Origin: Maribacter cobaltidurans
GTDB lineage: Bacteria; Bacteroidota; Bacteroidia; Flavobacteriales; Flavobacteriaceae
Direction: 5' to 3'
Assembly: GCF_002269385.1 (NCBI RefSeq)
Contig: NZ_CP022957.1
Location: forward strand, 1,731,001-1,795,000
Length of the DNA stretch: 64,000 nt
A program made the position numbers and the translations under genes. Positions within the stretch are counted from its first letter, which is position 1; each line of letters starts with the position of its first letter. Shown here in pieces: positions 1 through 64,000 of the stretch. The notes under the pieces were generated by a model. It ran no database searches, was not told where the DNA came from, and saw nothing but the letters and a program-made list of their open reading frames with translations.

Positions 1-666
<666 letters not shown>

Positions 667-782
667 TTATTAAGTTCGTCTATCCGTAAAATTACCAATT
701 TAAGAGCTCTTTTATATAGTTATTTACTTGTTTTGATTTATTACAATATCAATTTTGTCTATAGATTTTGTAAAAAACAAGT

Positions 783-821
783 ACAAAAAAAAGACCTGAC
801 TTTCACTTGGTAAGTCAGGTC
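783..821 (-). terminator. Intrinsic terminator of the S8 protease gene
   Basis: A 10-bp perfect stem (793-802 GACCTGACTT pairs with 812-821 AAGTCAGGTC) with a 9-nt loop is followed on the minus strand by a T-run (the A-run 785-792 on the plus strand). It sits about 47 bp after the protease stop codon and before katG, so the two minus-strand genes are probably separate transcripts. Confidence 0.8.
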
Positions 822-867
822 GATAGAAAAATGAATAGGTTCCGGGGGGATAGGGAAATTTACATGG

Positions 868-3078
868 CTAATTTTTAAAGAATTTGGTACTCTTGTATGT
901 TCCTCCATCCATAACCTGAAGGATATACATGCCGGCAGCAAGGTCCGCCACTTGAATTGGTTCATTTTTTGCTTGCCCTACTTTTAATTCTATACCTGAG
1001 GCCGATACGATTCTGTACATCGCCGAATCACCAACTTCGGTCAGCAAACGAATTTGATTTACTGCAGGATTTGGAAATACAGAGAAATTAATTGTTGCCT
1101 CCGCACTTAATGTTTGATTCATATCCAAGGTACCTAGTGTTGTATCAATACCTTCAAAGGTGAACATGTACTCCATACTATATTCGGAAGCCATGTTTTG
1201 CGAACAAAATGTCCTTACCCGTATCACATAATTTTCGTTTAAAGTTAAATTGGTCAACATAGTTGAGCCGGTGGTTACATAGTCCGTAATCCATCTTTCC
1301 TCGTTTTCTTTTTTATATTGTATTTCGTACAATCCATTTGGAATTTCTTCCCATTCCAATAAAATTTGGTTATCCGTAGGATTATTTAAACTAAGATTGT
1401 CAGGTGCTTTCATAGTACATTCAGTTAACACTATTCCCGATACAAGTAGGGAAAAGTCTTGTTTTAGGTTCTTTAGACTACCTTTATGGCTTATGGTTAT
1501 GGTATAGGAACCCTCTGCATCTGGAATTTCGATTTTCTCAAACGGATCTACTAAATTATCTCCTTTGCGTGCAGCCGCTTTTGGGTTCTTAGGGTCTAAT
1601 TTCCATGGAAAGAATGTTTTCCCGTCTTGTGTAATTCTTATATCCAAGTCATTTACAAGCGCGGCCGTTGTATTGTTAAGCTCACCCCTATTGATATATT
1701 CCGACACAGGGTCTGTCCAAGAAATAGAGGCTACCAAAGGTTCTCCTTCCTTAGCCTTTACATTAAAGCTAAACGTTTCCCCATCTGACAAGCTATTTTC
1801 AGAGATATGACTACTAAAATCCTTTTGGTATAAAACCTCAGCGGCCCTTTTGGCATTCATTACACCCCATCCCATTTTATAATCTGGACCTTGTTCGTCT
1901 ACATCATCTGCAGAATGTAAGGCCAATCCTTTTAATGTTGCCGCCTTTAAATAAGAGCCATAAAGCTGCTCATTGTATTGCTGTAATAGAAGTAATGCGC
2001 CCGTTACACCCGGAGTAGCCATTGATGTGCCGGCAGATACATCATAGCTGGTATTTCCTTTAGCATCCGTAGATAGTATAGAAGAACCATCACCGGCCAA
2101 ATCTGGCTTTATTCTACCATCATCTACAGGACCAAAACTGCTATAGGCAGAAACCGTGGCTTCCTTTAGATTTCCGTTATTGTCAATTCTAGAATTAGAT
2201 CCTGCAACGGTAAGTCCATTTTTTGCGACAGTAAAACCTAACATTAAATCAAATCCATCAGAGGAGGTTCCAAAAATGGGAGATTCATTATCTCCGCTGT
2301 GCCTAGCATTCCCTGCAGCCGTTACCATAAGATAATAAGGTGCGTTGTACATGATGTTGTCCCAATCCTGTGCCACTTTGATGTAGGACCCAAAATACCA
2401 ATCCGGTACTCTGTCCGATTTTATTCCATAAGAATGGTTGGATAGCAATAGCCCATTTGCTGCCGCTTCGGTTACTTCTATTTTGTCCCTTGTCCAATCG
2501 TGCGACAGTACAGTGGCCCTATGGGCTACACCCTGCGCATCCCTCTTGATACCAGAAGAAATTAGACTTCCAGTGACCATGGTGGCATGGGCATCTATCT
2601 CGTTACTTCCATCGGCTACGCTTGCCCTAACATCGTATTCCTGATGCGTTGTAAGGGCAACACCAGCGTCCCAAACACCTACTTGCATTCCAAGCCCATC
2701 CAAATTTAAATCCAAGATTCCATTGGCATGTAAAGTGGAGGCTCTAGAAGTTTGACTGGCATTATCTGAATAAGTCTCATAATAAATGGGGCTTCCGTCC
2801 TGGCCTATTTCCTGTAATTCCACTTTTTTACCATTGGGAAGTACCTCCTTTAGTTTTAAATTATTTGCTTTGGCCATCGCTAGCGTTTTGGCCCTGCTTA
2901 TTTCGTAGTCGAATTCTAGATCCACTTGCATAGACCCAATCTTTGAAAAATCATAATGTTCTTTAATCAAGGATTTTAATTCCGGGGATTGTGCACGAAC
3001 AAGAGACATAACCGAAAAAAAGAACAATAGAAAACCCCAAAGGGTATTCCTATTGTTGGAGAGCTTTTGGTAGTCCAT
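868..3078 (-). CDS. Secreted subtilisin-family (S8) serine protease with fibronectin III domain and T9SS sorting tail
   Basis: A 736-residue exported endopeptidase. An N-terminal hydrophobic segment (about residues 13-29, ending VRAQ) is the signal peptide. The S8 catalytic domain carries Asp137 (VGVWDAG), His164 (DAHATMVTG), oxyanion Asn257 (TAAGN) and nucleophile Ser352 (GTSMATPG), all intact. A jelly-roll/P-like region follows, then a fibronectin type III-like module (about 560-640) and finally a type A T9SS sorting domain of about 80 residues (FSVFPNPAVNQIRL to GTYKSTKFFKN). Known family behaviour: such tails direct the protein through the type IX secretion system to the cell surface or medium. 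The substrate cannot be told from sequence. It stands alone between katG and an EEP hydrolase. Confidence 0.93.
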   Translation of the reverse strand: MDYQKLSNNRNTLWGFLLFFFSVMSLVRAQSPELKSLIKEHYDFSKIGSMQVDLEFDYEISRAKTLAMAKANNLKLKEVLPNGKKVELQEIGQDGSPIYYETYSDNASQTSRASTLHANGILDLNLDGLGMQVGVWDAGVALTTHQEYDVRASVADGSNEIDAHATMVTGSLISSGIKRDAQGVAHRATVLSHDWTRDKIEVTEAAANGLLLSNHSYGIKSDRVPDWYFGSYIKVAQDWDNIMYNAPYYLMVTAAGNARHSGDNESPIFGTSSDGFDLMLGFTVAKNGLTVAGSNSRIDNNGNLKEATVSAYSSFGPVDDGRIKPDLAGDGSSILSTDAKGNTSYDVSAGTSMATPGVTGALLLLQQYNEQLYGSYLKAATLKGLALHSADDVDEQGPDYKMGWGVMNAKRAAEVLYQKDFSSHISENSLSDGETFSFNVKAKEGEPLVASISWTDPVSEYINRGELNNTTAALVNDLDIRITQDGKTFFPWKLDPKNPKAAARKGDNLVDPFEKIEIPDAEGSYTITISHKGSLKNLKQDFSLLVSGIVLTECTMKAPDNLSLNNPTDNQILLEWEEIPNGLYEIQYKKENEERWITDYVTTGSTMLTNLTLNENYVIRVRTFCSQNMASEYSMEYMFTFEGIDTTLGTLDMNQTLSAEATINFSVFPNPAVNQIRLLTEVGDSAMYRIVSASGIELKVGQAKNEPIQVADLAAGMYILQVMDGGTYKSTKFFKN

Positions 3079-3244
3079 AACTTGGTAATTTATTGTAAGA
3101 TTTGGACTACAATATTATTTAAAAAGAAGAATCCTTCAGTTAAAAAGAATTATTTATTCGACGAAATACATTCGTAACCATACCCTCTTGTTGTGAAAGT
3201 GCAATTTTTTGATGTTTATAGGAATATTCCTACTTAATAAAACA

Positions 3245-4222
3245 TCATTTATTGTATTTAAGTATAATGTAAACGGGGAAATGATCACTATATCCTCCCA
3301 AGTATTTTCTTCCTGCAAAAGTCCTAAAAGGACTTCCTTTATACTTGCCCTTTAATTCTTTCAAAAACTCCTGATCAAAAATATTGGCAGTGTCAAAACT
3401 ATGGCTGCCTTTCTCATACCTATAGAATCTATGTGATAAAATAATCTGATCAAAAAGGCTCCATATTTTTTTGTAACTGGCACTTCCCCTTGACCTAGGT
3501 ACATGTAAACTTTCCATGGGATTATGCAATTCCGTTTGCTCTAGCAAGGTTTGAATACTTTTTGAAGATGGGTCATCATTAAAATCGCCCATAACTATAA
3601 AATTGGGGTTTTCTTCTTCCGCGGCGATTTCACCCATTTTAACCTTTACAACCTGGGCAGCTGTAATTCTTTTGTATTCTGTACTTTCCGACCCGTCTCT
3701 CCTAGAAGGCCAGTGATTTACAAAAAGATGGATTTTTTCTCCATTAAGAAGTCCGCATACATAAAGAATGTCACGGGTAGTATCACGTACCCCATCAGGA
3801 TTGTCCACAAAAAGTGGAATAGCTTCCGAGGTTAGGACCTTAAAGTACTTCTGGTGATAAATAAGCCCCGTATCGATGCCTCTTTCATCTGGGGAATCAA
3901 AATGCACAAAATTGTAATCTACTGCTTCCAAAGGATGTGTTTGAATCAAATTCTTTAAAACCGAATTGTTCTCAACTTCCGCCACCCCAATAATTACCGG
4001 CGGATAGGTATTGGCAGGACGACCTATTCCATGAATGGTCTTGGCCAATTTTGATAATTTTTTGCGATACTTTTTAGGTGTCCATCGTTTAAAGCCTTCC
4101 GGTGTAAAATCCTCGTCCAAGGTTCTGGCGTTGTTCTCCGGATCAAAAAGGTTTTCCAAATTATAGAATGCGATGGTATATAAATCCTTAGATGTTTTCT
4201 TTTTAAAGAATGAAAATGGCAT
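3245..4222 (-). CDS. Endonuclease/exonuclease/phosphatase (EEP) family protein
   Basis: A 325-residue member of the EEP/DNase I-like fold. The metal- and phosphate-binding motifs are in the right order: AFYNLENLFDP near the start, GVAEVENN, VNHWPSRR, VMGDFNDDP and the final SDHFPV. The Asn-Glu-Asp-His catalytic set therefore looks complete. The protein begins MPFSFFKKK and has no clear signal peptide. The family contains nucleases, phosphodiesterases and sphingomyelinase-like enzymes, and the substrate is not predictable here. It is divergent from hflX, with 74 bp between the two starts that must hold both promoters. Confidence 0.85.
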   Translation of the reverse strand: MPFSFFKKKTSKDLYTIAFYNLENLFDPENNARTLDEDFTPEGFKRWTPKKYRKKLSKLAKTIHGIGRPANTYPPVIIGVAEVENNSVLKNLIQTHPLEAVDYNFVHFDSPDERGIDTGLIYHQKYFKVLTSEAIPLFVDNPDGVRDTTRDILYVCGLLNGEKIHLFVNHWPSRRDGSESTEYKRITAAQVVKVKMGEIAAEEENPNFIVMGDFNDDPSSKSIQTLLEQTELHNPMESLHVPRSRGSASYKKIWSLFDQIILSHRFYRYEKGSHSFDTANIFDQEFLKELKGKYKGSPFRTFAGRKYLGGYSDHFPVYIILKYNK

Positions 4223-4274
4223 GTCCTTTTTTTAAGGGCCTTAAATTTACTAAAATAGCTTAGGTCCTTTTGTT

Positions 4275-4282
4275 TAATTTTG
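4275..4282 (+). promoter_or_regulatory. Candidate -7 box for hflX
   Basis: TAATTTTG fits the Bacteroidota -7 consensus TAnnTTTG and lies 14 nt upstream of the ATG at 4297. A matching -33 TTG is not evident. The box makes the upstream TTG at 4270 an unlikely start codon. Confidence 0.4.
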
Positions 4283-4296
4283 CACTTTGCGAATAT

Positions 4297-5511
4297 ATGT
4301 TAGAAAAGAAAACCACAGAATACGAAAAAGCCATCCTTATTGGTATAATCAATAGGGAACAAAACGAAGAGAAAGTAAACGAATATTTGGATGAGTTGGA
4401 GTTCCTTACCTATACTGCAGGTGGGGAAGTGGTAAAACGTTTTGTCCAAAAAGTGGATATTCCCAATCCTAAAACGCTCATTGGTAGCGGAAAAATGGAG
4501 GAGGTAGAACATTTTGTGGAGGAAAACGAAATAGGCTCTGTAATATTCGATGATGAGTTAAGCCCGGCCCAACAGCGTAATATTGAAAAGCAGTTGCGTT
4601 GTAAAATCATAGATCGTACCAGCCTCATCTTGGATATCTTTGCACAGCGTGCACAGACCAGTTATGCCAGAACTCAAGTAGAACTGGCCCAATATGAATA
4701 TCTCTTACCGCGTCTAACTGGGTTGTGGACACACTTAGAACGGCAAAAAGGGGGGATAGGAATGCGCGGTCCCGGTGAAACGGAGATAGAGACGGATAGA
4801 CGTATTGTTCGCGACCGTATTACATTACTTAAGAAAAAGCTCGAGAAGATAGATAGGCAAATGGAGACCCAGCGTGGCAATCGTGGATCGCTGGTGCGGG
4901 TTGCCCTGGTAGGTTATACCAACGTTGGGAAATCTACCTTAATGAACGTAATAAGCAAAAGTGATGTTTTTGCAGAAAACAAGCTTTTTGCCACCTTGGA
5001 CACGACGGTTAGAAAAGTGGTTCTTGGAAACCTTCCCTTTCTATTAAGCGATACCGTTGGATTTATTAGAAAATTACCCACGCAATTGGTGGAAAGCTTT
5101 AAAAGTACCTTGGATGAAGTAAGGGAAGCGGATCTCCTCCTTCATGTGGTAGATATATCGCATCCACAATTTGAGGAACATATAGACTCCGTTAATCAGA
5201 TTCTTTCCGAAATCAAAAGTTCCGACAAAAAGACCATTATGGTCTTTAACAAAATTGACCAATATAAAAACGAGGTCATTGAAGAAGATGATTTAATAAC
5301 GGAGAAAACCTCAAGACATTTCACTATTGAGGAATGGAAACGTACTTGGATGGAAAAAGTAGGCGATAAGGCCCTTTTCATATCCGCATTGAACAAGGAA
5401 AACCTGGACGAGTTCAGAAAGCGGGTATACCATGAAGTTAGGGATATCCATGTAACGCGTTTTCCGTACAACAATTTCCTCTATCCAGAGAATCTGGACG
5501 AATATCAATAG
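4297..5511 (+). CDS. hflX: GTPase HflX, ribosome-associated
   Basis: A 404-residue GTPase that, in characterised bacteria, binds the 50S subunit and splits stalled ribosomes after stress. The N-terminal HflX-specific domain includes IGSGKMEEV and DDELSPAQQRNIE, followed by the linker GGIGMRGPGETEIETDRR. The G domain has G1 GYTNVGKST (residues 206-214), G3 DTVGFI, and G4 FNKID. I chose the ATG at 4297 (MLEKKT) instead of an in-frame TTG at 4270, because a promoter-like box lies between them and the alternative N-terminus adds nothing conserved. Single-gene unit, ending at a shared bidirectional terminator. Confidence 0.95.
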   Translation: MLEKKTTEYEKAILIGIINREQNEEKVNEYLDELEFLTYTAGGEVVKRFVQKVDIPNPKTLIGSGKMEEVEHFVEENEIGSVIFDDELSPAQQRNIEKQLRCKIIDRTSLILDIFAQRAQTSYARTQVELAQYEYLLPRLTGLWTHLERQKGGIGMRGPGETEIETDRRIVRDRITLLKKKLEKIDRQMETQRGNRGSLVRVALVGYTNVGKSTLMNVISKSDVFAENKLFATLDTTVRKVVLGNLPFLLSDTVGFIRKLPTQLVESFKSTLDEVREADLLLHVVDISHPQFEEHIDSVNQILSEIKSSDKKTIMVFNKIDQYKNEVIEEDDLITEKTSRHFTIEEWKRTWMEKVGDKALFISALNKENLDEFRKRVYHEVRDIHVTRFPYNNFLYPENLDEYQ

Positions 5512-5724
5512 GGTATTTATTGAACTATTATGTAGTTCATCGATCAAATCTACCCGCTTATATTTTACACCACATTTTGGGTTTGGTTCACAACATAAAT
5601 GCTGCCCGAAAAAGGAGTTGGCCCTACCTTTACCTTGTGTTTAAGTGATAGTGTTGACCCCAAATCGATATTTAACTTCTTAAGCTAAAAGTAAAACCCC
5701 AAATTTTACGATACCTACTTAACC

Positions 5725-5753
5725 AAAAAGCCCTCCAAAAGGAGGGCTTTTTT
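5725..5753. terminator. Bidirectional intrinsic terminator between hflX and the DUF3078 gene
   Basis: AGCCCTCC-AAAA-GGAGGGCT forms an 8-bp perfect stem (5729-5736 with 5741-5748), with A-runs on the left and T-runs on the right, so it can end transcription from both convergent genes. The rest of 5512-5773 shows no gene. Confidence 0.88.
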
Positions 5754-5773
5754 ATATTTATTTAATCGTTTGC

Positions 5774-6703
5774 CTAAAAAGCGTAGTTTAGACCAAAAAG
5801 CACGTAGGTCTGTAGGCTGTTATCGATATTATCAAATGTTGCATTCGCATCTGGAGTAGGTCCGTTCAAAGCATAGTTCAAGGCCTCTTGTTTATTATTT
5901 CTTAGACCAAATTCAAATCCAAGTCCAATACCGTTCCATAAGGTATATCCCAAAGAGTTGATCCAAGTGTAGTTGGAAAGGTCTCCACTCTTGTAGCTTT
6001 GGAACATGGAAAGATTGGTCTTAAAGTTCACCGCTCCTATTTTTCTTGTATAATCCGCTACAATCTTGGCTCCCAAGGAAGACTCAAAAATCGTATCATC
6101 ACTGCTGAACACAAAGTTGTAGTTCAACGGGTGGATAACAATCACCATATCCGTTATAGGGGTCCATGTGGCACCCACACCTAAATCCAAATAGCCTGGA
6201 TCGTTAAAGTTATTTAGAATCGTGGTCCTATATTCACCCAAGCCTGATATCGCGAATTTTTCACTTAATTTTCGACCGTATAAGGAAGATATGGTGAATA
6301 CATCCGATGCCTGTCTAAAGCTATCATCATCGTTAGGGTCATCCTTGTCATCGAATTTTACCCAAGCAAGGTTTACGTTAAGCGAGTTTCTCCAAAAGAA
6401 TTTATCTTGTTGTAGATTGGCGAATCCATTTACGGTAACACCAATATTTCCCGAGGAGTTATTGGGTGTACCTTGGGCATACCAGTTGTTAAAGTTGGTC
6501 AAATTGGCGCCAATGGTACCGAAGGCACCTTTTTTCCAGCCCGGAAGGGCATCGATTTTTGATTGAATGGCTTCTACCCTAGATTGGATAGCTGCAATAG
6601 AGTCCTTTTTAGGTCCCAATTGCTCTTTTAATTCTTCCTCTGTCTGCGCAATACCAAGAGCACAAACCAAAAGAAAAACAGTGGTGAATAAAACTTTTTT
6701 CAT
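5774..6703 (-). CDS. DUF3078 family outer-membrane protein
   Basis: A 309-residue exported protein. Signal peptide MKKVLFTTVFLLVCALGIAQ (1-20) is followed by a short heptad-like helix (TEEELKEQLGPKKDSIAAIQ and the repeated EAIQSKI), then a DUF3078 region starting at GWKKGAFGTIGANLTNFNNW with alternating beta-strands typical of an outer-membrane barrel, ending in the aromatic YVLFGLNYAF. Function is not established for this family; a surface transport or structural role is an inference. It follows DUF2480 in direction but has its own promoter-like element, so it need not belong to the SUF transcript. Confidence 0.85.
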   Translation of the reverse strand: MKKVLFTTVFLLVCALGIAQTEEELKEQLGPKKDSIAAIQSRVEAIQSKIDALPGWKKGAFGTIGANLTNFNNWYAQGTPNNSSGNIGVTVNGFANLQQDKFFWRNSLNVNLAWVKFDDKDDPNDDDSFRQASDVFTISSLYGRKLSEKFAISGLGEYRTTILNNFNDPGYLDLGVGATWTPITDMVIVIHPLNYNFVFSSDDTIFESSLGAKIVADYTRKIGAVNFKTNLSMFQSYKSGDLSNYTWINSLGYTLWNGIGLGFEFGLRNNKQEALNYALNGPTPDANATFDNIDNSLQTYVLFGLNYAF

Positions 6704-6730
6704 GATTTAGTGTTTATTTAAATTAGACAC

Positions 6731-6763
6731 CAAAAGTACGAATAGTCACTTTTTTCACACAAA
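6731..6763 (-). promoter_or_regulatory. Promoter of the DUF3078 gene
   Basis: Read on the minus strand: -33 TTTG (6760-6763), 21-nt spacer, -7 TACTTTTG (6731-6738). This fits the Bacteroidota consensus and lies 27 nt upstream of the ATG at 6703, between DUF2480 and the DUF3078 gene. Confidence 0.6.
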
Positions 6764-6773
6764 TAATAAATGC

Positions 6774-7280
6774 TTATTTGCGTTTGTAAATGGGTACCGA
6801 AGAGCAAGCCTCCCCATACATGACGGACTTTGTAACTTCCTGTAATTTTTGGACCAAAAAGATGTAGGCGTTGGGGGGCACCGGTCTGTTACTGCACCCC
6901 TTAACTATTACAGGTTTATCCTTATAGTCTGAATAATCCAATTTTTCCAGAACACCGTAATACAGAGCTGTTTCCAAATCTTCAAGGGAGCCCTGCACAA
7001 CACGTTTGGCATAAGGTCGTAATTTAGTGGCTGCCAACATAAAGGCCCACCCTGGGACAATGGCCTCGGTTGAACACGTGATGGCCACATAACTATTCTG
7101 ATACTGGCTCCAATCATGTTCCTGTAACGCGTCCCTAAACTCCTTTTCCCTAAGAATTATTCCCTCGTAGAGCCAGTCCTTGATATCTAAAAGTTTCCTT
7201 TCTCCAGGAGGATAGAATTCCTCTAGGTTGAAAGTAACCAATTTGCTTTGGGCAACCCTATTTACAATTTCCTCCGCCAT
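6774..7280 (-). CDS. DUF2480 family protein in the sufE-sufT unit
   Basis: A 168-residue soluble protein recognised as DUF2480, a Bacteroidota family with no assigned function. No signal peptide or membrane segment. It has three cysteines, Cys69 (AITCST), Cys129 (VKGCSN) and Cys159 (GEACSS), each in a small Gly/Ser-rich setting that could bind metal or sulfur. Its start lies 6 nt from the sufT-like stop, which itself follows sufE by 5 nt, so the three are very likely one transcript. The context suggests a role in iron-sulfur cluster maturation; this is inference from position only. Confidence 0.8.
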   Translation of the reverse strand: MAEEIVNRVAQSKLVTFNLEEFYPPGERKLLDIKDWLYEGIILREKEFRDALQEHDWSQYQNSYVAITCSTEAIVPGWAFMLAATKLRPYAKRVVQGSLEDLETALYYGVLEKLDYSDYKDKPVIVKGCSNRPVPPNAYIFLVQKLQEVTKSVMYGEACSSVPIYKRK

Positions 7281-7286
7281 TGGTGC

Positions 7287-7619
7287 TTATAAAAGTCCGA
7301 GTTCCAGTTTGGCCTCTTCACTCATCAAGTCCTGGGTCCAAGGTGGATCAAAAGTTATTTCCACTTCGGCATCCTTGATCGCGTTTAAGGATTTTACCTT
7401 TTCCTCTACCTCTACGGGAAGGGTCTCCGCAACCGGACAATTTGGCGATGTCAATGTCATTAAAATTTTGACCTCGCTATCTTCATTTACCAATACATCG
7501 TAGATGAGACCAAGTTCATAAATATCCACAGGAATTTCCGGGTCATAAATGGTCTTTAATACCTTAACTATTTTCTCCCCTAGATCAGAGGTATCAGTTC
7601 CTACTATTTCTTCGCTCAT
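7287..7619 (-). CDS. sufT: SufT-type MIP18/DUF59 iron-sulfur maturation protein
   Basis: A 110-residue single-domain protein of the MIP18 (DUF59) family, homologous to SufT and to the eukaryotic Fe-S targeting factor CIAO2. The hallmark DPEIPVDIYELGLIYD (residues 26-41) is present, followed by TLTSPNCPVAETLP (56-69) with the conserved Cys61, and DPPWTQDLMSEEAK near the end. Family knowledge: SufT helps deliver or mature Fe-S clusters, especially under high demand. It sits between sufE and DUF2480 with gaps of 5-6 nt, which supports that assignment. Confidence 0.9.
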   Translation of the reverse strand: MSEEIVGTDTSDLGEKIVKVLKTIYDPEIPVDIYELGLIYDVLVNEDSEVKILMTLTSPNCPVAETLPVEVEEKVKSLNAIKDAEVEITFDPPWTQDLMSEEAKLELGLL

Positions 7620-7624
7620 AATTA

Positions 7625-8047
7625 TTAGTTTATTTGGGTCTGGTAAGCCACCGCATATAGTTTCAACTGCTTTATCATACTCACCAATCCGTTTGCCCTT
7701 GTGGGCGATAAATGTTCTTTCAATCCAATTTCGTCAATAAAATGGGTATCCGCTTCAATGATGTCCTTGGGTTTTTGGTTGCTAAAAGCCCGTATTAATA
7801 TGGCAATGATTCCCTTGGTGATAATGGCATCGCTATCCGCAGTAAAAATTAATTTATCATCTTGCAGCTCTGCATGTACCCATACCTTACTTTGGCAACC
7901 TTTAATGATATTGTCATCGGTCTTATAGGCATCATCGATCAATGGAAGGGATTTTCCAAGTTCAATCATATATTCATAGCGCTGCATCCAATCATCGAAC
8001 ATAGAAAATTCATCCACTATCTCGTTCTGTATCTCTTTTATTTCCAT
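7625..8047 (-). CDS. sufE: Cysteine desulfuration protein SufE
   Basis: A 140-residue sulfur acceptor that takes persulfide sulfur from SufS and passes it to SufB. The acceptor cysteine is Cys51 in IIKGCQSKVW, the same number as in the E. coli protein, and the downstream IIEADTHFIDEIGLKEHLSPTR segment (LSPTR motif split here across two lengths in the text of the family) is typical. It opens a three-gene unit with sufT and DUF2480 and has its own promoter just upstream. sufS is the next gene upstream on the same strand, 73 bp away. Confidence 0.96.
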   Translation of the reverse strand: MEIKEIQNEIVDEFSMFDDWMQRYEYMIELGKSLPLIDDAYKTDDNIIKGCQSKVWVHAELQDDKLIFTADSDAIITKGIIAILIRAFSNQKPKDIIEADTHFIDEIGLKEHLSPTRANGLVSMIKQLKLYAVAYQTQIN

Positions 8048-8061
8048 GAATCTCTTTTACA

Positions 8062-8093
8062 CAAAAGTACGATAGGAATTGTTGGTAATCAAA
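8062..8093 (-). promoter_or_regulatory. Promoter of the sufE-sufT-DUF2480 unit
   Basis: On the minus strand: -33 TTTG (8090-8093), 20-nt spacer, -7 TACTTTTG (8062-8069), 14 nt from the sufE ATG. The element sits in the gap after sufS, so this unit can be expressed apart from sufS. Confidence 0.62.
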
Positions 8094-8120
8094 AGTTTGG
8101 CCTTTCGCTAACAAATTTGG

Positions 8121-9335
8121 TCAAACCAGCATTTTTCTGGCCCTTTCTACCCCTGATACTAAAGTATCAATTTCCCCTTTTGTATTATAAAAACTAAAAC
8201 TGGCCCTTACCGTACCTGGAATTTTATAGAAATCCATAATGGGTTGTGCGCAGTGATGCCCTGTTCTCACGGCAATACCCAATTTATCCAAAATCGTTCC
8301 TATATCGTAGGGATGAATACCATCGATATTAAAGGAAATGACGGAAGTTTTATTTTTAGCCGTACCATAAATTTTGAGTCCTTCTATCTTCAATAATTCT
8401 TGGGTAGCGTATAGCAGCAATTCATGCTCGTATTTGGCAATTTGGTCAAAACCAATGCTGTTCATGTAATCAATCGCAGCACCAAAAGCGATGCCTCCGC
8501 AAATATTTGGGGTTCCGGCCTCAAACTTATGGGGCAGGTCTGCATAGGTCGTTTTCTCAAAGGTAACTTCGGCAATCATTTCTCCCCCTCCTTGATACGG
8601 TGGTAATTTTTTTAACCATTCCTCTTTTCCATAAAGCATTCCTACTCCCGTGGGACCACACACTTTATGTGCAGAGCAGGTATAGAAATCGACATCCAAT
8701 GCCTGTACATCCGCTACAATATGAGGAGCGGCCTGAGCGCCATCTATTAAAACTGCAGCCCCTACACTATGTGCCTTGTCGATTATTTTCTTAATGGGGT
8801 TGATAGTTCCCAAGGCATTGGAGACATGATTACAGAATACCAGTTTCGTTTTTTCGGACAGTAATTCATTGTACACATCCATCAACAATTCCCCTTCTTG
8901 GTTCATGGGAATAACCTTTAAAACAGCTCCTGTGCGCTCGCATAACATCTGCCAAGGAACTATGTTGGAATGGTGCTCCATAGCCGAAACCAAAATCTCG
9001 TCCCCCTTTTCAATTAGGGAAGAAAACCCATTGGCCACTAGATTGATACTATGTGTTGTACCGGAAGTAAATATCATTTCATGGGTTTTGGCCGCATTAA
9101 AGTGCTTCTGGATTTTTATCCTGGCCTGTTCATACTTGTCCGTCGCCTCTTGTGAAAGCGCATGTACACCTCTGTGGATATTGGCATTGTAATTTTCATA
9201 ATAATCTACAATGACATCAATGACCTGTTTTGGTGTTTGTGAAGTTGCGGCATTATCCAAGTACACTAGAGGTTGGCCATTGACCTTTCTTTTAAGTATT
9301 GGAAAATCTTCGCGTATCTTATTAATATCTAGCAT
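8121..9335 (-). CDS. sufS: Cysteine desulfurase SufS
   Basis: PLP enzyme of 404 residues that removes sulfur from L-cysteine for Fe-S cluster assembly. With the ATG at 9335 (MLDINKIRED), the PLP lysine is Lys224 (CSAHKVCGPTGVG), the PLP Asp is Asp198 (LIDGAQAAPH), and the persulfide cysteine is Cys362 in RTGHHCAQP, the group II desulfurase motif. A longer frame starting at 9356 is rejected because a -7 box overlaps its first codons. The gene lies between an outer-membrane protein gene and sufE; together with sufE it supplies sulfur to SufBCD encoded upstream. Confidence 0.96.
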   Translation of the reverse strand: MLDINKIREDFPILKRKVNGQPLVYLDNAATSQTPKQVIDVIVDYYENYNANIHRGVHALSQEATDKYEQARIKIQKHFNAAKTHEMIFTSGTTHSINLVANGFSSLIEKGDEILVSAMEHHSNIVPWQMLCERTGAVLKVIPMNQEGELLMDVYNELLSEKTKLVFCNHVSNALGTINPIKKIIDKAHSVGAAVLIDGAQAAPHIVADVQALDVDFYTCSAHKVCGPTGVGMLYGKEEWLKKLPPYQGGGEMIAEVTFEKTTYADLPHKFEAGTPNICGGIAFGAAIDYMNSIGFDQIAKYEHELLLYATQELLKIEGLKIYGTAKNKTSVISFNIDGIHPYDIGTILDKLGIAVRTGHHCAQPIMDFYKIPGTVRASFSFYNTKGEIDTLVSGVERARKMLV

Positions 9336-9353
9336 AGTCCATCTTCTTAAATA

Positions 9354-9361
9354 CAAAGATA
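9354..9361 (-). promoter_or_regulatory. Candidate -7 box for sufS
   Basis: TATCTTTG on the minus strand matches TAnnTTTG and ends 18 nt from the ATG at 9335. No good -33 TTG at the normal distance, so support is partial. It decides the sufS start against the longer frame. Confidence 0.42.
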
Positions 9362-9410
9362 CCCGATAAACAAGATATATCGGGTATTTGAATATTTAAA
9401 AGTTAATGCC

Positions 9411-10028
9411 TTAAAATCGAAAACCCACACCAGCTTTGAGTAGACTTACATTCTCATTAAAGTCGTAAGGGTAGGACTGTCCATTATAAATACTGGTACC
9501 TTTTCGGTTTAGACGAATATAATCATATTGAATCTGCACAAAAAACCTTCTTGTAATGTCATATGACAGTCCTAAATTGAGATTAAGACCCCCATCCGTT
9601 TCGCTAGTATCGGCATTAATTACGTTACCATCTTTATAATAAATATCATCTATTAAGACCGTGTATCCAATTGCTAATTGTGATTTTAGATTTGTCATTC
9701 CGGGAATTGTTATTTCCCCAAACATTTTAGGTTGCAAAAGAAAATGTTTGTTTTTATAAATGAATTCTTGATCGCCACTCCCACTACCATATGTAAAGCT
9801 GTCAAAGTTTTTTAAAAATGAGGTATTAAGTCCTGCACCTATTTGAACGGGCCCTATATACAAAAACCTATATTTAACGCCCAAATCAATTACCCCATTC
9901 GTTTCACCCATCCCTAATCCGGATGTCAAATTCAAGGGATAGTTCGCCTCAACACTCCATTTTTGGTCTTGAGCAAAAGAAAATAAAGAAATGAATACAA
10001 AAGCTGAAGTAATGAAAAACTGTTTCAT
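9411..10028 (-). CDS. Outer-membrane beta-barrel protein, small
   Basis: A 205-residue exported protein with signal peptide MKQFFITSAFVFISLFSFAQ (1-20). The mature part alternates hydrophobic and polar residues in short strands (IDLGVKYRFLYIGPVQIGAG, GLNLNLGLSYDITRRFFVQI) and ends in LLKAGVGFRF, with the terminal Phe typical of outer-membrane barrels. It resembles the general OmpA-like/PorT-like eight-strand barrel families; I cannot name a specific function. It lies between the suf operon terminator and sufS, so it is probably expressed separately. Confidence 0.75.
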   Translation of the reverse strand: MKQFFITSAFVFISLFSFAQDQKWSVEANYPLNLTSGLGMGETNGVIDLGVKYRFLYIGPVQIGAGLNTSFLKNFDSFTYGSGSGDQEFIYKNKHFLLQPKMFGEITIPGMTNLKSQLAIGYTVLIDDIYYKDGNVINADTSETDGGLNLNLGLSYDITRRFFVQIQYDYIRLNRKGTSIYNGQSYPYDFNENVSLLKAGVGFRF

Positions 10029-10083
10029 AGAACATTGATTAGATTAGTTGTTAATTCGGCTAATGTAGATTTACAATTTTTAG

Positions 10084-10124
10084 GAAAATAAAAACGGTTT
10101 GTTAATTTTACTCAACAAACCGTT
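10084..10124 (-). terminator. Terminator of the upstream suf operon
   Basis: An 11-bp perfect stem (10093-10103 AACGGTTTGTT with 10114-10124 AACAAACCGTT) is followed on the minus strand by a T-rich run. It comes after the porT-like gene and therefore ends the iscA-sufB-mbl-sufC-sufD-porT transcript. Confidence 0.82.
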
Positions 10125-10209
10125 AATTGTAGCATAAATCCTTCTTAAGAAACCCGAGCTCTACATTCGTTTTGTCACCCTTAAAAAGCACTATTTTGCT
10201 TGGCATAAT

Positions 10210-10866
10210 TCACCTAAATAGATAATTGAGCGATAACTGTATGGCAGCGTTGTAGTTCTGCGCTCCTTGAAGTTCATTTAACCTATTTCGAAGCCCTATG
10301 TAAAATCTTGGGGACAAGGATAAATTATCTTTCAATTGAAGGCCCAGTCCTACGGCCGCGCCATAGTCCAATTGAAAATCTCCGGAAATGGAAGATCTTC
10401 TTTCCAAATTGGAATCCTGATTCAAGTCTTTATTTTTTATTACCTGATTGAGCAAAAACCCAAACTGTGGACCGAATTCTACATCTATACGGTCAGTAAG
10501 TGCAAATTTTCCTAAAATAGGAATAGTAAGATAATTTAATTGAACATTGGTTCTAAAGTCATTTTCTTCTCCCACAGAACCATTGGTTTGAATGGCAGCT
10601 AAATCGGTACTGTATTGAAACCCTTGGGAAGAATATATCAATTCTGGCTGCAACTTAAATTTCTCGGAGAAATCGATTTCCATAAATATGCCTCCATGAC
10701 CGGAAAATCTAAATTTTAACCCATCCGTAAGGTCACCCACGATGGAAGAATAATTGAATCCCCCCTTAACCCCAAAATGGGCTTCTTGTGAACTTACCCC
10801 TTGGTGTAATAACAAAAAAAGAGCCATTGTAAAAATGGCTCTTCTATATTGGTTAAATTTCTTCAT
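10210..10866 (-). CDS. PorT-like outer-membrane beta-barrel protein at the end of the suf operon
   Basis: A 218-residue exported barrel of the porin_8/PorT-like type. Residues 1-27 form a signal peptide ending GVSSQ; the mature protein starts EAHFGVKGGFNYSSI, the usual N-terminal strand of this family, and contains LNYLTIPILGKFALTDRIDV and LDYGAAVGLGLQLKDNLSL before the C-terminal LSLNYLFR. It starts 6 nt after the sufD stop, so it is very likely translated from the suf transcript. Why a surface barrel should be coupled to Fe-S assembly is unclear; iron-related uptake is one guess, without sequence proof. Confidence 0.8.
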   Translation of the reverse strand: MKKFNQYRRAIFTMALFLLLHQGVSSQEAHFGVKGGFNYSSIVGDLTDGLKFRFSGHGGIFMEIDFSEKFKLQPELIYSSQGFQYSTDLAAIQTNGSVGEENDFRTNVQLNYLTIPILGKFALTDRIDVEFGPQFGFLLNQVIKNKDLNQDSNLERRSSISGDFQLDYGAAVGLGLQLKDNLSLSPRFYIGLRNRLNELQGAQNYNAAIQLSLNYLFR

Positions 10867-10872
10867 GAAAGT

Positions 10873-12189
10873 CTATAAATCAAAGCCAAGGTTTACCCCA
10901 AGTTTATTGGCGATAAGCTTATTTATCCTAGTCTTTAATTCTGGAATGCGAACGGTTGCCAAAACATTGTTCGCAAAGGCATACATAAGCAGCGCTCTCG
11001 CCTCCTTTTTTGGAATTCCCCTGGTTTGCAAATAAAATAGGGCCTCTTCATCCAATTGCCCAATGGTACAACCGTGGGAACATTTTACGTCATCGGCAAA
11101 AATTTCCAATTGCGGCTTCGTGTTGATGGTGGCCTTATCACTGACCAAAATATTATTGTTTTGCTGAAAGGCATTCGTCTTCTGGGCAATCTTGTCCACA
11201 ATGATTTTACCATTGAATACCCCGGTAGAATTTTCACCATAAATTCCTTTATAATCTTGGTGACTTTCGCAATTGGGTTCTATATGATGTACCAAAGTAT
11301 GGTGGTCTACATGCTGCTTATCCCCCAGTATAGTAACACCTTTCATAGTTGAATCTATATATTCCCCGTTTTGATAGAAATTAAGGTTGTTACGAGTTAA
11401 TTTTCCGCCGAAGGAAAAAGTATGGATCTTAACAACACTCTTCCTTTTTTGATTGATATAGGTGTTATCGATCAAGGAAGCTGTGGAGGCATCATTCTGA
11501 ATCTTATAATAATCCACGATTCCATTCTCCGCGGCAAAAATTTCTGTTACAGAATTGGTCAACACTTCGTTTGTTGTCAAACTTTGGTGCCGTTCAATAA
11601 TTTGGACTTCGGCATTTTCCTCTACCACGACCAAATTTCTCGGTTGTAACATCAATGATGCCTCGTTGCCCGTAGCAAAATGTAAAATTTCAATAGGCTT
11701 TTTGGGCATTTTATTTTTTGGGATATAAATATAGGCTCCCTCCCTACTAAATGCCGTATTCAAGGTCGTTAAGGATTCATCCTTTGAGGCTACCTTGTTA
11801 AAATACACATCGATTACTTGTTGGTACATGGGTTTGCTCAAAGCGGCGCTCATCAAACAGATATCCACGCCATCATGGGTGGTTTCCGAAAGATAGGAGC
11901 TATAAATGCCATCTATAAATACGATTTTATAAGTATCTATCTCGTGTAAAAAATACTTTTTGACATCCTTGTATTCCAGAGCATTTTCTTCCTTTGGAAA
12001 AATGCTGAAATCTACCTTCTGAAGGCTGTTCAACGATGTATATTTCCATGCTTCTTCCTTTTTCGTGGGAAAGCCCTTTTCCTCAAAGTTTTTTATCGCT
12101 TCCATGCGCACATCATGAACGGGATGCTCTACATCCACGTTGTTCTCGAATGCCATAAAGGAAGAAATCAATTTATCTTTTAAATCCAT
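10873..12189 (-). CDS. sufD: Fe-S cluster assembly protein SufD
   Basis: A 438-residue SUF scaffold subunit that pairs with SufB and SufC in the SufBC2D complex. Typical N-terminal text GFPTKKEEAWKYTSL (residues 35-49) is followed by the right-handed beta-helix core and the C-terminal family signature CSHGCTIGQLDEEALFYLQT, then the helical tail. It follows sufC with a 69-bp gap and is followed 6 nt later by the porT-like gene. It lacks enzymatic motifs, as expected; iron entry and complex stability are its known roles. Confidence 0.96.
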   Translation of the reverse strand: MDLKDKLISSFMAFENNVDVEHPVHDVRMEAIKNFEEKGFPTKKEEAWKYTSLNSLQKVDFSIFPKEENALEYKDVKKYFLHEIDTYKIVFIDGIYSSYLSETTHDGVDICLMSAALSKPMYQQVIDVYFNKVASKDESLTTLNTAFSREGAYIYIPKNKMPKKPIEILHFATGNEASLMLQPRNLVVVEENAEVQIIERHQSLTTNEVLTNSVTEIFAAENGIVDYYKIQNDASTASLIDNTYINQKRKSVVKIHTFSFGGKLTRNNLNFYQNGEYIDSTMKGVTILGDKQHVDHHTLVHHIEPNCESHQDYKGIYGENSTGVFNGKIIVDKIAQKTNAFQQNNNILVSDKATINTKPQLEIFADDVKCSHGCTIGQLDEEALFYLQTRGIPKKEARALLMYAFANNVLATVRIPELKTRINKLIANKLGVNLGFDL

Positions 12190-12258
12190 GTTGTATTGTT
12201 TTAAGTAATTGGCATAAAGTATTTAAGAGTTGTCACTCGCTACCTTGTCCCCAATACT

Positions 12259-13011
12259 TTAAATTGCAGCCTCCTGCTTTAACCAGTCGTATCCTTTTTC
12301 TTCTAACTCCAGAGCCAATTCCTTACCTCCGGACTTCACAATTTTACCATCGTGCAATACGTGAACAAAATCGGGAACTATATAATCCAACAATCGTTGA
12401 TAATGTGTAATTACGATTACGGCGTTATCCTTACTCTTTAACTTATTGACCCCATTCGCAACGATACGTAAGGCGTCAATATCGAGACCGGAATCCGTTT
12501 CGTCCAAAATAGCCACCTTGGGCTCTAACATGGCCAATTGAAAAATCTCGTTACGCTTCTTTTCGCCTCCGGAAAAACCTTCATTCAACGATCTCGATAA
12601 AAATTTGCGGTCAATTTCCAACATCTCCGATTTATCCCGTATCAACTTCAACATTTCGTTGGCGGGCATATCCTCCAATCCCTTGGCCTTTCTGGACTCA
12701 TTGATGGCCGTTTTCATAAAGTTGGTAACCGATACTCCAGGAATTTCCACAGGATATTGAAAGGAAAGGAAAATACCTTTATGTGCCCTTTCTTCCGGAG
12801 CCACATCCTCCAAATCCTCACCTTCCAACTCCACGGAACCCTTTGTGACCTCAAATTCTTCTTTCCCGGCTATGACTTCGGCCAAGGTGCTTTTTCCTGA
12901 ACCATTAGGTCCCATAATAGCATGTACCTCACCTGCTTTTACTTCAAGGTTTATTCCCTTTAATATCTCCTTGTCCTCTACCTGCGCATGCAGGTCAATA
13001 ATTTTCAACAT
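12259..13011 (-). CDS. sufC: Fe-S cluster assembly ATPase SufC
   Basis: A 250-residue ABC-type ATPase without membrane domain that drives conformational change in SufBC2D. Walker A GPNGSGKST is at residues 34-42, the Q-loop at LSFQYP, the ABC signature FSGGEKKRNEI at 146-156 and Walker B with the D-loop VAILDETDSGLD at 166-177; the switch His is in VITHYQRLL. It begins 6 nt after the metallo-beta-lactamase lipoprotein gene rather than next to sufB. Confidence 0.97.
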   Translation of the reverse strand: MLKIIDLHAQVEDKEILKGINLEVKAGEVHAIMGPNGSGKSTLAEVIAGKEEFEVTKGSVELEGEDLEDVAPEERAHKGIFLSFQYPVEIPGVSVTNFMKTAINESRKAKGLEDMPANEMLKLIRDKSEMLEIDRKFLSRSLNEGFSGGEKKRNEIFQLAMLEPKVAILDETDSGLDIDALRIVANGVNKLKSKDNAVIVITHYQRLLDYIVPDFVHVLHDGKIVKSGGKELALELEEKGYDWLKQEAAI

Positions 13012-13017
13012 AATCTG

Positions 13018-13884
13018 TTACTTTAAATATTTCGGTGCCTTTGGCATTTTATTAAAATCTTCTTTTTGATGTTGTACATATACTTTGGCATTCTTCTCCT
13101 TTGCAAAGGCTTCAAAAGCATCCATACTTGCCAAGGTTTGTGCTACATCATAATTAAAACTGGGAACTCTTTTGTGCTCCCTATTTTCGTAAAGGTGATA
13201 CAAATCCCCTGTTAAAAGCGTAGGTCCGTTTTCGGGTAAATCCAAAAACAGTACTTGATGCCCGGGAGTGTGTCCTGGCATGGATTTCATAATCACCGTT
13301 CCATCCCCAAATACATCATACTCCCCTTCTATTTTTTGAATTTTGTCCAATTCCTGTATCGCCTCATAAACTCCCTCTCCACTATTTTTAACTTCCTCAC
13401 TGGTGATAAAATCATATTCCGGACCTTGAACCAACCAAGTGGTATTTTTCATGGTGTTTGCATGCCCACTATGATCAAAATGGGTGTGCGAAAGTGCCAT
13501 GTAATCAATATCGTCAGGGGTCATTCCTATTTTTTTCAATTGATTTACTACGGAATCCTTCCTAGAAACAGTAAACGCTCCTGAAGGATCCGTATACTCG
13601 GGCTGACCTACCAACATTTGTGGTAAACCGGCATCCCACATTAAAGTCCCTTTGGGATGAACAATTACGTAAAAAGGATCGGCAAACTCCTTGGTCTGAC
13701 CTTGATACGTGGTGTCTTGGGAAAATAGCTCCAAGTTATTGACCATCACCGTACCTCCATCAAACGTATAAAGTTTAATCTCTGGTGCAGGTGCCTCAGC
13801 AACCTCGGCTTTCTCCTCTTTCTTGGTTTCCTTGCAGGAAAGGAATCCAATTAAAACTGCAGTAAACAAGAAAAATCTTTTCAT
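13018..13884 (-). CDS. Metallo-beta-lactamase-fold lipoprotein, AHL-lactonase-like, inside the suf operon
   Basis: A 288-residue MBL-fold hydrolase. The N-terminus MKRFFLFTAVLIGFLSC has a lipobox with Cys17, followed by an acidic/Ala-Pro linker, so the enzyme is membrane-anchored in the periplasm or on the surface. The metal motif HTHFDHSGH gives His133, His135, Asp137 and His138; His205 or His209 (MPGHTPGHQ) and Asp227 (LTGDLYH) complete a di-metal site. The arrangement resembles N-acyl-homoserine-lactone lactonases and related quorum-quenching enzymes, but other MBL substrates are possible. It is flanked by sufB (75 bp upstream) and sufC (6 nt downstream), an unexpected place for an exported enzyme. 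Confidence 0.88.
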   Translation of the reverse strand: MKRFFLFTAVLIGFLSCKETKKEEKAEVAEAPAPEIKLYTFDGGTVMVNNLELFSQDTTYQGQTKEFADPFYVIVHPKGTLMWDAGLPQMLVGQPEYTDPSGAFTVSRKDSVVNQLKKIGMTPDDIDYMALSHTHFDHSGHANTMKNTTWLVQGPEYDFITSEEVKNSGEGVYEAIQELDKIQKIEGEYDVFGDGTVIMKSMPGHTPGHQVLFLDLPENGPTLLTGDLYHLYENREHKRVPSFNYDVAQTLASMDAFEAFAKEKNAKVYVQHQKEDFNKMPKAPKYLK

Positions 13885-13959
13885 AAATTTCTATACTAAC
13901 TAATTAAACAATCAATGAATGACCTCTCGACTGCAATCGAAGGGACATCCCGTAACCAT

Positions 13960-15405
13960 TTATCCTACGGAACCTTCTAAACTGATTTCCAATAATTTTT
14001 GGGCCTCAACGGCAAATTCCATGGGCAGCTTGTTCAATACCTCCTTGCTGAATCCGTTTACGATCAAGGCGATGGCCTTTTCCGTATCGATACCACGTTG
14101 ATTGCAATAGAAAATTTGGTCTTCCCCAATTTTACTGGTCGTAGCCTCATGCTCTATTTGGGCCGTTTTATTTTTTGCTTCGATATATGGGAACGTATGG
14201 GCCCCACATTCGTTACCCATCAACAAGGAATCACATTGCGAAAAGTTACGTGCATTGTCCGCACGACTGTTGATCTGTACTAGACCCCTGTAACTATTCT
14301 GTGATTTACCTGCCGATATTCCTTTTGAAATGATGGTACTCTTGGTGTTTTTCCCCAAGTGAATCATTTTTGTCCCCGTATCCGCCTGTTGGTAATTATT
14401 GGTAACCGCAATGGAATAAAACTCACCAATGGAGTTGTCCCCCTTTAGGATACAAGAAGGATATTTCCATGTTACGGCGGAACCTGTCTCCACCTGGGTC
14501 CAGGAAATTTTCGCATTCTTCTCGCAAAGTCCGCGCTTGGTCACAAAATTATAAACCCCACCTTTACCATCTTTGCCTCCGGGAAACCAGTTTTGGACCG
14601 TGGAATATTTTATTTCAGCATCGTCCAAGGCAATGAGCTCCACAACGGCAGCATGCAATTGGTTCTCGTCCCTTGACGGAGCGGTACACCCTTCCAAATA
14701 ACTTACATAACTTCCCTCATCCGCTATAACCAACGTTCTTTCGAACTGTCCTGTGCCTGCTTGGTTTATTCTAAAATAAGTGGACAGTTCCATAGGGCAT
14801 CGCACTCCTTTTGGGATATAGCAAAAACTACCATCGGAAAAAACGGCGGAATTCAAGGCCGCATAGAAGTTATCCTTTTTGGGAACTACTGTACCTATAT
14901 ATTTTTTGACCAATTCAGGGTGTTCCTTTATCGCTTCGGAAATGGAACAAAAAATAATCCCTTTCTCTGCCAAGGTCTTCTTAAAAGTAGTAGCTACCGA
15001 AACGGAATCCATTACAATATCTACGGCAACCCCTGCCAGTTTCTTTTGCTCGTCTATGGAGATACCCAGTTTTTTGAACGTGTCCAATAATTCTGGATCC
15101 ACCTCATCCAAACTATTGTATTTTGGCTTTTTGTTTGGTGCGGAATAATAGGAAATAGCCTGGAAATCCGGCTTTTTATACCTAACATTTGCCCATTCCG
15201 GTTCTTCCATTTCCTTCCAGGCCTTGAACGCTTCCAAGCGCCATTGGGTCATCCAATCCGGTTCGCCCTTCTTTTTGGAAATGGCAATAATCACTTCCTC
15301 GTTTAGTCCTATCGGAAAGGTATCCGATTCTATGTCCGTATAGAAACCATACTCGTATTCCTTGGTTTCCAGTTCTTTTTTTAATTCCTCTTCAGTATAT
15401 GCCAT
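13960..15405 (-). CDS. sufB: Fe-S cluster assembly scaffold SufB
   Basis: A 481-residue scaffold on which the nascent Fe-S cluster is built, receiving sulfur from SufE. Family landmarks are visible: [21 protein letters not shown] near residues 63-83, the beta-helix segment with CSHG-like [17 protein letters not shown], and [22 protein letters not shown] near the C-terminus, plus the cysteine-bearing [20 protein letters not shown]. It follows the IscA/SufA-type gene by 39 bp and is the first large subunit of the operon. Confidence 0.97.
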
Positions 15406-15444
15406 ATATGTTCAATTAGACAATTGTCACATAACAATTATCAA

Positions 15445-15774
15445 TTATAATGAAAAACTCTCCCCGCATCCACAAGTGCGCTGGGCGTTAGGATTGTTAA
15501 AGACAAAGCCTTTTCCGTTCAACCCCCCGGAATATTCCAGGGTGGTTCCCACTAAATATAGAAAGCTCTTTTTGTCCACGATAATGCGAACATCGTTGTC
15601 TTCAAAAACCTTGTCCGTTTCGTCCATTTTATTGTCAAAGTTGAGCTCATAGGACAAACCGCTACAGCCTCCACTCTTTACGCCCACCCTAACATAATCC
15701 TTGGAAGCATCGAACCCTTCCTCTTCCATAAGGGTTCTTACCTTCTTTTTTGCCGTTTCCGATACTTGTATCAT
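15445..15774 (-). CDS. HesB/IscA/SufA-type iron-sulfur carrier, first gene of the suf operon
   Basis: A 109-residue A-type carrier that accepts Fe-S clusters from the scaffold and hands them to apoproteins. The three invariant cysteines are Cys37 (GGCSGLSYEL), Cys101 and Cys103 (CGCGESF). It opens the operon and has a near-perfect promoter 31 nt upstream. By position it is SufA; sequence alone does not separate SufA, IscA and ErpA, so no gene symbol is given. Two other minus-strand suf units follow downstream. Confidence 0.93.
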   Translation of the reverse strand: MIQVSETAKKKVRTLMEEEGFDASKDYVRVGVKSGGCSGLSYELNFDNKMDETDKVFEDNDVRIIVDKKSFLYLVGTTLEYSGGLNGKGFVFNNPNAQRTCGCGESFSL

Positions 15775-15805
15775 ATCTTAAAATGGATTAATTATAAATA
15801 GTTTA

Positions 15806-15835
15806 CAAATATACTTCATTGATAGGTTTTAACAA
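15806..15835 (-). promoter_or_regulatory. Promoter of the iscA/sufA-sufBCD operon
   Basis: On the minus strand: -33 TTG (15833-15835), exactly 19 nt, then -7 TATATTTG (15806-15813). This is the closest match to the Bacteroidota consensus in the window and lies 31 nt upstream of the ATG. No obvious repressor palindrome (IscR- or Fur-like) is visible around it. Confidence 0.75.
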
Positions 15836-15958
15836 TAGAACCTAACATTATTATAACGTATAAAACTATAGGGGTTTTCTATGTGGTTTTCGCCTTATAC
15901 TTTCAATAAAACAAGTTCATTATAGCAACAAATGGTCTAAGAAATAAAATATCCTGTT

Positions 15959-15966
15959 TACTTTTG
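15959..15966 (+). promoter_or_regulatory. -7 box immediately in front of thiL
   Basis: TACTTTTG fits TAnnTTTG and ends only 4 nt before the thiL ATG, so transcription would start at or near the start codon. The -33 element is poor. Confidence 0.42.
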
Positions 15967-15970
15967 CAAC

Positions 15971-17020
15971 ATGCTAGAAGACAAGAATAAAGAAAGGACC
16001 TCCTTGGAGAAATTGGGTGAGTTCGAACTTATTGACCATCTGACACAACATTTTACCCTAAATCATCCCTCTAGCCTAAAAGGCGTGGGCGATGATGCTG
16101 CGGTGCTCGACTTTCAACATAAAAAAACGGTACTTTCTACCGATCTGCTGGTAGAAGGTGTGCATTTTGACTTAAGCTACATGCCGTTAAAGCATTTGGG
16201 ATACAAATCCGTGATGGTAAACCTCTCGGATATCTATGCCATGAACGCAAAGGCCACCCAAATAACGGTGTCCCTTGCTGTCTCCAACCGTTTTCCTCTG
16301 GAGGCCTTGGAAGAACTATATGCAGGCATCCATCTCGCTTGCAAAACCTATAATGTGGACATGATCGGGGGCGATACCACCTCTTCCAAAACGGGTATGC
16401 TGATCAGTGTCACTGCTCTTGGTGAGGCCGAAGAAGACAAAATCACATATCGTTCAGGTGCCAAAGAAAATGATTTATTGGTGGTTTCAGGCGATCTGGG
16501 CGGAGCCTATATGGGACTGCAAGTACTGGAGCGGGAAAAAGAGGTTTTTAAGGTAAACCCGAACAATCAGCCCGATTTGGAACCGTATTCCTACATCGTG
16601 GAGCGACAGTTAAAACCGGAAGCGCGCAAGGATATTGTAGAATTGCTTGAAAAACTGGAAGTCACTCCAACGTCCATGATCGATATCAGTGACGGACTCT
16701 CTTCCGAAATATTGCACTTATGCAAAAACAGTGAGGTAGGCTGTGCACTGTACGAAAATAAAATTCCGTTAGATCCAACGGTTATTTCTACCTGTGAGGA
16801 ATTTAAAATGGACGGCACCATGATCGCCCTTAGCGGGGGTGAGGACTACGAATTGTTGTTTACGATAGATCAGGCCGATTTTCCAAAAATCAAGGGGAAT
16901 CCCAACCTAACGGTGATTGGGCATATGACCGATAAATCCGGTGGTGCAAACTTGGTAACTAGGGCAGAAACTTTGATTCCTTTAAAGGCACAGGGATGGA
17001 ACTCCTTTCAGTCGGAATAA
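15971..17020 (+). CDS. thiL: Thiamine-monophosphate kinase ThiL
   Basis: A 349-residue enzyme that phosphorylates thiamine monophosphate to thiamine diphosphate, the last step of vitamin B1 biosynthesis. AIR-synthase/PurM-like fold with GVGDDAAVLDF (37-47), STDLLVEGVHFDLSY, MVNLSDIYAMNA and GGDTTSS for ATP/Mg binding, then MIDISDGL and SGGEDYELLF in the C-terminal domain. The start MLEDKNKERTSLEKLGEFELI is the usual N-terminus in relatives. It is divergent from the suf operon and stands alone; no other thi genes are nearby. Confidence 0.95.
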   Translation: MLEDKNKERTSLEKLGEFELIDHLTQHFTLNHPSSLKGVGDDAAVLDFQHKKTVLSTDLLVEGVHFDLSYMPLKHLGYKSVMVNLSDIYAMNAKATQITVSLAVSNRFPLEALEELYAGIHLACKTYNVDMIGGDTTSSKTGMLISVTALGEAEEDKITYRSGAKENDLLVVSGDLGGAYMGLQVLEREKEVFKVNPNNQPDLEPYSYIVERQLKPEARKDIVELLEKLEVTPTSMIDISDGLSSEILHLCKNSEVGCALYENKIPLDPTVISTCEEFKMDGTMIALSGGEDYELLFTIDQADFPKIKGNPNLTVIGHMTDKSGGANLVTRAETLIPLKAQGWNSFQSE

Positions 17021-17026
17021 AAAAAT

Positions 17027-17149
17027 CCTGGAAAAAAGCGCGATTCTTTCCTTAACCGTTGTGGGGCATACGACAGGTAAGAATTAAAGATGCTTACTTA
17101 ATTTCCAGGAATTCGGTCATAGGTTTCGCGCCACAAGATGACGGAAACC
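17027..17149 (+). other. Structured intergenic segment after thiL (nested stems, weak terminator)
   Basis: CCTGGAAA (17027-17034) is complementary to TTTCCAGG (17102-17109), and inside it ATTCTTTCCT (17043-17052) pairs with AGGTAAGAAT (17075-17084) with one mismatch. A further stem GGTTTC/GAAACC (17122-17127 with 17144-17149) is followed by a T-run and may end the thiL transcript. No gene is visible here. Confidence 0.35.
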
Positions 17150-17170
17150 AAGTATTTTTTAAAATAGGCG

Positions 17171-17386
17171 TTATGCTACTTGATGCTCGCTATGCCTGTT
17201 TTGGTATATACGCTCCAAAGTTCTGTTGATATCCTGTAGTTCTGGGGTAAGAATGGATAAGTTACCAGTTACATCCGTAGTTACTTCTTTGCGACAATGG
17301 ATGCATTTGTATTCCTTGATGTGGGACGTTACCTTTTTGGAGACTGCGTAATGGTGGCCAAAAATGCTGCAGAAAAGTTTTTTCAT
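17171..17386 (-). CDS. Small zinc-ribbon-like protein (DUF1660-like)
   Basis: A 71-residue protein with a Cys6/His11-His12 pair (LFCSIFGHHY) and a CxxC pair Cys28-Cys31 (KCIHCRK), consistent with one zinc-ribbon. The opening KLFCSIFGH pattern resembles the short DUF1660 proteins. The C-terminal half is helical and polar (LSILTPELQDINRTLERIYQ). Function is unknown; nucleic-acid or protein binding is typical of such ribbons. It is convergent with thiL and stands alone. Confidence 0.7.
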   Translation of the reverse strand: MKKLFCSIFGHHYAVSKKVTSHIKEYKCIHCRKEVTTDVTGNLSILTPELQDINRTLERIYQNRHSEHQVA

Positions 17387-17633
17387 GCCTTAGGATTTTT
17401 AGGTTTACATTTAGTACGATTTGGGAATCGGTAAAAATGTTGGTTTGTTATTAGATTTCCGTTTTGCAATTATGAGAACGAAGCGTTTTCAATAATATTT
17501 GTTAAAGTATACCTTTTTAACCACCTGAACCATAATTTGTTGTGATGTGGACAAAACTTGTGGTCAACCTTAAAATTTTATGGGTCTTGATTTTTTAAAC
17601 TTCCCCATACATCTTTTTAACTATCTTCCGCCT

Positions 17634-18944
17634 ATGATATCAAAACGGCTTGAAAGCAAGGAAATATGGGTCACGGCTTTTGCCCTTTTTTCGCTGTTCT
17701 TTGGTGCCGGCAACTTAATCTTGCCGCCCCAACTCGGTTTAAAATCGGGTGAACTTTGGTGGTTGGTTACCTTGGGGTTTTGTACCTCTGCTGTCTTGAT
17801 TCCTATTCTTGGTATATTGGCCCACGCCAAACTACAGGGAACCATCTTTGATTTTGGGAAAAAAGTTTCGCCCACTTTTTCCCTGATCTACTCGTTACTT
17901 GTATATGCTATTGCCATAGGCCTGCCAGCACCCAGAACGGCCTCGGTAACCCATGAAATGGCCGTTGCCCCTTTTTTTGATAGTTCGCCCTGGCTCACCA
18001 GCATGCTATATTTTGCCTTGGTGTTTGTTTTTGTCATGAACCGATCTAAAATTCTGGACCTCATTGGCAAACTGTTGACCCCGGCCATATTTCTTATTTT
18101 AATAGGCATCATTGGGGTCATTACCTTTTCGCTGGATTATGATTTTGCCCACAGCACTATGGAAAATACCCTTACAACCGGTATTTTGGAGGGCTACCAA
18201 ACCTTTGATGCTATTGGAGCCGTTGTTGTAGGTGGCGTCATTATAGTCTCTATAAACATTAGGCACAAGAAAAAAATTTATGCAGAAAAGAAGACCTTGA
18301 TCCGCAAAGCGGGATGGCTTGCCGGGTTGGCCCTTTTTCTAATCTATATGGGGCTCATCCTTTCCGGAGCCTTATCACATTCGCTTTTTGACTTGGATAT
18401 TTCCAGGACGGAACTCCTTTCGGGATTAGCGACCGAAGCCTTGGGCCATTACGGCAATCTGTTGTTGAGTATTTTGGTGGCACTGGCCTGTTTCACCACT
18501 GCCGTAGGAATTGTTACCGGAACCTCGGATTTTATACGATCACGATTTCAAGATTCCCAAAAAGCGTATACCATCACAGCTATCCTGGGCTGTATTCTAG
18601 GGGTCGTTATGGGGCAATTTAATGTGGACTATATTATTGCCGTAGCCTTACCGGCTTTAATGATCATTTACCCCATTACGATTGTTTTGATATTGCTGAA
18701 CATAGTCCCGGAAAAATACGCTTCCCCAACAGTTTTTAAAGCGGTCGTTTGGACGACCATCGTTTTTAGTATCCCGGATTTTCTGGGAAGCATTGGAAGC
18801 CCCCTAAATCCCAAAGGAGGAATACTCGAATGGATACCTCTACAACAATATAGTTTAGGATGGGTGTTGCCGGCTTTGGTGGTTTTTGTTGTAGGGAATA
18901 GTATTCTTTATTTTAAGGTTCAAAAAAGAAATAAGACGGAATAA
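17634..18944 (+). CDS. brnQ: Branched-chain amino acid transporter BrnQ
   Basis: A 436-residue, about 12-helix cation-coupled importer of Leu, Ile and Val (LIVCS family). The N-terminal signature FALFSLFFGAGNLILPP (residues 17-33 from MISKRL) is diagnostic. Helices run through the whole length; the last ends VVFVVGNSILYFKV before a short basic tail. I chose the ATG at 17634 because the 18 extra residues of the frame from 17580 do not look conserved, but no strong ribosome-binding site supports either. Single gene, followed by the accessory island. Confidence 0.9.
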   Translation: MISKRLESKEIWVTAFALFSLFFGAGNLILPPQLGLKSGELWWLVTLGFCTSAVLIPILGILAHAKLQGTIFDFGKKVSPTFSLIYSLLVYAIAIGLPAPRTASVTHEMAVAPFFDSSPWLTSMLYFALVFVFVMNRSKILDLIGKLLTPAIFLILIGIIGVITFSLDYDFAHSTMENTLTTGILEGYQTFDAIGAVVVGGVIIVSINIRHKKKIYAEKKTLIRKAGWLAGLALFLIYMGLILSGALSHSLFDLDISRTELLSGLATEALGHYGNLLLSILVALACFTTAVGIVTGTSDFIRSRFQDSQKAYTITAILGCILGVVMGQFNVDYIIAVALPALMIIYPITIVLILLNIVPEKYASPTVFKAVVWTTIVFSIPDFLGSIGSPLNPKGGILEWIPLQQYSLGWVLPALVVFVVGNSILYFKVQKRNKTE

Positions 18945-19027
18945 GTATCTTAGTTCCGCATGTAAAAGAAGTATAGATCATTAATGATCTATATACAATT
19001 GTTAGCCAACATTTAAAAAACTATTAT

Positions 19028-19600
19028 TTGCAAAAATTAAAACCCCTTCTCTCAATAAAAGAAATTGGACCATTAAGGTTCTATTCTGGAATTGTTGTTG
19101 GAATAGGTTATGGAATACTTACCAATCTATGGTTTAGATTGTCGGACAAGGCAATTTTGGTATTGTCGGATTTAAGGAATAGAAATGCGATATTGGTTAC
19201 AGACTTGACATTTGATCTGTATAATTCACTATTAATCACCCTAACATGTGCAACCCTTGGATTTTGCTTTACAATGTTCATATGGTCAAGTAAGCCGCTA
19301 TATGGTGCTCGAAAAAGGACTTTAAAAATGAGGGTTTCTCATGCAAATAGTATTTTTCAATGCATGCTCATTCTTTTCGTATTTACAAAGTTTCTCACTT
19401 TTGATACATCACTAAAATATGACGGATTTGGAATTGACTTAAAGGAAAGCTTCGGCTATTTTCCTTTTGCTTTGCCTCTGTCCATCTTCCTTTATAATTG
19501 GTTGACCATTTCGAGGATTTACAAAACTGGTAAGTACTTGTTATTATCTGGACTTTTTACAATAATTTTTGGAGTAATAATGCTAATAATAAATACGTGA
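19028..19600 (+). CDS. Orphan membrane protein of unknown function
   Basis: A 190-residue protein I do not recognise. Hydropathy by eye gives about five membrane segments: around FYSGIVVGIGYGILTNLWF, LLITLTCATLGFCFTMFIW, CMLILFVFTKFL, YFPFALPLSIFLYNWL and YLLLSGLFTIIFGVIMLII. The only start near the 5' end is TTG at 19028, so the true start is uncertain. The gene is much richer in A and T than brnQ or the adjacent transposase and sits directly beside the insertion sequence, as expected of transferred DNA. A hairpin with a T-run follows it. Confidence 0.55.
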   Translation: MQKLKPLLSIKEIGPLRFYSGIVVGIGYGILTNLWFRLSDKAILVLSDLRNRNAILVTDLTFDLYNSLLITLTCATLGFCFTMFIWSSKPLYGARKRTLKMRVSHANSIFQCMLILFVFTKFLTFDTSLKYDGFGIDLKESFGYFPFALPLSIFLYNWLTISRIYKTGKYLLLSGLFTIIFGVIMLIINT

Positions 19601-19616
19601 GCTAACACCGGTAACC

Positions 19617-19626
19617 GTTGCGCAAG
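19617..19626 (+). repeat. Left terminal inverted repeat of the IS (candidate)
   Basis: GTTGCGCAAG, complementary to 21334-21343 except for one base. Further inward the two ends keep only loose A-rich similarity. Confidence 0.5.
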
Positions 19627-19656
19627 CCCTTGAACAGCAAAAAAGAGACCTCTTTT

Positions 19657-19680
19657 AAGCCCTTTTTAGGGGCTTTTTAT
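19657..19680 (+). terminator. Intrinsic terminator at the left end of the IS
   Basis: AAGCCC (19657-19662) pairs with GGGCTT (19670-19675), followed by a T-run on the plus strand. A second hairpin AAAAGAG-AC-CTCTTTT precedes it at 19641-19656. It would stop read-through from the orphan membrane gene into the element's antisense strand. Confidence 0.6.
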
Positions 19681-21276
19681 TTTTAGGACGACCGGGCAAT
19701 CTAGATTTTTGGGCAACCCTACAAGTGTTCTTTCAAGTTCTTGGCACCCGTTTTTTATAAAAAATAACAAAGCAAGTTTCCCCGCCCCGCTCCCGATAGC
19801 TATCGGGATGGAACGTTTTTGGTCGAATTTCAGGTATTTTTTCAGGTTGTACGCGATTGCCGAGAGGTGCATCGCCTTGTTGGCCTGTTTCAATCCTATG
19901 GTATTTATCTTCCTGAGCCCCATAAACTGGGTAAGGGTGCCGAAAACGGGCTCGACCGTGCTCTGCCGTTTGCCCTTCATATACCTGCCCTGTGGGCCCT
20001 CGACCCGGGCAATGTTCCTTTCGTACTCGGCCCGGTAATAGGTAACGGTGAACTTCTTTTCCTGTGCGCTTTTGCCCAGGCACCGTGCCCGTAAGGGACA
20101 GCCAAGGCAGACATGCTTTCTTGCGCGGTACTCCTTCTTCTTTGTCTTGGTGCGGTAATCCAAAAACACTTTGGTAAATGGTATCACCTTGCCCTGTGGA
20201 CAGATATAATGATCTTCCGTATTGTTATAGGTGAACCCGTCCGGACCACCCTTGTACGTGCCATGGGGCGGGATGAAGCTCTTCAGTCCCCGGGCTTCCA
20301 GAAAGGCGTAGTTCTCCCCACTGCTGTAACCGGTGTCCGCTACGCAGTTCTCCCATACCAGGCCTTCTTTCCAGAGCCTGCGTTTTACGCGCTTTACGAT
20401 GTCCGGGAGGTGTTGGTTGTCCTTCCCGTCCGCATGGTAGGCCCTGATGTCCGTAATGACGTGGTGGGCCGTATCAACGCTCAGTTGGCCCAGGTAGTTC
20501 AGCTTTCTCGCCTTGCCCGGTTTTACGCTTATACGCGCATCGGGGTCCGTGGGGCTGTAATGTGTTTTGTTACTGGTATACTTGGCCCCCTTGTTACCGG
20601 CCCCCGGCCGTTGGTCCTGGTCCTTCGCCCACTTCTTGTTGCGGCCCTTTATGGCGGAGAGCTCATTGGCGTTGGCGGTAACACTTCGTTGTCCTTTATC
20701 GGACCTGTCGCCCTTGCTCTTGCGGTGGGGCACTTCTTTATCCATCGAACTAAGGACCCGCACCTTCCGCAGGTGTTCTTGCAGCTCTTCCTCCGGTACC
20801 TTCAGTTCCAAGGTATCCATGCTCGCGTTCGCCTTTACCGGCGCACTGTCGATCGCCTGGGTATGCCCGCTGACCATACCCTTGTCCGCGCACATACTCA
20901 AAACCTTGGTGAAGACTTCCTCGAACACACTTTCCGGGAACAGTTGGCGCGTACGGCTTATCGTAGAATGCCATGGCAGCTCCTCGTCGATATCGTAGCC
21001 GATAAAGTAAAGGACGTCCAAGCGCATCGAACAATGGTCGATCAGCTTGCGGTCGCTGATAATGTTCTCCAGATAGCCCACAAGGCACAGTTTGAAGAAG
21101 ACCACCGGGTCGATGCTCTTCTGGCCGCTTTCGCCATAATACCCCTTGGTCAAAGGGTAGAGAAAGTCAAGGTCCAAAGCCCCTTTCAAACGCCTGTAGA
21201 AATTGTTCTCGGGTATACGCTCGCTCAACTGGAAATGTGCGAACAGTTTTTCCTGGTAATCCTTTTTTCCCTGCAT
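19666..21276 (-). CDS. IS1182-family transposase
   Basis: A 536-residue DDE transposase, full length for the family and without frameshift, so possibly active. Opening MQGKKDYQEKLFAHFQLSERI and YRRLKGALDLDFLYPLTKGYYG are typical IS1182 N-terminal text. The catalytic domain includes TQAIDSAPVKANAS, HYSPTDPDARI, LSVDTAHHVITDI, NCVADTGYSSGENY and the C-terminal STVEPVFGTLTQFMGLRKI. A Cys-rich zinc-binding motif (HVCLGCPLRARC) lies before the last part. I used the ATG at 21276; an upstream in-frame start at 21309 adds 11 residues unlike the family. Confidence 0.95.
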   Translation of the reverse strand: MQGKKDYQEKLFAHFQLSERIPENNFYRRLKGALDLDFLYPLTKGYYGESGQKSIDPVVFFKLCLVGYLENIISDRKLIDHCSMRLDVLYFIGYDIDEELPWHSTISRTRQLFPESVFEEVFTKVLSMCADKGMVSGHTQAIDSAPVKANASMDTLELKVPEEELQEHLRKVRVLSSMDKEVPHRKSKGDRSDKGQRSVTANANELSAIKGRNKKWAKDQDQRPGAGNKGAKYTSNKTHYSPTDPDARISVKPGKARKLNYLGQLSVDTAHHVITDIRAYHADGKDNQHLPDIVKRVKRRLWKEGLVWENCVADTGYSSGENYAFLEARGLKSFIPPHGTYKGGPDGFTYNNTEDHYICPQGKVIPFTKVFLDYRTKTKKKEYRARKHVCLGCPLRARCLGKSAQEKKFTVTYYRAEYERNIARVEGPQGRYMKGKRQSTVEPVFGTLTQFMGLRKINTIGLKQANKAMHLSAIAYNLKKYLKFDQKRSIPIAIGSGAGKLALLFFIKNGCQELERTLVGLPKNLDCPVVLKIKSP

Positions 21277-21333
21277 ACCTAAAGTTACGATCGATCTACC
21301 GAACGGCAATGATCAAGACCGTTTTTTTCTTAA

Positions 21334-21343
21334 CTTGTGCAAC
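21334..21343 (-). repeat. Right terminal inverted repeat of the IS (candidate)
   Basis: CTTGTGCAAC on the plus strand, the partner of the left end at 19617-19626 (9 of 10 bases). Confidence 0.5.
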
Positions 21344-21520
21344 AGGCACACCGGCTATAATTCATTGCTGCATTATCCTTAAATTTAAACCTAATCAACC
21401 ATTAATTAGGTCCGATTTCTCTTGGACATTTTCCGTTGGAAAAGTCCGCAACAAAATCATAGCGAGGCGTTGTGCTTCATTTTGCAAATGACTGACAGAA
21501 TTAAACTAATGAACTTATAA

Positions 21521-21946
21521 ATGATTGATTTAGATGAAAATAAAAAAGAAATCCGGGGATTTATTACCAATTCGATTTCTAGATTTAAATCAGAAAATGA
21601 AGAACCGAACTCTATAGGAATATATTGTTGTCCGTGGTCTGGATGGATAACTACCAATTTCAATATAAACAAAACAATTGAGGAGACTGAAAATAACTGT
21701 CCTGATTTTGAATTTGTGGAATATGACTTTCTGGAACTATCTGAATGGCAAGATGAATATGAAACTGATAATCCTCAATTCAAATTAAATGATTCAATAA
21801 ATATTCACGACCACGACCTGGGAGATAAAAATTTCAATCAATTGATTTTTGACTATTTAAAACCACTAGTTATTGATTTAAAAGAAAGTTACGAATTCGA
21901 CTTTCTTCTACAGATGCTGGACAGCAATTTGGCGGAGAAAATATAA
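21521..21946 (+). CDS. Orphan acidic soluble protein
   Basis: A 141-residue protein, rich in Asp and Glu, with no signal peptide or membrane segment. I do not recognise it with confidence. The short motif IYCCPWSGWITTNFN and the polar, acidic remainder recall immunity-type proteins that neutralise bacterial toxins, but this is only an impression. The gene is AT-rich, stands between the insertion sequence and an XRE/membrane pair, and has degenerate repeat-like sequence on both sides, all consistent with accessory DNA. Confidence 0.6.
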   Translation: MIDLDENKKEIRGFITNSISRFKSENEEPNSIGIYCCPWSGWITTNFNINKTIEETENNCPDFEFVEYDFLELSEWQDEYETDNPQFKLNDSINIHDHDLGDKNFNQLIFDYLKPLVIDLKESYEFDFLLQMLDSNLAEKI

Positions 21947-22047
21947 AAAAACGAAAGCACAACAACATCTATTCGCAATGCCCTTCGGGACACTGCGCAT
22001 AGCCAAAACAATGATATACAATTTAAACTCCTGGTTTTGTCCTCTAA

Positions 22048-22239
22048 TTATTCCATAATGAAAACCTCTTCAATTCTCAACTTGAATACTTTTGAAATAT
22101 CATATGCTAGTTGAAGGGAAGGATTATATTTTCCTTTCTCAAGAAAAACAATAGTTTCTCTTCGTACCCCAACTTTTTTAGCCAGTTCAATCTGGGTCAA
22201 ATTATCCTTGGCACGGAGTTCCTTAATTCTTGTTGTCAT
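22048..22239 (-). CDS. Small XRE-family helix-turn-helix regulator
   Basis: A 63-residue single-domain Cro/C1-type repressor. The helix-turn-helix is [21 protein letters not shown] (around residues 14-34, motif given in part), followed by the dimer-supporting tail [19 protein letters not shown]. It overlaps the 3' end of the preceding membrane-protein gene by 17 nt, so the two are co-translated. Such pairs in Bacteroidota typically control their own expression; the target is not visible. Confidence 0.9.
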
Positions 22240-22648
22240 CTATGCCTACTCTTGAAAGGTACAACCGAATAAAAAGAAAAACGAGGGTCATCCCGGCCAT
22301 GCCAATCACTATTACCAATTTGGCTTTGTTTACTGAATCAACAGAAAATATATCTAGGGTAAACAAACCAACTAGCCACATATAAATGGAAATCCTAAAG
22401 GCCATCGAAGCAGCCTTTTGATTTATCTTTTTTGAGAGCTCGTCTTCAGGCTTTAAACCTGATTTGGCATCATTAAGTGCTTGAATACCAGAATAGATTA
22501 CAAATCCAACTATAACCAACATGACTCCAATAGTTCCGTAAGCGAATTCATTAAATGGCTTGGTTGTTTTGAATATCCAATAACCCATTAAACCCAAAAT
22601 AAGGGCCGCAACAGTAAACTTTACTATCGCTAAATTTTTTGCTTTCAT
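22223..22648 (-). CDS. Four-helix membrane protein paired with the XRE regulator
   Basis: A 141-residue integral membrane protein starting [11 protein letters not shown]. Membrane helices lie around residues 6-24 ([18 protein letters not shown]), 37-55 ([18 protein letters not shown]), 85-103 ([15 protein letters not shown]) and 112-130 ([17 protein letters not shown]). I chose this start over an upstream ATG at 22744 because the latter adds a non-conserved stretch. The stop lies inside the XRE gene's first codons. The pair resembles DUF2178-like membrane/XRE modules; function is unknown. Confidence 0.7.
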
Positions 22649-22789
22649 ATTTATGTTATTTATTTCTAACATGAAGTTAGATATATATAACTTTATGTGC
22701 AAGTAAATTCTGAAGAAATTACAATTGACTAAATAAAAATGCATAGAACAACGTGTAAGCGCAATTAAAGTGGATTCAGCTATAAAACT

Positions 22790-22972
22790 CTATTCAGAAC
22801 CCCTCCGCTTTTTAGAGTAGTAATAAAACAAATAGGCCACTAAAATCAAGACCACAAAAGGCAAATAGGTGCCAATGGCAACCCCTATTTCATAGGCACT
22901 GTCCGGAGCTTCCTCCATCTTCTTTTCTATTTCCGAAACATCCTGTAAAACCATAAATACACCCATAATCAT
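22790..22972 (-). CDS. Second copy of the small single-helix membrane protein next to xth
   Basis: A 60-residue protein identical over almost its whole length to the one at 24318-24512; only the last residues differ (RRGSE here). It has an acidic N-terminal half (VSEIEKKMEEAPDSAYE) and one membrane helix (LPFVVLILVAYLFYYY) with a basic tail. The start ATG overlaps the stop of the xth remnant as ATGA, as in the complete copy. It lies in the left 274-bp repeat and is the displaced copy left by insertion of the mobile module. Function unknown. Confidence 0.6.
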   Translation of the reverse strand: MIMGVFMVLQDVSEIEKKMEEAPDSAYEIGVAIGTYLPFVVLILVAYLFYYYSKKRRGSE

Positions 22973-23067
22973 ATATCTATTTCCAAACTGATGGGACAAT
23001 GGTCGCTGCCCATAATCTGGTCATGGATTTCAGCCGACTTCACCTTGGGTCACAGCGATTCGCTCAC
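22794..23067 (+). repeat. Left copy of a 274-bp direct repeat
   Basis: Matches 24334-24607 at 268 of 274 positions by eye (six substitutions, no gaps). It contains the last 33 codons of xth and most of the following small membrane-protein gene. Similarity stops sharply at both ends. Confidence 0.92.
22969..23067 (-). pseudogene. Remnant of exodeoxyribonuclease III (last 33 codons)
   Basis: Duplicate of the 3' end of xth, coding for VSESL through GSDHCPISLEIDI. Relative to the intact gene a TGG codon (Trp in SLWPK) has become TGA, so even this fragment is interrupted. There is no start codon or upstream coding region, and the sequence changes abruptly to the regulatory region of the mobile mystery module at 23068. 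Confidence 0.85.
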
Positions 23068-23106
23068 TACTATAAAGCTTTTGGTTTCAGTATAACTGTC
23101 AAAAAA

Positions 23107-23221
23107 GTAAATTTAACTATTTACTTTTTTTTGTAATATGTAAATTAATTGATTTACTTTTTACTAAATTTGTAATGATTTTAATTTACATAATCAATAT
23201 TTTGTATACTTAATCATTTAC
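23107..23221 (+). promoter_or_regulatory. Array of four phased 18-bp palindromes upstream of mobile mystery protein A
   Basis: Sites of the form GTAAAT-N6-ATTTAC: 23107-23124 and 23140-23157 are perfect palindromic arms; 23172-23189 (GTAATG-N6-ATTTAC) and 23204-23221 (GTATAC-N6-ATTTAC) keep a perfect right arm and 4 of 6 bases of the left arm. Starts are 33, 32 and 32 bp apart, close to three helical turns, so all four face the same side of the DNA. The last ends 4 nt before the ATG. Most likely operators for the XRE protein encoded directly downstream (inference). Confidence 0.7.
23165..23172 (+). promoter_or_regulatory. Candidate -7 box of the mobile mystery operon
   Basis: TAAATTTG matches TAnnTTTG. 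It lies between the second and third palindromes and touches the first base of the third, so protein bound there would block the promoter. The -33 element is not clear. Confidence 0.42.
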
Positions 23222-23225
23222 AATA

Positions 23226-23687
23226 ATGAGAAATAAACGAAAACTTTTAGTTGAGCAGTTGAACCAAAAACTATTCCCATTCCTTGAATCAAGAAAGGTT
23301 GTGGTTCCAGAGCGTGGTTGGATAAATGCAATTCGAACCTCACTTAACATGACCATGGCCCAGCTTGGTGCCAAATTAAATATTACGAGACAAGGGGTAA
23401 AAAATATTGAAGAAAGCGAAGCCTATGGCAGGATATCGTTAAATTCATTAAAAGACGTGGCCCATGCGATGGACTTAAAATTAGTCTATGCACTGGTCCC
23501 ACAAAATGGCACCATTAACGATTTAATTCAAAACAAAGCTGAGAAGTTGGCTCAAAAGATAGTCTTGCGAACCAATCAAAATATGAAATTGGAAGACCAA
23601 GGAATAGGAGATGAAAAGATTTCCCAAACAATCAGGGAACTTGCAGAGGAAATAAGACGAGAAATGAGAAAATCACTATGGGATTAA
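23226..23687 (+). CDS. Mobile mystery protein A (XRE-type regulator)
   Basis: A 153-residue protein of the family named mobile mystery protein A, always found next to protein B on mobile DNA. Residues about 40-62 (LNMTMAQLGAKLNITRQGVK) form a Cro/C1-type helix-turn-helix, followed by the family-typical NIEESEAYGRISLNSLKDVA and MDLKLVYALVP. The C-terminal part is a charged helix (REL AEEIRREMRK region) that may dimerise or contact the partner. It overlaps the Fic gene by 10 nt. Likely represses its own operon and may restrain the partner; neither has been shown by this sequence. Confidence 0.93.
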   Translation: MRNKRKLLVEQLNQKLFPFLESRKVVVPERGWINAIRTSLNMTMAQLGAKLNITRQGVKNIEESEAYGRISLNSLKDVAHAMDLKLVYALVPQNGTINDLIQNKAEKLAQKIVLRTNQNMKLEDQGIGDEKISQTIRELAEEIRREMRKSLWD

Positions 23688-24286
23688 ATTTTGATTATCA
23701 GGATGGTCAAACCCCTTTAGACGTAGAAGAAAAGGAAGGTCTCAAAATTAAGTCCATTACTACCCAAGGAGAATTGGATGAATTTGAACAATTGAACATT
23801 GAAAAAGCGGTTGAATGGACGATTCATACAAATTTCAAACCTGAGAAAATATTAACTGAAAAATTTATCAAGGATTTACATAAAAGAATGTACGGCGATG
23901 TTTGGAAATGGGCTGGGGAGTTTAGAAAAACCGAAAAAAATATTGGGGTTCCATGGACACAAATCGGGATTGATTTAAAAAATCTAATGGATGACACAAA
24001 GTATTGGATAGAAAATAAATCATATTCCCCTGAAGAAATTACTATTAAATTCAAACACCGACTTGTCTCAATTCATTGTTTCCCAAATGGAAATGGGAGG
24101 CATTCCAGGTTGATGGCGGATATTATTATAGAATCCATATTCGGACAAAAAATATTCCCGTGGCATCAATCTAATATGGTTGAACCCAATGAAACAAGAA
24201 AAGCATATATCAATGCTTTAAAATATGCTGACAACGGAGATATTGAGCCATTGCTTGATTTTGCAAAAAACCAAACCGACAAATAA
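23678..24286 (+). CDS. Mobile mystery protein B (Fic-domain protein)
   Basis: A 202-residue Fic/DOC protein. Fic enzymes transfer a nucleotide moiety, usually AMP, to target proteins. The core motif HCFPNGNGRHSR is at residues 133-144: catalytic His133, Phe135, the GNGR anion hole and Arg144 are present, but the acidic Mg-binding position of HxFx(D/E)GNGR is Asn137. An N-terminal segment TTQGELDEFEQLNIEKA is typical of the family. No class-defining inhibitory motif (S/T)xxxE(G/N) is obvious. Translationally coupled to protein A. The pair could be a toxin-antitoxin-like or regulatory module; the function is unknown. Confidence 0.93.
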   Translation: MGLNFDYQDGQTPLDVEEKEGLKIKSITTQGELDEFEQLNIEKAVEWTIHTNFKPEKILTEKFIKDLHKRMYGDVWKWAGEFRKTEKNIGVPWTQIGIDLKNLMDDTKYWIENKSYSPEEITIKFKHRLVSIHCFPNGNGRHSRLMADIIIESIFGQKIFPWHQSNMVEPNETRKAYINALKYADNGDIEPLLDFAKNQTDK

Positions 24287-24317
24287 AAATACCTATTTAA
24301 TAAATAAATAGCATCCT

Positions 24318-24512
24318 CTAAAGGCTATTCTCGTCAGTACCCCTCCGCTTTTTAGAATAGTAATAAAACAAATAGGCCACTAAAATCAAGACCACAAAAG
24401 GCAAATAGGTGCCAATGGCAACCCCAATTTCATAGGCACTGTCCGGAGCTTCCTCCATCTTCTTTTCTATTTCCGAAACATCCTGTAAAACCATAAATAC
24501 ACCCATAATCAT
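24318..24512 (-). CDS. Small single-helix membrane protein overlapping xth
   Basis: A 64-residue protein of unknown function with an acidic N-terminal half (QDVSEIEKKMEEAPDSAYE) and one hydrophobic helix (LPFVVLILVAYLFYYY) followed by SKKRRG. Its ATG overlaps the xth TGA as ATGA, indicating translational coupling. This is the copy attached to the intact xth; a near-identical copy lies at 22790-22972. The last residues (TDENSL) come from sequence outside the direct repeat. Confidence 0.65.
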   Translation of the reverse strand: MIMGVFMVLQDVSEIEKKMEEAPDSAYEIGVAIGTYLPFVVLILVAYLFYYYSKKRRGTDENSL

Positions 24513-24607
24513 ATATCTATTTCCAAACTGATGGGACAATGGTCGCTGCCCATAATCTGGTCATGGATTTCCGCCGACTTCACTTTGGGCCACAGCGATT
24601 CGCTCAC
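24334..24607 (+). repeat. Right copy of the 274-bp direct repeat
   Basis: Partner of 22794-23067 at a constant offset of 1540 bp. Here the sequence is part of the intact xth gene and its coupled small gene. Confidence 0.92.
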
Positions 24608-25279
24608 CAAAAAATAATCGATACGCCAACCTACGTTTCTGCTTCGGGCACCGCCGCGCATGCTCCAGAAGGTATATTTATCAAAGGTATCCGGGTGCAG
24701 CGTCCTAAAACTGTCCTTTACCTTTAAAGTGGACAACATATGCTCAAAACCATCGATTTCCACCTGTGTAAATCCGGAGGTCTTGTTGTAGTTGGATTTT
24801 GGGTTGGCCAAATCGTTTTCGGTATGGGCCACATTAAAATCGCCCGTAATGATCAACGGTTTCTTTTTGGAAAGATTCAATAGATAATCGGTAAAGTCCT
24901 TGTCCCACCCGGAGCGGTAGTCCAATCGCTTCAGTCCGTTTCCACTATTGGGCACATAGACATTGACCAAATAAAATGCATCATATTCCGCATAGGAAAT
25001 CCTACCCTCCATATCATGGTCCTCAATGCCCATATCGCTACCAAAAGAAATGGGTTTCTGCTTTGATAAAATTCCTGTTCCGGAATACCCTTTTTTCTCC
25101 GCGCTATTGGTAAACAGTTCGTAATCTGTGATGCCTTTTAGGGCCTCTTCCACCTGATCGTCCTGTGCCTTGGTCTCCTGAAAACAAAAAACATCGGCAT
25201 CAAAATCGGAGACCACTTCTTCAAAGCCTTTCTTGACGGAAGCCCTGATACCATTGACATTCCACGATACTAATTTCAT
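24509..25279 (-). CDS. xth: Exodeoxyribonuclease III
   Basis: A 256-residue DNA-repair nuclease (AP endonuclease and 3'-5' exonuclease). All EEP-fold motifs of the ExoIII branch are present: KLVSWNVNGIRAS at the start, FCFQETKAQ (Mg ligand Glu), NVYVPNSG, ITGDFNVAHTE, WRIDYFLVS and the final GSDHCPISLEI with catalytic Asp-His. The 3' end is duplicated at 22969-23067 because a mobile module entered here; the gene itself remains full length, perhaps with a 3' end supplied by the incoming DNA. It is coupled to a small membrane protein gene. Confidence 0.95.
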   Translation of the reverse strand: MKLVSWNVNGIRASVKKGFEEVVSDFDADVFCFQETKAQDDQVEEALKGITDYELFTNSAEKKGYSGTGILSKQKPISFGSDMGIEDHDMEGRISYAEYDAFYLVNVYVPNSGNGLKRLDYRSGWDKDFTDYLLNLSKKKPLIITGDFNVAHTENDLANPKSNYNKTSGFTQVEIDGFEHMLSTLKVKDSFRTLHPDTFDKYTFWSMRGGARSRNVGWRIDYFLVSESLWPKVKSAEIHDQIMGSDHCPISLEIDI

Positions 25280-25314
25280 AACTTAAAATTATTGATTTTA
25301 TATATTGATGCCTA

Positions 25315-26607
25315 TTAAGCATTCATCAATTCTTCTATTTCATCTGCTTCTATGGGGATATTGCGCATTAAATTGAAGGGGGCTCCATTTTCCTGGATAA
25401 CCACATCATCCTCTAAACGGATACCCATATTTTCCGCAGGAATGTAAATCCCCGGCTCTACCGTAAAGACCATATTGGCTTTCATAGGTGTTTTTAACGC
25501 ACCATAGTCATGGGTGTTCAACCCAATGTGATGGCTTGTACCATGCATAAAGTATTTTTTATAGGCCGGCCACTCCGGATTTTCATTTTGTACATCGGCC
25601 TTGTCCAACAGTCCGAGCCCCAATAACTCCGAGGTCATGAGCTTACCACATTCCTTATGATATTCGGACCACAGTGTTCCCGGAACCAACAATTTGGTGG
25701 CTTCGTCCTTCACTCGCAATACAGCGTTATAGACTTCTTTTTGCCTTTTGGTGAATCGCCCGTTCACAGGTATGGTCCGGGTAAGGTCGCTGGAATAGTT
25801 GGCATACTCCGCGGCTACATCCATCAGGAGCATATCACCATCCTTACACGGTTTATTGTTTTCTAAATAGTGCAGTACATTGGCATTATTCCCCGAGGCG
25901 ATGATGGGTGGATAGGCAAATCCCTTGGAACGGTTCCGTATAAATTCGTGCAATAGCTCAGCCTCCACTTCATACTCCATAACGCCGGGCTTTACAAAGC
26001 CCAACAGCCTGCGGAAACCTTTCTCGGTAATGTTACAGGCCATTTGCATCAATTCCAGTTCCTCCGGTTCCTTAATCCCACGGATTTCCTGAAGTATCGG
26101 GTTGCTTTTCGCCATTTGATGGGCCGGATATTCCTGTTTACACTTTTGGATGAAGCGATCCTCGCGGGTTTGGGTTTCCACAGCCTGCCGATAATGCTCA
26201 TTCGTATTGAAGTAAATGGTATCAGCTTCCGTCATCAGATCAAAGAATATTTTATCGAATTCCTTTAACCAATAAATAGTCTGTATTCCCGACACTTCCG
26301 TTGCCTTTTCCTTGGTCAATTTTGCACCTTCCCAAACGGCAATGTGGTCGTTGGTTTCACGAACGAACAGAATTTCCCGGTGTTTTTTGTCCATCGCATC
26401 TGGAAACAATAATAGAATGGTTTCCTCTTGGTCGGCCCCACTTAAATAGAAAATATCCCGATGTTGCTCAAAGGGCAGAACACTATCGGCCCCAATAGGA
26501 TAAATGTCATTGGAGTTGAACACCGCAATACTTTTGGGACGCATACTGTCCATAAATTTTTGACGGTTCTTTATAAAAAGGGAATTCGGTATCTGTTCGT
26601 ATTTCAT
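25315..26607 (-). CDS. pepP: Aminopeptidase P family Xaa-Pro peptidase
   Basis: A 430-residue M24B metallopeptidase that removes an N-terminal residue preceding proline. The pita-bread domain carries the dinuclear metal ligands: Asp in MLLMDVAAEYANYSSDLTRT (two Asp), His in FMHGTSHHIGLNTHD, Glu in FTVEPGIYIP and Glu in RLEDDVVI. The N-terminal AMP_N domain includes FEQHRDIFYLSGADQEETILL. No signal peptide, so probably cytoplasmic, completing breakdown of Pro-containing peptides generated by the neighbouring peptidases. It precedes xth by 35 bp on the same strand and may be co-transcribed. Confidence 0.94.
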   Translation of the reverse strand: MKYEQIPNSLFIKNRQKFMDSMRPKSIAVFNSNDIYPIGADSVLPFEQHRDIFYLSGADQEETILLLFPDAMDKKHREILFVRETNDHIAVWEGAKLTKEKATEVSGIQTIYWLKEFDKIFFDLMTEADTIYFNTNEHYRQAVETQTREDRFIQKCKQEYPAHQMAKSNPILQEIRGIKEPEELELMQMACNITEKGFRRLLGFVKPGVMEYEVEAELLHEFIRNRSKGFAYPPIIASGNNANVLHYLENNKPCKDGDMLLMDVAAEYANYSSDLTRTIPVNGRFTKRQKEVYNAVLRVKDEATKLLVPGTLWSEYHKECGKLMTSELLGLGLLDKADVQNENPEWPAYKKYFMHGTSHHIGLNTHDYGALKTPMKANMVFTVEPGIYIPAENMGIRLEDDVVIQENGAPFNLMRNIPIEADEIEELMNA

Positions 26608-26759
26608 GTAAATTATGATTTTGACATAAAATTAAACAATAGCCATGGTTCTTGTAAAGATTACGGCACATATTTGCCGAAATTACATACTTGGTTAAAA
26701 GGTATTTTAGGGAACAAATGGCTAACTTGTGCGTAACGTTTTCCAACAAACCTATTGCC

Positions 26760-29700
26760 ATGAAAAACCGGTATTTTTTAACTACATTTTTACTTTTAGC
26801 TTTCCTAACTGCATTCGGCCAAACCCAACCTTCTGTTTTTAAAAACTTAAAATTCCGATTTATTGGCCCAGAAGGCAATCGTACCATTGCCATGGCCGGG
26901 GTACCGGGAGACCCCATGACCACCTACATCGGTGCGGCATCGGGAGGATTGTGGAAAACCTCCGACGCCGGTATTAGCTGGGACCCCATTTTTGACGACC
27001 AAGATGTTTCTTCCATTGGTTCTTTGGCCATTACTCCAACAAATCCGGAAATCCTCTGGGTAGGCACGGGCGAAACTTTTGTCATTCGGCCCGCCCATGC
27101 CATGGGCGATGGCATCTACAAATCCGAAGACGGGGGAAAGACCTGGAAAAACATGGGACTTGAAAAAACGGGACGCATCGGTAGGGTCCTTGTGCATCCT
27201 ACCAATCCAGACATTGTATATGCAGCTGCTCTTGGACATACCTACGGACCACAGCAGGAACGAGGCGTATATAAAACTACGGATGGCGGGAAGACCTGGA
27301 ATCGTATCTTTTTTGTGGACGAGAACACAGGTGCAGCCGAACTGGCCATGGACCCGAAAAATCCAGACCGACTCCTAGTAGGCATGTGGTTCATACATAT
27401 CAATACATGGGGCTTGAACAGCGGTGGCCCCGGAGGAGGTGTTTACAGAACTTTGGATGGTGGGGATACTTGGGAGCCCTTGTCCAAAAACGGCCTGCCC
27501 GGAGGTGAAGACCATCCCGTGGGAAAAACAGCCGTAGCCATTTCACATTCCAACCCCAATATTGTCTATGCCCTTTTTGAAATCGATAGTCCGTCCCTTT
27601 ATCGTTCCGAAGACTTTGGGGAAACCTGGACCCTACAGACTCGAAACCACGATATTGCCGAACGCGCACCTTACTACACCCGGATGGCGGTTTCAACTTC
27701 TGACCCTAATGAACTCTATTTTGCCAGTGTCAAGTTCAGTATCTCCAAAGATGGCGGCAAGACCATTGAAAGTGGGTACAGTGCCGGAGGCGACAACCAT
27801 GATATCTGGGTGGACCCCACCAATGCGGACCGACTCATGGTGGCCCATGATGGGGGCGCCAGTATCAGCATGAACCATGGCAAAACCTTTCAGCGTATCG
27901 TGCTGCCCATTGCCCAGATGTACCACGTGGCCGTAGATGATAAAATTCCCTATAATGTTTTTGGGAACAGGCAAGACGGCTATTCCTACATGGGGCCAAG
28001 TAACAGCAAACAGGGCTATATCCCCTTGGGCCTTTGGAAAGGTGTGGGCGGATGCGAAAGTGGCTTTGCACAGCCCGATCCCTTTGATAACGACATCGTT
28101 TGGTCCGGTTGTTATGATGGGGGACTGCAACGTTATAATGTTAAAACGGGACACGCCCGTGACGTACGGGTTTGGCCAGAGGCCGGGTACGGTTGGGAAC
28201 CGGGAAAATTGAAATACCGTTGGCATTGGAATTTTCCATTGGCCTTTTCGCCCCATACAAAACATAGGGTATACGTGGGTAGCCAATATGTGCATAAAAG
28301 TGATGACGGCGGACAAAGTTGGCAGGTAATCAGTCCGGACTTGACCTTAAACGATAAGACCCATCAACAAAATTCAGGAGGTATCGCTGTTGACAACCTT
28401 ATGACCTTTGACGGTTCGGTTTTGTTCAGTATCGTGGAATCAACATTGGAACCGGGCCTTATTTGGACAGGTAGTAATGACGGGCAAGTCCAGCTAACCA
28501 AAGATGGCGGAACCACTTGGACCAATGTAACCTCCAATATTCCTGACCTTCCCAAATGGGGCACCATAGCCAACATAGAAGCATCCCGATATAGAAAAGG
28601 CAAAGCCTATATTACGGTAGACCTTCATCAAATGGGCAACTTTGACCCTTATGTTTACAAAACAGAGGATTATGGGCAAAACTGGAAACTGATAAGCAGT
28701 ACCGTGCCCAAATCCGTTCATAGCTTCGCCCATGTAATAAAAGAAGACCCCAAAAGGGAAGGAATGCTCTACTTGGGAGTAGATAACGGACTTTATATAA
28801 GCCATGATGATGGTGAACATTGGATGCGCCTGCGTAACAACCTGCCCCCTGCCCCGGTCTATTGGCTGGAAATCCAAGAACGGTTTGATGACCTTGTGGT
28901 GGGTACTTACGGAAGGGGCTATTACATCCTGGACAATATTTCCCCTTTACGCGAATACGATATGGACGCCAAGGGTGCGGATGCACACCTTTTTAGTCTT
29001 AGGCCAACATTTCGTTTCCAAGATGTACAGAGCATCAAAACGGACGGTCCCAGTCTAAATTCTGGCCGAAATCCTGCGTACGGAGCTGACATCAATTATT
29101 ATTTAAAGGATAGCACGGATCAAAAAATCGAACTGCAGATTTTGACTCCGGAGGATGAAGTGGTCCGAACCTTGAAAGGTAAAAACGGCCCGGGCATCCA
29201 TAGGATTATGTGGGACCTCAGGTACGAACCTACCTTCAAACCCAAACTCCAGACTACCCCTCCCGGAAGGCCTTGGGTGCAGCTAAATGGTGAAGGATGG
29301 CGACCTTTGGTCACGTGGGACCTAGATCTTATGCGAGGACAATACGGACCCAAAGTTGTGCCAGATACCTACAAGGTAAAATTAATCATAGGAAATAAGG
29401 AATATATTAGGGAAGTGGAAGTTTTGAAAGACCCCAGTACGGAAGGAAGCCTAGAGGATATTCAAGAACAGGTTGCTTTTTCTTTGGAACTTCGGGATGC
29501 CATGAACCTCGCCGTAACCATGATCAATGATATTGAAACCATTAGGGAAGAACTGAACATCATAATCCCGAAATTGCGCAAGGAAGCCGATCGAAAAAAA
29601 GCGGCCGAATTACGTATCTTGGCGACCAACATTGCAGGTAGCCTATATGATATCCATCTGACCGGGGCCCGGGAAGATGCCTTTAGATCACCTATGAAGC

Positions 29701-29921
29701 TTTATGGCAGATTGAGTGCCTTAGCCAGTGATATTGGCGGTTTTGGTGCCGATTTTAAACCTACGGACCAGCAAAGGGACGTATATGCCATCTTTAATAA
29801 ACGTCTTAAGGATGTGGATGCAAAATTTAAAAAGTTCATTGATGTAGAGGTAAAACAATTGAACAGCCAATTGAAAAAAAGCGAACTACAAATACAACAT
29901 ACCAAAAAAATAAAGTCATAA
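26760..29921 (+). CDS. Secreted sortilin/VPS10-like protein with BNR (Asp-box) repeats, paralog 1
   Basis: A 1053-residue exported beta-propeller protein. Signal peptide MKNRYFLTTFLLLAFLTAFG (then QTQ). At least ten Asp-box repeats S/TxDxGxTW are readable, for example KSEDGGKTW, KTTDGGKTW, RTLDGGDTW, RSEDFGETW, KSDDGGQSW and LTKDGGTTW, giving two propellers, followed by a helical C-terminal domain (REELNIIIPKLRKEADRKK). Such proteins are annotated as VPS10/sortilin glycosyl-hydrolase-like; no hydrolase activity can be assigned. It is followed 21 bp later by an M28 peptidase. The ATG at 26760 is used because it begins the signal peptide. Confidence 0.88.
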   Translation: MKNRYFLTTFLLLAFLTAFGQTQPSVFKNLKFRFIGPEGNRTIAMAGVPGDPMTTYIGAASGGLWKTSDAGISWDPIFDDQDVSSIGSLAITPTNPEILWVGTGETFVIRPAHAMGDGIYKSEDGGKTWKNMGLEKTGRIGRVLVHPTNPDIVYAAALGHTYGPQQERGVYKTTDGGKTWNRIFFVDENTGAAELAMDPKNPDRLLVGMWFIHINTWGLNSGGPGGGVYRTLDGGDTWEPLSKNGLPGGEDHPVGKTAVAISHSNPNIVYALFEIDSPSLYRSEDFGETWTLQTRNHDIAERAPYYTRMAVSTSDPNELYFASVKFSISKDGGKTIESGYSAGGDNHDIWVDPTNADRLMVAHDGGASISMNHGKTFQRIVLPIAQMYHVAVDDKIPYNVFGNRQDGYSYMGPSNSKQGYIPLGLWKGVGGCESGFAQPDPFDNDIVWSGCYDGGLQRYNVKTGHARDVRVWPEAGYGWEPGKLKYRWHWNFPLAFSPHTKHRVYVGSQYVHKSDDGGQSWQVISPDLTLNDKTHQQNSGGIAVDNLMTFDGSVLFSIVESTLEPGLIWTGSNDGQVQLTKDGGTTWTNVTSNIPDLPKWGTIANIEASRYRKGKAYITVDLHQMGNFDPYVYKTEDYGQNWKLISSTVPKSVHSFAHVIKEDPKREGMLYLGVDNGLYISHDDGEHWMRLRNNLPPAPVYWLEIQERFDDLVVGTYGRGYYILDNISPLREYDMDAKGADAHLFSLRPTFRFQDVQSIKTDGPSLNSGRNPAYGADINYYLKDSTDQKIELQILTPEDEVVRTLKGKNGPGIHRIMWDLRYEPTFKPKLQTTPPGRPWVQLNGEGWRPLVTWDLDLMRGQYGPKVVPDTYKVKLIIGNKEYIREVEVLKDPSTEGSLEDIQEQVAFSLELRDAMNLAVTMINDIETIREELNIIIPKLRKEADRKKAAELRILATNIAGSLYDIHLTGAREDAFRSPMKLYGRLSALASDIGGFGADFKPTDQQRDVYAIFNKRLKDVDAKFKKFIDVEVKQLNSQLKKSELQIQHTKKIKS

Positions 29922-29942
29922 CATAATTCAATTAACACACTT

Positions 29943-31394
29943 ATGAAAAAACAACTCCTTATTGCCCTAACAACTGTCTTGCTCATGTCTTGCGGTGAAT
30001 CCAAAAAAGAAGAATCCCAAGCGGAACTATTTGCTAGAATCGACGCGGAAATACAGCAAAATGCCAAGGGGTACAGCACCCTTAAAGAAGCTACTGAAAC
30101 CATCGGGCACCGCCTAACAGGTTCTGAAAATGGGGCCAAGGCAGAGGAATATACCTATAACAAGTTTAAGGAATACGGTTATGAGGACGTGGAATACCAA
30201 ACCTTTGAGGTAGAGGCTTGGTCCCGAGGAACGGTATCCGTATCCATTAACGATGAACCCGTGAAGGCAGTAACCTTAGGGCATTCTCCTGTGGAAGCAA
30301 ACGTAACCGGGGAAATTGTGGATATGGGCAACGGCCTAGAGGCGGATTATGCGGTAAATCCAGATGCCGTAAAGGGCAAAATTGCCTTGGTCTATATCAG
30401 TATTTTGGAGGGAAGTCCGGAGGGCTTGACCAATCTGCACCGAAGTGAAAAAACAGCCTTGGCCATCAAATACGGCGCCAAGGGAATCATCATTATCAAT
30501 CAAGTAGATAATGGGGTACTATTAACGGGAACCGCCTCCGTAACCGGGGAATTGATACCCATTCCTGCGGTATGTATCGGCAAGGAAGATGGTATGGCCT
30601 TAAAAGAATCCTTGAAAACCGGCAAGGCCACTGCTCAAATTGAAATGACCAATAATAGCGATATGATCAAGGCTAGGAACGTGGTAGCTACATTACCTGG
30701 TAGTGAAATACCAGAGGAAATTATTGTCATTGGGGGTCATTTGGATTCTTGGGATTTGGCGACGGGGGCCATAGACAACGGTATTGGATCCTTTGCGGTA
30801 TTGGATATTGCGCGTGCTTTTAAAGCCAACAATCTTCACCCTAAAAGAACCATAAAATTTGTTATGTTCATGGGCGAGGAACAAGGATTGTTCGGTTCAA
30901 GGCACATGGTAGCCGAGGCTTTAAAGGAGGGCACCATGGACCAAATTAAATATATGATGAATTTGGATATGGCGGGTAACCCCATAGGAATGAACGCCGG
31001 CGGAAAATTGGAAAACGAAGCCTTTTTTACTGATTTAGGCGCTGCCATACAACAACAGGACAGCATCTATAAAAACGAGTTTTCCAACCGCTCTGGATTG
31101 CATAGCGACCACCAGCCTTTTATGTTGGAAGGGGTTCCTATTTTATCCGTGCACAGCGACTTGGACCGTTCCATTTATGGCTGCTATCATTCGGATTGCG
31201 ACGACTTTAATTTGGTGAACGAGGAACATATGACCAATACTTCCCGTTTTGGAACCATGATGCTATATGGCCTAGCCAATGCCGAGACCTTGCCTGCTAC
31301 TAAAATGGACAGCGAGACCACTAAGGAATTTATGATCAAAAACAACTTAAAGGAAAAACTGATTATCGGGGGGGATTGGAAATGGGAGGAATAA
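29943..31394 (+). CDS. M28-family zinc aminopeptidase lipoprotein
   Basis: A 483-residue lipoprotein: MKKQLLIALTTVLLMSC with lipid-attachment Cys17. A protease-associated (PA) domain lies around residues 120-235, inside the metallopeptidase domain. Zinc ligands fit the M28 pattern: His266 and Asp268 (GGHLDSW), bridging Asp278, catalytic Glu312 and ligand Glu313 (GEEQGLFGS), Asp342 (NLDMAG) and His416 (CYHSDCDDF). Known members remove N-terminal residues from peptides. Probably anchored in the outer or inner membrane facing outward. It overlaps the next M28 gene by 13 nt. Confidence 0.93.
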   Translation: MKKQLLIALTTVLLMSCGESKKEESQAELFARIDAEIQQNAKGYSTLKEATETIGHRLTGSENGAKAEEYTYNKFKEYGYEDVEYQTFEVEAWSRGTVSVSINDEPVKAVTLGHSPVEANVTGEIVDMGNGLEADYAVNPDAVKGKIALVYISILEGSPEGLTNLHRSEKTALAIKYGAKGIIIINQVDNGVLLTGTASVTGELIPIPAVCIGKEDGMALKESLKTGKATAQIEMTNNSDMIKARNVVATLPGSEIPEEIIVIGGHLDSWDLATGAIDNGIGSFAVLDIARAFKANNLHPKRTIKFVMFMGEEQGLFGSRHMVAEALKEGTMDQIKYMMNLDMAGNPIGMNAGGKLENEAFFTDLGAAIQQQDSIYKNEFSNRSGLHSDHQPFMLEGVPILSVHSDLDRSIYGCYHSDCDDFNLVNEEHMTNTSRFGTMMLYGLANAETLPATKMDSETTKEFMIKNNLKEKLIIGGDWKWEE

Positions 31395-33121
31395 ACCTTG
31401 GTAACCGTCTATATAAATGGACAAAGTTTATAGTGATATGGATTTTTTTAGCCGTGTCCATGGTTTTCTACGGCCAAAATTCCAAAGAGAGTAACCCTTA
31501 CTTTAAACTTGTCCGTCCGGCATTTGATGGAACTTTGGCCTATAACACGACCGAGTTTGTTGCCCAATATTGGCGGGTTCCCGGAAATACAGGTTTCAAT
31601 AAAAGTGTTGATTGGATTGCTACCGAACTGAAAAAAGCCGGCTACGTTTTAGAATCCGAAGCCAAATCTGCGGACCGACTCACCTATCGCATAGAATCCA
31701 GACCCATGGATAGGCCCACTTGGGAACCTGTTTCGGCACAATTGGATATCTTTGGGGAAAGTACGCCGCTTTTGGTCTCTTCCAAAAACAGGAATATGAC
31801 CTACCTCAACTCCGTTTCCACTCCTAAAGGAGGTATTACGGCGGAGGTCATTTATATAAAACCGGAGGATGACCTCCCTTCGATGGACTTAAAAGATAAA
31901 GTCGTCTTTATGGAGTCGGGTATCAGAAGTATTTACAAACAACTTTTGGAAAACGATGTTTTGGGTGTCCTGTCCTATGATAATCCGGATTATCTACAAC
32001 CCGAAAAAAATGTCACTTCCATTCAATTTAGAAGCCTACCATCACAAACCGATACCAAATTTTGGGGTGTTGCCCTATCCTTCGAAGCCAAGGAAAGACT
32101 ACGGGAAGCCTTAAAAAAAGGAAGAACAAAGGTGACCGTGAATATTCAAACAAAGATCTACAACGCGGATGAACTTACAGTAGTGGCGAATATAAAAGGC
32201 TCAAAAAACCCTCAGGAAAGATTGGTCTTTAGTGCCCATATTCAAGAACCCGGGGCAAATGATAATGCTAGTGGAGTCGGTACACAATTGGAAATGGCAA
32301 CGGTAGTTGCTGGTTTGGTCAAGAAAAACAAAGTAGAAGCGGACCGAACCTTGACCTTTTTATGGGGTGATGAAATCTCTTCGACCCATAGGTACATACA
32401 AGAGGATAAAGACAGGGCCAGAGGCATAAAATGGGGCATCAGTCTGGATATGGTGGGTGAGAATACCGATATCACAGGAGGTTCCTTTTTAATAGAAAAA
32501 ATGCCTGATCCCAGTGCCATTTGGACCCGTGGACAAGACAAGCATACAGAATGGGGCGGAAAGGTCCTCTCTCTGGAGGATATGAGACCCCATTATTTCA
32601 ATGATTTCATCATCCACAATTTTAAAAAGCAAGGGGAATATGCGAATTGGGAGGTGAACACCAATCCCTTTGAGGGAGGAAGCGACCATACACCCTTTTT
32701 AAAAGCGGATATCCCCGGACTACTTTTATGGCATTTTACGGATCAGTTCTATCATACCGATAATGACAGGATTGACAAAGTCTCCCAAGAGACTTTAAAA
32801 AATGTGGGGACGGCCGCTTTGGCCAGCGGACTTTATCTGGTCAATGCCAATACCGATACAGCCCAAAATGTTCTAGATATCGTTGAAAAAGCGGCCTTGG
32901 AACGTTTGGAATCAGAATTTGAGCTGAGCATAAAAAGTGTACATCCCGCGGAGGAAAAACCAATACTTGCCGCTTGGGAGGATTGGTACTTAAAAGCCTT
33001 ACAGTCTATAACAGATTTGGAACCCGTACCCACGGAGGAATTGCAACATAGGATTAAAGTAGCCCAACAAAAAGTGAAAGAAAAAACCCAAAACTACTTG
33101 GCAGAACTTGACGCACGTTAA
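31382..33121 (+). CDS. Second M28-family peptidase, secreted
   Basis: A 579-residue exported metallopeptidase. An N-terminal basic stretch and hydrophobic helix (FIVIWIFLAVSMVFYGQ) form the signal peptide. The M28 metal set is His286 (SAHIQEPG), bridging Asp294 (ANDNASG), Asp330-Glu331 (WGDEISS), Asp356 (LDMVGEN) and a C-terminal His in YHTDNDRID. Unlike the neighbour, the HxD of the first ligand is HIQ and the usual GEE is GDE; activity may still be retained. The ATG at 31382 lies within the last codons of the preceding gene, so the two are co-translated. It converges with the cyclophilin gene, the two stop codons sharing TTAA. Confidence 0.88.
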   Translation: MGGINLGNRLYKWTKFIVIWIFLAVSMVFYGQNSKESNPYFKLVRPAFDGTLAYNTTEFVAQYWRVPGNTGFNKSVDWIATELKKAGYVLESEAKSADRLTYRIESRPMDRPTWEPVSAQLDIFGESTPLLVSSKNRNMTYLNSVSTPKGGITAEVIYIKPEDDLPSMDLKDKVVFMESGIRSIYKQLLENDVLGVLSYDNPDYLQPEKNVTSIQFRSLPSQTDTKFWGVALSFEAKERLREALKKGRTKVTVNIQTKIYNADELTVVANIKGSKNPQERLVFSAHIQEPGANDNASGVGTQLEMATVVAGLVKKNKVEADRTLTFLWGDEISSTHRYIQEDKDRARGIKWGISLDMVGENTDITGGSFLIEKMPDPSAIWTRGQDKHTEWGGKVLSLEDMRPHYFNDFIIHNFKKQGEYANWEVNTNPFEGGSDHTPFLKADIPGLLLWHFTDQFYHTDNDRIDKVSQETLKNVGTAALASGLYLVNANTDTAQNVLDIVEKAALERLESEFELSIKSVHPAEEKPILAAWEDWYLKALQSITDLEPVPTEELQHRIKVAQQKVKEKTQNYLAELDAR

Positions 33122-33696
33122 TCCAAATCAATGGCAAACTTCTTAAGGTCTTTGGCGCTCATCTTTAAAATATTAACGTCCATGGTAATGGGTATTAAGG
33201 GTTCGTCCAAACTGTCTGTGAGCACATTGACCATGGCATCTACCACCGGCATGCCCTTGATTACCTTGCCGTACACCGTATAGTCACCATCCAAGCGATG
33301 TTCGCCTTGCTTGTTCTGTACAATATAGAATTGGCAACGTGCCGATAGTTTATCCGGATTTCCATCCCTCCCAGCACCAAAGGCACCGTACCTATGTTTC
33401 AGTTTTTCATTGAATTCCGGCGCTAACAGATATTCAGGATCATTGAAGCCTTCCGGTGTATCCGGGCAACCTGCCTGTGCCACAAAATTGGGAATGACCC
33501 TATTGAAAGTGAGACTGTCCCAATACCCGGCATTCGCCAATTGAATAAAGCTTTTCTTATGATTGGGTGTCTCATCATACAGCCATACCAAAATTTCACC
33601 CTTGGGCGTTACAATTTGGCCTACATCATACTTTTTTAGGGATGAGCAGGCAGAAAGAACAAGACAAAAGGCAAAAACCAGGATACTATTTTTCAT
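33118..33696 (-). CDS. Peptidyl-prolyl cis-trans isomerase (cyclophilin) lipoprotein
   Basis: A 192-residue cyclophilin-type PPIase with a lipobox at the N-terminus (LVLSACSS, Cys17), so it acts outside the cytoplasm. Catalytic-fold text is clear: FIQLANAGYWDSLTFNRVIPNFVAQAGCP, GAFGAGRDGNPDKLSARCQFYIV and YTVYGKVIKGMPVVDAM. The active-site Arg is in FNRVI; the Phe/Gln/Ala set is largely conserved. It probably helps fold exported proteins such as the large beta-propellers encoded on either side. Its stop overlaps the stop of the convergent M28 gene by 4 nt. Confidence 0.92.
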   Translation of the reverse strand: MKNSILVFAFCLVLSACSSLKKYDVGQIVTPKGEILVWLYDETPNHKKSFIQLANAGYWDSLTFNRVIPNFVAQAGCPDTPEGFNDPEYLLAPEFNEKLKHRYGAFGAGRDGNPDKLSARCQFYIVQNKQGEHRLDGDYTVYGKVIKGMPVVDAMVNVLTDSLDEPLIPITMDVNILKMSAKDLKKFAIDLD

Positions 33697-33926
33697 ATGT
33701 TCTAATTATGGTTCTTCAAAGGTCACATGGAACATCCAAGATAATTCGTCAAGGATGTTTCATTCGTTATATTTTCAATCCTAAAACTACAAAAAAGAGG
33801 GAGATCAATTATTGCCGCGCCCTTTTAGTTTTAGGGACCTCTATTACAATGGCTTTTGCCAAGAGATTTTTTTGCCTTACCCTAAACTTATTCCTACCTT
33901 CCATGCTATAATGTGAGCTTTTTACT

Positions 33927-36812
33927 ATGAGACTTTTTTTCGTTATCACCTTATGTACCATAGGCCTAGGCATGGCACAGGTACAACCTACTACATCGAA
34001 GGAATTGACCCTTAATTTAACCACCAAGGCAGCCCTTAGGGAACAATCGCTTTTTAAGCATATTCCCCTAACGAACATCGGACCTACGGTCATGAGCGGT
34101 AGGGTGGCCGATTTAGAAGTCAATCCAGATGATCCCACCGAATTTTATGTAGGCTATGCCTCGGGTGGAGTTTGGCATACCAAGAACAATGGCACCACCT
34201 TCACCCCGATTATGGATAACGCGCCAAGCATTAATGTAGGGGATATTGGTATCCACTGGCCTTCCAGGACTATTTGGGTGGGTACTGGAGAGAACATTTC
34301 CTCCCGTTCATCCTATGCTGGTATTGGCATACTAAAAACGACCAACAATGGGAAAACATGGGAAAACATGGGTCTTGCCGACGCACATCATTTTGGTCGC
34401 ATTCTTGTACATCCCAACAATCCAAATGAAGTTGTGGTAGGGGTTACGGGCCATCTCTACTCCCCCAATGAAGAACGGGGCATGTATAAAACCACTGATG
34501 GCGGAAGAACGTGGGAAAAGACCCTTTACATCAACAATACCACGGGAATCATTGATGTAGCCCATGCGCCCAACAATTTCTCGATACAGTATGCGGCAGC
34601 GTGGGAAAAGGATAGAAAGGCATGGGATTTTACAGGTAGCGGAAACGCATCGGGCATCTATAAAAGTACGGACGGCGGTAGTTCATGGAAAAAAATTGCG
34701 GAGCCGGGAAGTGGGTTTCCAACAGGAGAAGGTGTTGGTAGAATAGGGTTTGCCGTATTCGATGAACAAACGGTATATGCCGTCCATGACAATCAGTTTA
34801 GACGCCCAAAAACCACAAAAGAAGAAGATAAACCCTCTGGCCTTACCAGAAATGACTTCATGGCTATGACCTTATCCGAGTTTCAGGAACTGAGAAATTC
34901 CGAATTGGATTCCTTTTTAAAAAAGAACCGCTTTCCCAAAAAATATACGGCAGAAACCATTAAGGAAATGGTCATAAAAAAAGAGATACAACCTTCCGAT
35001 GTGGCCCGATATCTTGGAGAAGGGGATTCAGATGAGCCGGAAACGCCAGTTATCGGGGCCGAGGTATATCGCAGCGATGACGGAGGTCAAACTTGGACAA
35101 AACAGAACGAAGATTACATTGATAATTTGTTTTATAGTTATGGTTATGTATTTGCCCAAGTGCGAGTGGACGCTAGCAATAAGGATAAAATCTATCTTCT
35201 AGGCGTTCCCATTATCAAATCCGATGATGCAGGGAAAACCTATACCTCTATCCAAAAGGAAAATGTACATGTGGACCATCATTCGCTTTGGGTGAACCCG
35301 AAGCGGCCCGGGCACCTCATCAACGGCAATGATGGCGGTTTAAATATTTCCTATGATGATGGGGCAAACTGGACAAAGCAAAATTCCGAATCCGTGGGAA
35401 CCTTTTTTGCGGTAAACATTGATCATCAAGAACCCTACAACGTATATGGAGGTCTTCAGGACAATGGCGTTTGGATGGGCCCAAACAATTCTGAGACCGA
35501 CTTTGAATGGCAACAAACCGGTCATAATCCCTGGAAGGGAATTGCCGGTGGGGACGGAATGCAGATACAAATAGACCGTAGAAACCCACAAATCGTGTAT
35601 ACGGGCTCACAATTTGGGTATTATTCCCGATTAGACCTTGGGAAAGACACACGTACCTTCATCAGGCCCGCCCACAGTTTGGGGGAATCGCCCTATAGGT
35701 TCAATTGGGAGTCCCCAATTCTACTATCAAGTCATAATCAGGACATCTTGTATTTTGGGACCAACAAATTTATGCGGTCCATGGACCAAGGCGATACTTG
35801 GGAACCCATCTCCCCCGACCTGACCTCTGGTGGAAAAAAGGGAAATGTACCTTATGGAACTATTACGACCATCTCAGAATCACCCTTTCAATTTGGGCTA
35901 CTTTATGCAGGTACGGATGATGGACATATACAAGTATCCAAAAATGGAGGTAGTACTTGGGAGGATATTGGACAGAACATCAACCTTAACTCGATTTCCG
36001 GTACGATCAGCACAAATATGGGGCACCCCCTTTGGGTGGCTCAAGTAGTGGCATCCCAGCATAAAAAGGAACGGGTATACGCCGCTCTCAGCGGTTACCG
36101 CTACGACGATTTTACCAGCTATATATTTAAGAGCGAAGATTATGGGAAGTCTTGGCAATCCATTACTGCCAACATACCCGACGCTCCGGTTAATGTAATT
36201 ATTGAGGATACCGCAAATGAAAATTTACTTTTTGTAGGTACGGATAATGGCTTGTATGCCTCGTTGAACCAAGGAAAGACTTGGGAAGCTTTTCAAAACG
36301 GCATGCCCAATGTAGCCGTACATGACCTTGTGATACAGCCCGAAGCACAGGAATTGGTTGTGGCAACGCATGGAAGGGGAATCTATAAAGCGGGTATCGC
36401 ACCATTGCAGTCCATGACCCCAGATATTCTGAATCAAAAAATACACGTATTTCCCCTTGAAAACATAGAATATTCAAACCGATGGGGCAATGCACGAAGC
36501 GAATGGCAAAAACCCAATACACCCGGACTTGATATTGTATTCTATGCTTCAACACCTGGTATGATTAAAGCCAAGGTACTTTCTGAAGATGGTATTGTTG
36601 TAAGCCAAACCGAAACAAATGCGGACAAAGGAATTAATATCCTCTCTTTTGATGTGGCCTTTTCCAAAGACGGAAAAAACAATTATTTACAAAAACATAA
36701 AACCAAGCTGGAAGAGGCTAAAGACGGTAAAACTTATTTGCCCAAAGGAACGTATGAGGTAGAAATTTCAGGGAATGGAAAAACAGAAAAAAGCACCTTT
36801 ATAATTGAATAA
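33927..36812 (+). CDS. Secreted sortilin/VPS10-like protein with BNR repeats, paralog 2
   Basis: A 961-residue exported beta-propeller protein, paralogous to the one at 26760. Signal peptide MRLFFVITLCTIGLGMAQ. Asp-box repeats include KTTNNGKTW, KTTDGGRTW, KSTDGGSSW, RSDDGGQTW, KSDDAGKTY, VSKNGGSTW and KSEDYGKSW. Both paralogs share SGRVADLEVNP- or NRTIAMAGVPG-like openings and WVGTGE before the first repeats. An Ig-like C-terminal segment (MIKAKVLSEDGIVVSQ to TYEVEISGNGKTEKSTF) ends the protein; no clear T9SS sorting tail is seen. Followed 18 bp later by DUF2721. Confidence 0.88.
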   Translation: MRLFFVITLCTIGLGMAQVQPTTSKELTLNLTTKAALREQSLFKHIPLTNIGPTVMSGRVADLEVNPDDPTEFYVGYASGGVWHTKNNGTTFTPIMDNAPSINVGDIGIHWPSRTIWVGTGENISSRSSYAGIGILKTTNNGKTWENMGLADAHHFGRILVHPNNPNEVVVGVTGHLYSPNEERGMYKTTDGGRTWEKTLYINNTTGIIDVAHAPNNFSIQYAAAWEKDRKAWDFTGSGNASGIYKSTDGGSSWKKIAEPGSGFPTGEGVGRIGFAVFDEQTVYAVHDNQFRRPKTTKEEDKPSGLTRNDFMAMTLSEFQELRNSELDSFLKKNRFPKKYTAETIKEMVIKKEIQPSDVARYLGEGDSDEPETPVIGAEVYRSDDGGQTWTKQNEDYIDNLFYSYGYVFAQVRVDASNKDKIYLLGVPIIKSDDAGKTYTSIQKENVHVDHHSLWVNPKRPGHLINGNDGGLNISYDDGANWTKQNSESVGTFFAVNIDHQEPYNVYGGLQDNGVWMGPNNSETDFEWQQTGHNPWKGIAGGDGMQIQIDRRNPQIVYTGSQFGYYSRLDLGKDTRTFIRPAHSLGESPYRFNWESPILLSSHNQDILYFGTNKFMRSMDQGDTWEPISPDLTSGGKKGNVPYGTITTISESPFQFGLLYAGTDDGHIQVSKNGGSTWEDIGQNINLNSISGTISTNMGHPLWVAQVVASQHKKERVYAALSGYRYDDFTSYIFKSEDYGKSWQSITANIPDAPVNVIIEDTANENLLFVGTDNGLYASLNQGKTWEAFQNGMPNVAVHDLVIQPEAQELVVATHGRGIYKAGIAPLQSMTPDILNQKIHVFPLENIEYSNRWGNARSEWQKPNTPGLDIVFYASTPGMIKAKVLSEDGIVVSQTETNADKGINILSFDVAFSKDGKNNYLQKHKTKLEEAKDGKTYLPKGTYEVEISGNGKTEKSTFIIE

Positions 36813-36830
36813 AAAAATAGTGCGTACAAA

Positions 36831-37220
36831 ATGGAACTAACCCTAGGAATTCCCGCATTGCTGTTTCCGGCCATTTCCCTGACGATGTTGGCCTACAACG
36901 CCAGATATCTGGCCATAGCCGCATTAATTAGGCAGCTTCATCAAAAATTTGAGGAAACAGGTTCAAAATCAGTAGGGTTACAAGTTCAAAAATTACGAAA
37001 ACGTTTGACGATCATAAAAAACATGCAGGCGACGGCAATTTTCAGCTTTTTGCTTGCCGTAATTACCATGTCCTTGATTTATGTCCAGTTATCGTTTTGG
37101 GCCAATCTTGTTTTTGGCGTTAGCTTGCTGGCCCTAATGATTTCGTTGATTCTGTCCTTTATCGAGGTTCAGCTTTCTACGAAAGCCTTGGAAATACAAC
37201 TTAAAAGTATGGAGAAATAA
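36831..37220 (+). CDS. DUF2721 family membrane protein
   Basis: A 129-residue protein with three hydrophobic helices: an N-terminal one (LGIPALLFPAISLTMLAYNAR, here in part), and two C-terminal ones (IFSFLLAVITMSLIYV and LVFGVSLLALMISLILSF). The central polar section and the family-typical RYLAIAALIRQLH identify DUF2721. No known function. It begins 18 bp after the sortilin-like gene and may be on the same transcript. Confidence 0.85.
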   Translation: MELTLGIPALLFPAISLTMLAYNARYLAIAALIRQLHQKFEETGSKSVGLQVQKLRKRLTIIKNMQATAIFSFLLAVITMSLIYVQLSFWANLVFGVSLLALMISLILSFIEVQLSTKALEIQLKSMEK

Positions 37221-37345
37221 ATCTTGGTTAAAAGCCTTTTCTTCATCAAATCCGCCGAAGTGTGTAAAATTCTTATCATATGTTGCTAAACCGTTAAAAG
37301 CCGAAATAAGCATTATATTTATGTTCCCTTTTGAAAAATAACCTT

Positions 37346-37789
37346 ATGAAGCGTGTAAAGGACATTCCCTTCTTTAAAAATATAGTGGAAGTCAGGGAAT
37401 TTGAGTTTGGCGTATTTTATTTTTTTGACGGATTGGTTATCTCCGAAATGAAGGAAGGCATCGTTTTTGACTGGAATATGGCTTCCAAAGCAATTAATGC
37501 CGCCAAGGAAATTTTTGGGGAAAATAAGCCTATCGCATACATTTCAAATCGGATAAATAGTTATACCGTGGTACCGACGGAATGGCTAAAGTTCTACAAA
37601 AACAGACATCAGTTAGCATACTACAGTGTAGTAGGTGCCACCCAAGGTAGCTTTGCCAGTATCGTTTTGGAACGAATGTTCTTTAAGGAGTCTCTAAGAC
37701 AATTTACTGATCTTGAAGCGGCAATCACTTGGTCCATGGAAAAAATTAACAATCAGGGAAAAGAAAAGTTTTCCAATCATGTTAAATGA
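37346..37789 (+). CDS. STAS/SpoIIAA-like hypothetical protein
   Basis: A 147-residue soluble protein with alternating strands and helices (FEFGVFYFFDGLVISEM, ENKPIAYISNRINSYTVVP, HQLAYYSVVGATQGSFAS), reminiscent of SpoIIAA/STAS-fold proteins. I do not recognise a catalytic motif. The ATG at 37346 is used; a TTG at 37331 is the only other in-frame start. Function is unknown. It lies between DUF2721 and the succinate dehydrogenase operon and is probably transcribed alone. Confidence 0.68.
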   Translation: MKRVKDIPFFKNIVEVREFEFGVFYFFDGLVISEMKEGIVFDWNMASKAINAAKEIFGENKPIAYISNRINSYTVVPTEWLKFYKNRHQLAYYSVVGATQGSFASIVLERMFFKESLRQFTDLEAAITWSMEKINNQGKEKFSNHVK

Positions 37790-38059
37790 TTAAAAATAAT
37801 TATATCCATTGTGCCAAAAGTCCATTTCTTTTCCTGAGTTTTTTTAATTGAGACCTTTTACACAATTCCTAGAGTATTTCGTAATATATCTCATTTTAAC
37901 CCATCAGGAAAAGGATAATTACAAGGAATCTTGATTAGATACGGACATATTATGTTTAAGAAAAATGCGTATAATGATAGTTTTTTAAGATTGATCTTAA
38001 ACAGATAAATAGGCCTTCTTAAAATGGGTCTAAATAAGCACACTTAGGTTCTTGAAAAC

Positions 38060-38090
38060 TTGTTAATAACTCCCTTGTGCTGTAAATTTG
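38060..38090 (+). promoter_or_regulatory. Promoter of the succinate dehydrogenase operon
   Basis: -33 TTG (38060-38062), 20-nt spacer and -7 TAAATTTG (38083-38090), 19 nt before the sdhC ATG. The 320-bp gap 37790-38109 holds no gene that I can support; it is AT-rich and otherwise featureless. Confidence 0.62.
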
Positions 38091-38109
38091 TAAATAAAAT
38101 AATCAACTA

Positions 38110-38778
38110 ATGAGCGGATTTTTTAAATCTTCGATTGGCAGAAAGTATGCAATGGCACTTTCGGCCTTTTTTTTAATGATTTTCCTACTTCAACACTTTG
38201 CCATTAACATTCTATCGGTCTTTAGTCCAGAAGCCTTTAACGAGGCCTCTCATTTTATGGGGACTTTCTGGGCAGTACAATATATTTTACAGCCTATTCT
38301 GATCTTTGGTGTTGTTTATCACTTTGTAATGGGTTTCATCTTAGAGGCCAAAAATAGAAGTGCGAGGGTAAAATCATATGCAAGAAACAATGGTGGTGCC
38401 AACTCCTCTTGGATGAGTAGGAATATGATTTACAGTGGTCTGGCCATTTTGGCTTTTTTGATTTTACATTTTATCGATTTCTGGATTCCAGAAATCAACA
38501 CGAAATATATTCAGGGTGACATGTCAGGTTTATTGCCTGACGGAGATTATCGCTATTATGAGGAGTTAACACATAAATTTGTTAGCCCACTACGTGTCGG
38601 CGCCTATGTTATTGCATTTGTGTTTCTGTCCCTACACTTAATGCATGGTTTCAGTTCTGCATTTCAGTCGGTAGGTGCAAGTTCTATGAGAAAGGAAAAG
38701 CTACAAACTTTTGGTAAGGCATATGCAATCCTCTTGCCTTTAGGATTTATAATTATTGCTCTTTATCATCATTTTTAA
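38110..38778 (+). CDS. sdhC: Succinate dehydrogenase cytochrome b subunit
   Basis: A 222-residue membrane anchor of the type with five helices and two haems, as in Bacillus and Wolinella enzymes. Helices include KYAMALSAFFLMIFLLQHF, FWAVQYILQPILIFGVVYHF, NMIYSGLAILAFLILHFIDF, VGAYVIAFVFLSLHLMHGF and AYAILLPLGFIIIALYHH. Candidate haem ligands are the His residues in QHFAI, VYHFV, LHFID and LHLMHGF. It passes electrons from succinate to menaquinone. First gene of sdhCAB, 22 bp before sdhA. Confidence 0.95.
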   Translation: MSGFFKSSIGRKYAMALSAFFLMIFLLQHFAINILSVFSPEAFNEASHFMGTFWAVQYILQPILIFGVVYHFVMGFILEAKNRSARVKSYARNNGGANSSWMSRNMIYSGLAILAFLILHFIDFWIPEINTKYIQGDMSGLLPDGDYRYYEELTHKFVSPLRVGAYVIAFVFLSLHLMHGFSSAFQSVGASSMRKEKLQTFGKAYAILLPLGFIIIALYHHF

Positions 38779-38800
38779 TCATTAATAATACCAAATACTT

Positions 38801-40816
38801 ATGTCTGTATTAGACTCAAAAGTACCTAAGGGTCCATTGAAAACGAAGTGGACCGATTATAAGGACCATATCAATTTAGTTAACCCGGCCAACAAACGTA
38901 ATATAGATGTTATTGTTGTAGGCACGGGACTTGCCGGTGGTTCCGCAGCTGCTACCTTAGCAGAATTGGGATATAATGTAAAGACGTTTTGTTATCAAGA
39001 CTCACCTCGAAGGGCGCATTCCATTGCAGCACAGGGTGGTATCAATGCGGCCAAGAATTACCAAGGTGATGGTGATTCTGTTTACAGGTTGTTCTACGAT
39101 ACTATCAAAGGGGGTGATTACCGCTCTAGGGAGGCCAATGTATATCGTTTGGCAGAAGTGTCTGCCAATATCATTGACCAATGTGTGGCACAAGGTGTTC
39201 CTTTTGCCCGTGATTATGGTGGTCTTTTGGACAACCGTTCCTTTGGTGGGGTTTTGGTTTCCAGGACCTTTTATGCAAAGGGGCAAACCGGGCAACAGCT
39301 TTTGCTTGGGGCTTATTCAGCAATGAATAGACAGATTGCAAGAGGTAAGATTACACCATTTAACCGACATGAAATGTTGGATGTGGTTAAGGTTGATGGA
39401 AAGGCACGAGGTATTATTGCAAGGGATTTGGTCACGGGAAAACTAGAAAGACATTCGGCACATGCAGTCGTAATTGCTTCTGGTGGATATGGAAATGTTT
39501 ATTTCCTTTCCACTAATGCTATGGGGTCCAATGCCACCGCGGCATGGAAAATTCATAAAAAGGGGGCCTTCTTTGCCAATCCATGTTATACTCAAATTCA
39601 CCCCACTTGTATTCCACGTTCCGGGGATTATCAATCCAAATTGACATTGATGTCAGAGTCGCTAAGAAACGACGGTAGAATATGGGTGCCCAAAAATATT
39701 GAAGATGTAAAGGCCATTCGTGAAGGACGTAAAAAACCAACGGATCTTAGCGAAGACGAAAGGGATTACTATCTAGAAAGACGCTATCCGGCCTTTGGTA
39801 ACCTAGTGCCCAGGGACGTAGCTTCCAGGGCCGCCAAGGAAAGATGTGATGCCGGATATGGTGTAAATGCTACCGGTGAGGCCGTATATCTTGATTTTGC
39901 TTCGGCCATTTCCCGTTACGGTAAGGAGCAGGCTAAAATACATGGTATCAGCAATCCTAGCGATGCAAAAATTTATGAACTTGGAAAGGGAATTGTAGAG
40001 GCCAAGTATGGTAACCTATTCCAAATGTACGAGAAAATCGTTGACGAGAACCCTTATGAAACCCCTATGATGATTTATCCAGCGGTACACTATACTATGG
40101 GCGGCATTTGGGTAGATTATAATCTGATGACGACCATTCCCGGATGTTATGCGATTGGAGAGGCCAATTTCTCGGACCATGGAGCTAACCGATTGGGGGC
40201 TTCTGCTCTGATGCAAGGTTTGGCCGATGGATATTTTGTGCTACCCTATACCATAGGGGATTATCTATCCCATGAAATTAGAACGGGAAAAATACCTACC
40301 GATACACCCGAGTTTGAAGAAGCGGAAAAATCCGTCAAGGACCGTATTGATTTCTTCATCAATAATAAGGGAACCCATTCCGTTGACTACTATCACAAAA
40401 AACTTGGGAATATCATGTGGAACAAGTGTGGTATGTCCAGAAATGCAGAAGGCCTAAAAGAAGCTGCAGAAGAAATCAAGGCGCTACGTGAGGATTTTTA
40501 TAAGAATGTAAGCGTTCCCGGATCTGCTGATGAATTAAACAGTGAGTTGGAAAAAGCTGGACGTGTGGCCGACTTCTTAGAATTGGGAGAATTGTTCGCA
40601 AAAGATGCCTTAGTACGTGAAGAATCCTGTGGTGGTCACTTTAGGGAAGAATCCGTTGAAGAGGACGGGGAACAAAAAGGCGAAGCAAAAAGAAATGACG
40701 CAGAATACGCATTTGTTTCCGCTTGGGAATACAAAGGTGAGCCTTCGGAAGCGATTTTGCACAAAGAGCAGCTAGAGTTCAAGGAAATAGAATTAAAACA
40801 AAGAAGTTACAAGTAG
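38801..40816 (+). CDS. sdhA: Succinate dehydrogenase flavoprotein subunit
   Basis: A 671-residue catalytic subunit of complex II. FAD-binding motif [12 protein letters not shown] (39-50) and the covalent-FAD segment [14 protein letters not shown] with His73. Active-site text includes [39 protein letters not shown] and [35 protein letters not shown] (quoted in pieces). It oxidises succinate to fumarate in the TCA cycle and respiratory chain. The DHGANRLG motif and the length match the Bacteroidota/B. subtilis-type enzyme (sdhE/sdhCAB arrangement). It is followed 68 bp later by sdhB. Confidence 0.97.
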
Positions 40817-40884
40817 TTGATGGTTGCTAGTTGTTGGTGTATTTGAGCCAGCAACGAACAACGAACAACCAAAACGAAATTATT

Positions 40885-41631
40885 ATGAATCTAACATTAA
40901 AAATTTGGAGACAAAAAGGACCAAAGGATAAAGGTTCTATGGTCGATTATAAAGTTTCCGATATATCCGAACACATGTCCTTCCTAGAAATGATGGATGT
41001 CCTTAACGAACAGTTGATCAACGAGGGAAAAGAGCCTGTAGCCTTTGATCATGACTGCCGTGAGGGTATATGCGGTTCCTGTTCCATGTTCATCAATGGC
41101 GAGGCCCATGGCCCCGATAGAGGTGTTACTACCTGCCAATTGCACATGCGCATGTTCAAGGATGGTGATGTCATAACCATTGAACCCTTTAGGGCAAAGG
41201 CATTTCCCGTAATCAAGGATTTGGTTGTGGACCGTAGTTCTTTTGACCGTATACAGCATGCCGGAGGTTATATTTCGGTAAACACATCCGGTAATACCCA
41301 GGATGCCAATGCTATTCCTATTTCAAAACATGCTGCCGATGAGGCCATGGACGCGGCTACCTGTATTGGTTGTGGTGCTTGTGTTGCAAGTTGTAAAAAT
41401 GCATCAGCTATGTTGTTCGTAGGTGCCAAAGTCTCACAATATGCATTATTGCCCCAAGGGCGTATTGAAGCTGTTGATAGGGTTAAAAATATGGTGGCCC
41501 AAATGGATTTGGAAGGATTTGGTAACTGTACCAATACAGGTGCATGCGAGGTAGAATGCCCTAAAGGAATTTCCTTGGAGAATATTGCACGTATGAACAG
41601 AGAATACCTTTTTGCGAATATCAAGGACTAA
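40885..41631 (+). CDS. sdhB: Succinate dehydrogenase iron-sulfur subunit
   Basis: A 248-residue protein with three Fe-S clusters. The [2Fe-2S] ligands are Cys58, Cys63, Cys66 and Cys84 (CREGICGSC and TTCQLH); the [4Fe-4S] motif [11 protein letters not shown] is at residues 160-170; the third site [14 protein letters not shown] has Cys215, Cys221 and Cys225. It relays electrons from SdhA to SdhC. The ATG at 40885 is preferred: the in-frame TTG at 40831 lies in a spacer of GTTG/AACAAC-like repeats and adds 18 non-conserved residues. A terminator follows, before vsr. Confidence 0.97.
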
Positions 41632-41654
41632 TTATAAAGTCATAAAATATGTTT

Positions 41655-41686
41655 AAATCCCATTTCGAATGAAATGGGATTTTTTA
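41655..41686 (+). terminator. Intrinsic terminator of sdhCAB
   Basis: AAATCCCATTT-CGAATG-AAATGGGATTT forms an 11-bp perfect stem (41655-41665 with 41672-41682) followed by a T-run. The vsr-like gene starts only 11 bp later and needs its own promoter or read-through. Confidence 0.88.
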
Positions 41687-41696
41687 TTTTTAAGGG

Positions 41697-42176
41697 ATGT
41701 CCAAAAAATATTCCGAAGAACGTATTAAGGTCCCAAGATTTAATGAGGAGTCTGGTTTTTATACCACGCCTCAACGATCGAAGATCATGAGCAAAATACG
41801 TGGCAAAAACACCAAGCCAGAAATGGCGTTCAGAAGAGCTTTATATGCTGCCGGATACAGGTATCGGGTAGATTATAAAAAATTGATAGGAAAGCCAGAT
41901 ATCGCCTTGAACAAATACAAAACGGTCATCTTTATCGATGGGGAATATTGGCATGGTTACAATTGGGAAGACAGAAAGCCAAAAATCCAGACCAACCGTG
42001 AATTTTGGATTGCAAAAATTGAACGTAACATGCAGCGCGACGAAGAAGTGAACGAAGCATTGGAGCAATTAGGTTATACCATCTTCAGGTTCTGGGAAAG
42101 TGAAGTAAAAAAAGAACTGGAAAAATGTCTGCAATTGGTTCTTAACCATTTGAACAAGGTCGATGACCGAAATTAA
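41697..42176 (+). CDS. Very-short-patch-repair (Vsr)-like endonuclease, without the usual zinc cysteines
   Basis: A 159-residue relative of Vsr, which nicks DNA at T:G mismatches made by deamination of 5-methylcytosine. The fold motifs are present: TTPQRSKIMSKIRGKNTKPE with Glu42, GKPDIAL with Asp68, FIDGEYWHG with Asp81 and His86, NREFWIAKIERNMQRD, and RFWESE. The structural zinc cysteines of characterised Vsr are absent: the WHGC Cys is Tyr88 and the WECE Cys is Ser135. No cytosine methyltransferase gene is visible anywhere in the window. It follows the sdhB terminator on the same strand. Confidence 0.85.
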   Translation: MSKKYSEERIKVPRFNEESGFYTTPQRSKIMSKIRGKNTKPEMAFRRALYAAGYRYRVDYKKLIGKPDIALNKYKTVIFIDGEYWHGYNWEDRKPKIQTNREFWIAKIERNMQRDEEVNEALEQLGYTIFRFWESEVKKELEKCLQLVLNHLNKVDDRN

Positions 42177-42302
42177 AATAAGTTCCGTTAAGACAAGCTT
42201 AACCTTTGAACCCCCCTATTTAATAAGGCATTAACGGATATTTAGCCTTTATTTCCTTATATTAAGTAGTGAAATAAAGTTTAACCTAAAAATTAAAATA
42301 TA

Positions 42303-42848
42303 ATGAAGAGGATTGCAATTTTAGCAACAAATGGATTTGAAGAAAGTGAATTAAAATCTCCAAAAGAAGCTATGGAGAAAGAAGGTTTTAAAGTAGATAT
42401 CGTAAGTCCTGAAAATGGAGAAATCAAAGGTTGGGCAAATGGTAACTGGTCTAACAGTTACAAAGTTGATAGAAACCTGAATGACGTAAAGGCAGACGAA
42501 TATAATGCCTTGATGCTGCCAGGCGGCGTAATAAACCCTGATACTTTGAGGAGAAACGAAGATGCCTTGATATTTGTTAGGGATTTCTTTAAAATGAAAA
42601 GGCCTGTAGCGGCCATTTGCCACGCCCCTCAGTTACTTATTAGTGCTGACGTGGTAAAAGGTAGAACCTTGACCTCCTTCCACTCAATTAAGGACGATTT
42701 AATCAACGCAGGAGCAAAATGGGTGGATAAAGAAGTTGTTGTGGATGATGGTTTTGTAACCAGTAGAAATCCTAATGACTTACCAGCCTTTAACTCCAAG
42801 TTAATCGAGGAAATTAAGGAAGGGAAACATAAAGAGCAACATGCTTAA
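42303..42848 (+). CDS. DJ-1/PfpI family protein
   Basis: A 181-residue class I glutamine-amidotransferase-like protein. The nucleophile elbow AAICHAPQLL has Cys106 and His107, and the DJ-1-type Glu is in NGFEESEL near residue 14. Family members are called proteases (PfpI), chaperones or deglycases; the role here is unknown, though stress protection is usual. The segment IKGWANGNWSNSYKVDR (42-58) is typical of the YraA/PfpI branch. A strong terminator follows 22 bp later. Confidence 0.9.
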   Translation: MKRIAILATNGFEESELKSPKEAMEKEGFKVDIVSPENGEIKGWANGNWSNSYKVDRNLNDVKADEYNALMLPGGVINPDTLRRNEDALIFVRDFFKMKRPVAAICHAPQLLISADVVKGRTLTSFHSIKDDLINAGAKWVDKEVVVDDGFVTSRNPNDLPAFNSKLIEEIKEGKHKEQHA

Positions 42849-42870
42849 TTTTTAGTTTAGTTGTTTATTA

Positions 42871-42898
42871 AAGCTTGGGTTAGTACCCGGGCTTTTTT
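42871..42898 (+). terminator. Intrinsic terminator of the DJ-1/PfpI gene
   Basis: AAGCTTGGGT (42871-42880) pairs with ACCCGGGCTT (42885-42894) with two T-G pairs, loop TAGT, then a T-run. Confidence 0.82.
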
Positions 42899-42916
42899 AT
42901 TTCTATTTTTATAAAG

Positions 42917-44071
42917 ATGATTTCTAATAATGTATTTGAATCCAAGCTTCCCCATGTAAAAACTACTATTTTTACTACGGTTGGAAACTTGGCCAGAAAG
43001 CATGGGGCAATTGACCTGTCCCAAGGCTTTCCAAATTTTGAGGCGGATGCTAAGCTTATTTCCTTGGTCAACCAAGCTATGGTTATGGGCCATAACCAAT
43101 ATGCCCCAATGCAGGGATATTATGGTTTAAGGGAGATTATTTCAGAAAAAATTGAAGCGTTGCATGGTCATCAATATCATCCGGAAACCGAAATCACAGT
43201 TACCGTTGGCGCTACCCAGGCCATCTTTACCGCCATATCCACCTTTGTGCATCCAGGTGACGAGGTAATCGTTTTTAAGCCTGCATATGACTGTTATGAA
43301 CCTGCAATTGAAGCTAACGGGGGTATCCCTGTGCTCATACAAATGAGCAAGGATGGGTATGCTATTGATTGGAATCTTTTTAAGAGAAAGATTACACCTA
43401 AAACACGGATGATAGTTATTAATACGCCCCATAATCCCAGTGGGAAAATCCTTAAGGAGGAAGATTTACTTCGGTTACAGGAAATAGTAAGACCTACCAA
43501 TATATTGGTATTGAGCGACGAGGTCTACGAACATATTGTTTTTGATGGAAAGGAACATCAAAGCGTTTCTAGGTTTACAGACTTGGCTGAACGAAGTTTT
43601 GTCTGTGCCTCCTTTGGCAAAACCTTCCACGTTACGGGTTGGAAAATAGGATACTGCGCCGCTCCCAAACCATTAATGGATGAATTCAGAAAAATCCACC
43701 AATTTGCCGTTTTCTGTGTGGACCATCCCGTGCAGAGAGCCTTGGTCGAATATTTAAAAAGACCGAAACACTATTTGGAACTCAATACCTTTTATCAACA
43801 AAAGCGGGATTATTTTTTAGAAAATCTAGATCCAAAAAAGTTCAGGTTTGTGCCGTCGGAAGGAACTTATTTTCAGCTATTGGACTACACGCAACTCACC
43901 CAGCAAGCTGACGAGGAATTTGCAAAAAAATTGATTTTGGAAGATAAGTTGGCCAGCATTCCCATTTCTTCTTTCAATGTAAATCATAGGGACGATAAAG
44001 TACTTCGGTTTTGTTTTGCAAAAACAGAAGATACCTTATCCAAAGCTTTGGATATTTTAAATGGTCTTTAA
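42917..44071 (+). CDS. PLP-dependent aminotransferase, methionine aminotransferase type
   Basis: A 384-residue class I/II aminotransferase resembling YbdL, which prefers methionine. The PLP lysine is in SFGKTFHVTGWKIGY; the PLP phosphate/pyridine contacts are in VTVGATQAIF, NTPHNPSGKIL and LSDEVYEHIVFDG; the substrate-binding Arg is near the C-terminus in VLRFCFAK. The opening IDLSQGFPNFEAD is the family standard. It likely recycles methionine from its keto acid (KMTB) or transaminates aromatic residues. The stop overlaps that of the convergent serine hydrolase (TTAA). Confidence 0.93.
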   Translation: MISNNVFESKLPHVKTTIFTTVGNLARKHGAIDLSQGFPNFEADAKLISLVNQAMVMGHNQYAPMQGYYGLREIISEKIEALHGHQYHPETEITVTVGATQAIFTAISTFVHPGDEVIVFKPAYDCYEPAIEANGGIPVLIQMSKDGYAIDWNLFKRKITPKTRMIVINTPHNPSGKILKEEDLLRLQEIVRPTNILVLSDEVYEHIVFDGKEHQSVSRFTDLAERSFVCASFGKTFHVTGWKIGYCAAPKPLMDEFRKIHQFAVFCVDHPVQRALVEYLKRPKHYLELNTFYQQKRDYFLENLDPKKFRFVPSEGTYFQLLDYTQLTQQADEEFAKKLILEDKLASIPISSFNVNHRDDKVLRFCFAKTEDTLSKALDILNGL

Positions 44072-45216
44072 TTCAGTGCCGCGTTTACTTTGTCCATAAA
44101 CTCGCCAATTTTATTCGGTTCCAACCACCGGGTAACTACCACCATGTCATTTTCTTCGTCTATAACAATAAAATTACCTCCAAAACCAGCCGCATAATAG
44201 ATGTTCTCTGATAATCCTTCCCAATGTCTATTTCCCTTTTGGTTCAACCACCACATATATCCATAATTGGCATTTGGAGTAGATGGCGTTATGGCCTGCC
44301 GAATCCAATTCTCACTTATTAGTTGTTCATTTTTCCATTTACCATTATTTAAGAATAACAGTCCAAAGCGGGCCATGTCCTCTGTGTTGATAAATAGACC
44401 TGCTCCAGAATGACCTCCACCCGTTACGGATTTCATGTTAATCCCATCGATTTCCGTCCATGCATGGTCATATCCATACCACCTCCAAGTAGTACTCGCA
44501 CCAATACGGTCCATAATGTTTTCCTTTAACACCTGTGGCAAAGGTTTTCTCCAAACATGGGTCAACGCATAAGCGAGTACATTGACACGCACATCGTTGT
44601 ACTCCATAAAAGTACCTGGTTCCTTAGGCTTTTCAAACTTCCAATCGTCTATGCCACCTTCACTGGGTGGACGATCCGCCCAATCCTTACCACCCCATAA
44701 CGCTCCAGACCAAGCCGAATTCTGCTGTAACAAATGTTCCCAGGTAATTTTGGAATTATGTTCCCCATCAAAAGTGCCATCCCAGATATAATCCGAAGCC
44801 TTATCCTTAGTGGATTTTATCAAACCGTGGTCCACCGCCAAGCCCGCTGTAGTACTCAAAAAACTTTTGGTGACACTAAACGTCATATCCACCCGTTTTA
44901 CATCGCCCCATTGGGCCACGATGTACCCATTTTTAAGTATCATTCCCGCAGGTCCGCCCCGTTTTTTGGTAGGACCTAGGATTTTATGAAAAGGTTCCTT
45001 TTCAAACCCTTTTAAAATAGCTATTCTTAAATCCCGAGAACCTGAATATTCATTCTCCATGGCAAATGTCAGTGCTTCATCGAGCTTCGCTTCATTTATC
45101 TTATACGTCTTTGGTGCCTTTTCTTCCCAGTTCGCATTCCGTTCCGGAAAGTAATAGTCCTGTGCACCAACCATAAAACTGGATAAGCATAATATTAGTA
45201 TCAAGTTCCTTTTCAT
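44068..45216 (-). CDS. Beta-lactamase-family (class C) serine hydrolase, exported
   Basis: A 382-residue penicillin-binding-fold hydrolase with signal peptide MKRNLILILCLSSFMVGAQ. The nucleophile motif SVTK is at residues 114-117 and the YxN-type Tyr is in FMEYNDVRVNV; a VTGGGHSGAGLF loop and GYMWWLNQ follow. Such proteins are esterases, D-aminopeptidases or beta-lactamase-like enzymes, and the substrate is not evident. It is the third gene of a minus-strand set after S9 peptidase and GNAT (gap 30 bp). Confidence 0.9.
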   Translation of the reverse strand: MKRNLILILCLSSFMVGAQDYYFPERNANWEEKAPKTYKINEAKLDEALTFAMENEYSGSRDLRIAILKGFEKEPFHKILGPTKKRGGPAGMILKNGYIVAQWGDVKRVDMTFSVTKSFLSTTAGLAVDHGLIKSTKDKASDYIWDGTFDGEHNSKITWEHLLQQNSAWSGALWGGKDWADRPPSEGGIDDWKFEKPKEPGTFMEYNDVRVNVLAYALTHVWRKPLPQVLKENIMDRIGASTTWRWYGYDHAWTEIDGINMKSVTGGGHSGAGLFINTEDMARFGLLFLNNGKWKNEQLISENWIRQAITPSTPNANYGYMWWLNQKGNRHWEGLSENIYYAAGFGGNFIVIDEENDMVVVTRWLEPNKIGEFMDKVNAALN

Positions 45217-45246
45217 ATATTCAAAGTTTTAATCATTTAGAAAAAA

Positions 45247-45765
45247 TCAATCTATATCCAACCGCATTAACCAATCCGTCTGTTTATCATTACCAATGTA
45301 ATAGGGATGTGTCCCGAATTTACCGAAACCATTTCTTTCATAAAATGCAATAGCATGCTCATTCTTCTCCCAGACTCCCAGCCAAATAAACTCCTTTTTA
45401 TATTCACTGGCCTTACTTTTGACCCAATTCAAAATATGTTTTCCCAATTGCTTTCCCTGAAATTTGTCCAATACATAGATTCGTTCCAGCTCCATGCTAT
45501 CTTCACGCTTTATATCAGTTTGGGCATCGTTTAAGTTAAGCTTAAAGTAAGCAGCTAACTCCCCATTCAAATAAACAAAGTAAAAATGCATATTGGGGTT
45601 TGCCATTTCCTCACACAGCCTTTTCTTGGAGAAAGCTTGATCCAAATATGTCTTAAAATCCTCGGGGTTATTTTGTTTCTCAAAAGCAGACCGGAAGGTA
45701 GATTTTGAGACCTCCACCAATATCTCCAAATGTAATGCTTCAGAGGGTACAAACTCCAAATTCAT
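45247..45765 (-). CDS. GNAT-family N-acetyltransferase
   Basis: A 172-residue acetyltransferase. The acetyl-CoA loop is in YVLDKFQGKQLGKHILNW (Q/RxxGxG/A type, here QGKQLG), followed by EFIWLGVWEKNEHAIAFYERNGFGKFG, the usual motif B with the catalytic Tyr nearby. The substrate could be an amine, a peptide N-terminus or an antibiotic; nothing in the sequence decides. It begins 12 bp after the stop of the S9 peptidase gene and is probably co-transcribed. Confidence 0.92.
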   Translation of the reverse strand: MNLEFVPSEALHLEILVEVSKSTFRSAFEKQNNPEDFKTYLDQAFSKKRLCEEMANPNMHFYFVYLNGELAAYFKLNLNDAQTDIKREDSMELERIYVLDKFQGKQLGKHILNWVKSKASEYKKEFIWLGVWEKNEHAIAFYERNGFGKFGTHPYYIGNDKQTDWLMRLDID

Positions 45766-45777
45766 TTGTCCTACTGT

Positions 45778-48147
45778 TTAGTCCGTCAGCGTTTCCTCAA
45801 AGAGCTTAAAGATGCGTTTGTATTCATCCGTCCAACTGCTCGGTTCTACAAAACCATGACGTTCTACGGGATACACCGCCATTTCCCAATTCTCCTTACC
45901 CAGCTCGATTAATCGCTGCGACAAACGTACCATATCCTGAAAATGCACATTATCGTCTACCATTCCATGAAGAATGAGAAGTTGGCCTTCCAAACCTTCG
46001 GCAAAATAGATAGGAGAACTACGTTTATAAGCCAAACTGTCCTGCACAGGCGTATTCAAAATATGGGCCGTATAGCCATGATTATAGGCCGCCCAATCCC
46101 CCACAGAACGAATGGCCGCACCCGCACTAAAGGTTTCGGGTGCATTGAACATACCCATTAGAGTGATAAACCCTCCATAAGAACCTCCGTATATCCCAAT
46201 TTTATTTGAATCCACACCATAATTCTCCACCAGATATTTGGCACCATCTACCTGATCTGATAGATCCTTGCCACCCATGTGACGGTAGATCCCCGTACGC
46301 CAGTCCCTACCGTAACCGGCACTTCCACGATAGTCAATATCCAATACGGTATATCCATTATCCACCAATAAATTGTGAAACATATATTCCCGGTAATAAG
46401 AGCTCCACCACTTATGTGCATTTTGTAAATAGCCTGCACCGTGCACAAAAATCACTGCTGCATTATTCTTTACGTCCTTATCCGGGGTGTAAAGCCTCGC
46501 ATGAACATTGGCCCCATCAGCGGCTGAAAAAGTAATGATTTCAGGGTCCTTCCATGAGTAGGCATTAAAGGCTTCCGTATTGGATTCGGTGATTTTCACG
46601 GGGTCGCCGCTTTTTCCATACACGGGATTTTTCTGTACATAAAGTTCTGTGGGCTTGTTTGAATACGAATAAAGGATGGCCATTTGTTTTTCATCCGGCG
46701 ACAGCGTTACATCGTTTCTCCCTTCCCACTGGGTCAATTGTTGCATTTTACCTCCTTTTAACGGCATCGTATAAAATTGACGGTCCCCTGGATGATTTTT
46801 GTTCGCCGTAAAATACCAGCGTTTTTTATCCTTGGAAATAAAGGGGTCGTAAATCTCAAAATCGCCGGAAGTCAAAGTCTTTTTGTTTTTTCCATCCATA
46901 TCCATAGTATATAGATGGGCATATCCTGTTTTTTCGGATTTATACCAAATACTTTTCCCATCGGGCATCCAGCCTAAATCTCCTCCGTTGAACCACCCTG
47001 TGATTCCTGGACCGGCAATCCAAGCTTCATCATGTTGACGGTCTAGTTGGGTAATAGTTCCGGTTTTGGCATCCAACAATACAATCCATCTATTTTTATA
47101 ATTACTGGCCTGTATGTCCAAAATGGCCTTATTGCCATTAGGATGCCAAGTTGGGCTTCCTATCCTACCTATTGGATTTTTATTTTCATAGGTTTTATCA
47201 GGATAATCCTTCATGAATTCCGGAACATCGTTCAACCCTTCCAAGCTATCCAATACAACCGGATAGTTTGTGTGCGCTTTAGTATCATACACGAACATTT
47301 CGTAGGTGGGAAGTTCGTCACCTACCTTTGTTCTGGTCGTTTGCTCTTCAGTATAGCCCGATTCCGTAACAAAATGGGGCACCATGGTTCTTTTATTTTT
47401 TGGCATGTCCATCAGTACATAGGTCACAAACCGACCGTTTGGACTAACCGTCTGATTGATTACTTGCTTACCGCCTATTTCTAAAGGCAACGGCTCAAGG
47501 TCATCCATTTTTTTACTGATGCTTTCTCCCAAGTCCTTCTTTTCCTTCCTTTCACGAAGTACTCCAAAAAGCTCTAGCTGATCCTGATAAAGCCATTCAT
47601 CTTTATTGCTTCTTTTTGGCTCTTCCCCAATCTTTTCAACAAAATCTGTTATTTGTTCCAGTGTACCATTGGCCAAATCCCAAGTATAAATGTTCTCACC
47701 ATTGACAAATGCAACTTTTTTTCCATCATCGGTAAAATGAGGATTGGACTCTCTTTCCTTGGTATTCGTAATGGCCAGTATTTTAGAGGTAGACTTATCC
47801 AAAATAAATATATCCCCATTATTGGAATAAACCGCTTTATCTTGGGATGGGTGGTCTATTCTTCTGTTGGATGGGAGTGCTATAGCGTCCAAATAATCCA
47901 CCTTCTTGATATCATTTTTATTTAGATCATAACGGTAAAGGGAATCGCTAAATGCCATATCCGGATTCCAATCAAAATAGATTGAGGAATGATCTGTTCC
48001 CCAAAAAACATTGGAAGGTCTATGACCAATAAAATCATCGCCCTTCATAATATCTTCAATCTTCAATTTCGAAATATTGGTCTCTTGTGCAGAAACTATA
48101 TTGATGATCAACAAACAAAAAACGGCGTATACAAAATGTATCTTCAT
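45778..48147 (-). CDS. S9-family prolyl oligopeptidase (DPP4-like)
   Basis: A 789-residue exported serine peptidase. Signal peptide MKIHFVYAVFCLLIINIVSA. A WD/propeller N-terminal domain (about 40-540) contains LSPDEKQMAI and similar blades; the C-terminal alpha/beta-hydrolase domain has the catalytic triad Ser656 (YGGSYGGF), Asp731 (GMVDDNVHF) and His764 (VERHGF). Known members cleave after proline in short peptides and complete extracellular protein digestion, matching the nearby M28, aminopeptidase P and S8 genes. First gene of a three-gene minus-strand unit. Possible read-through from a small gene upstream is blocked by a terminator. Confidence 0.95.
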   Translation of the reverse strand: MKIHFVYAVFCLLIINIVSAQETNISKLKIEDIMKGDDFIGHRPSNVFWGTDHSSIYFDWNPDMAFSDSLYRYDLNKNDIKKVDYLDAIALPSNRRIDHPSQDKAVYSNNGDIFILDKSTSKILAITNTKERESNPHFTDDGKKVAFVNGENIYTWDLANGTLEQITDFVEKIGEEPKRSNKDEWLYQDQLELFGVLRERKEKKDLGESISKKMDDLEPLPLEIGGKQVINQTVSPNGRFVTYVLMDMPKNKRTMVPHFVTESGYTEEQTTRTKVGDELPTYEMFVYDTKAHTNYPVVLDSLEGLNDVPEFMKDYPDKTYENKNPIGRIGSPTWHPNGNKAILDIQASNYKNRWIVLLDAKTGTITQLDRQHDEAWIAGPGITGWFNGGDLGWMPDGKSIWYKSEKTGYAHLYTMDMDGKNKKTLTSGDFEIYDPFISKDKKRWYFTANKNHPGDRQFYTMPLKGGKMQQLTQWEGRNDVTLSPDEKQMAILYSYSNKPTELYVQKNPVYGKSGDPVKITESNTEAFNAYSWKDPEIITFSAADGANVHARLYTPDKDVKNNAAVIFVHGAGYLQNAHKWWSSYYREYMFHNLLVDNGYTVLDIDYRGSAGYGRDWRTGIYRHMGGKDLSDQVDGAKYLVENYGVDSNKIGIYGGSYGGFITLMGMFNAPETFSAGAAIRSVGDWAAYNHGYTAHILNTPVQDSLAYKRSSPIYFAEGLEGQLLILHGMVDDNVHFQDMVRLSQRLIELGKENWEMAVYPVERHGFVEPSSWTDEYKRIFKLFEETLTD

Positions 48148-48233
48148 AAAAAATATATTAATTGGAAATAGCTACTTCCTCAGAAGAATATAAAAATAGG
48201 GATATTTAGAGGGAATTTCCTTCTGTTAATGGA

Positions 48234-48264
48234 AATAAAAAAGGAGCAAATCTCTTTGCTCCTT
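48234..48264 (-). terminator. Terminator of the lipoprotein/small-ORF unit
   Basis: AAGGAGCAAA (48241-48250) pairs with TTTGCTCCTT (48255-48264), 4-nt loop, with a T-run on the minus strand at 48240-48237. It lies 24 nt after the stop of the 37-residue ORF and before the S9 peptidase gene. Confidence 0.85.
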
Positions 48265-48287
48265 CCTTGGATTTTTAGTGTTCCTCC

Positions 48288-48401
48288 TTAAAAGGAAAAA
48301 AGCTTCTTTATAAGCCTCATAAAACCCTTCGTAAAAATGGCAACTTCAGATTTAGGTTTTTCCATAAGAACAGGTTTGTATTTGTATAAACTTTGAAACA
48401 T
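48288..48401 (-). CDS. Tiny 37-residue protein with C-terminal RLIKKLF motif
   Basis: An ATG-to-TAA frame of 37 codons on the minus strand, 33 nt after the stop of the lipoprotein and followed by an intrinsic terminator. The product is basic: MFQSLYKYKPVLMEKPKSE, then AIFTKGFMRLIKKLFSF. The last half can form an amphipathic helix. Its end resembles that of a second tiny ORF at 49116-49220 (VRLTKKLFML). I do not recognise either; the shared ending and the matched terminators argue that both are real genes. Function unknown. Confidence 0.5.
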   Translation of the reverse strand: MFQSLYKYKPVLMEKPKSEVAIFTKGFMRLIKKLFSF

Positions 48402-48434
48402 AAGTAGGTTAAGTTTTTTTGTATTTGTACTAAT

Positions 48435-48803
48435 TCAATTTTGTCTTATCGCAAAGGGTTTCCCAGATAGATAGGTAAGGTAGGTAATGCTATCTTCCTC
48501 TATCATTTGCACCCTATCCTCAGGAAAGTCAGTCCCGGGATATGAAATGGTATAAATATTTCCATCAATGGTCCATTTAAAATCCGTTAAATAAGTGACC
48601 TCATCATTCCGGTAACCATGGAATCTTCCCAGGTATACATCATTGAAAATCCATTCCTCCTTATCTATTACCATTTTATTATTATTCATGGCCGATTTAA
48701 CATCATTCTTCCAAATTCCAATTACAGGGTCATTATTTTCCTCGATCTTGGAACAGGAAACCAATAACAACAGCAGCAAAAGGGAACTAAACAGAGATTT
48801 CAT
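48435..48803 (-). CDS. Small lipoprotein, lipocalin-like
   Basis: A 122-residue lipoprotein: a poly-Leu signal ending LLVSC with Cys17. The mature part starts after a short acidic stretch with GIWKNDVKSAMNNNKMV and alternates short strands (EEWIFNDVYLGRF, TDFKWTIDGNIYTISYP), fitting the small lipocalin-like proteins common in Flavobacteriaceae. No ligand can be named. A -7-like box lies about 50 nt upstream. It may share a transcript with the tiny ORF downstream. Confidence 0.75.
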   Translation of the reverse strand: MKSLFSSLLLLLLLVSCSKIEENNDPVIGIWKNDVKSAMNNNKMVIDKEEWIFNDVYLGRFHGYRNDEVTYLTDFKWTIDGNIYTISYPGTDFPEDRVQMIEEDSITYLTYLSGKPFAIRQN

Positions 48804-48852
48804 AAATAGGTTAAGTTTAGGGTGATTTGGGATTCACTTTTTAACTTCAAAT

Positions 48853-48860
48853 CAAAAATA
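48853..48860 (-). promoter_or_regulatory. Candidate -7 box of the lipoprotein gene
   Basis: On the minus strand TATTTTTG, matching TAnnTTTG, 49 nt before the ATG. No good -33. The rest of 48861-49065 shows no gene and no repeat. Confidence 0.33.
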
Positions 48861-49065
48861 TGTAATCTTTTTCTTACATTTTTATTTTTGTGGCAAAATC
48901 TATTTTCATTGTGGTGTAATCAGTTAAAATTGTTATTTACGATTATTTGGCACCTCTGTCTATAATTGTACAAAGGTTGGCTAGAAGCAGTCCTTATTTT
49001 CGTTTTAAGTACTTAATTGAAAAGCTATGTAGTCCCAAAAACTTATAGCAGAGGTTATTAAACAA

Positions 49066-49096
49066 AAAAGAGCAACCTGGGGAAAGTTGCTCTTTT
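49066..49096. terminator. Intrinsic terminator after the second tiny ORF
   Basis: AAAAGAGCAAC (49066-49076) pairs perfectly with GTTGCTCTTTT (49086-49096), 9-nt loop, with T-rich sequence on both sides. On the minus strand it follows the 34-residue ORF by 19 nt. Confidence 0.85.
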
Positions 49097-49115
49097 CTTT
49101 TTTTAATTTTTTGAC

Positions 49116-49220
49116 TTAAAGCATGAAAAGCTTTTTGGTCAAACGTACAATACCACTTAGAAAATCGTTGTGATAGACTTGTACTTTTTCCTCTTGAGGA
49201 ACGTAATTTTGGGACTCCAT
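49116..49220 (-). CDS. Tiny 34-residue protein with C-terminal RLTKKLF motif
   Basis: A complete ATG-TAA frame on the minus strand, read as MESQNYVPQEEKVQVYHND then FLSGIVRLTKKLFML. The N-terminal half is acidic and the last 12 residues amphipathic. The ending closely matches that of the 37-residue ORF at 48288-48401 and both are followed by a perfect GAGCAA-type hairpin. No signal peptide or domain. Nothing else is visible between it and the scoB stop, apart from AT-rich sequence. Confidence 0.5.
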   Translation of the reverse strand: MESQNYVPQEEKVQVYHNDFLSGIVRLTKKLFML

Positions 49221-49384
49221 TTTGGGTTAAATTTTGTGGTTACTTTGGGTTTATTATCGATTTTGTAAATATAATTACAAAGGCAACTTAATCCCGAATA
49301 TTTGTTGTGAAGCTATTCAAGATCGTTGTGAATTATCATAGAGGATTCCATTCATCGATAAAACATAACTCTAGCAAGAAACCC

Positions 49385-50041
49385 CTAATCCACTTTCATT
49401 TCAGGGACCTGCCCGTTGATAATTAAATTGCCCTCTGTTGCGGCCTTGATTTCATCTACGCTTACCCTGGGTGCTCTTTCCAATAAAATAAAGCCCTCCG
49501 GCCCTACTTCCAAAACGGCCAAATTGGTAACTATCTTCTTTACACATTTTACCCCAGTAAGGGGAAGCGAACATGCTTTAAGCAATTTAGACTCTCCTGC
49601 CCTGTTGGTATGCATCATCGCTACGATAATATGTTCTGCGGAAGAAACCAGATCCATGGCACCACCCATACCCTTGACCATTTTGCCCGGAATTTTCCAA
49701 TTGGCAATATCACCGTTTTCCGCAACCTCCATAGCTCCTAATATGGTTAAGTCCACATGTTGTCCGCGAATCATTGAAAAACTTGTGGCAGAATCAAAAA
49801 AGGAAGCCCCTGGAAGGGTGGTTATGGTTTGCTTTCCGGCATTGATGACATCGGCATCTTCATCGCCCTCATAGGGAAACGGACCCATTCCCAAAACTCC
49901 ATTCTCACTTTGGAACTCAACACTGATATCATCCCTAACAAAATTGGCCACCAATGTAGGAATTCCAATTCCTAGGTTTACATAATAGCCGTCCTTTACC
50001 TCTTTTGCAATTCGTTTTGCGATTCCGTTCTTATCCAACAT
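49385..50041 (-). CDS. scoB: 3-oxoacid CoA-transferase subunit B
   Basis: A 218-residue subunit of the two-gene CoA-transferase that moves CoA from succinyl-CoA to acetoacetate, or a related acid. Catalytic Glu46 in FQSENGVLGMGP and the opening GYYVNLGIGIPTLVANF are typical, as is the AMEVAENGDIANWKIPGKMVKGMGGAMDLV block (quoted in pieces in family descriptions). It starts 3 nt after the scoA stop, so the subunits are translationally coupled. Role: ketone-body/acetoacetate or butanoate use. Confidence 0.95.
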   Translation of the reverse strand: MLDKNGIAKRIAKEVKDGYYVNLGIGIPTLVANFVRDDISVEFQSENGVLGMGPFPYEGDEDADVINAGKQTITTLPGASFFDSATSFSMIRGQHVDLTILGAMEVAENGDIANWKIPGKMVKGMGGAMDLVSSAEHIIVAMMHTNRAGESKLLKACSLPLTGVKCVKKIVTNLAVLEVGPEGFILLERAPRVSVDEIKAATEGNLIINGQVPEMKVD

Positions 50042-50044
50042 CTT

Positions 50045-50746
50045 TTAGTCTCTTTTTCTTACGGTTCGTTGTTCAATTCGTTTCTCATACCCTTTTCCCT
50101 GAAAGATTCGTTGGACAAAAATTCCGGGAACATGGATTTGATTGGGGTCCAGAGATCCTGCAGGTAGCAATTCCTCTACCTCGGCTACGGTTATCTTTGC
50201 CGCTCCGCACATGCAAGGGTTAAAATTCCGTGCCGTCCCCTTGAAAATTAAATTCCCTGCTTCATCCCCTTTCCAAGCTTTGACGAATGCAAAATCGGCT
50301 TTAAAAGCCTCCTCCAAAACATACATCTTGCCATTGAATTCCCTGGTCTCCTTCCCCTCTGCAACCTCAGTTCCATACCCAGCAGGCGTATAAAATGCTG
50401 GGAAGCCTCCTTGCGCCGCCCGACATTTTTCGGCCAAGGTCCCCTGTGGCGTTAGCTCAACCTCAAGTTCCCCACTTAACATTTGCCGTTCAAATTCATC
50501 ATTCTCTCCTACATAGGACGAAATCATTTTTTTGATCTGATGTTTTTGAAGTAAAAGTCCCAGGCCAAAGTCGTCTACTCCCGCATTATTGGAGATACAG
50601 GTAATGCTTTTTATACCCAATCGTACCAATTCAGCAATGGCCATTTCCGGAATTCCACAAAGGCCAAATCCCCCTAACATAAAGGTCATTCCATCCTTTA
50701 CCCCTTTAAGGGCCTCTTCAACATTAGATACCGTTTTCCTGATCAT
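50045..50746 (-). CDS. scoA: 3-oxoacid CoA-transferase subunit A
   Basis: A 233-residue partner of ScoB. CoA-binding loop [13 protein letters not shown] (residues 22-34) and [19 protein letters not shown] are typical, followed by [25 protein letters not shown] and the end [10 protein letters not shown]. Together with ScoB it forms the CoA-transferase. It precedes scoB by 3 nt. A promoter is expected in the short gap before the PBP1A terminator. Confidence 0.95.
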
Positions 50747-50800
50747 AATATGCTTTACATGTTATATTACTAAAATAAGGCTTTTAAATTGAAAAAATAA

Positions 50801-50830
50801 AAAAGCCCCAGTCATTCCCGGGGCTTTTTT
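50801..50830. terminator. Intrinsic terminator between PBP1A and scoA
   Basis: AAAAGCCCC (50801-50809) pairs with GGGGCTTTT (50820-50828), with A-runs and T-runs on both sides. It ends the gldH-mrcA transcript on the minus strand; scoA starts 54 bp further on. Confidence 0.88.
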
Positions 50831-50854
50831 AAAAATTAAATAATTGATTTCTTG

Positions 50855-53197
50855 TTAAAAATCCAAATCGTCCAAGTCGTTCTCAATATCAGTATCTTGC
50901 GGCTTATCTTCCTCAAATTTGGCACAATCTGTTATAATGGACATATTTTCAGGTTCTTCAAAATCTTCTTTGGAAATGCCTAAATCCTCATTCGCATAAT
51001 TCTTTTTCATGTATAACCCCCAAATAGGCAAGGCCATGGAAGCTCCCTGTCCGTATAAAACATTATCAAAATGGATAGATCGTTCCTCACCACCTACCCA
51101 AACACCAGTAACCAAATTAGGCACCATTCCCATAAACCAGCCATCACTATTGTTTTGTGTAGTCCCGGTTTTACCCGCAATAGGATTGGTAAATTCGTAT
51201 GGATAGCCAGTGATAATTTCTTTGTAAACAGTATTGTTCTTGGCTCCACTATGCCTTAACCTCGCACCTGAGCCACTTTGTGTTACCCCCTTCATTAAAT
51301 CGATCATGGCATAGGAAACATCCTTGCCCAAAACATCCTTGGTTTCCGGAACATATTCGTACAACACCGTTCCATTCTTATCCTCAATTCTTGTTACCAT
51401 TACAGGTTTTACGTAAACGCCCTGATTTGCAAACGCACCATAAGCTCCTACCATATCATATACATTGGCATCCAAGGTTCCCAAAGCAATGGAGGGCACC
51501 TCTGGAATATCTCCAGAAATTCCTAAATTCTTGGCTATGGTCACTACGGATTTAGGTCCCACTTTGTCTATCAATTGTGCGGTTATGGTATTAACTGAAT
51601 TGGCCAAAGCATATTTCAAAGTCATTTCTTCCCCGGTAAATTTATAATTAGAATTTCTTGGACCCCAAGCTTCCATATTCCCATGTTTTCCAGCTTCAAT
51701 CCAATATTCTGTGTCCGGCAATTTATCACAGGGGGAAAGTCTCAACTGGTCAATGGCCGCCGCATAAACGAAAGGTTTAAAGGTAGACCCTACTTGTCTG
51801 GTTCCTTGAATTACATTGTCATACTGAAAATGTTTGTAATTGATGCCACCTACCCAAGCCTTTACATGTCCAGTTTGTGGCTCCATAGACATCATGCCCG
51901 CCCTTAAAAAAGTTTTATAATATCGGATGGAGTCCAGAGGTGTCATTATGGTATCCTTTTCCCGGGTATCACTTTTCCAATCGAAGACCGTCATCTCCGT
52001 CTTTTTGGTGAAGGAATTTCTAATATCTTCTTCCGATTTACCCGCCGCTTTCATTTCTCTCCATCGGTCCGAGTTTTTCATAGCTCGTTCCATAATTCGG
52101 TCGGTCTCCTCTGGTGTCAAATCCAAGAAAGGAGTGGTTGGGTTCTTGTCCGGTGTATTTTGATTAAAGAATTCCGCCTGTAAATTCGCCATATGCTCGT
52201 ATACCGCCTCTTCCGCATTGGCTTGCATTTTGGAATCTATGGTAGTATATATTTTTAGGCCATCCAAATAGATGTTCCATTTGTCCCGTTCTCCAGGTAA
52301 GGCAGGTTTTGGATTTTTATCGATCCAATTCTTCATGAAACGCTGCAAATACATTCTAAAATAAGTGGCCAGCCCTTCACGGTGGTTCTCCGGATTGTAA
52401 TTGATATCCATTTTCAACGCCTGCAGTGAATCTTTCTCCTGTTCGGTTATATAGTCATACTTGGCCATCTGGGCCAGTACAACATTTCTTCGCGTTTTAA
52501 CCATTTCCTCCCTTCGAAGGGGATTAAATAAAGACGAGTTTTTGAACATACCCACCAACATAGCGGATTCCTCAATCTTTAAATCTTTGGGTTCCTTGCC
52601 AAAATAAATCCGGGCCGCAGAGCGGATACCATCTGCATTATTCCCAAAATCATAAATATTAAAATACATACTGATGATTTCCTCCTTGGTATAGCTACGT
52701 TCCAACCTTATCGCCAAGACCCACTCCTTTACTTTTTGCTTTAAGGCGTCCAACTTACTTCTAGACCGTACCCCTACAAAAAGCTGTCTAGCCAACTGTT
52801 GACTTATCGTACTGGCTCCACCCCTAGTGCCCAAAAAGAAAAATGCCCTTACCGTTCCCCTAAAATCAATTCCTGAATGGTCTTGAAAGCGAGCATCTTC
52901 GGTAGCTACCAAGGCGTTTACCAGGTTTTCCGGAAGATCTTCATATTTTACATCCGTACGGTTATCATCCAAATAAAACTTTCCCAATAAATCCCCATCG
53001 GATGAGATAATCTGAGAGGCCAAGTTGGTTTGCGGGTTTTCCAAATACTCATAAGGAGGCAATTCTCCAAAAAGTCCCCATGAAGCAGAAAGAAATATAA
53101 GTGCGACGATGGATACTCCGGAAACAAATAAGATCCAGAACCATTTGATGTATTTGGAAAAGCCAGGATTGCTTTTCTTTTTTACTGCTTTTGCCAT
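50855..53197 (-). CDS. mrcA: Penicillin-binding protein 1A (bifunctional peptidoglycan synthase)
   Basis: A 780-residue class A PBP. One membrane anchor lies at about residues 18-40. The glycosyltransferase (GT51) domain has catalytic Glu100 in ATEDARFQDH and the GGASTISQQLARQLF block; the transpeptidase domain has STFK with Ser471 and Lys474, a NSVNTI (SxN) motif and KTGTTQNNSDGWF. It polymerises and cross-links cell-wall glycan strands. It lies 5 bp after gldH, as in other Flavobacteriaceae, so it is probably in one operon with gldH and the PSP1 gene. Confidence 0.96.
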   Translation of the reverse strand: MAKAVKKKSNPGFSKYIKWFWILFVSGVSIVALIFLSASWGLFGELPPYEYLENPQTNLASQIISSDGDLLGKFYLDDNRTDVKYEDLPENLVNALVATEDARFQDHSGIDFRGTVRAFFFLGTRGGASTISQQLARQLFVGVRSRSKLDALKQKVKEWVLAIRLERSYTKEEIISMYFNIYDFGNNADGIRSAARIYFGKEPKDLKIEESAMLVGMFKNSSLFNPLRREEMVKTRRNVVLAQMAKYDYITEQEKDSLQALKMDINYNPENHREGLATYFRMYLQRFMKNWIDKNPKPALPGERDKWNIYLDGLKIYTTIDSKMQANAEEAVYEHMANLQAEFFNQNTPDKNPTTPFLDLTPEETDRIMERAMKNSDRWREMKAAGKSEEDIRNSFTKKTEMTVFDWKSDTREKDTIMTPLDSIRYYKTFLRAGMMSMEPQTGHVKAWVGGINYKHFQYDNVIQGTRQVGSTFKPFVYAAAIDQLRLSPCDKLPDTEYWIEAGKHGNMEAWGPRNSNYKFTGEEMTLKYALANSVNTITAQLIDKVGPKSVVTIAKNLGISGDIPEVPSIALGTLDANVYDMVGAYGAFANQGVYVKPVMVTRIEDKNGTVLYEYVPETKDVLGKDVSYAMIDLMKGVTQSGSGARLRHSGAKNNTVYKEIITGYPYEFTNPIAGKTGTTQNNSDGWFMGMVPNLVTGVWVGGEERSIHFDNVLYGQGASMALPIWGLYMKKNYANEDLGISKEDFEEPENMSIITDCAKFEEDKPQDTDIENDLDDLDF

Positions 53198-53201
53198 TAG
53201 C

Positions 53202-53687
53202 TTAGGGATTACTTTTTGTTATTTCCAATCCTACATCGGTAATACCTTCCAATGCCATGATGCCCTGTATATTACCGTTTTTTCGCATTGCATGCGAAAC
53301 TTCTAATGTATATACGCCAGAAGTCGGAAAAACGATGTTTTCCTTATACCATAATTTATTCTCCTTTAAACTTCCTGTCCCTTTACCCAACCAGGTACCA
53401 TCCGGCAGTGCCATGTCATACTCCAAGGTATCCTGTAATACTTCTCCCTCTGGAGTGTTTAGTGAAGTTATTAAGTACAGGTTGCTATACGGAAAGTTAT
53501 TATCGTTTCTAACGTTAATGTACATGTTGTATTCCTGTACGGTATCTGTTTCCGAAAAACTGAACTCCAAAACATCGTCCTTGTTCCAAACAGCACCAGG
53601 CAAGCTTTTATATTCCGTAGTTACCACATTGGTATTACATGAAGAAAGCAAGATAAAGGCAAACCCAAAAAAAAGATAATTACGCAT
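53202..53687 (-). CDS. gldH: Gliding-motility lipoprotein GldH
   Basis: A 161-residue lipoprotein required for gliding and for T9SS function in Flavobacterium. Signal and lipobox MRNYLFFGFAFILLSSC (Cys17), then VTTEYKSLPGAVWNKDDVLEF and NLYLITSLNTPEGEVLQDT, the characteristic GldH text. The ATG at 53687 lies inside the 3' end of the PSP1 gene (8-nt overlap); a longer frame from 53816 is only an antisense-phase extension into that gene and is rejected. Gene order PSP1-gldH-mrcA is common in the family. Confidence 0.92.
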   Translation of the reverse strand: MRNYLFFGFAFILLSSCNTNVVTTEYKSLPGAVWNKDDVLEFSFSETDTVQEYNMYINVRNDNNFPYSNLYLITSLNTPEGEVLQDTLEYDMALPDGTWLGKGTGSLKENKLWYKENIVFPTSGVYTLEVSHAMRKNGNIQGIMALEGITDVGLEITKSNP

Positions 53688-54861
53688 TGTTTTTGCTCCT
53701 ATTTGGTTTTCTGTTTTTACTCGTGTTCTTTTTTCTATTGCGGTTCCTGTTTCTTTTGGATTTCTTCTTTGGCCTATCAAAACGGGTAAGGCTATCTTGA
53801 CCGACTGTATTTTCAAAAACTACTTTATCCTCGACAATATTGTCCACGGCATAAATTTCCAGACTGGGAACCTTGTCTTTTCTCTTGTTTTTTTCAAGGA
53901 TTTCATTTACTTGGTCTTTTGACAAAACATGCCAATTGGAGGGGTCATCTTTATAGGAAAACCATAGAAGCTCCTTGAAAATATCCGTTTTCTGGCAGAA
54001 TGCTATTCCCTTTTCCGTAAAGAGCTTGGTGTCCTGTGCAGGAAAATCTTTAAGGGCGTCCAAATAAACATCCAATTCGTAGTTGAGGCAACATTTTAAT
54101 TTTCCACATTGCCCCGCCAATTTTTGAGGGTTCAGGGAAAGCTGCTGGTAGCGTGCCGCCGAGGTACTTACGGACCTAAAATCCGTTAACCATGTAGAAC
54201 AACATAATTCCCTTCCACAAGAACCGATACCTCCCAAACGCTGAGCTTCCTGTCTGTAGCCAATCTGCCGCATTTCTATTCGTATTCCGAAGGCCTTGGC
54301 CATGTCCTTTATAAGTTGTCGAAAATCTACCCGGTCTTCGGCTGTGTAGTAAAAAGTGGCCTTGGAACCATCGCCCTGGAACTCCACATCCGAAATTTTC
54401 ATCTGAAGTTTTAAAATAATGGCGATTTCCCTTGACCTTTTTTTTATTTCTTCTTCCCTGTTCCTACATTTTTGCCAGATGTCGATATCCTTCTGTGTAG
54501 CCTTCCTATATATTTTAGGTAGCTCTTCTTTGGAAGGGTCTATTTTTTTTCGCTTCATCTGTACGCGAACAAGCTCACCTGAAAGCGTAACCATACCAAT
54601 GTCATGGCCGGACTGTGCCTGAGTAGCCACGACATCCCCAATGGAAAGGGTTAGATTATCCGTATTTTTAAAGTATTCCTTTCTACTGTTCTTAAAGCGG
54701 ACTTCAACATACTCAAAAGGCCTTTCCCCATTGGGGAGCGACATATTTGAAAGCCAATCAAAAACAGTTAATTTATTGCAACCATCTGTACCGCAAGTAC
54801 CGTTATTCTTGCATCCCTTTGGTTGTCCATCCTTACCGGTAGAACAACTACTACAACCCAT
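53680..54861 (-). CDS. PSP1/RicT-like protein with cysteine cluster and basic RNA-binding-like tail
   Basis: A 393-residue PSP1-domain protein, relative of Bacillus RicT (YaaT), part of the Fe-S-containing Ric complex that works with RNase Y. An N-terminal cysteine cluster is unusual (Cys3, Cys6, Cys17, Cys23, Cys28 within 28 residues). The PSP1 core has GIGSCGRELCCSTWLTDF and LNPQKLAGQCGKLKCCLNYE, both rich in Cys and fit for metal or Fe-S binding. The last 50 residues are strongly basic (KKKSKRNRNRNRKKN), compatible with RNA contact. Translationally coupled to gldH. Confidence 0.88.
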   Translation of the reverse strand: MGCSSCSTGKDGQPKGCKNNGTCGTDGCNKLTVFDWLSNMSLPNGERPFEYVEVRFKNSRKEYFKNTDNLTLSIGDVVATQAQSGHDIGMVTLSGELVRVQMKRKKIDPSKEELPKIYRKATQKDIDIWQKCRNREEEIKKRSREIAIILKLQMKISDVEFQGDGSKATFYYTAEDRVDFRQLIKDMAKAFGIRIEMRQIGYRQEAQRLGGIGSCGRELCCSTWLTDFRSVSTSAARYQQLSLNPQKLAGQCGKLKCCLNYELDVYLDALKDFPAQDTKLFTEKGIAFCQKTDIFKELLWFSYKDDPSNWHVLSKDQVNEILEKNKRKDKVPSLEIYAVDNIVEDKVVFENTVGQDSLTRFDRPKKKSKRNRNRNRKKNTSKNRKPNRSKNNA

Positions 54862-55016
54862 ATTTTATATATTGATTTGAACAAATCCCAAACGGATTCC
54901 TCAAACTAGGTTCATAAAAAATCTTCTTGTAAAGATAATGAAATAATATGCGAAAAAAAGAGGGGCCTTTTCGCATTTGTAGATGAAACATCCAAATTTT
55001 CGATTACACAATATCC

Positions 55017-56048
55017 TTATTTCTTGAACTTAAGCACTTCTGACCTTCCCTTTTTAAAGATTTTATTGCTCACCACCTTACCTTTTCTAAGTGCCTTTTG
55101 TTCTTCATAGGGCAGGGCATGTATTTCCATACAGTGTTCCGAGCAGCAATTGTTCATTTTCTGGGCGCATTTTTTACATTGAATGAACAACAAATGACAG
55201 GCCTCATTAGCGCAGTTCACATGATCATCACAGGGCTCCCCACATTGGTGGCATTGGGATATAATGTCATTACTGATACGCTCCCCCCGACGGTGATCAA
55301 AAACAAAGTTCTTGCCAACAAATTTGTTCTCTAGCTTCTTTTGTTCTACCTGTCTTGCATATTCAATAATACCACCTTCCAACTGAAAAACCTGCTTAAA
55401 TCCTTTATGTTTATAATAGGCGCTTGCCTTTTCGCAACGAATACCCCCTGTACAATACATGACCAGTTTCTTGTCCTCTTTATGGTCTTGCAAGTCCTTT
55501 TCAATGATGTCCAGGGAATCCCTAAACGTATCCACATCAGGGGTTACTGCATTCTTAAAATGCCCTATTTCGCTTTCATAGTGGTTTCTCATGTCTACCA
55601 ACACCGTGTCCGGGTCCTCGATCAATTCATTGAATTTCTCGGCATCCACATGGACTCCTTTATTGGTTACGTCAAAAGTGTTATCATTAAGACCGTCGGC
55701 CAAGATTTTATGACGCACCTTAACCTTCAATTTCAAGAAGGACATATTATCTTGTTCTATAGCTATGTTCAACCGAACATTTTTCAAAAAAGTAATACTG
55801 TCCAAGAAATCCTTGAACTGTTGAAAATTTTCCGCGGGAACGGACAACTGGGCATTGATTCCCTCATGGGCCACATAAATACGTCCCAATACGTCCAATT
55901 CGTTCCAATGAATAAACAAATGATTTCTAAATATGGCAGGATTGCCAATGTGTGCATATTGATAGAAAGATATGGTCAGGCGCTCCTGACCGGCCTCTTC
56001 AATAAGGGCTGCTCTTTCCTTTGCACTTAAGGTATTGTACAGTTGCAT
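55017..56048 (-). CDS. trhO: tRNA uridine(34) hydroxylase TrhO (rhodanese family)
   Basis: A 343-residue enzyme of the YceA/TrhO family, which oxygen-dependently makes 5-hydroxyuridine at the wobble base of tRNA. An N-terminal acylphosphatase-like domain carries GRIYVAHEGINAQLSVP; the rhodanese domain has the active Cys199 in VMYCTGGIRCEKASAYY; a C-terminal zinc-binding region has repeated CxxC (HQCGEPCDDH, CANEACHLLFIQCKKCAQKMNNCC). Cytoplasmic. A -7 box lies 38 nt upstream. Confidence 0.93.
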   Translation of the reverse strand: MQLYNTLSAKERAALIEEAGQERLTISFYQYAHIGNPAIFRNHLFIHWNELDVLGRIYVAHEGINAQLSVPAENFQQFKDFLDSITFLKNVRLNIAIEQDNMSFLKLKVKVRHKILADGLNDNTFDVTNKGVHVDAEKFNELIEDPDTVLVDMRNHYESEIGHFKNAVTPDVDTFRDSLDIIEKDLQDHKEDKKLVMYCTGGIRCEKASAYYKHKGFKQVFQLEGGIIEYARQVEQKKLENKFVGKNFVFDHRRGERISNDIISQCHQCGEPCDDHVNCANEACHLLFIQCKKCAQKMNNCCSEHCMEIHALPYEEQKALRKGKVVSNKIFKKGRSEVLKFKK

Positions 56049-56085
56049 GCTATACTAATATTTTAAGTTAACAAGTTTTGAGCGG

Positions 56086-56093
56086 CAAAGATA
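56086..56093 (-). promoter_or_regulatory. Candidate -7 box of trhO
   Basis: TATCTTTG on the minus strand, fits TAnnTTTG; no clear -33. Ends 37 nt before the ATG. Confidence 0.4.
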
Positions 56094-56130
56094 TAAAATC
56101 CTAAAGTAACGTTCGAGGGAGTGCTATTTC

Positions 56131-56162
56131 AAAAAAAAGTCCCGATAATTCGGGACTTTTTG
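56131..56162. terminator. Intrinsic terminator between divergent trhO and recA
   Basis: AAAAGTCCCGA (56135-56145) pairs with TTCGGGACTTTT region (56149-56160), A-runs and T-runs on both sides. Both neighbours start away from it, so it must end a transcript not yet annotated, or attenuate one. The rest of 56163-56382 holds no gene I can support. Confidence 0.75.
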
Positions 56163-56382
56163 TTCGGCCATTCCTGCTTTCCTCTTCACAGCATTAGTTG
56201 AGTTAGTTTATATACAAGGAATTGGCCATTAAAACCAATAACACTAAAAACAATGGACAAATCCTTAATTTACCCGTATGTTTTTTAATAGATATAAAAA
56301 GGTGAAAATGGTTGCGTAATAAAAGTGAATATTCTTTTTTAAGAAAAGAAACACTAATTTAGCGATCCTAAAAAACACAGAA

Positions 56383-57390
56383 ATGAGTTCTGAAAAAGAA
56401 GCCAAATTAAAAGCCCTAAAACTAACCCTTGACAAACTGGACAAAACCTATGGAAAAGGTGCAGTAATGAAGATGGGAGATAGCGTTGTTGAAGATGTAG
56501 AAGTTATTCCATCAGGATCTTTAGGCCTGGATATTGCATTGGGAGTTGGCGGATATCCAAGAGGACGTGTCATAGAGATTTACGGACCGGAATCCTCTGG
56601 TAAAACAACGCTTACTTTACATGCAATTGCAGAAGCCCAAAAAAAGGGAGGTATCGCCGCCTTTATTGATGCAGAACATGCTTTTGACCGCTTTTATGCC
56701 CAGAAATTGGGTGTCGATATAGATAATTTAATTATTTCCCAACCAGACAATGGGGAACAAGCTTTGGAAATAGCGGACAACCTGATTCGTTCAGGGGCAA
56801 TTGACATAGTCATTATCGATTCTGTTGCCGCACTCACCCCTAAAAGTGAAATTGAAGGCGAAATGGGGGATTCCAAAATGGGTCTGCATGCCCGTTTGAT
56901 GTCCCAAGCACTCAGGAAACTAACAAGTTCCATAAGTAAAACACATTGTACCGTAATTTTCATCAACCAATTGCGTGAAAAAATCGGGGTTATGTTCGGG
57001 AACCCGGAAACAACTACCGGAGGTAACGCCCTTAAGTTTTACGCTTCCGTTCGTTTGGACATTAGACGTTCCACCCAAATAAAGGATACGGACGGTAACG
57101 TTCAAGGTAACAAAACCCGTGTAAAGGTGGTCAAAAACAAAGTGGCCCCACCATTTAGGACCACAGAGTTTGATATTATGTACGGGGAGGGAATCTCCAA
57201 AGTGGGAGAAATTATTGATCTTGGGGTTGAATATGAAATCATTAAAAAGAGTGGTTCCTGGTTCAGCTACGGGGACACCAAACTAGGGCAAGGAAGGGAT
57301 GCGGTAAAAACGCTCTTACTGGACAACCCGGAATTATTGGAAGAACTTGATGGAAAAATACGGGATGCCATCAACGCGGTCAATAAATAG
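56383..57390 (+). CDS. recA: Recombinase RecA
   Basis: A 335-residue homologous-recombination protein and SOS coprotease. Walker [10 protein letters not shown] (residues 68-76), catalytic-Glu segment [19 protein letters not shown]1 loop [13 protein letters not shown]2 [26 protein letters not shown] and the C-terminal domain follow the standard order. No intein or insertion. An exact SOS box is not evident upstream, as usual for Bacteroidota. It precedes a lipoprotein gene by 170 bp. Confidence 0.98.
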
Positions 57391-57560
57391 ACTAGGTCTA
57401 TTTAAATGCCGTTAGTTTCAAAGAAGGTGTTTCGTTCGAATACAAAATATATTCCCATCCAGTCCCTTGAACGAGTAAAACATCTCCACCCCTAAAAAAT
57501 AGGGTTAAAACGCAACCATTAGAGTACATTTTCATCTTTCTTATAAAAGAGATTGTAAGG

Positions 57561-57977
57561 ATGATAAAGAAATATACCCTAGTGGTTGCTTTATTTACTT
57601 TTATATTAGGAGGCTGTTCCCTTGAAGAAGATGAAACCAACTTCTATTTCACGTCATTACCCATTGAAAGTGTGGAATTGCCGGAGTCGTTCAATCTTAA
57701 CGAAACGTATAAGATAAACGTGACCTATTCTATACCGGATGGATGTACCCAATATGAAGGATTTGATGTGACCAAAGAAGACATTACGGTAAGAAATGTG
57801 GTTGCCGTAGGTGTTGCAATGACAGATTTGGTATCTTGTACCCAAGTGGTAACCCAAGAGGAAGCTTCGTTCAATTTTATAGTAAAGTACGACCAGCCTT
57901 ACACCTTTAGATTTTATCAAGGGGAAAATAGCGAAGGCGAACCGGAGTTTTTAGAATTGGTAGTGCCCGTGAACTAG
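57561..57977 (+). CDS. Small lipoprotein upstream of the ECF sigma factor
   Basis: A 138-residue lipoprotein: MIKKYTLVVALFTFILGGC with Cys19 in LGGC. The mature part has an acidic opening (SLEEDETN) and then strand-rich text (ESFNLNETYKINVTYSIP) with two cysteines (DGCTQYEG, VSCTQVV) that may form a disulfide. Not recognised further. It ends 24 bp before the sigma factor and may belong to the same transcript, but no function can be assigned. Confidence 0.75.
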   Translation: MIKKYTLVVALFTFILGGCSLEEDETNFYFTSLPIESVELPESFNLNETYKINVTYSIPDGCTQYEGFDVTKEDITVRNVVAVGVAMTDLVSCTQVVTQEEASFNFIVKYDQPYTFRFYQGENSEGEPEFLELVVPVN

Positions 57978-58001
57978 ATGCAAAAAACATAACCAACAGA
58001 T

Positions 58002-58565
58002 TTGTTGCTGGAAGAACTGGTAGATAGATGTAAAAAGGGCGATCGAAAGGCCCAAGAACAACTGTATAAGCAATATGCAGGGGTTCTATTTGGTATTTGC
58101 TTAAAATATTCCCGTAATAAAACTGAAGCAGAGGACAACCTACATGATAGCTTTATGACCATTTTTGAGAAAATTGGTCAATACAAGTCCAAGGGGTCTT
58201 TTGAAGGTTGGATCAAAAGAATTACCATTAACACTGTATTACAGAAATATAGACGGGAAGAGTATTTAAGCTTGGTCAACGAAAATACCCCGGAGGAAGT
58301 GACCTTGGAATCCGATTATTCGGATATTGGACTCCAAACATTATTGGGGTATATACAAGAATTACCCAATAAATATAGGGCAACCTTTAACCTGTACGTG
58401 TTGGACGGTTACAGCCATAATGAAATTAGTGAGTTACTGGGTACTTCCGTTGGAACCTCCAAATCCAATCTTGCACGTGCAAGAATGTTGTTAAGGGAAA
58501 AAATTGAAAGTAAAATATCTCAATCCATTATTGGGTTGATGATCGTAATAGGAAATTGTTTATGA
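58002..58565 (+). CDS. ECF-type RNA polymerase sigma factor (sigma-70 family)
   Basis: A 187-residue alternative sigma factor. Region 2 (YKQYAGVLFGICLKYSRNKTEAEDNLHDSFMTIFE, in part) and region 4 (LPNKYRATFNLYVLDGYSHNEISELLGTSVGTSKSNLARAR) are clear. No ATG is available near the 5' end: a stop lies 10 nt upstream in frame, so translation probably starts at TTG 58002. The C-terminal ISQSIIGLMIVIGNCL is hydrophobic, unusual for a sigma factor. Next gene (38 bp) encodes its likely membrane partner. Confidence 0.9.
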   Translation: MLLEELVDRCKKGDRKAQEQLYKQYAGVLFGICLKYSRNKTEAEDNLHDSFMTIFEKIGQYKSKGSFEGWIKRITINTVLQKYRREEYLSLVNENTPEEVTLESDYSDIGLQTLLGYIQELPNKYRATFNLYVLDGYSHNEISELLGTSVGTSKSNLARARMLLREKIESKISQSIIGLMIVIGNCL

Positions 58566-58602
58566 TCCCGTTGGGGATACGTAGAAAAATGAGTTTTGAA
58601 AA

Positions 58603-60096
58603 ATGAGTAAGAAGCATTTAGACGAATTTTTCCAAGAAAAATTCAAAGGTTTTGAGGAAACACCGGACGAAAAGGTATGGCATACCATTGAGGCCTCCTT
58701 GGACAAAAGGAAAAAGAAAAGAATTCTTCCATTGTGGTGGCAATTGGGAGGTGTGGCAGCTGTCCTCATTATGGGTCTATTAGTATTTAATCCATTTGAA
58801 GACAGTATCGACCCAGATACTAATGGTGTTACAGATATAGAGAATACCAACAGTGATTCCAAATCAATTGAAGACTCCTTGAATTCTAGCAAGGATAATA
58901 CAAAAGTTACAAATACTGAAAATGCAGTGGAAATCGAAAATAGGAACGAAACGTTGCAACAAAATACCATGGTGGAAAAGGATGGGAAAAATTCTATCAA
59001 CTCCCTTGAAAATGGAATAGCCAACAGTAACCAAAAGAAGGGTTCGATCCATTCCAATTCTACCAAAACGAATATGACAGTTCAGGCTGACGAGAAAGTC
59101 TCTGCGCAGAATGCCATTTCCAAAAACACAAGCGATACCAAAGAAGGTCAGGATTCTGGAATTGCCGCTATTGAAAATAACAATGTGGAGGAAACAATAC
59201 CCAACAATGAAGAGGCAAATTCGATTACAAATAATGAGAATGGAATAGCAGATAGTGAATCGATTAATACCGATAATAAGAAGGAGGCTAACAAGCTTGA
59301 AGGCAAAAAATCCTTGTACGATGAAATCAAGGATATAGAGAAGGAAGGAATCGTAGAGGCTAAGAGTTCCGTTAATCGGTGGTCCGCCGGGCCTAGTATT
59401 GCCCCAGTCTATTTTGATGCTCTGGGAAAAGGTTCTCCTGTAAGCCCAATGTTCAGTGGGAATTCAAAATCCGGAAATATCAATCTAAGTTATGGACTAT
59501 CCGTAGCTTATGAAATAAGTCCCAAGTTATCCGTTAGGTCGGGGGTGCACAAGGTAGATTACGGCTACGATACCAATGACGTGTTTTTTACCTCATCCCT
59601 TTCAGCCTCAAGCCAGAATCGCATTGCCAATATTGATTATGCCGGAACTGCGGAAAACCTGGTAGTATCGGCGAATAACGCCACCCTAAATTCAGGAAGC
59701 AAATCTTTTGATGTATCGGCAAGAACTGCCAATAGATCAGGTGTAATGGCACAGCAATTGGGTTATTTGGAGGTACCGGTAGAGCTAAGTTACGCCTTGG
59801 TCAACAAAAAGTTTGGTGTACATATAATTGGCGGAGTTAGCTCCTTGTTCCTTGTGGAAAATGAAGTGGATTTAACCTCTGGGAATTTGACCACGCAGAT
59901 AGGTGAAGCCAATAATGTAAACGACCTAAACTTTAGCGCCAATTTTGGATTAGGGCTTGGATATCAATTTTCACCAAAACTAAGATTGAATATCGAACCT
60001 GTATTCAAGTATCAATTGAATACCTTTTCCAATGTGGACGGCACTTTTAATCCCTATACTGTTGGAGTATATAGTGGCCTTAGTTTTAAATTTTAA
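58603..60096 (+). CDS. Putative anti-sigma-like membrane protein fused to an outer-membrane barrel
   Basis: A 497-residue protein with an unusual plan. Residues 1-40 are cytoplasmic-type and charged (EFFQEKFKGFEETPDEKVW, typical of membrane anti-sigma partners); a single membrane helix spans about 43-61 (WWQLGGVAAVLIMGLLVF); residues about 65-260 are a flexible Asn/Ser/Glu-rich linker; and 263-497 form a PorT-like beta-barrel domain (APVYFDALGKG, VAYEISPKLSVRSGV, YSGLSFKF). Thus one chain would cross the inner membrane and the periplasm and reach the outer membrane. Same strand as, and 37 bp after, the sigma factor. Confidence 0.75.
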   Translation: MSKKHLDEFFQEKFKGFEETPDEKVWHTIEASLDKRKKKRILPLWWQLGGVAAVLIMGLLVFNPFEDSIDPDTNGVTDIENTNSDSKSIEDSLNSSKDNTKVTNTENAVEIENRNETLQQNTMVEKDGKNSINSLENGIANSNQKKGSIHSNSTKTNMTVQADEKVSAQNAISKNTSDTKEGQDSGIAAIENNNVEETIPNNEEANSITNNENGIADSESINTDNKKEANKLEGKKSLYDEIKDIEKEGIVEAKSSVNRWSAGPSIAPVYFDALGKGSPVSPMFSGNSKSGNINLSYGLSVAYEISPKLSVRSGVHKVDYGYDTNDVFFTSSLSASSQNRIANIDYAGTAENLVVSANNATLNSGSKSFDVSARTANRSGVMAQQLGYLEVPVELSYALVNKKFGVHIIGGVSSLFLVENEVDLTSGNLTTQIGEANNVNDLNFSANFGLGLGYQFSPKLRLNIEPVFKYQLNTFSNVDGTFNPYTVGVYSGLSFKF

Positions 60097-60105
60097 TAAG
60101 GGGAT

Positions 60106-60849
60106 TTAACGGCCAGAAGAAATAAGGTCATTATAAATGATGTCACGTACCTCCTCACGTAAAGTGCTTTTATCCTCTTCTGACAAGATTCCCGTTTCAA
60201 AAAACTCATGTACCCTTGCCCTGACCGTACCTGGGCCGCCACTGAAGAAGGTAAATGAAAAACGTTTTTTATTGTCATAGAACGTAATAGGAACTAGTGG
60301 TATTTTATGGGCTATGGCCATTTTAAAGGCCCCGTCCTTAAAATTGTCAAGAATTATGTTTTCATCGTCTGGAACACCACCTTCGGGGAAAATACAGATA
60401 CTTAATCCTTGGTTTAATCTTCGTTGCGCCCTTCGATAAACCCCCGTTCTACTTTGGGTACTTTCCCGGTCCACCATTATACATACCCTTTTATAGAAAA
60501 ACCCGAATACGGGAATCTTTACCAATTCCTTTTTGCCTACGAAAACAAAAGGATTTTCACTTACATAGAGCATTAACATAATGTCCAACATACTAGTATG
60601 GTTGGCCACCAACATATAGCTTTTTCCTAACTTCATTTTTTGATCGTAGATTACCCTTGGCGGACAACCCATGCCATATAGAATGGGCGTGGCCCAAAGG
60701 TTCCGTGCCATCCAAAAGAATTTCGGGTACCATTTTTCATTCGATGCGAACAATAGCAAAAAGGGAAAGAACAGAAAGATGGGAAAGGCCACGAGTACGT
60801 AAAACCAAACACGATAAAGCGTTTGAAGAATTCGCTTAAGTAGTAACAT
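60106..60849 (-). CDS. plsC: 1-acyl-sn-glycerol-3-phosphate acyltransferase
   Basis: A 247-residue membrane enzyme that adds the second acyl chain to make phosphatidic acid. Catalytic motif NHTSMLD with His84 and Asp89, followed by FVGKKELVKIPVFGFFYK and the FPEGGVPD block. One N-terminal membrane helix. Convergent with the barrel gene (stop 10 bp away). A -7 box lies only 4 nt upstream of the ATG. Confidence 0.94.
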   Translation of the reverse strand: MLLLKRILQTLYRVWFYVLVAFPIFLFFPFLLLFASNEKWYPKFFWMARNLWATPILYGMGCPPRVIYDQKMKLGKSYMLVANHTSMLDIMLMLYVSENPFVFVGKKELVKIPVFGFFYKRVCIMVDRESTQSRTGVYRRAQRRLNQGLSICIFPEGGVPDDENIILDNFKDGAFKMAIAHKIPLVPITFYDNKKRFSFTFFSGGPGTVRARVHEFFETGILSEEDKSTLREEVRDIIYNDLISSGR

Positions 60850-60853
60850 AAAT

Positions 60854-60861
60854 CAAAAATA
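60854..60861 (-). promoter_or_regulatory. -7 box immediately in front of plsC
   Basis: TATTTTTG on the minus strand fits TAnnTTTG and ends 4 nt before the plsC ATG, the same spacing as thiL. No good -33. Confidence 0.38.
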
Positions 60862-60873
60862 GCGATTCTAGCC

Positions 60874-60901
60874 TTGATTTTTCCTATTTGTTTTACCTTT
60901 G
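60874..60901 (+). promoter_or_regulatory. Promoter of trpS
   Basis: -33 TTG (60874-60876), 17-nt spacer, -7 TACCTTTG (60894-60901), 21 nt before the ATG at 60923. It rules out the in-frame start at 60899. Confidence 0.55.
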
Positions 60902-60922
60902 CCCTCTTATAGATTAAAGCAA

Positions 60923-61891
60923 ATGGCAAGAATACTTACGGGTATCCAAAGTACGGGAACCCCACACTTAGGCAACATTCTCGGGGCCATAATCCCGGCC
61001 ATTACAATGGCGAGCGATCCAAAAAACGAGTCGTTTCTTTTTATTGCAGATATGCATTCCCTCACCCAGATCAAGGATGCAAAGGTTCTACGGGCAAATA
61101 CCTATGCCATAGCATCTGCTTGGCTGGCTTTTGGCTTGGATATCAATAAAACCGTTTTTTACCGCCAAAGCGATGTCCCACAGGTGACCGAACTATCCTG
61201 GTACCTAAGCTGTTTTTTTCCTTATCAGCGACTTACCCTTGCACATTCGTTTAAGGATAAAGCAGATCGCTTGGAGGATGTAAATGCCGGACTCTTTACC
61301 TATCCCATGCTTATGGCAGCGGATATTCTGCTATATGATGCCCATATAGTTCCTGTAGGAAAGGACCAACTCCAGCATATTGAAATGACCAGGGACGTTG
61401 CCCACCGTTTTCATGCCCAACTTGGAGAGACCTTTGTAGTTCCCGATGGAAAAGTACAGGAAGAAACCATGTATGTTCCAGGAACAGATGGTGCCAAAAT
61501 GAGCAAGAGTAGGGGAAATCTCATTGATTTATTTCAAACCGATAAAAAATTGAGAAAACAGATAATGGGTATCCAAACGGACAGTACTCCTATGGAGGAA
61601 CCCAAGGACCCCAGCAGGGATACTATTTTTGCCTTGTATAAAATTCTGGCCACACAACCTCAAATCGAGGAGATGACTGCCAATTATTTGGCTGGGAACT
61701 ATGGCTACGGACACGCCAAACAAGCTCTTTACGAAGTCATCTTAAACAAGTTCGAGGAACCTAGGGAAAAGTTCCATTATTACATGAACCACTTGGAAGA
61801 AGTGGACGAAGCCTTGGCCATTGGTGCAGAAAAAGCCAAAAAAGTGGCAGATGGCGTACTTCAAAGAGTAAGGGAAAAGTTGGGTTATTAA
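60923..61891 (+). CDS. trpS: Tryptophanyl-tRNA synthetase
   Basis: A 322-residue class I aminoacyl-tRNA synthetase. The HIGH-type motif is in GTPHLGN (residues 12-18), the KMSKS motif in AKMSKSRGN (about 191-199), and DMHSLTQ and AADILLYDAHIVPVGKDQLQHIEMTRD are typical of TrpRS. It charges tRNA-Trp. The ATG at 60923 is supported by the promoter upstream. Divergent from plsC. Confidence 0.97.
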   Translation: MARILTGIQSTGTPHLGNILGAIIPAITMASDPKNESFLFIADMHSLTQIKDAKVLRANTYAIASAWLAFGLDINKTVFYRQSDVPQVTELSWYLSCFFPYQRLTLAHSFKDKADRLEDVNAGLFTYPMLMAADILLYDAHIVPVGKDQLQHIEMTRDVAHRFHAQLGETFVVPDGKVQEETMYVPGTDGAKMSKSRGNLIDLFQTDKKLRKQIMGIQTDSTPMEEPKDPSRDTIFALYKILATQPQIEEMTANYLAGNYGYGHAKQALYEVILNKFEEPREKFHYYMNHLEEVDEALAIGAEKAKKVADGVLQRVREKLGY

Positions 61892-61961
61892 GATTTTTGT
61901 GGCTTTATCTTTTAATACAAAGTTTTACTTTGTAATTTGAGAGGCAGAACCAAAAATCCTG

Positions 61962-64000
61962 ATGACCAAGACAATAAAATCTTTCTTTTTTTATCCATTA
62001 TTTATTTTCGGCTTCCTAAACATCGGGGTTGCCCAAACAGAAATCAACGGGAAAGTTGTTGACAGTGATACGGGCGAACCTATACCTTATTGCAATATAT
62101 CTTTTGAATCCTTAACAGGAGGTACTTCTAGCAATGAACTTGGTGAATTCGTTATCGTGGTAGATTCTTTTCCCGCAAAATTGATCTTCTCACATATAAT
62201 TTACAGACAGAAAGTTCAAAAAATCCCAAAAACTTCCGTTATAAAGGTTTCCCTTGAGCCCTTGACCATTACTCTGGATGAAGTAGTTATCTCTTCCAAA
62301 ATAGATCCATTTGCCGTGAAACTGGCAAAAAACGCAATTGAAAAGGCATATAATTCATCAACAGAAGATAATTATGGTCGTGCCTTTTACAGGCAAAAAT
62401 CGAAGAATGGCGACTCTTATTCTGAATTTTCAGAAATCTTCTATGACATACGTTACAACAACACCGGTATACATGACTGGAATATTAGCGAAGGCAGGTA
62501 TGCTTTAAATAAAGATGCGGTACACAATAAAAATTACACTTCTTTTTCAAGAATCCTAAAACCATTACAGCCAAATACCAAGGATTTGATCTTTCCATTG
62601 CATCCAAATTTTGAATTGTATTATGATCCACGGGTTATCAGTGTGATTCAATCGGACAGTTCAGAAATTGCAGTTGTACACTTTAGACCCAAAAACGATG
62701 TAAAAACCCCAATTTTTGATGGGGAGGTCTACATCGATACAAAAACGTATGACATTCTAAAGATAAAAGGAGAATTATCCAATGATAATTTAGTGTTCAC
62801 AAAGCTTTCGACGAAAAAAAATAGTCATTGGAAAGATTATACTATTTCTTATGAAATCGCCTATAGAAGAAAAAATGCCTCAAAATCATTGTTAGATTAC
62901 ATTAAGGTAGATCAGTCGTTCGACTATTATGTAGACGATAGTTTTCAATTTAACGCAACAAGTACTTCCAATTTAACTTTTTATGAGCACTATACCCCTA
63001 CATCGAAAAAAAAGTTAGGCAGTAATCTTTCCAGAAAACAAAGTGATTGGGAAAAACTAGATGAAATTGGTTATAACCAAAAGTTTTGGGAAGAAAACCC
63101 TATTGTAAAAAGAACTCCCGTCGAGAAAGAGGTCATCGAATCATTTGAAAAGGAAAATGCTTTCAGTTCCATATTTCTAAATAGTTCGGAGAACATTGCA
63201 TTAATGGCCTCCAACTTGTCCAAAGATCTTTTTATAAAAGAACTTGACACGAAAACTGCGCTATATAACAACTATAACCCTATTGAGAAAGTGTTTTTGC
63301 ACACCGATAAGGATATATTTTCTGCTGGGGAAACCATTTGGTACAGTCCTTATGTTGTCCTAGGTTCCTATCATCTGCCATCCAATGGAAGCAAATTAGT
63401 TCATGTAGACCTTATAAGCCCGAATGGTGAAATCGTTTTGTCACAAACCCATGGTTTGCTTAATGGAATGGGGTCCGGCTCTATGGAGATTCCTAAAAAT
63501 CTTTCCCCTGGCACGTATCAATTAAGATCTTACACGCAGTGGATGCGGAATTTTAATTCCGACTTCTTTTTTACGAAAAACTTGAACATACTTAATCAAG
63601 ACATTGAAGACAAACCTTCACGGACAAAAGAAGATAAAATAGATGTACAGTTTTTTCCCGAAGGGGGCCATATGGTTGCCGATATTGCCAGTAGGGTTTC
63701 CTTTAAAGCTATTGGAAGCGACGGCTTACCCAGAAATGTGAAAGGGCGGATAATCGACTCAGAGGGGACACCCGTAGCGACTTTCAGCATTTTGGACCGT
63801 GGCGGGGGGTTCTTTCAGTTGACTCCGAAAAAAGGTGAGCATTATATTGCGGAATTGGATGATGGCGCACGCTATACCTTACCTGAAGTTCTTGAAAACG
63901 GGTACGTTATCACTGTAAACAATCTAAATGAAAAAAGTATTAAGGTTGTGGTGCAAGCTAGTGAGGTTTTACGCCATAGACCCTTTTATATTATTGGGAA
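61962..64000 (+). CDS. Large exported protein with carboxypeptidase-like regulatory and macroglobulin-like domains (3' end beyond the window)
   Basis: An open frame of 679 codons from the ATG at 61962 to the right edge, without a stop. Signal peptide MTKTIKSFFFYPLFIFGFLN (then IGVAQ). A carboxypeptidase-like regulatory domain follows (EINGKVVDSDTGEPIPYCNI, TSSNELGEFVIVVDS), then a DUF5686-like stretch, and from about residue 440 an MG2-type macroglobulin domain (KVFLHTDKDIFSAGETIWY, YQLRSYTQWMRNFN). In Bacteroidota such proteins often continue into a TonB-dependent barrel or plug; that part is not visible. Role in surface polymer or protein handling is inferred. Confidence 0.85.
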   Translation, partial: MTKTIKSFFFYPLFIFGFLNIGVAQTEINGKVVDSDTGEPIPYCNISFESLTGGTSSNELGEFVIVVDSFPAKLIFSHIIYRQKVQKIPKTSVIKVSLEPLTITLDEVVISSKIDPFAVKLAKNAIEKAYNSSTEDNYGRAFYRQKSKNGDSYSEFSEIFYDIRYNNTGIHDWNISEGRYALNKDAVHNKNYTSFSRILKPLQPNTKDLIFPLHPNFELYYDPRVISVIQSDSSEIAVVHFRPKNDVKTPIFDGEVYIDTKTYDILKIKGELSNDNLVFTKLSTKKNSHWKDYTISYEIAYRRKNASKSLLDYIKVDQSFDYYVDDSFQFNATSTSNLTFYEHYTPTSKKKLGSNLSRKQSDWEKLDEIGYNQKFWEENPIVKRTPVEKEVIESFEKENAFSSIFLNSSENIALMASNLSKDLFIKELDTKTALYNNYNPIEKVFLHTDKDIFSAGETIWYSPYVVLGSYHLPSNGSKLVHVDLISPNGEIVLSQTHGLLNGMGSGSMEIPKNLSPGTYQLRSYTQWMRNFNSDFFFTKNLNILNQDIEDKPSRTKEDKIDVQFFPEGGHMVADIASRVSFKAIGSDGLPRNVKGRIIDSEGTPVATFSILDRGGGFFQLTPKKGEHYIAELDDGARYTLPEVLENGYVITVNNLNEKSIKVVVQASEVLRHRPFYIIG

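Follow-up and report, generated by a model that had tools for sequence, protein, structure and literature searches.

Four short palindromes, evenly spaced, stand directly in front of a gene for an XRE-family protein in Maribacter cobaltidurans (contig NZ_CP022957.1, positions 1,731,001 to 1,795,000; this whole stretch of 64,000 nucleotides is called the window below). Are they operators, of which regulator, and what does their regular spacing reflect? We analyzed the array itself, the upstream regions of related genes in other genomes and those of other XRE genes. Judging from the sequences compared, the sites are very probably operators of the repressor encoded by the gene pair that they precede.

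Four phased palindromes in front of a mobile mystery gene pair

The first-pass annotation had placed four 18-bp palindromes of the form GTAAAT-N6-ATTTAC at 23107, 23140, 23172 and 23204, and we recovered exactly these positions, with 0, 0, 2 and 2 mismatches and steps of 33, 32 and 32 bp. Both arms (GTAAAT/ATTTAC) are perfect in putative operator sites 1 (23107..23124, GTAAATTTAACTATTTAC) and 2 (23140..23157, GTAAATTAATTGATTTAC), and the right arm is perfect with two mismatches in the left arm in putative sites 3 (23172..23189, GTAATGATTTTAATTTAC) and 4 (23204..23221, GTATACTTAATCATTTAC). The -7-type promoter box (TAnnTTTG) that had been reported between sites 2 and 3 is likewise present, read from the sequence as TAAATTTG at 23165..23172 on the plus strand, with site 2 immediately 5' of it and its last G serving as the first G of site 3; no -33 box was identified for this promoter. 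Site 4 ends 4 bp 5' of the ATG of the downstream gene.

Single matches to GTAAAT-N6-ATTTAC with up to 3 mismatches numbered 78 in the window against a shuffle mean of 67.9, and 8 of 100 shuffles reached 78, so isolated sites carry no meaning. Phased matches had been expected to be infrequent in shuffled AT-rich DNA, and this held: 20,000 dinucleotide shuffles of the 140-bp region (85% AT) yielded two sites in phase twice and three or more never. The rest of the window contains no pair of sites (up to 2 mismatches each) at a distance of 31-34 bp. Across the 4.64-Mb genome, the exact pattern GTAAAY-N6-RTTTAC occurs at 11 places and the reversed control pattern at 5, and sites 1 and 2 form the only close pair among the exact matches.

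The gene behind the array (23226..23687, plus strand) encodes mobile mystery protein A, a 153-aa XRE/HTH protein (HTH_3) and putative autorepressor/antitoxin, which scores 143.7 bits against TIGR02612 (cut-off 122.6). The following gene (23678..24286, plus strand) encodes mobile mystery protein B, a 202-aa protein of Fic fold and putative toxin, with 249.9 bits against TIGR02613 (cut-off 124.4). With both proteins above the curated cut-offs and A directly 5' of B, the pair belongs to the mobile mystery A/B family; the adjacent genes, with the HTH partner first and a 10-bp overlap, have the order of a type II toxin-antitoxin operon.

Features of the A and B proteins

B matches the Pfam Fic domain with 42 bits (cut-off 24), and a Foldseek search returned 87 PDB matches at E ≤ 0.001, with Fic proteins among the matches listed, including VbhT and EcFicT (3shg, 3zc7, 5jff). 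The canonical AMPylation motif of Fic proteins is HxFx(D/E)GNGRxxR. B does not have it: the motif in the window is HCFPNGNGRHSR, and HxFxNGNGRxxR, with N for D/E, is the form seen at 131 of the 132 loci whose motif could be read, the window included (B was present in 139 of 144 loci, 7 of them without a motif match, and identical proteins were kept in the count). B is shortened in L012, L041, L055, L060, L061, L069, L092 and L121, where contig ends are a possible cause (L061 reaches the end of its locus), and A is present with no B found in L107, L110, L118, L129 and L131, again with contig ends possible.

In the structure model of A, with a mean pLDDT of 89, a long helix comes first, followed by HTH helices within residues 32-81 and by helices 97-122 and 129-146; the recognition helix comprises residues 55-66. 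At the end of helix 97-122, all 130 of 130 A proteins share L122 and E123, and residue 119 is S, T or N in 127/130. The inhibitory motif of Fic antitoxins is (S/T)xxxE(G/N); [ST]xxxE was found in 39 of the 130 A proteins and the exact [ST]xxxE[GN] in 8, with 8 of its 9 occurrences across all A proteins located at residue 119. The invariant Leu-Glu of A resembles this motif, which is exact in only those 8 sequences. The VIA-align rows for A span the HTH domain (residues 26-91) only, with no relative of the C-terminal half among them.

A TIGR02612 gene beside a Fic gene in the cas locus of Geobacter sulfurreducens was already called an antitoxin, in an excerpt on that locus that mentions no operator or array (PMC3936711). 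The "mobile mystery protein b" of Mesorhizobium loti appears among the top 50 genes of a heat-shock table (M 4.02), as excerpted from PMC3989490; this value fits derepression after loss of a labile antitoxin and is no demonstration of it.

Conservation of the pitch among relatives

The family is patchily distributed: TIGR02612 was detected in 27 of 299 genomes of the family Flavobacteriaceae and, at E ≤ 1e-15, in 45 of 395 genomes of the phylum, with 40 of the 45 over the cut-off. To these genomes we added the best 80 of the 501 relatives from a scan of genome contigs and 12 loci from alphaproteobacterial plasmids; all sets together comprise 144 loci, of which the 132 non-plasmid ones represent 121 distinct A proteins; chromosomes of other phyla were outside this sample. 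A protein search of phage records gave no match.

Without supplying a motif, we scanned upstream regions for three mutually similar 18-bp palindromic windows and let the period vary freely between 22 and 46 bp. The best period was 31, 32 or 33 bp in 112 of the 118 distinct loci with enough upstream sequence, the exceptions being L021, L028, L110, L123, L124 and L129, against 25 of 236 random other windows of the same loci. In 104 of the 118 loci the array beat all 20 of its own shuffles and in 14 it did not, and L047, L110, L112, L123 and L124 gave z below 0.5; all 118 are related by descent and so do not count as 118 independent trials. With a matrix for each of three classes, steps were 32 bp in 144/162 cases (class I), 33 bp in 30/32 (class II) and 32 bp in 52/60 (class III), and three or four sites were found in 53/61, 12/13 and 20/22 loci respectively. 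These matrices were built from sites picked at 31-34 bp, so the motif-free period scan is the unbiased result. On the plasmids, a 32-34-bp array was detected in 8 of the 12 loci, at a threshold of at most 1 in 100 shuffles scoring as high in at least one of the two windows tried; below it, L142 was weak (3/100 shuffles) and L143, L133 and L144 failed.

The position of the array is conserved as well. The last site lies 2-6 bp from the start of A in 44 of 61 class I relatives. A TAnnTTTG box occurs within 150 bp 5' of the A start in 57/64 class I and 18/24 class III loci and in only 5/15 class II loci; 38 of the class I boxes sit at -60 to -62, between sites 2 and 3, and that of the window sits at -61. 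Over 41 class I loci, conservation amounted to 0.95 bits per base in the arms, 0.31 in the 6-bp centre, 0.44 in the linkers and 1.29 in the -7 box.

Pairing of palindrome and recognition helix

Would GTAAAT-N6-ATTTAC itself recur upstream of other members of the family, as the first-pass annotation had proposed? Among loci with a window-like helix and a clear array, 58 of 62 fell into the GTAAA class by a loose pattern, with 32-bp steps, so that the proposal stands for this helix type. It does not extend to the family as a whole: other recognition helices come with other palindromes at the same 32-33-bp pitch, and we rejected a single fixed GTAAAT motif for all members.

Residues 54-62 of A and the half-site pair up across loci. 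Helix T[RK]QGVK goes with half-site GTAAAC or GTAAAT, TKQS[VI]Q mostly with GTCAG or GTAAG, TKGAIQK (class III) with nnATACATA, DRARVYR with GTTGTTATA, GRTGVKN with GTTCACATA, APSR[VI] with GnnCAT, SQQALSQ with AACAATnTA and RPQT with nTCAG. We take residues 54-62 to align with the residues of phage 434 repressor that contact its operator; the 434 repressor sequence aligns weakly over the recognition-helix region of A. Among class I exceptions, L132 is real (a class I helix start with a GnCAAG palindrome), and L004, L028 and L061 look mis-registered.

A partial Mantel analysis that controlled for the rest of the protein gave a correlation of helix and operator distances of r 0.317, above all 999 permutations, the highest of which reached 0.141. 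Operator distance also tracked the rest of the protein given the helix (r 0.399), as common descent predicts. Descent and a term specific to the helix both contribute to the relation. At an overall divergence of 0.2-0.3, operator distance was 0.135 for pairs with equal helices vs 0.316 for pairs with different helices.

We also built a tree without the HTH columns (130 rows, few columns, 74 of 126 inner branches unresolved). On it, 23 of the 24 class III rows form one group inside class I, with L026 apart, which implies that helix and operator changed there with the pitch kept. Over the 130 rows we counted 24 changes of helix label and 25 of operator label, so the independent switches are fewer than the loci. 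One class III pair, in a record titled Anaerotignum (Bacillota; L088), lies near those of Flavobacteriaceae, and the record is likely a mis-binned metagenome contig.

Upstream regions of other XRE genes

The same genome gave ten XRE matches. Leaving aside A itself and a gene that has no ATG, the remaining eight all scored below z 3. None of the 22 testable HigA genes of the family Flavobacteriaceae (30 fetched) reached z ≥ 3. On these two sets we rejected the idea that such an array is a general property of XRE genes.

HipB-like genes gave another picture. Among 26 testable genes (30 were fetched, most of them scoring below that family's cut-off), 10 had arrays with a 40-41-bp pitch at z ≥ 3, so arrays as such are not unique to the mobile mystery family and are a device common to several XRE antitoxins. 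The Flavobacteriaceae HipB-like antitoxins concerned (L163, L166-L172, L174 and L175) have 18-bp palindromes of TATA type, with half-sites (TATACC, TATATG) that vary by helix type. Two further HipB-like loci, L176 and L191 (z 3.4 and 3.6), have candidate arrays near 31-32 bp, so the mobile mystery family may share this pitch with a few other genes; L176, which is the same locus as L146, lies in the genome studied here near 4455029, and its z of 3.4, at 31/30 bp, was obtained with a start other than ATG. As a family trait, the strict 32-33-bp pitch was seen in mobile mystery A only, among the families compared.

Genomic surroundings

The A/B insertion is flanked by a 279-bp direct repeat comprising the 3' end of xth and a small gene, with the left copy at 22789..23067 and the right copy at 24329..24607, the two being 97% identical. 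At a locus of the same genus (L157, genome G693), a single repeat copy is continuous with both flanks, which identifies it as the empty site. A single copy beside xth was likewise found at L156, L158 and L159, whose left flanks gave no match. Identity to L157 is 95.9% for the left stretch and 87.8% for the right, a difference that may point to the integration of a circular molecule with a single copy of the repeat. Elsewhere in the window, a 547-aa DDE transposase frame of the DUF772/DDE_Tnp_1_6 type lies at 19666-21309 on the minus strand. Next to the insertion, a small XRE gene (63 aa, 22048-22239, minus strand) stands beside a gene for a weakly DUF2178-like membrane protein (22223-22744).

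In several Flavobacteriaceae, an attC-like element of about 138 bp with GCCAAC...GTTGGC ends occurs on the same strand around A/B. It recurs every 0.6-2.8 kb in L031 (332-7715) and L033 (194-7019), was also found in L012, L045, L053, L054 and L106, and gave a total of 51 matches at E ≤ 0.01 over 83 sources, including the 5 training copies, with 0 matches in the window. By a simple pattern, attC-like ends lie on both sides of A/B in 14 of the 112 loci with readable flanks. Three of four copies tested by DNA folding gave z of -2.3 to -2.6, and 11 loci gave no Rfam match over threshold. The arrays of this element around A/B look like integron cassettes. Matches to the integron integrase profile TIGR02249, in two pieces and none over the cut-off, were found in 8/8 genomes (L012, L031, L033, L045, L053, L054, L094 and L106), and 13 of 14 control genomes matched too, so these matches are a lead only.

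Proposed mechanism and alternatives

We consider it likely that the array serves the A/B operon as its autoregulatory operator, at which A dimers would repress cooperatively, and that A is the antitoxin of the Fic protein B. Each A dimer would bind one 18-bp palindrome through the recognition helix starting at residue 55. A pitch of 32-33 bp is about three helical turns and would place neighbouring dimers on the same face of the DNA. Since the pitch is almost always 32 or 33 bp and not any whole number of turns, neighbours are probably in contact or bridged, and dimers touching each other, or a partner, across the 14-15-bp linker would bind cooperatively. With site 2 immediately 5' of the -7 box, site 3 adjoining the box and site 4 close to the start codon, a fully occupied array would stop transcription of A/B. 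With its HTH in the middle and the Leu-Glu at the end of helix 97-122, A may neutralize B, in which case repression of the operon would be lifted by a drop in free A. Least certain is a role of B as the bridge between A dimers, which would parallel Doc and Phd.

One could instead assign the palindromes to another host regulator, such as a global XRE protein or a phage-type repressor, as the genome encodes other XRE proteins, including the small one about 1 kb away. We regard this as improbable: across many genera the palindrome varies with the recognition helix of the A protein encoded next to it, A genes of other genera and of alphaproteobacterial plasmids come with arrays too, and the genome has no further close pair of exact sites. 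Leader RNA hairpins acting in attenuation or protection, in place of DNA operators, would be compatible with palindromes that can fold and with sites 3 and 4, which lie at or 3' of the -7 box and would be at least partly transcribed. Such hairpins would not explain sites 1 and 2, 5' of the promoter box, nor do they need copies of the same sequence at a fixed pitch or a palindrome that follows an HTH helix; no Rfam family was found in the window at the gathering threshold, and we give this explanation very little credence. Fortuitous phasing in AT-rich DNA could draw on the many single matches in the window, but three in phase never arose in the shuffles and the pitch recurs in the relatives, and with the shuffles and the period scan both against it we rejected this explanation, whose probability we put close to nil.

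An array that does belong to A might also work as a graded-occupancy switch, as with lambda CI or PaaR2, with sites filled in order and low levels of A possibly activating. The two sites with perfect arms in the window, 1 and 2, lie 5' of the -7 box, which speaks for such a switch. But sites 3 and 4 lie against or 3' of the box, where binding would block transcription, and 8 of the 13 class II loci have three sites only, all within about 90 bp of the start; we judge this variant unlikely. Beyond cooperative autorepression by A, a more speculative extension, which we hold to be doubtful, is a toxin-bridged repressor filament in which A-A or A-B-A contacts would set the 32-33-bp pitch, with that pitch maintained from phylum to phylum. 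Joint changes of helix and palindrome might then insulate modules that move, in some Flavobacteriaceae as integron-like cassettes, in the manner of incompatibility or immunity groups. The one two-copy genome among the first 27 (L004 and L028) does not support insulation, both of its copies having class I helices.

Comparison with known systems

Multi-site operators of XRE antitoxins are already known from HipB and PaaR2. The operator motif of hipBA is TATCC-N8-GGATA, and we located four exact copies before hipB of E. coli K-12, at -134, -106, -67 and -39. HipB is thus, like A, an XRE protein with four 18-bp palindromes before its own gene, and the HTH fold of A matches the HipB-O1-O2 entry 4yg1. 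Unlike the uneven spacing of 28, 39 and 28 bp at hipB, the window has GTAAAT-N6-ATTTAC at 33, 32 and 32 bp, and its array is not of the HipB type. The toxins differ as well, HipA being a kinase and B a Fic protein.

PaaR2, the regulator of the paaR2-paaA2-parE2 toxin-antitoxin operon, is described in the excerpted source as octamerizing in solution (PMC8630535). Its sites fall within a 97-bp intergenic region, which implies a shorter pitch, at most about 26 bp by our estimate. Unlike A, PaaR2 is a separate, third protein that acts as regulator, and the operon it faces is divergent.

B shares the Fic/Doc superfamily with Doc of phage P1, which is not known to carry the GNGR motif. At the Phd/Doc operator, repressor dimers are bridged by the toxin, giving conditional cooperativity, and Phd has the Phd/YefM fold, unlike the HTH of A (both from the excerpt of PMC4803016). 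The class I Fic pairs VbhT/VbhA and EcFicT/EcFicA are related on the toxin side, as seen in the structure matches of B. VbhA carries the antitoxin Glu at the end of a helix, and VbhA and FicA are small and are not known to have a DNA-binding domain. The mobile mystery pair differs from both in the rarity of the exact inhibitory motif in A and in the N of B at the place of the usual D/E.

In a limited search of the literature on the family, the excerpts of PMC4725956, PMC8649781, PMC3936711, PMC4750851, PMC4886054 and PMC3989490 described no operator. A family named only "mobile mystery" gains a concrete, testable mechanism. Some ten types of operator, each with its helix type, share a single pitch and so separate the reading of DNA, by the helix, from the spacing, by dimer-dimer or toxin contact. 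For an XRE antitoxin, this natural set of operators and helices supplies a specificity code that can be used as it stands, and it allows cooperative repression in a Fic system, possibly bridged by the toxin, to be tested cleanly. Compared with the multi-site operators known before, what sets the mobile mystery array apart is a fixed pitch with changing specificity, and this is directly testable.
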